Part shown: positions 1 to 9,441 of the stretch, piece by piece
Layout: every line of letters begins with the position of its first letter
Position numbering within the stretch: the first letter of the stretch is position 1
Assembly: GCA_025774865.1 (NCBI GenBank)
Contig: JALGZO010000331.1
Span: 1-9,441 of the forward strand
Source of the DNA: a bacterium
GTDB lineage: Bacteria > ARS69
DNA: 9,441 bases
Direction: 5' to 3'
The notes under the pieces: generated by a model
What the model saw: the letters and a program-made list of their open reading frames with translations, nothing else
Databases searched by the model: none
Told to the model about the DNA's origin: nothing
Translations under genes and position numbers: made by a program

Positions 1-951
1 CCCCTCCCGGAGCCAGGCGTTCACGGCGAGGTGGTCGTCGGGCGGCAGCGCCCGCACGAGGCTCTCGACGTGGTCCCCGCGGCCCATGGATCCGTAGTTG
101 TCGAGGATCTTGAACCGGATTTCCTTCCGAGGCTTGGGCTCGGAGGCCTGCATCATCTCGAAGGAAGTCTCGAGCAAAGCTGCGAGGGCCGCGCGCTCGA
201 GCTCGTCGCTCCGGCCGTAGCTCAAGTTCGCGAGCGGGCCGAGCTGAAGGTCCCGCACGAGCTCACGGTCCAGGCCGGCTTGGATTGCCGTGCGAAAGTG
301 CGTCTGGGCGAGGCGAACGTCGTCCGGGTCGACGCCCCGGTCGAAGAGTCGCCAGTGCGCGAAGAAGGCATTCGCGTAGCCGTTCCGCGGGCTCGACACG
401 AGGGCGCGCTCGAAGAGGGCGTCAATGTCGACGAAGACCGGCATCTGGAATCTGACGCGCAGGATCTGCGCCCAGGCCACGTGGGCGAGAATCGTGGCGA
501 CCTGATCGTCGTCGGCGTCGGCGAGGGGGCGGTAGAGCACCGCCGTCAATCGATCCAGCGTCTCGCCGGCCGTTTCCTTCTCGGAGGAAAAGTCGCGCAG
601 CCAGACCATCGCGAGATCGAACTGGCTCCGACGTACATCCGGCGCGCTCGGCGACAGCTCGAGAGCTTCCGTCAGCATCTGCCAGGCCTGTGGGTAGTGC
701 TCCGTCTCGGTGAGCCAGCTCGCGGCGTCGACGTGCTCGGACACCGCACGTTGCTTCTCACGCCAGTGCCCGTAGACGCCCGACAGCGTGATGACGCCCA
801 TCGAGAGCGAAACGACGGTGACAGCACCGCCGGCCCATTTCACCGCTTCGCCGATCTTCTTCCAGCGGCTCTTCGTCTGCGTCGTGCCGCAGCGCGGGCA
901 CAGACGGGCGCCTTCCCGGATGGGCTCGAGACAGGCGATGCAGTGGCTCAT
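1..951 (-). CDS. Zinc-ribbon, membrane-anchored TPR-like protein (3' end cut by window edge)
   Basis: The minus-strand frame stays open for 317 codons from ATG 949-951 to the left edge, so the C-terminus is missing. The N-terminus has two Cys pairs, C4-x2-C7 and C18-x2-C21 (CIAC and CPRC), typical of a small zinc-ribbon. A basic stretch (about residues 25-38) follows, then one hydrophobic helix (about 39-60). The rest is helical and alternates Ala/Leu-rich helices with turns, for example a segment ending in LELSPSAPD, which is TPR-like. By positive-inside logic the ribbon is cytoplasmic and the TPR part extracytoplasmic. A purine-rich GGGGGGAG lies 3 bases upstream of the ATG. The likely role is a protein-protein scaffold, but no specific function is recognised. 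The long plus-strand frame over the same bases is the antisense shadow: only the minus strand gives a ribbon, a membrane helix and ordered helices. Confidence 0.8.
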   Translation of the reverse strand, partial: MSHCIACLEPIREGARLCPRCGTTQTKSRWKKIGEAVKWAGGAVTVVSLSMGVITLSGVYGHWREKQRAVSEHVDAASWLTETEHYPQAWQMLTEALELSPSAPDVRRSQFDLAMVWLRDFSSEKETAGETLDRLTAVLYRPLADADDDQVATILAHVAWAQILRVRFQMPVFVDIDALFERALVSSPRNGYANAFFAHWRLFDRGVDPDDVRLAQTHFRTAIQAGLDRELVRDLQLGPLANLSYGRSDELERAALAALLETSFEMMQASEPKPRKEIRFKILDNYGSMGRGDHVESLVRALPPDDHLAVNAWLREG

Positions 952-1107
952 GCGCTCCCCCCGACCTTTGATCGAGTCGGAGGTTCCTCCGCATGACCAA
1001 AAAACTCCGCCAGAACCAAGGAGATCTCAACATTCGCTCGAAAACCGCCGATAGGAGCCAAGGACGCCAAGACCGTCACCAGCCGCCACCGCGGAGGTCG
1101 CCGACCG

Positions 1108-2226
1108 ATGTCGTTCGAGAACGAGAGTCTTCTGCGCCCGCCCGTGGCACGGGCCGCCTACAGCGATCGCACGGCGTGGCTCATGGCCGAGATGTCCCAG
1201 CTCGCCTATGAGCGCTTCGAAAGCCCGTCGGAGATCCTGGACGGACTGGTGGAGCAGCTCTCGAACCTCCAGGATGTGGATCGGATCAAGCAGGAGATCC
1301 AGCGGTTCGTGCAGCAGCTCCCCGGGCACCCCGGAGAGGGTCGGGAGAGACTCGAGCGGACGCTCGAAGTGGCCGGGTTCGAACTGGCGGCGACGTTCAA
1401 CCACGGAGGAACCCAGGCCTACCTCGCGAAGCGCGACGCGGACGGAATGGCCGTGCTCGCCTTTCGGGGAACGGAGAAGGACTTCCGGGACATCAAGACC
1501 GATCTGAACGCCCGGTTCTACCGGCGCGGTGGGGCCAAGATTCACTCGGGTTTCCTCGACGCGTTTCGCTTCGTCGAGCCGACGATTCGGCAAGCCCTCC
1601 GCGAGATCGACGGCTACAAGCTCTACCTCACGGGTCATTCCCTCGGCGGGGCGTTGGCGCTCATCGCGGCGCGATGCCTCAGCTCGGACAAAGTGGCGGC
1701 CTGCTACACGTTCGGGAGTCCGAAGGTGGGGAACGAGGAGTTCGGCGACACGATCAAGGTGCCCATCTACCGGGTCGTGAACGCGGCGGACTCGGTCCCG
1801 CGCCTTCCCCCGACCTGGTTATTCGAGATCCTCATCGGCCTCGCCTGGCTTCTGCCCGTTCCGTACGTGCGCCGCGCGGTTTTGGCGTTCGCCCAGCAGT
1901 TCCGCGGGTATCGACATCACGGAGACATGAGATACCTGACCGTCTGCACCGACGATGGCCGGGGCCTCCGTCTCATCGCGAATCCCAATCTCGTGGACCG
2001 GACCCGTTGGCTCGTCGCCCGCCTCGCCGCGGATCTCAAGGCGGGCTTCCGCGACCACGCGATCCGCATCTACTGCGAGAAGCTGGAAGACTACGCCGTG
2101 CAACGGCAGGACGAACGTACACCCCGATGGAGGGGGCACCGTGCGTCGGCGGCCGAGCCGGAACGTGCGGATGAGCGCGAGGCCGGTCGCGCTCGCTCGG
2201 AGCGCTCGGTGCGTTCACGGGAATAG
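1108..2226 (+). CDS. Class 3 lipase / esterase (alpha/beta-hydrolase)
   Basis: This 372-residue protein is a serine hydrolase of the fungal-type lipase (class 3) family, expected to cleave acylglycerol or other carboxylic esters. The nucleophile elbow GHSLGG places Ser178 (codon 1639-1641). The acid is Asp228 in ADSVPRLPP, and the histidine is probably His270 in a Y-x-H-x-G motif (GYRHHG). AFRGTE (118-123) matches the strand and oxyanion region of the family, and IHSGFLDAF (145-153) and YTFGSPKVGN (200-209) are further family signatures. Residues 40-90 form a charged helical segment before the core. A hydrophobic stretch (about 238-262) lies between the acid and the histidine and could act as a lid or membrane contact. 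The last 35 residues are a low-complexity Arg/Glu/Ala tail. No signal peptide is visible, so the enzyme is probably cytoplasmic or secreted non-classically. GGAGGT at 1093-1098, 9 bases before the ATG, supports the start. Natural substrate unknown. Confidence 0.88.
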   Translation: MSFENESLLRPPVARAAYSDRTAWLMAEMSQLAYERFESPSEILDGLVEQLSNLQDVDRIKQEIQRFVQQLPGHPGEGRERLERTLEVAGFELAATFNHGGTQAYLAKRDADGMAVLAFRGTEKDFRDIKTDLNARFYRRGGAKIHSGFLDAFRFVEPTIRQALREIDGYKLYLTGHSLGGALALIAARCLSSDKVAACYTFGSPKVGNEEFGDTIKVPIYRVVNAADSVPRLPPTWLFEILIGLAWLLPVPYVRRAVLAFAQQFRGYRHHGDMRYLTVCTDDGRGLRLIANPNLVDRTRWLVARLAADLKAGFRDHAIRIYCEKLEDYAVQRQDERTPRWRGHRASAAEPERADEREAGRARSERSVRSRE

Positions 2227-2375
2227 CGGACGGCTCCGCGCGATCTGCCCTCGGTCGAAGATCCTGTCCGACACCTCTCTTCCCTCCGCGGGCGGGACGC
2301 ACTATACACAGGGCACCTCTCCTGCGAGCCGCCCAGCAACGACGAGCTCGGTGGTCCGCAGGGGCGCGGAAGCTC

Positions 2376-2380
2376 GGGAG
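2376..2380 (+). promoter_or_regulatory. Ribosome binding site that decides the GTG start of the YwiC-like gene
   Basis: GGGAG lies 9 bases before GTG 2390-2392. The frame is open far upstream (to 1955), but that part overlaps the lipase and has no family resemblance. This site and the conserved N-terminal motif just after the GTG argue for the short start. In-frame GTG codons at 2351 and 2354 are alternatives without a clear site. Confidence 0.5.
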
Positions 2381-2389
2381 CGTTCCTTG

Positions 2390-3133
2390 GTGCCTCGCCC
2401 GCCACGACTGCCTCGTGAGCATGGAGCCTGGGTCATGCTCCTGCTCCCGCTCGTCGTGGGGCTCGCCGGTGTGAGCACCGTGACCCCTGCCTCGTTGATC
2501 ATTCCGCCGGCGGCGGTCCTCCTGTTCCTCGCCCGCTTCGCCTCGCTCCCGGGCGGAACGAGGGCGCGCGCCGGCGGAGCGTTTCCCTGGGCGGTCGGCT
2601 ACTTCGTGGCGAGTGCGGTTGGACTCGTGATCGCGGTGGCGCAGACCGCGGAGCCTTCGCGATACGAGGCGTGGGCACTGGCGGTGGCCGTCGGCGCTCT
2701 CGGCTTCGGAAACGCGGGGCTCGTGCGCGCAGGTCGCGGCCGTTCCCTGGTGGCCGAGGTAGCGGCGATGGCCTCGGCGGCGCTGCTCGCGCCGCTCGAG
2801 ATGGTGGTGGGGGAGGAACCCCTGCGGGGCGACGCGACGGGGGCCGGGCTCCTCTGCTTCGCGTACTTCCTGTCGTCGCTCGTGACCGTGCGGACGTTCC
2901 GCACCGGGCGTGTCTCGATGAATCTGGTCGCCCACGCCGCTTTGACGGGTGCGCTCGTCGTCGGGTGGCTGGCTGGAGGCCTGCTTCCTGGCTTGCTTCT
3001 CGCGTTCGTGCCGGTCGTGGTGCGCGTGGTTGCTTCTACGCTCCGTCCCCCGCGCCATCTTCGGGCGCTGGGAATGCGCGAGGTCGCAGTCTCCGTGGCG
3101 CTGGTCGTGATCGCAGGAATCTCGCTCCGCTGA
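2390..3133 (+). CDS. YwiC-like integral membrane protein
   Basis: This is a 247-residue protein if it begins at GTG 2390. It starts with LPREHGAWVMLLLP (residues 7-20), the N-terminal signature of the YwiC-like family, and its length is close to the roughly 240 residues usual for that family. About seven or eight hydrophobic segments cover most of the chain (around 14-30, 34-52, 66-85, 94-112, 118-139, 150-167, 178-212 and 231-246), with Arg-rich loops between them, so it is an inner-membrane protein. The biochemical role of YwiC-like proteins is not established. In Bacillus subtilis, ywiC lies next to genes for anaerobic nitrate respiration, so a respiratory link is possible but is only inferred from context. 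It shares the strand with the lipase, but the 163-bp gap suggests a separate transcript. A short hairpin (GAGAC-ACC-GTCTC, 3132-3144) overlaps the stop codon and has no T-run. Confidence 0.78.
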   Translation: MPRPPRLPREHGAWVMLLLPLVVGLAGVSTVTPASLIIPPAAVLLFLARFASLPGGTRARAGGAFPWAVGYFVASAVGLVIAVAQTAEPSRYEAWALAVAVGALGFGNAGLVRAGRGRSLVAEVAAMASAALLAPLEMVVGEEPLRGDATGAGLLCFAYFLSSLVTVRTFRTGRVSMNLVAHAALTGALVVGWLAGGLLPGLLLAFVPVVVRVVASTLRPPRHLRALGMREVAVSVALVVIAGISLR

Positions 3134-3206
3134 GACACCGTCTCCCGCGTTCATACCGGACGGCAATGTGGCTCCCGGGCCTCCCCGAGGTACGCCGCGG
3201 CACGTA

Positions 3207-3253
3207 GATTCCGGTGTCAGGGGTGTGGCGGTTTCCGTCGGAATCAGCCCCTG
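3207..3253 (+). repeat. Two interleaved inverted repeats in the 5' region of the kinase gene
   Basis: GATTCCG (3207-3213) is complementary to CGGAATC (3239-3245), and CAGGGG (3218-3223) to CCCCTG (3248-3253). The arms interleave in the order a-b-a'-b', the topology of an H-type pseudoknot. They lie in the 208-bp gap between the YwiC-like gene and the kinase. No known riboswitch was recognised, and arms of 6-7 bp in GC-rich DNA can arise by chance. Otherwise this gap shows no convincing promoter. Confidence 0.3.
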
Positions 3254-3341
3254 GCCCTGATGAATACCGGGGTTGAAGGGACTTCCGGCGCTTGGGATCA
3301 GCCTCTTCGGTGAACGACTCACGATAGACTGCCAATTGTCG

Positions 3342-5075
3342 ATGAACCCTCCTTCGCCCCTTCGCTACTCGAACCCCATGCACGGCGACGTGTGCGCCGG
3401 GATTCTCGAGTGTGCCGGTCGGGGCTTGCTCCGCCAGGATTTCTTGAGCGAAGTCACCCAACGGATTCGCGACTGGTGCCGGTGCGACGCCGTCGAGGTC
3501 CGAATGGTCGCGCGACGGAAGCTCTGGTGTGCCGAGGCTTCGGAAGAAGGAGAGCCGCGATGTGAGATGGTGCCTGGGCGGCGAAGCGACTCGGGAAGGA
3601 CGCTCTCGTGCCGAGATGCCGATGTCGACCTGGAGGACCTCTGCGAGGAAATCGTCGAGCGCCGAGTCGATCTGTCCCTGCCGTGGTTCACCGGGGCGGG
3701 AACCTTCTGGACGGGGGATACCCACGAGACGTTCCAGCCGAAACCGACAGGTGGCGGCGGGAGCTGCTCTCTTGCCGACGGACACTTTCGATCCCTCGTG
3801 ATCACTCCGTACGAGCTCGAGGACGGTGGCGCGGGCCTCGTCATCCTGAAGAGCAGGCAGCGGAATCACTTCCTTCCGGATCAGATCGGGTCCTATGAGC
3901 ACGTAGCGAAGATTCTCGGGGTTGCGGCCAAGCAGCGCCGCGCGCAGCTCGCCCTGCGGGAGCGGGTGAAGGAGCTGACCTGTCTCTATGGCATCACGAG
4001 GATCGCCGCGCGGCCTGGCGTCACGCTCGAGCAGATCCTGCAGACGGCCACCGAGCTCATCCCGAAGGGCTGCCTCCACGAAGATCTCGCTTCCGCGCAG
4101 ATCGTTTTCGACGATCGTTCGTTCGCCAGTAGATCGTTCGAAGATAGCCCCCACACTCACACCCAGGACATCACCGTCAACGGAAGCAAGCGAGGGACGA
4201 TCAAGGTCGCTTACGCCACGGATCTCCCCGAGCTGGACGTGGGACCGTTTACCAAAGAAGAGCTGGATCTGATCGAGGTCGTGGCCGGAGAACTCACGCT
4301 CGTCATCGATGCCCGGGAGATCGAAGAGAAACGAAACTCCCTGGAGGAGCAGCTCCGGCACGCGGACCGACTCGCCACCATCGGGCAGCTAGCTGCGGGC
4401 GTGGCGCACGAACTGAACGAACCGCTCGTGACCATCCTCGGTCGTGCGCAGCTTGCCCAGAAGGTGTCCGGGCTTCACGAGCAGGCGAAGACCGACCTCG
4501 ACGGAATCGTCGCCGCCTCCCTGCACGCGAGAGACGTCATCAGCAAGCTCAAGCTGTTCGCCCGGCGCGCGCCCGCCCGGAAAGTGGAGTCGGATCTGAA
4601 TGAAGTGGTGCGCGACGGCCTCGCTCTATTGGAAGAACACGTGGAGAAGGCGGGCATCACATTGGAGACGAGGCTCGATCCCGAGCTTCCGATCGTCGTG
4701 GCCGACCGGGGCCAACTGCACCAGGTGCTGATCAATCTCGTCGTGAACGCGCTGCAGGCGACACCACCCGGCGGGCGAATCGTCGTCCAGACGGAGCACG
4801 GTGGGGGAGCCATCGCGCTCGTCGTCGAAGACACCGGGAGCGGTATGACCGAGGAGACGCTCAAGCAGATCTTCACACCGTTCTTCACGACGAAGGATGC
4901 AGACGGGGGAACCGGCCTGGGACTGGCTGTCGTCCACGGGATCGTGAGCGCTCATGGGGGCCGAATCCGCGTGAAGAGCGAGGTCGGCGAAGGCTCGCGC
5001 TTCGTGGTCCGGCTGCCCCGGACCTCCCCGGAGCAGGCCGAACAGTCAGGAGTGGGTGACCTTGCCAAGGGATGA
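3342..5075 (+). CDS. Soluble sensor histidine kinase, two GAF-like domains (NtrB-like output)
   Basis: This is a 577-residue protein if it starts at ATG 3342. It should autophosphorylate and pass phosphate to the regulator encoded next to it. Numbered from that start, residues 30-200 and 205-325 look like two GAF-type sensory regions, the second opening with RVKELTCLYG. A helical linker (about 325-345) and a HisKA domain follow, with H-box AHELNEPL and phosphoacceptor His356 (codon 4407-4409). The HATPase domain shows the N-box NLVVNALQA (Asn469), G1 DTGSGM (Asp497), an F-box (IFTPFFTTK) and G2 GGTGLGL (522-528). No membrane helix or signal peptide is visible, so the signal should be cytoplasmic. 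The first sensory region is Cys-rich (46, 48, 63, 74, 90, 101, 142). The start is uncertain: TTG 3273 and ATG 3378 are in frame, and none of the three has a clear ribosome binding site. The 3' end overlaps the regulator gene by 20 bp. Confidence 0.9.
   Translation: MNPPSPLRYSNPMHGDVCAGILECAGRGLLRQDFLSEVTQRIRDWCRCDAVEVRMVARRKLWCAEASEEGEPRCEMVPGRRSDSGRTLSCRDADVDLEDLCEEIVERRVDLSLPWFTGAGTFWTGDTHETFQPKPTGGGGSCSLADGHFRSLVITPYELEDGGAGLVILKSRQRNHFLPDQIGSYEHVAKILGVAAKQRRAQLALRERVKELTCLYGITRIAARPGVTLEQILQTATELIPKGCLHEDLASAQIVFDDRSFASRSFEDSPHTHTQDITVNGSKRGTIKVAYATDLPELDVGPFTKEELDLIEVVAGELTLVIDAREIEEKRNSLEEQLRHADRLATIGQLAAGVAHELNEPLVTILGRAQLAQKVSGLHEQAKTDLDGIVAASLHARDVISKLKLFARRAPARKVESDLNEVVRDGLALLEEHVEKAGITLETRLDPELPIVVADRGQLHQVLINLVVNALQATPPGGRIVVQTEHGGGAIALVVEDTGSGMTEETLKQIFTPFFTTKDADGGTGLGLAVVHGIVSAHGGRIRVKSEVGEGSRFVVRLPRTSPEQAEQSGVGDLAKG
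5048..5052 (+). promoter_or_regulatory. Ribosome binding site inside the kinase gene for the response regulator
   Basis: AGGAG lies 3 bases before GTG 5056 and 9 bases before the in-frame TTG 5062. The GTG is the usual call, but the spacing favours the TTG, so the true start may be two codons later. Either way the regulator begins inside the kinase coding sequence, which suggests translational coupling. Confidence 0.5.
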
Positions 5076-6411
5076 GGCTTCGATTCTCATCGTCGACGAC
5101 GTCGCCGATACACGCGAGGTATTGCAGCGGTGTCTCACATCCGCGGGATACCGGGTCCATACGGCATCCGGGGTCGTGCCGGCGATCGAATCCCTCGAGA
5201 AGACGCCCGTCGACCTCGTCATCACGGACCTTCGGATGCCTGAAATGAGCGGACTGAGCCTCGTTCGCTACCTTCGCGAGAACATGAAAGAGACCGAGGT
5301 CATGATGATCACGGGCTACGCGACCGTCGAAGGGGCCGTGGAGGCTGTGAAGACGGGGGCCGAGGAGTATCTGGCGAAACCGTTCACGGAGGACGAGCTG
5401 ACCGCCGCCGTCGGACGTGCGCTCGAAAAACGGCGCGTGCGTCGTCTGGCCCAGCAGGCCCCGGAGAACGTGGCTCCACCCTCCGGGATGATCGGAGAGT
5501 CGGCCGCGATGCAGGTCGTACTCCGCGAGATCAACAAGGCGGCCACGACGGATGCCACCGTCCTGATCACCGGCGAGAGCGGCACCGGCAAAGAGCTCGT
5601 CGGTCGCGCGATCCACTATCAGAGCGGCCGCGCCTCGGCGCCGTTCGTACCCATCAACTGCGGTGCCATTCCCGGCGAGCTCGTCGAGAGCGAGCTCTTC
5701 GGCCATACGAAAGGAGCCTTCACCGGTGCCACCGCGATCCGCAACGGTTTCTTCCAGGCGGCGGACGGCGGCAGCATCTTCCTCGATGAAATCGGCGACA
5801 CGAGTCCATCGACTCAGGTGAAGCTCCTGCGCGTGCTGGAGGACCAGGAAGTGTACATGGTCGGATCTTCGCAGCCGACTCGGGTCGACGTTCGCGTACT
5901 GGCTTCAACGAACAAGGATCTGTCGTCGCTCCTCAAAAAGGGAACGTTCCGCGAGGATCTCTTCTTTCGACTGAGCGTCATCACGATCGTTCTACCGCCG
6001 CTGAGAGAGCGGAAGGACGACATCTTGCTCCTCGTCACGCATTTCGCGCGCAAGTTGGCCGGCGAGGCGGAGCGGCCGCCCCCCGAGTTCACGGACCGTG
6101 CGCTGCAGGTCTTCCGGAGGTACGCCTGGCCGGGGAACGTCCGGGAGCTGCTGAATCTCCTCCGACGTCTCGTCGTCATGCAAGAAGACTCTCGACCCAT
6201 CGACGTCCCGGATCTCCCGCGGCACATGCGCTTCTCCGTGAACCGCGGTCTCGGACCGCTTCGAACGCTGGCCGAGATCGAGGCCGATCACATTCGGAAC
6301 GTCCTCGACAGCGTCCAGGGGAACAAGACCCAGGCCGCGAAGATGCTCGGCATCGATCGGAAGACTCTCCGAGAGAGACTCAAGAGCATCGAGACGTCGC
6401 CGGGCGAGTAG
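5056..6411 (+). CDS. NtrC-family sigma-54-dependent response regulator
   Basis: This 451-residue enhancer-binding protein, when phosphorylated by the upstream kinase, should use ATP to open sigma-54 promoters. The receiver domain (about 8-120) has acidic pair Asp14/Asp15, phosphoacceptor Asp58 (codon 5227-5229, TDLRMPEMSG), Thr86 and Lys108. The AAA+ domain (about 145-380) has Walker A GESGTGKE (173-180), an intact GAFTGA loop (220-225) that contacts sigma-54, Walker B FLDEIGD (Asp244/Glu245), an arginine-finger region FREDLFFR (298-305) and sensor II WPGNVREL. The C-terminus is a Fis-type helix-turn-helix (NKTQAAKMLGIDRKTLRERL, 423-442). All residues needed for activity seem present and the length is normal. 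An obvious target is the sigma-54 promoter directly downstream. The signal, and hence the closest named subfamily, cannot be read from the sequence. Confidence 0.95.
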   Translation: MTLPRDEASILIVDDVADTREVLQRCLTSAGYRVHTASGVVPAIESLEKTPVDLVITDLRMPEMSGLSLVRYLRENMKETEVMMITGYATVEGAVEAVKTGAEEYLAKPFTEDELTAAVGRALEKRRVRRLAQQAPENVAPPSGMIGESAAMQVVLREINKAATTDATVLITGESGTGKELVGRAIHYQSGRASAPFVPINCGAIPGELVESELFGHTKGAFTGATAIRNGFFQAADGGSIFLDEIGDTSPSTQVKLLRVLEDQEVYMVGSSQPTRVDVRVLASTNKDLSSLLKKGTFREDLFFRLSVITIVLPPLRERKDDILLLVTHFARKLAGEAERPPPEFTDRALQVFRRYAWPGNVRELLNLLRRLVVMQEDSRPIDVPDLPRHMRFSVNRGLGPLRTLAEIEADHIRNVLDSVQGNKTQAAKMLGIDRKTLRERLKSIETSPGE

Positions 6412-6417
6412 GAAGTC

Positions 6418-6441
6418 ACCGGGGCGGAACTCCCCACCGGT
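6418..6441 (+). terminator. GC hairpin just after the regulator gene, possible terminator
   Basis: GGGG (6421-6424) can pair with CCCC (6432-6435) around a 7-base loop. As an alternative fold, ACCGG (6418-6422) pairs with CCGGT (6437-6441). It starts 7 bases after the stop codon, where a terminator would be expected, but no T-run follows. It could end or pause the kinase-regulator transcript; factor-independent termination is not shown. Confidence 0.3.
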
Positions 6442-6490
6442 TCGACTCTACCCGCTCACCCAGTCTGCGCCCCCAATCCAAATGCGCCCT

Positions 6491-6514
6491 CGCCGCGGGC
6501 CCCGGCGCCTTTGT
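6491..6514 (+). terminator. Second GC hairpin with short T-rich tail, possible terminator
   Basis: CGCCG (6491-6495) pairs perfectly with CGGCG (6503-6507) around CGGGCCC. An alternative stem pairs GCGCC (6484-6488) with GGCGC (6504-6508). CCTTTGT follows, a weak T-rich tail. It lies between the regulator stop and the sigma-54 promoter, so it could insulate the two transcripts. It is symmetrical, so it could also be a protein-binding dyad. Confidence 0.3.
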
Positions 6515-6528
6515 AGCGGGCCTATCTC

Positions 6529-6547
6529 ATTGTCTGTCAATCGCTTG
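6529..6547 (+). promoter_or_regulatory. Candidate activator dyad (UAS) overlapping an IHF-like site
   Basis: ATTGTCTGTCAAT (6529-6541) is a dyad, ATTG-N5-CAAT, with one further inner pair matching. Its centre is about 78 bases upstream of the start predicted for the sigma-54 promoter, a usual distance for an enhancer-binding protein. The overlapping 6535-6547 matches the IHF consensus WATCAANNNNTTR at eight of nine defined positions (G instead of A at position 2). Both readings suit a sigma-54 promoter. Only one copy was found, whereas activator sites often occur in pairs, so this remains a candidate. Confidence 0.35.
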
Positions 6548-6586
6548 GTCAGCCATTCCGTGCGCGGTGCCCGCCTCTGCGGTTGC

Positions 6587-6602
6587 TGGCGCGAACATTG
6601 CT
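6587..6602 (+). promoter_or_regulatory. Sigma-54 (-24/-12) promoter of the GcvH-like / Fe-S / NrfD operon
   Basis: TGGCGCGAACATTGCT matches the sigma-54 consensus TGGCACG-N4-TTGCT with one mismatch (G for A). The invariant GG (6588-6589) and GC (6600-6601) have the required spacing. Transcription should begin near 6613, giving a 40-base leader before ATG 6653. It lies directly after a gene for a sigma-54 activator with an intact GAFTGA loop, which supports the call independently. Confidence 0.85.
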
Positions 6603-6652
6603 GAAAGCCTGAGTGGGATTGAAACGCACTGTGGAACACGAAAGGGAGAGTC

Positions 6653-7375
6653 ATGGTCGCGTTGATTGCACTTTCAGTCGTCCTGATATTCCTGAGCGTG
6701 GACTACTTCGTGCAGTGGAAGCGGGCTTCCCACGCTGATGAAGCGGAGACGGAAATCGCGCCCGTCGTCGACGTCCGCTGGCACCTCGCGCTGTCGCCCC
6801 CGCGATCCCCGGCCGGAGTGTACTTCGCGCCAGGGCACACCTGGGCGTACCTCCTGCCCTCGGGGAACATTCGTGTCGGCTTGACCGATTTCGCTCGATC
6901 CATCATGGGCTCCGTGGATGAGGTCGAGCCGCGCACGCGGACCACCGAGCTCCGCCGGGGTGACCCGCTCTTGCGAATGCGCCGCGGAAAACACACCGCG
7001 ACCTTCCACTCGCCGATCGACGGAACGATCGAGCGCGTCAATCTCGGGTTTCTCGGGCCGGACGCCGCTCGCCCGAACGAACCATACACGTCCTCGTGGA
7101 TCTTCGAGATGCGGCCCCAGAACACATCCGACATTCCGAAGACGATGTTTCTCGGGGAGGCCGCCCGGAGCTGGCTCAAACAGGAGGTCGAACGATTGAG
7201 GGTCTTCCTCGCGACGACTCTCCCAGAGCCTCACGGGGTCGGCGTCACGATGCAGGATGGCGGTCTGCCGGACTGGGGAGCCGTCGATTCCTTCACGGAT
7301 ACCGACTGGCAGCGGTTCCAGGACCGGTTCTTCGGCAAGATGCACGCGCCCACGGCGTCTGCCCAACAGTCGTAG
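6653..7375 (+). CDS. Membrane-anchored GcvH-like (lipoyl-domain-like) protein
   Basis: This 240-residue protein begins with one hydrophobic helix (about 2-20) followed by QWKR, predicting the rest in the cytoplasm. Residues 55-175 follow the glycine-cleavage H-protein pattern in order: GHTW (61-64) for the usual H-E-W, VGLTDFARSIMG (75-86) for VGITDYAQ-x2-LG, SPIDGTIERVN (120-130) for SPVSGEV-x-EVN, and SSWIFEMRP (147-155) for the GWL-x-K-P stretch. Lys113 (AAA, 6989-6991) lies eight residues before Pro121, as the lipoyl lysine does in GcvH. The usual ESVKA around it reads RRGKH here, so lipoylation is plausible but unproven. Ordinary GcvH is soluble and about 130 residues. This one has an N-terminal anchor and about 65 extra C-terminal residues, and no glycine-cleavage gene is nearby. 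AGGGAGAG sits just before the ATG. It is the first gene after the sigma-54 promoter, 38 bp before the Fe-S gene, and may be a carrier or structural subunit of that complex. Confidence 0.82.
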   Translation: MVALIALSVVLIFLSVDYFVQWKRASHADEAETEIAPVVDVRWHLALSPPRSPAGVYFAPGHTWAYLLPSGNIRVGLTDFARSIMGSVDEVEPRTRTTELRRGDPLLRMRRGKHTATFHSPIDGTIERVNLGFLGPDAARPNEPYTSSWIFEMRPQNTSDIPKTMFLGEAARSWLKQEVERLRVFLATTLPEPHGVGVTMQDGGLPDWGAVDSFTDTDWQRFQDRFFGKMHAPTASAQQS

Positions 7376-7413
7376 CTTCTATCGCGCGAGTGCGCACGGG
7401 AGAGGGCTGGATC

Positions 7414-8208
7414 ATGTCCGCAGCGATTCTCACCGACCTCACGAAGTGCGTGGGTTGCAGCGCCTGCGTGCTGGCGTGCGAGCAGATCAACGGCCTGCCC
7501 GCAGACGATCGGCCACCGAAGCTCTCGGAAGCCGCCTGGACCATCATCCGCGACCATCGAGGTGTCACCATCAGGCAACACTGCATGCACTGCCTGGATC
7601 CGACATGTGCCTCGGTGTGTCCGGTGAACGCACTGCAAAAGACACCGGAAGGCCCCGTCATTTACGAGGAGAGCCGCTGCATCGGGTGCCGGTATTGCAT
7701 GCTGGCATGTCCGTTCAGCATTCCGACGTACGAGTGGCAGAGCGCGCACCCCAAGGTGCGCAAGTGCGGCATGTGCTTCGACAAGCGCGTCCGAGAGGGT
7801 GGCCAGCCAGCCTGCACGTCCGTGTGCCCGACCGGAGCCACGACGTTCGGAGATCGGGACGCGCTCGTCCGAGAGGCGCACCGCCGGATCGAGACGGATC
7901 CCGATCGATACGTTGACCACATCTACGGCCTCGAAGAAGTCGGCGGAACATCGGTGCTGTATCTCTCCGGGGTGCCGTTCGCAGACCTGGGCTTCCCCAC
8001 GAACCTCGATACCAAACCTTATCCGAAGCTGACCTGGGACATTCTCTCCGAGATCCCGAATGTCGTCGGAATCGGGGGCGTCGCGCTGGCGGGCGTCTAC
8101 TGGGTGATCAACCGACGAATGATGATGGAGCGACTGAGCCTCGAAGACGCGGCCAACGAGGAGGTCGTGGAGGAATTGTCGGGTCCCGAGAATGGGGGTG
8201 GATCGTGA
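7414..8208 (+). CDS. Electron-transfer protein with four [4Fe-4S] motifs and C-terminal membrane anchor (HybA/NrfC/DmsB-like)
   Basis: This 264-residue protein should wire a membrane quinone module to a redox partner. It has sixteen Cys in four groups: 12/15/18/22, 57/60/65/69, 89/92/95/99 and 118/121/134/138. Pairing across groups, as in the DmsB/NrfC/HybA family, gives four [4Fe-4S] clusters. The second and fourth groups carry the longer C-x4-C and C-x12-C spacings of that family. One hydrophobic helix (about 215-233) followed by NRR near the C-terminus resembles the anchor of HybA. HybA has an N-terminal Tat signal; this protein does not, and the cluster motif starts at residue 12. ATG 7414 is chosen because GGGAGAGG (7398-7405) lies 8 bases upstream; GTG 7390 is a weaker alternative. 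The 3' end overlaps the next start by 4 bp (GTGA), so the two are probably translated together. Close names such as HybA are by architecture only. Confidence 0.92.
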   Translation: MSAAILTDLTKCVGCSACVLACEQINGLPADDRPPKLSEAAWTIIRDHRGVTIRQHCMHCLDPTCASVCPVNALQKTPEGPVIYEESRCIGCRYCMLACPFSIPTYEWQSAHPKVRKCGMCFDKRVREGGQPACTSVCPTGATTFGDRDALVREAHRRIETDPDRYVDHIYGLEEVGGTSVLYLSGVPFADLGFPTNLDTKPYPKLTWDILSEIPNVVGIGGVALAGVYWVINRRMMMERLSLEDAANEEVVEELSGPENGGGS

Positions 8209-9441
8209 GTCGATTCTGGAAAACGGTCTTCTGGATCCTCTCCGCGTCCGTCATCGTTTCCGCCTACGTTCGATTCCGCGACGGCCTCGGCGCTGCGACG
8301 AACCTCACGGACGAGTTTCCATGGGGCCTTTGGATCGGTTTCGACATCCTCGTGGGAGTCGGCCTCGCGGCCGGAGGATTCGTCATCGCCGCGACGGTGC
8401 ACATCTTCCAGATCAAGAGATTCGAGCCCCTGAGTCGCCCTGTGATCTTGACGGCGTTCCTGGGATACCTGCTCGTCATCTTCGCCCTGATGTTCGACAT
8501 CGGTCGCCCTTACCGAATCTGGCATCCCCTGGTGATGGGCAATCCGCACTCGGTGATGTTCGAAGTCGCCATGTGCGTCATGCTGTACACGATGGTCCTG
8601 GCGCTCGAGTTCAGTCCACTCGTGCTGTCGCGACTGAAGCTCAAGGCACCGGTCCGGTTCATTCACGCAATCTATCTGCCGCTCGTGGTCATCGGAGTGC
8701 TGCTGTCGACACTTCATCAATCATCCCTGGGAACGCTCTTCGTCATCGTGCCGAACAAGCTGCACGCGCTTTGGTACACGTCGCTCTTGCCCGTGTTCTT
8801 CTTCCTTTCCGCGATCGCGGGGGGCCTGGCGATGGTGATCATCGAGTCGTTCCTGAGCTATCGAGCGTTCGGGAAACGTCTCGAGCAGGATCTCCTCGAG
8901 GAGGTCGCCCGGATCGTCGTGGTGATTCTCGCCGTCGTCTTCGTCTGGAGAGCGAGTGACCTGAGCGGGAGGGGAGCGCTGCCTCTGGCGTTTCAGGTTA
9001 CGCCCGAGAGCGTCATGTTCTGGGGCGAGATGGGCCTCGGGGTGATTCTGCCGATGATCCTGTTCATGATCCCGAGAGTTCGGGCGAGGCAAGGCGGTCT
9101 GTTCTTTGCGGCGATGCTCACGATCATGGGGTTCATCATCAATCGTCTGAACATCTCCGTCACGGGCTTCGTGCGATCGGCCGGGGTCGACTACATTCCG
9201 TCGTTGATCGAGTTCGCCGTCACGGTCGGTATCGTCGCACTCGGTTTCGCACTGTTCGGACTTGCGGTTCAACATCTCGACGTGTTCGGCCCCAAGCAGG
9301 GCGGACGGCCCGGTGCCCAGCCTCCCCGAGTGGTCCCCGCCAGGCTGCGCGCGATCCCGGGGAAGGCCTTGGTGGGCCTGTGGGGGTTTCTCCTCGTCGG
9401 CTTCGTCCTACTCGGCTTCACCATGAGGGGACCGAATGAGG
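8205..9441 (+). CDS. HybB/NrfD-family quinone-interacting membrane subunit (3' end cut by window edge)
   Basis: The frame is open from GTG 8205 to the right edge (412 residues, no stop). The product is a polytopic inner-membrane protein of the NrfD/PsrC superfamily, which exchanges electrons with the quinone pool without haem. About ten hydrophobic helices are visible (near 5-22, 39-68, 80-100, 115-136, 152-171, 186-214, 234-249, 270-290, 298-318 and 330-358), plus an eleventh near 390-407. FPWGLWIGFD (38-47), FDIGRP (97-102), INRLNISVTGF (312-322) and YIPSLIEFAVT (330-340) are typical of the HybB branch. HybB itself has about 390 residues and ten helices, so the extra helix after a Pro/Arg-rich loop (361-389) is a variation. 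The start overlaps the Fe-S gene stop by 4 bp and GGGGGTGG lies just upstream. With the Fe-S protein it forms the standard two-subunit electron-transfer module. Confidence 0.9.
   Translation, partial: MSRFWKTVFWILSASVIVSAYVRFRDGLGAATNLTDEFPWGLWIGFDILVGVGLAAGGFVIAATVHIFQIKRFEPLSRPVILTAFLGYLLVIFALMFDIGRPYRIWHPLVMGNPHSVMFEVAMCVMLYTMVLALEFSPLVLSRLKLKAPVRFIHAIYLPLVVIGVLLSTLHQSSLGTLFVIVPNKLHALWYTSLLPVFFFLSAIAGGLAMVIIESFLSYRAFGKRLEQDLLEEVARIVVVILAVVFVWRASDLSGRGALPLAFQVTPESVMFWGEMGLGVILPMILFMIPRVRARQGGLFFAAMLTIMGFIINRLNISVTGFVRSAGVDYIPSLIEFAVTVGIVALGFALFGLAVQHLDVFGPKQGGRPGAQPPRVVPARLRAIPGKALVGLWGFLLVGFVLLGFTMRGPNE

What the first reader, a model, noticed from the sequence alone, without database searches (positions are those of the whole stretch)
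6653..7375. A membrane-tethered GcvH-like protein leading an Fe-S / NrfD operon
The H-protein fold signatures run in order and a lysine (Lys113) sits exactly at the lipoylation position, yet the protein has a membrane anchor and a C-terminal extension and sits among electron-transfer genes with no gcvP or gcvT. A lipoyl group can carry two electrons and protons between active sites, so a swinging-arm carrier serving a quinone complex is conceivable. This is the best candidate here for a poorly described system.
Basis: partly seen in the sequence, partly recalled or inferred. Interest (0 to 1): 0.78.

Follow-up and report, generated by a model that had tools for sequence, protein, structure and literature searches.

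The report
Lipoyl-less H-protein subunit of redox module
The protein has the shape of the glycine-cleavage H-protein but its family has lost the lysine that carries the lipoyl arm; it belongs to a widespread gene module, which I found in no paper, pairing a membrane electron-transfer complex with its own sensor kinase and sigma-54 switch.

Summary
A swinging lipoyl arm is therefore unlikely. The gene belongs to a conserved cassette found under at least 15 phylum-level names: one to three GcvH-like proteins, HybA, HybB/NrfD, a histidine kinase (usually with a c-heme motif), a GAFTGA sigma-54 regulator and an M54 peptidase, without a recurrent catalytic subunit. Elsewhere GcvH-like domains are fused to phospho-receiver domains. 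A near-perfect -24/-12 sigma-54 promoter lies 50 bp upstream of the start codon, and such sites are enriched before the cassette elsewhere (22/104 against 5/300). Best reading: a non-lipoylated cytosolic docking/regulatory subunit of a sigma-54-controlled, quinone-linked HybAB-type complex. I found no description in the searched library.

The parts
3273..5075 (+). Sensor histidine kinase, predicted soluble, no CXXCH heme motif, Cys-rich N-terminal sensor region (12 Cys); HisKA + HATPase_c; H-box HELNEP
   Evidence: Pfam HATPase_c 8e-29, HisKA 7e-8; motif scan
5056..6411 (+). NtrC-type sigma-54-dependent response regulator (REC, AAA+ with GAFTGA at residue 220, Walker A GESGTGKE, Fis HTH); overlaps the kinase gene by 20 bp
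   Evidence: Pfam Sigma54_activat 1e-67, Response_reg 2e-29, HTH_8 3e-14; motifs
6587..6602 (+). Candidate sigma-54 promoter TGGCGCG-AACA-TTGCT (11 of 12 consensus positions), 50 bp upstream of the GcvH-like start codon; the only site scoring 10 or more in the whole window on either strand
   Evidence: enriched before the same cassette in other genomes (22/104 against 5/300, p=4.5e-10); rpoN present in the genome
6653..7375 (+). Membrane-anchored GcvH-like protein, 240 aa, family with a C-terminal DGG motif
6653..6742 (+). N-terminal anchor helix (residues 1-30); positive charges after it suggest the domain is cytosolic
   Evidence: AlphaFold helix 2-30; same start MV...F..VD in orthologues
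6989..6991 (+). Codon of Lys113 at the lipoyl position; not conserved in the family
7256..7264 (+). D202-G203-G204, the most conserved motif outside the H-protein domain (94-98% of members)
7414..8208 (+). HybA/HmcB-like ferredoxin with 16 Cys (four [4Fe-4S] sites) and a predicted C-terminal membrane helix; no twin-arginine signal in this copy
   Evidence: NCBIfam HmcB 2.5e-77, HybA 7.5e-64, below cut-offs
8205..9441 (+). HybB/HmcC-like NrfD-family membrane subunit, cut by the contig end; proton-path residues R89, Y99, E148, H184 of E. coli HybB conserved as R78, Y88, E135, H171
   Evidence: Pfam NrfD 1.2e-27; HmcC 1.3e-91; alignment with E. coli HybB

Best explanation
The protein is a non-lipoylated descendant of the glycine-cleavage H-protein, kept as a membrane-tethered structural and regulatory subunit facing the cytosol. 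It docks onto a HybA-HybB (NrfD-type) complex that exchanges electrons with the quinone pool, probably coupled to ion movement. The adjacent kinase and sigma-54 activator sense a redox or respiratory state and switch on the gcvH-like/hybA/hybB operon from the -24/-12 promoter at 6587. Shown: fold, loss of the lipoyl lysine in the family, gene linkage across phyla, intact activator motifs, enriched sigma-54 sites, conserved HybB channel residues, GcvH-like domains fused to receiver domains elsewhere. Inferred: physical docking to HybAB, cytosolic side, quinone activity, promoter use, and what the kinase senses.
For: Lys column K in 18/216 while W64, G76, P121, G124, N130 and D202-G203-G204 are 94-100% conserved, against K in 19/22 true GcvH. 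H-protein fold, Z 15.3. Of 35 named loci with 5 kb on both sides, HybB is present in 32, HybA in 31, sigma-54 regulator in 31, kinase in 26, M54 in 25; these come from at least 15 phylum-level names. GcvH-like domains fused to receiver domains with intact phospho-Asp: 12 proteins in 6 loci, near HybA and HybB. Sigma-54 sites before the cassette: 22/104 against 5/300 other genes and 16/2080 shuffles (p=4.5e-10). 59/64 long regulators carry GAFTGA; RpoN in the own genome. HybB proton-path residues conserved (E. coli mutant data as cited in PMC8076601). 113 of 135 family members with an N-terminal helix have the more positive side after it.
Against: No direct evidence of a physical complex. One apparent HybB-GcvH fusion ORF (L058 1869-3809) looks frameshifted at its end and may be an assembly error. 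A kinase beside an operon need not sense that operon's own complex. The window copy does carry a Lys at the right place. This HybA lacks a Tat signal whereas others have one, so the sidedness of the complex varies and is unexplained.
Confidence: 0.6

Rival explanations
1. Lipoyl swinging-arm carrier: Lys113 is lipoylated and the arm shuttles electrons between the HybA clusters and another site.
For: Lys113 aligns with the lipoyl Lys and lies on the correct beta-turn of an H-protein fold; the genome has a true GcvH, so lipoylation enzymes are likely.
Against: Position is K in 18/216 relatives, otherwise G, S, D, N and others. Nearest orthologue has D; only 4 of 23 close W-type members have K. 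The paralogues in the same genome have none. The Glu three residues before the lipoyl Lys in the true GcvH is Arg here.
Confidence: 0.07
2. Dedicated redox-sensing complex: HybA/HybB are the input stage of the two-component system, reading the quinone pool and passing electrons or a shape change to the (usually heme-bearing) kinase through the GcvH-like subunits, so the assembly is a sensor and not a respiratory enzyme.
For: Constant pairing with HK + sigma-54 regulator and no recurrent catalytic gene; 69/82 kinases have a CXXCH motif, and those inspected have a second CX3-4CH; receiver-GcvH fusions.
Against: HybB keeps the proton-path residues; sigma-54 sites suggest the complex is a target of the system; the window kinase has no heme motif; multiheme cytochrome genes flank 22/98 loci, as expected for a respiratory Hmc/Nhc-type complex.
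Confidence: 0.22
3. The GcvH-like proteins are assembly or maturation factors for HybA/HybB and not subunits of the mature complex.
For: Multiple copies per operon; a separate Cys-motif subtype without an obvious anchor.
Against: Most copies are membrane-anchored (135/203) and several types coexist with a recurrent gene order around hybA-hybB; receiver fusions do not suit a chaperone.
Confidence: 0.1

Closest known systems
Glycine cleavage H-protein (GcvH, PF01597)
   Same: Fold over residues 50-180, H-x-W and S-P-x-x-G signatures, Lys at the lipoyl position in this copy
   Different: Lipoyl Lys not conserved in the family; membrane anchor; C-terminal helices with DGG motif; no gcvP/gcvT; below curated gcvH cut-offs
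Hmc / Nhc transmembrane redox complexes of sulfate reducers (HmcB, HmcC; NhcB, NhcC)
   Same: Hmc gives the best curated family for both downstream genes (HmcB 260 bits, HmcC 308 bits); multiheme cytochromes flank some loci; no enzyme active-site subunit needed (own knowledge)
   Different: Below the equivalog cut-offs; no HmcA-like 16-heme gene in the window; added GcvH-like subunits, M54 peptidase, sigma-54 two-component pair
E. coli hydrogenase-2 HybA-HybB
   Same: Four-cluster ferredoxin plus NrfD-type membrane subunit, conserved proton-path residues
   Different: No hydrogenase genes in the window; HybA here has no Tat signal
LbpA, lipoate-binding protein of the sHdr sulfur oxidation pathway
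   Same: GcvH-like protein tied to electron transfer and not to glycine cleavage (own knowledge)
   Different: LbpA carries a conserved lipoylated Lys and sits with sHdr genes (own knowledge); neither holds here
GcvH-L of the SirTM/macrodomain operon (5a35)
   Same: H-protein fold (Z 11.1)
   Different: GcvH-L is a lipoylated ADP-ribosylation target in an operon with SirTM and a macrodomain protein (own knowledge); no such gene among the window genes tested

Membership tests
Glycine cleavage H-protein (GcvH) | H-protein fold | tested here: met
   VIA-align Z 15.3 over 127 residues to 3a8i_E; Foldseek 1.8e-9 to 1onl
Glycine cleavage H-protein (GcvH) | Conserved lipoyl lysine across orthologues | tested here: not met
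   K in 18/216 relatives; control true GcvH 19/22
Glycine cleavage H-protein (GcvH) | Score above curated gcvH equivalog cut-off | tested here: not met
   TIGR00527 39.3 against 115.85; NF002270 49 against 117
Glycine cleavage H-protein (GcvH) | Lipoylation of the protein | not testable with these tools
   needs mass spectrometry
LbpA (sHdr pathway) | Conserved lipoyl Lys | tested here: not met
LbpA (sHdr pathway) | Linkage to sHdr (hdrABC-like) genes | tested here: not met
   no such gene among the window genes tested; no widely recurrent unannotated neighbour family other than multiheme cytochromes
HybAB / HmcBC NrfD-type redox complexes | Four-cluster HybA-type ferredoxin plus NrfD-family membrane subunit | tested here: met
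HybAB / HmcBC NrfD-type redox complexes | Functional residues of HybB (R89, Y99, E148, H184) | tested here: met
   residue list from PMC8076601
HybAB / HmcBC NrfD-type redox complexes | Curated HmcB/HmcC or HybA/HybB equivalog score | tested here: not met
   260/420, 308/550, 216/263, 277/450 bits (the window HybB is cut by the contig end)
HybAB / HmcBC NrfD-type redox complexes | Partner catalytic or multiheme subunit in the operon | tested here: inconclusive
   none in the window, whose contig ends inside hybB; multiheme genes near 22/98 relatives
NtrC-family sigma-54 activator (5056-6411) | REC + AAA+ with GAFTGA + Fis HTH | tested here: met

The most novel reading that the evidence does not exclude
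A lipoyl-less H-protein fold has become a signalling and docking domain: phosphorylated receiver-GcvH proteins or membrane-tethered GcvH subunits dock on a HybAB quinone complex, making a phosphorylation-controlled or self-sensing redox complex that is spread across many phyla and also ties in the uncharacterised M54 peptidase.
Probability: 0.3. Interest if true: 0.82.

Novelty: new variant of a known kind. Interest (0 to 1): 0.6.

Why it matters
It points to a widely shared membrane electron-transfer module (about 18 of 145 sampled genomes; at least 15 phylum-level names) that the searched literature does not describe, and gives the H-protein fold a second career without its cofactor. The receiver-GcvH fusions and the constant kinase/sigma-54 pairing make a direct link between respiration and two-component signalling testable. 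It also gives the M54 peptidases of these bacteria a genomic context. Many GcvH annotations in such genomes are probably not glycine cleavage.

Tried and rejected
Lipoyl carrier: rejected as a family property by the Lys column. A correlation between HybA export (Tat) and kinase type: none seen; Tat-less HybA mostly co-occurs with heme kinases. Apparent HybB-GcvH fusion in L058: set aside as a possible frameshift. Joining the window's 3' end to another contig: no overlap found. Search with the broad alignment A1 failed for lack of conserved stretches; the narrower A2 worked. Searching more relatives around L102 was not possible. Paper searches for GcvH with HybA/HybB, lipoate-binding protein with NrfD, archaemetzincin with histidine kinase, GcvH-like with response regulator and DVU0260 gave nothing relevant; the NrfD-family review does not mention GcvH or glycine cleavage. 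A candidate activator site by repeats upstream of the promoter was inconclusive.

Full report
What is there. The window is a complete contig (G000:C334). After a kinase (3273-5075) and an NtrC-type sigma-54 regulator (5056-6411) come a 241-bp gap and three tightly packed genes: the GcvH-like protein (6653-7375), a HybA/HmcB-like ferredoxin (7414-8208) and a HybB/HmcC-like NrfD protein running off the contig end. The regulator carries GAFTGA at residue 220 and a Walker A motif, so it is a competent sigma-54 activator by sequence; the genome encodes RpoN. The only strong -24/-12 element in the window on either strand, TGGCGCGAACATTGCT at 6587-6602, lies 50 bp before the GcvH-like start codon.

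The protein. Pfam places residues 57-174 in GCV_H (3.2e-13) but the gcvH equivalog cut-offs are far off. The AlphaFold2 model from 70 relatives has mean pLDDT 83.5: a helix at 2-30, an H-protein domain, then two more helix regions. All top structural hits are H-proteins (Z 15.3, 127 aligned, 2.5 A). Lys113 aligns with the lipoyl Lys, on the turn between strands 105-111 and 114-119.

The lysine test. Five GCV_H genes occur in the genome: one true gcvH, the window copy, two adjacent on C67 and one on C583. C67 and C583 share their NrfD end sequence and appear to be one cluster, GcvC-GcvA-HybA-HybB-GcvB. None of the three keeps the lysine. In 216 family domains the column holds K 18 times, G 63, S 40, D 25, N 17. 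In 22 ordinary GcvH fetched in the same searches it is K 19 times (p=4e-15). Among the 23 closest sequences only four have K and the nearest (L102, 40% identity) has D. Scaffold residues W64, G76, P121, G124, N130 and a new D-G-G motif at 202-204 are 94-100% conserved. So the fold is under selection, the lipoyl site is not.

The module. A domain-wide sample found the long, DGG-type protein in about 18 of 145 genomes (my count from the match list). A scan of named genomes found 252 relatives; 80 loci were kept, from Nitrospinae, Schekmanbacteria, Rokubacteria, Deltaproteobacteria, Gemmatimonadota, Bacteroidetes, Ignavibacteria, KSB1, Acidobacteria, Planctomycetota, Krumholzibacteria, Eisenbacteria, Riflebacteria, Poribacteria and others. 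The same cassette recurs: GcvH-like (mostly one to three copies), HybA, HybB, kinase, sigma-54 regulator, M54 peptidase. With 5 kb on both sides, HybB is present in 32/35, HybA 31, regulator 31, kinase 26, M54 25. M54 genes are next to the kinase or regulator in 51/53 cases, and genomes with the cassette carry M54 more often (13/18 against 19/127, p=1e-6). 69/82 kinases have a CXXCH motif, and those inspected also have a second CX3-4CH; the window's kinase is an exception. Apart from multiheme cytochromes (22/98 loci) no other gene family recurs widely, so no enzymatic subunit is part of the core. This is also true of Hmc/Nhc-type complexes (own knowledge); Hmc is the nearest curated relative of the two downstream genes.

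Signalling link. In six loci the GcvH-like domain is fused behind a CheY-like receiver domain, as two tandem genes next to a kinase and near hybA-hybB; the phospho-acceptor Asp is intact in all. Sigma-54 sites scoring 10 or more of 12 occur before 22/104 cassettes against 5/300 other genes and 16/2080 shuffles (p=4.5e-10).

Electron-transfer side. HybA has 16 Cys for four clusters. HybB keeps the residues whose mutation impairs coupled hydrogen oxidation in E. coli HybB (R89, Y99, E148, H184, residue list from PMC8076601). Exported (Tat) and non-exported HybA versions exist; the window's has no Tat signal. The GcvH-like anchors are mostly followed by positive charges (113/135), which places the domain in the cytosol.

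Mechanism. Most likely the GcvH-like protein is a cofactor-free docking/regulatory subunit on the cytosolic face of a HybAB-type quinone complex whose expression is driven by the neighbouring kinase and sigma-54 regulator. The lipoyl-arm idea is unlikely (0.07). A true sensor complex is possible (0.22). Steps shown and inferred are marked in the Best explanation section.

Novelty. No paper found in the held library describes this combination; subscription papers were not searchable. I class it as a new variant of the NrfD-type redox complexes, with a so far unrecognised family of degenerate H-proteins.

Noticed in passing
L056 7486-9405, L061 9739-11742, L066 6040-8140, L082 5799-7895, L085 2516-4589, L088 5542-7807: Pairs of receiver-GcvH fusion proteins, encoded next to a (mostly heme) kinase and near HybA/HybB genes; a GCV_H domain as response-regulator output
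   Followed up: partly
L007 3878-5596, L049 3358-5004, L050 6128-7735 and most other loci: Histidine kinases with a sensor holding CXXCH plus a second CX3-4CH motif, possibly diheme
   Followed up: partly
L007 6950-7579 and most other loci: M54 peptidase (archaemetzincin, HExxHxxGxxHC) constantly beside the kinase/regulator pair; role unknown
   Followed up: partly
L007 2904-3653 (-), L059 9949-11058 (-), L068 4736-5527: A GcvH-like subtype, some members with an N-terminal Cys motif (e.g. KLCDxxFDCxxCPxD), possibly metal-binding
   Followed up: no
L159 154-4717 (own genome C677): A separate HybA/HybB pair with heme motifs in the HybB-like ORF, a 16-heme cytochrome and Rnf-like genes, without a GcvH-like gene in the part read
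   Followed up: no
6529-6541: ATTGTCTGTCAAT, an imperfect dyad upstream of the sigma-54 site, possible activator site; untested
   Followed up: no
L058 1869-3809 (-): Apparent in-frame HybB-GcvH fusion of 646 aa whose C-terminus looks frameshifted; may be an assembly error
   Followed up: partly
1108-2226: Class 3 lipase gene unrelated to the operon
   Followed up: no
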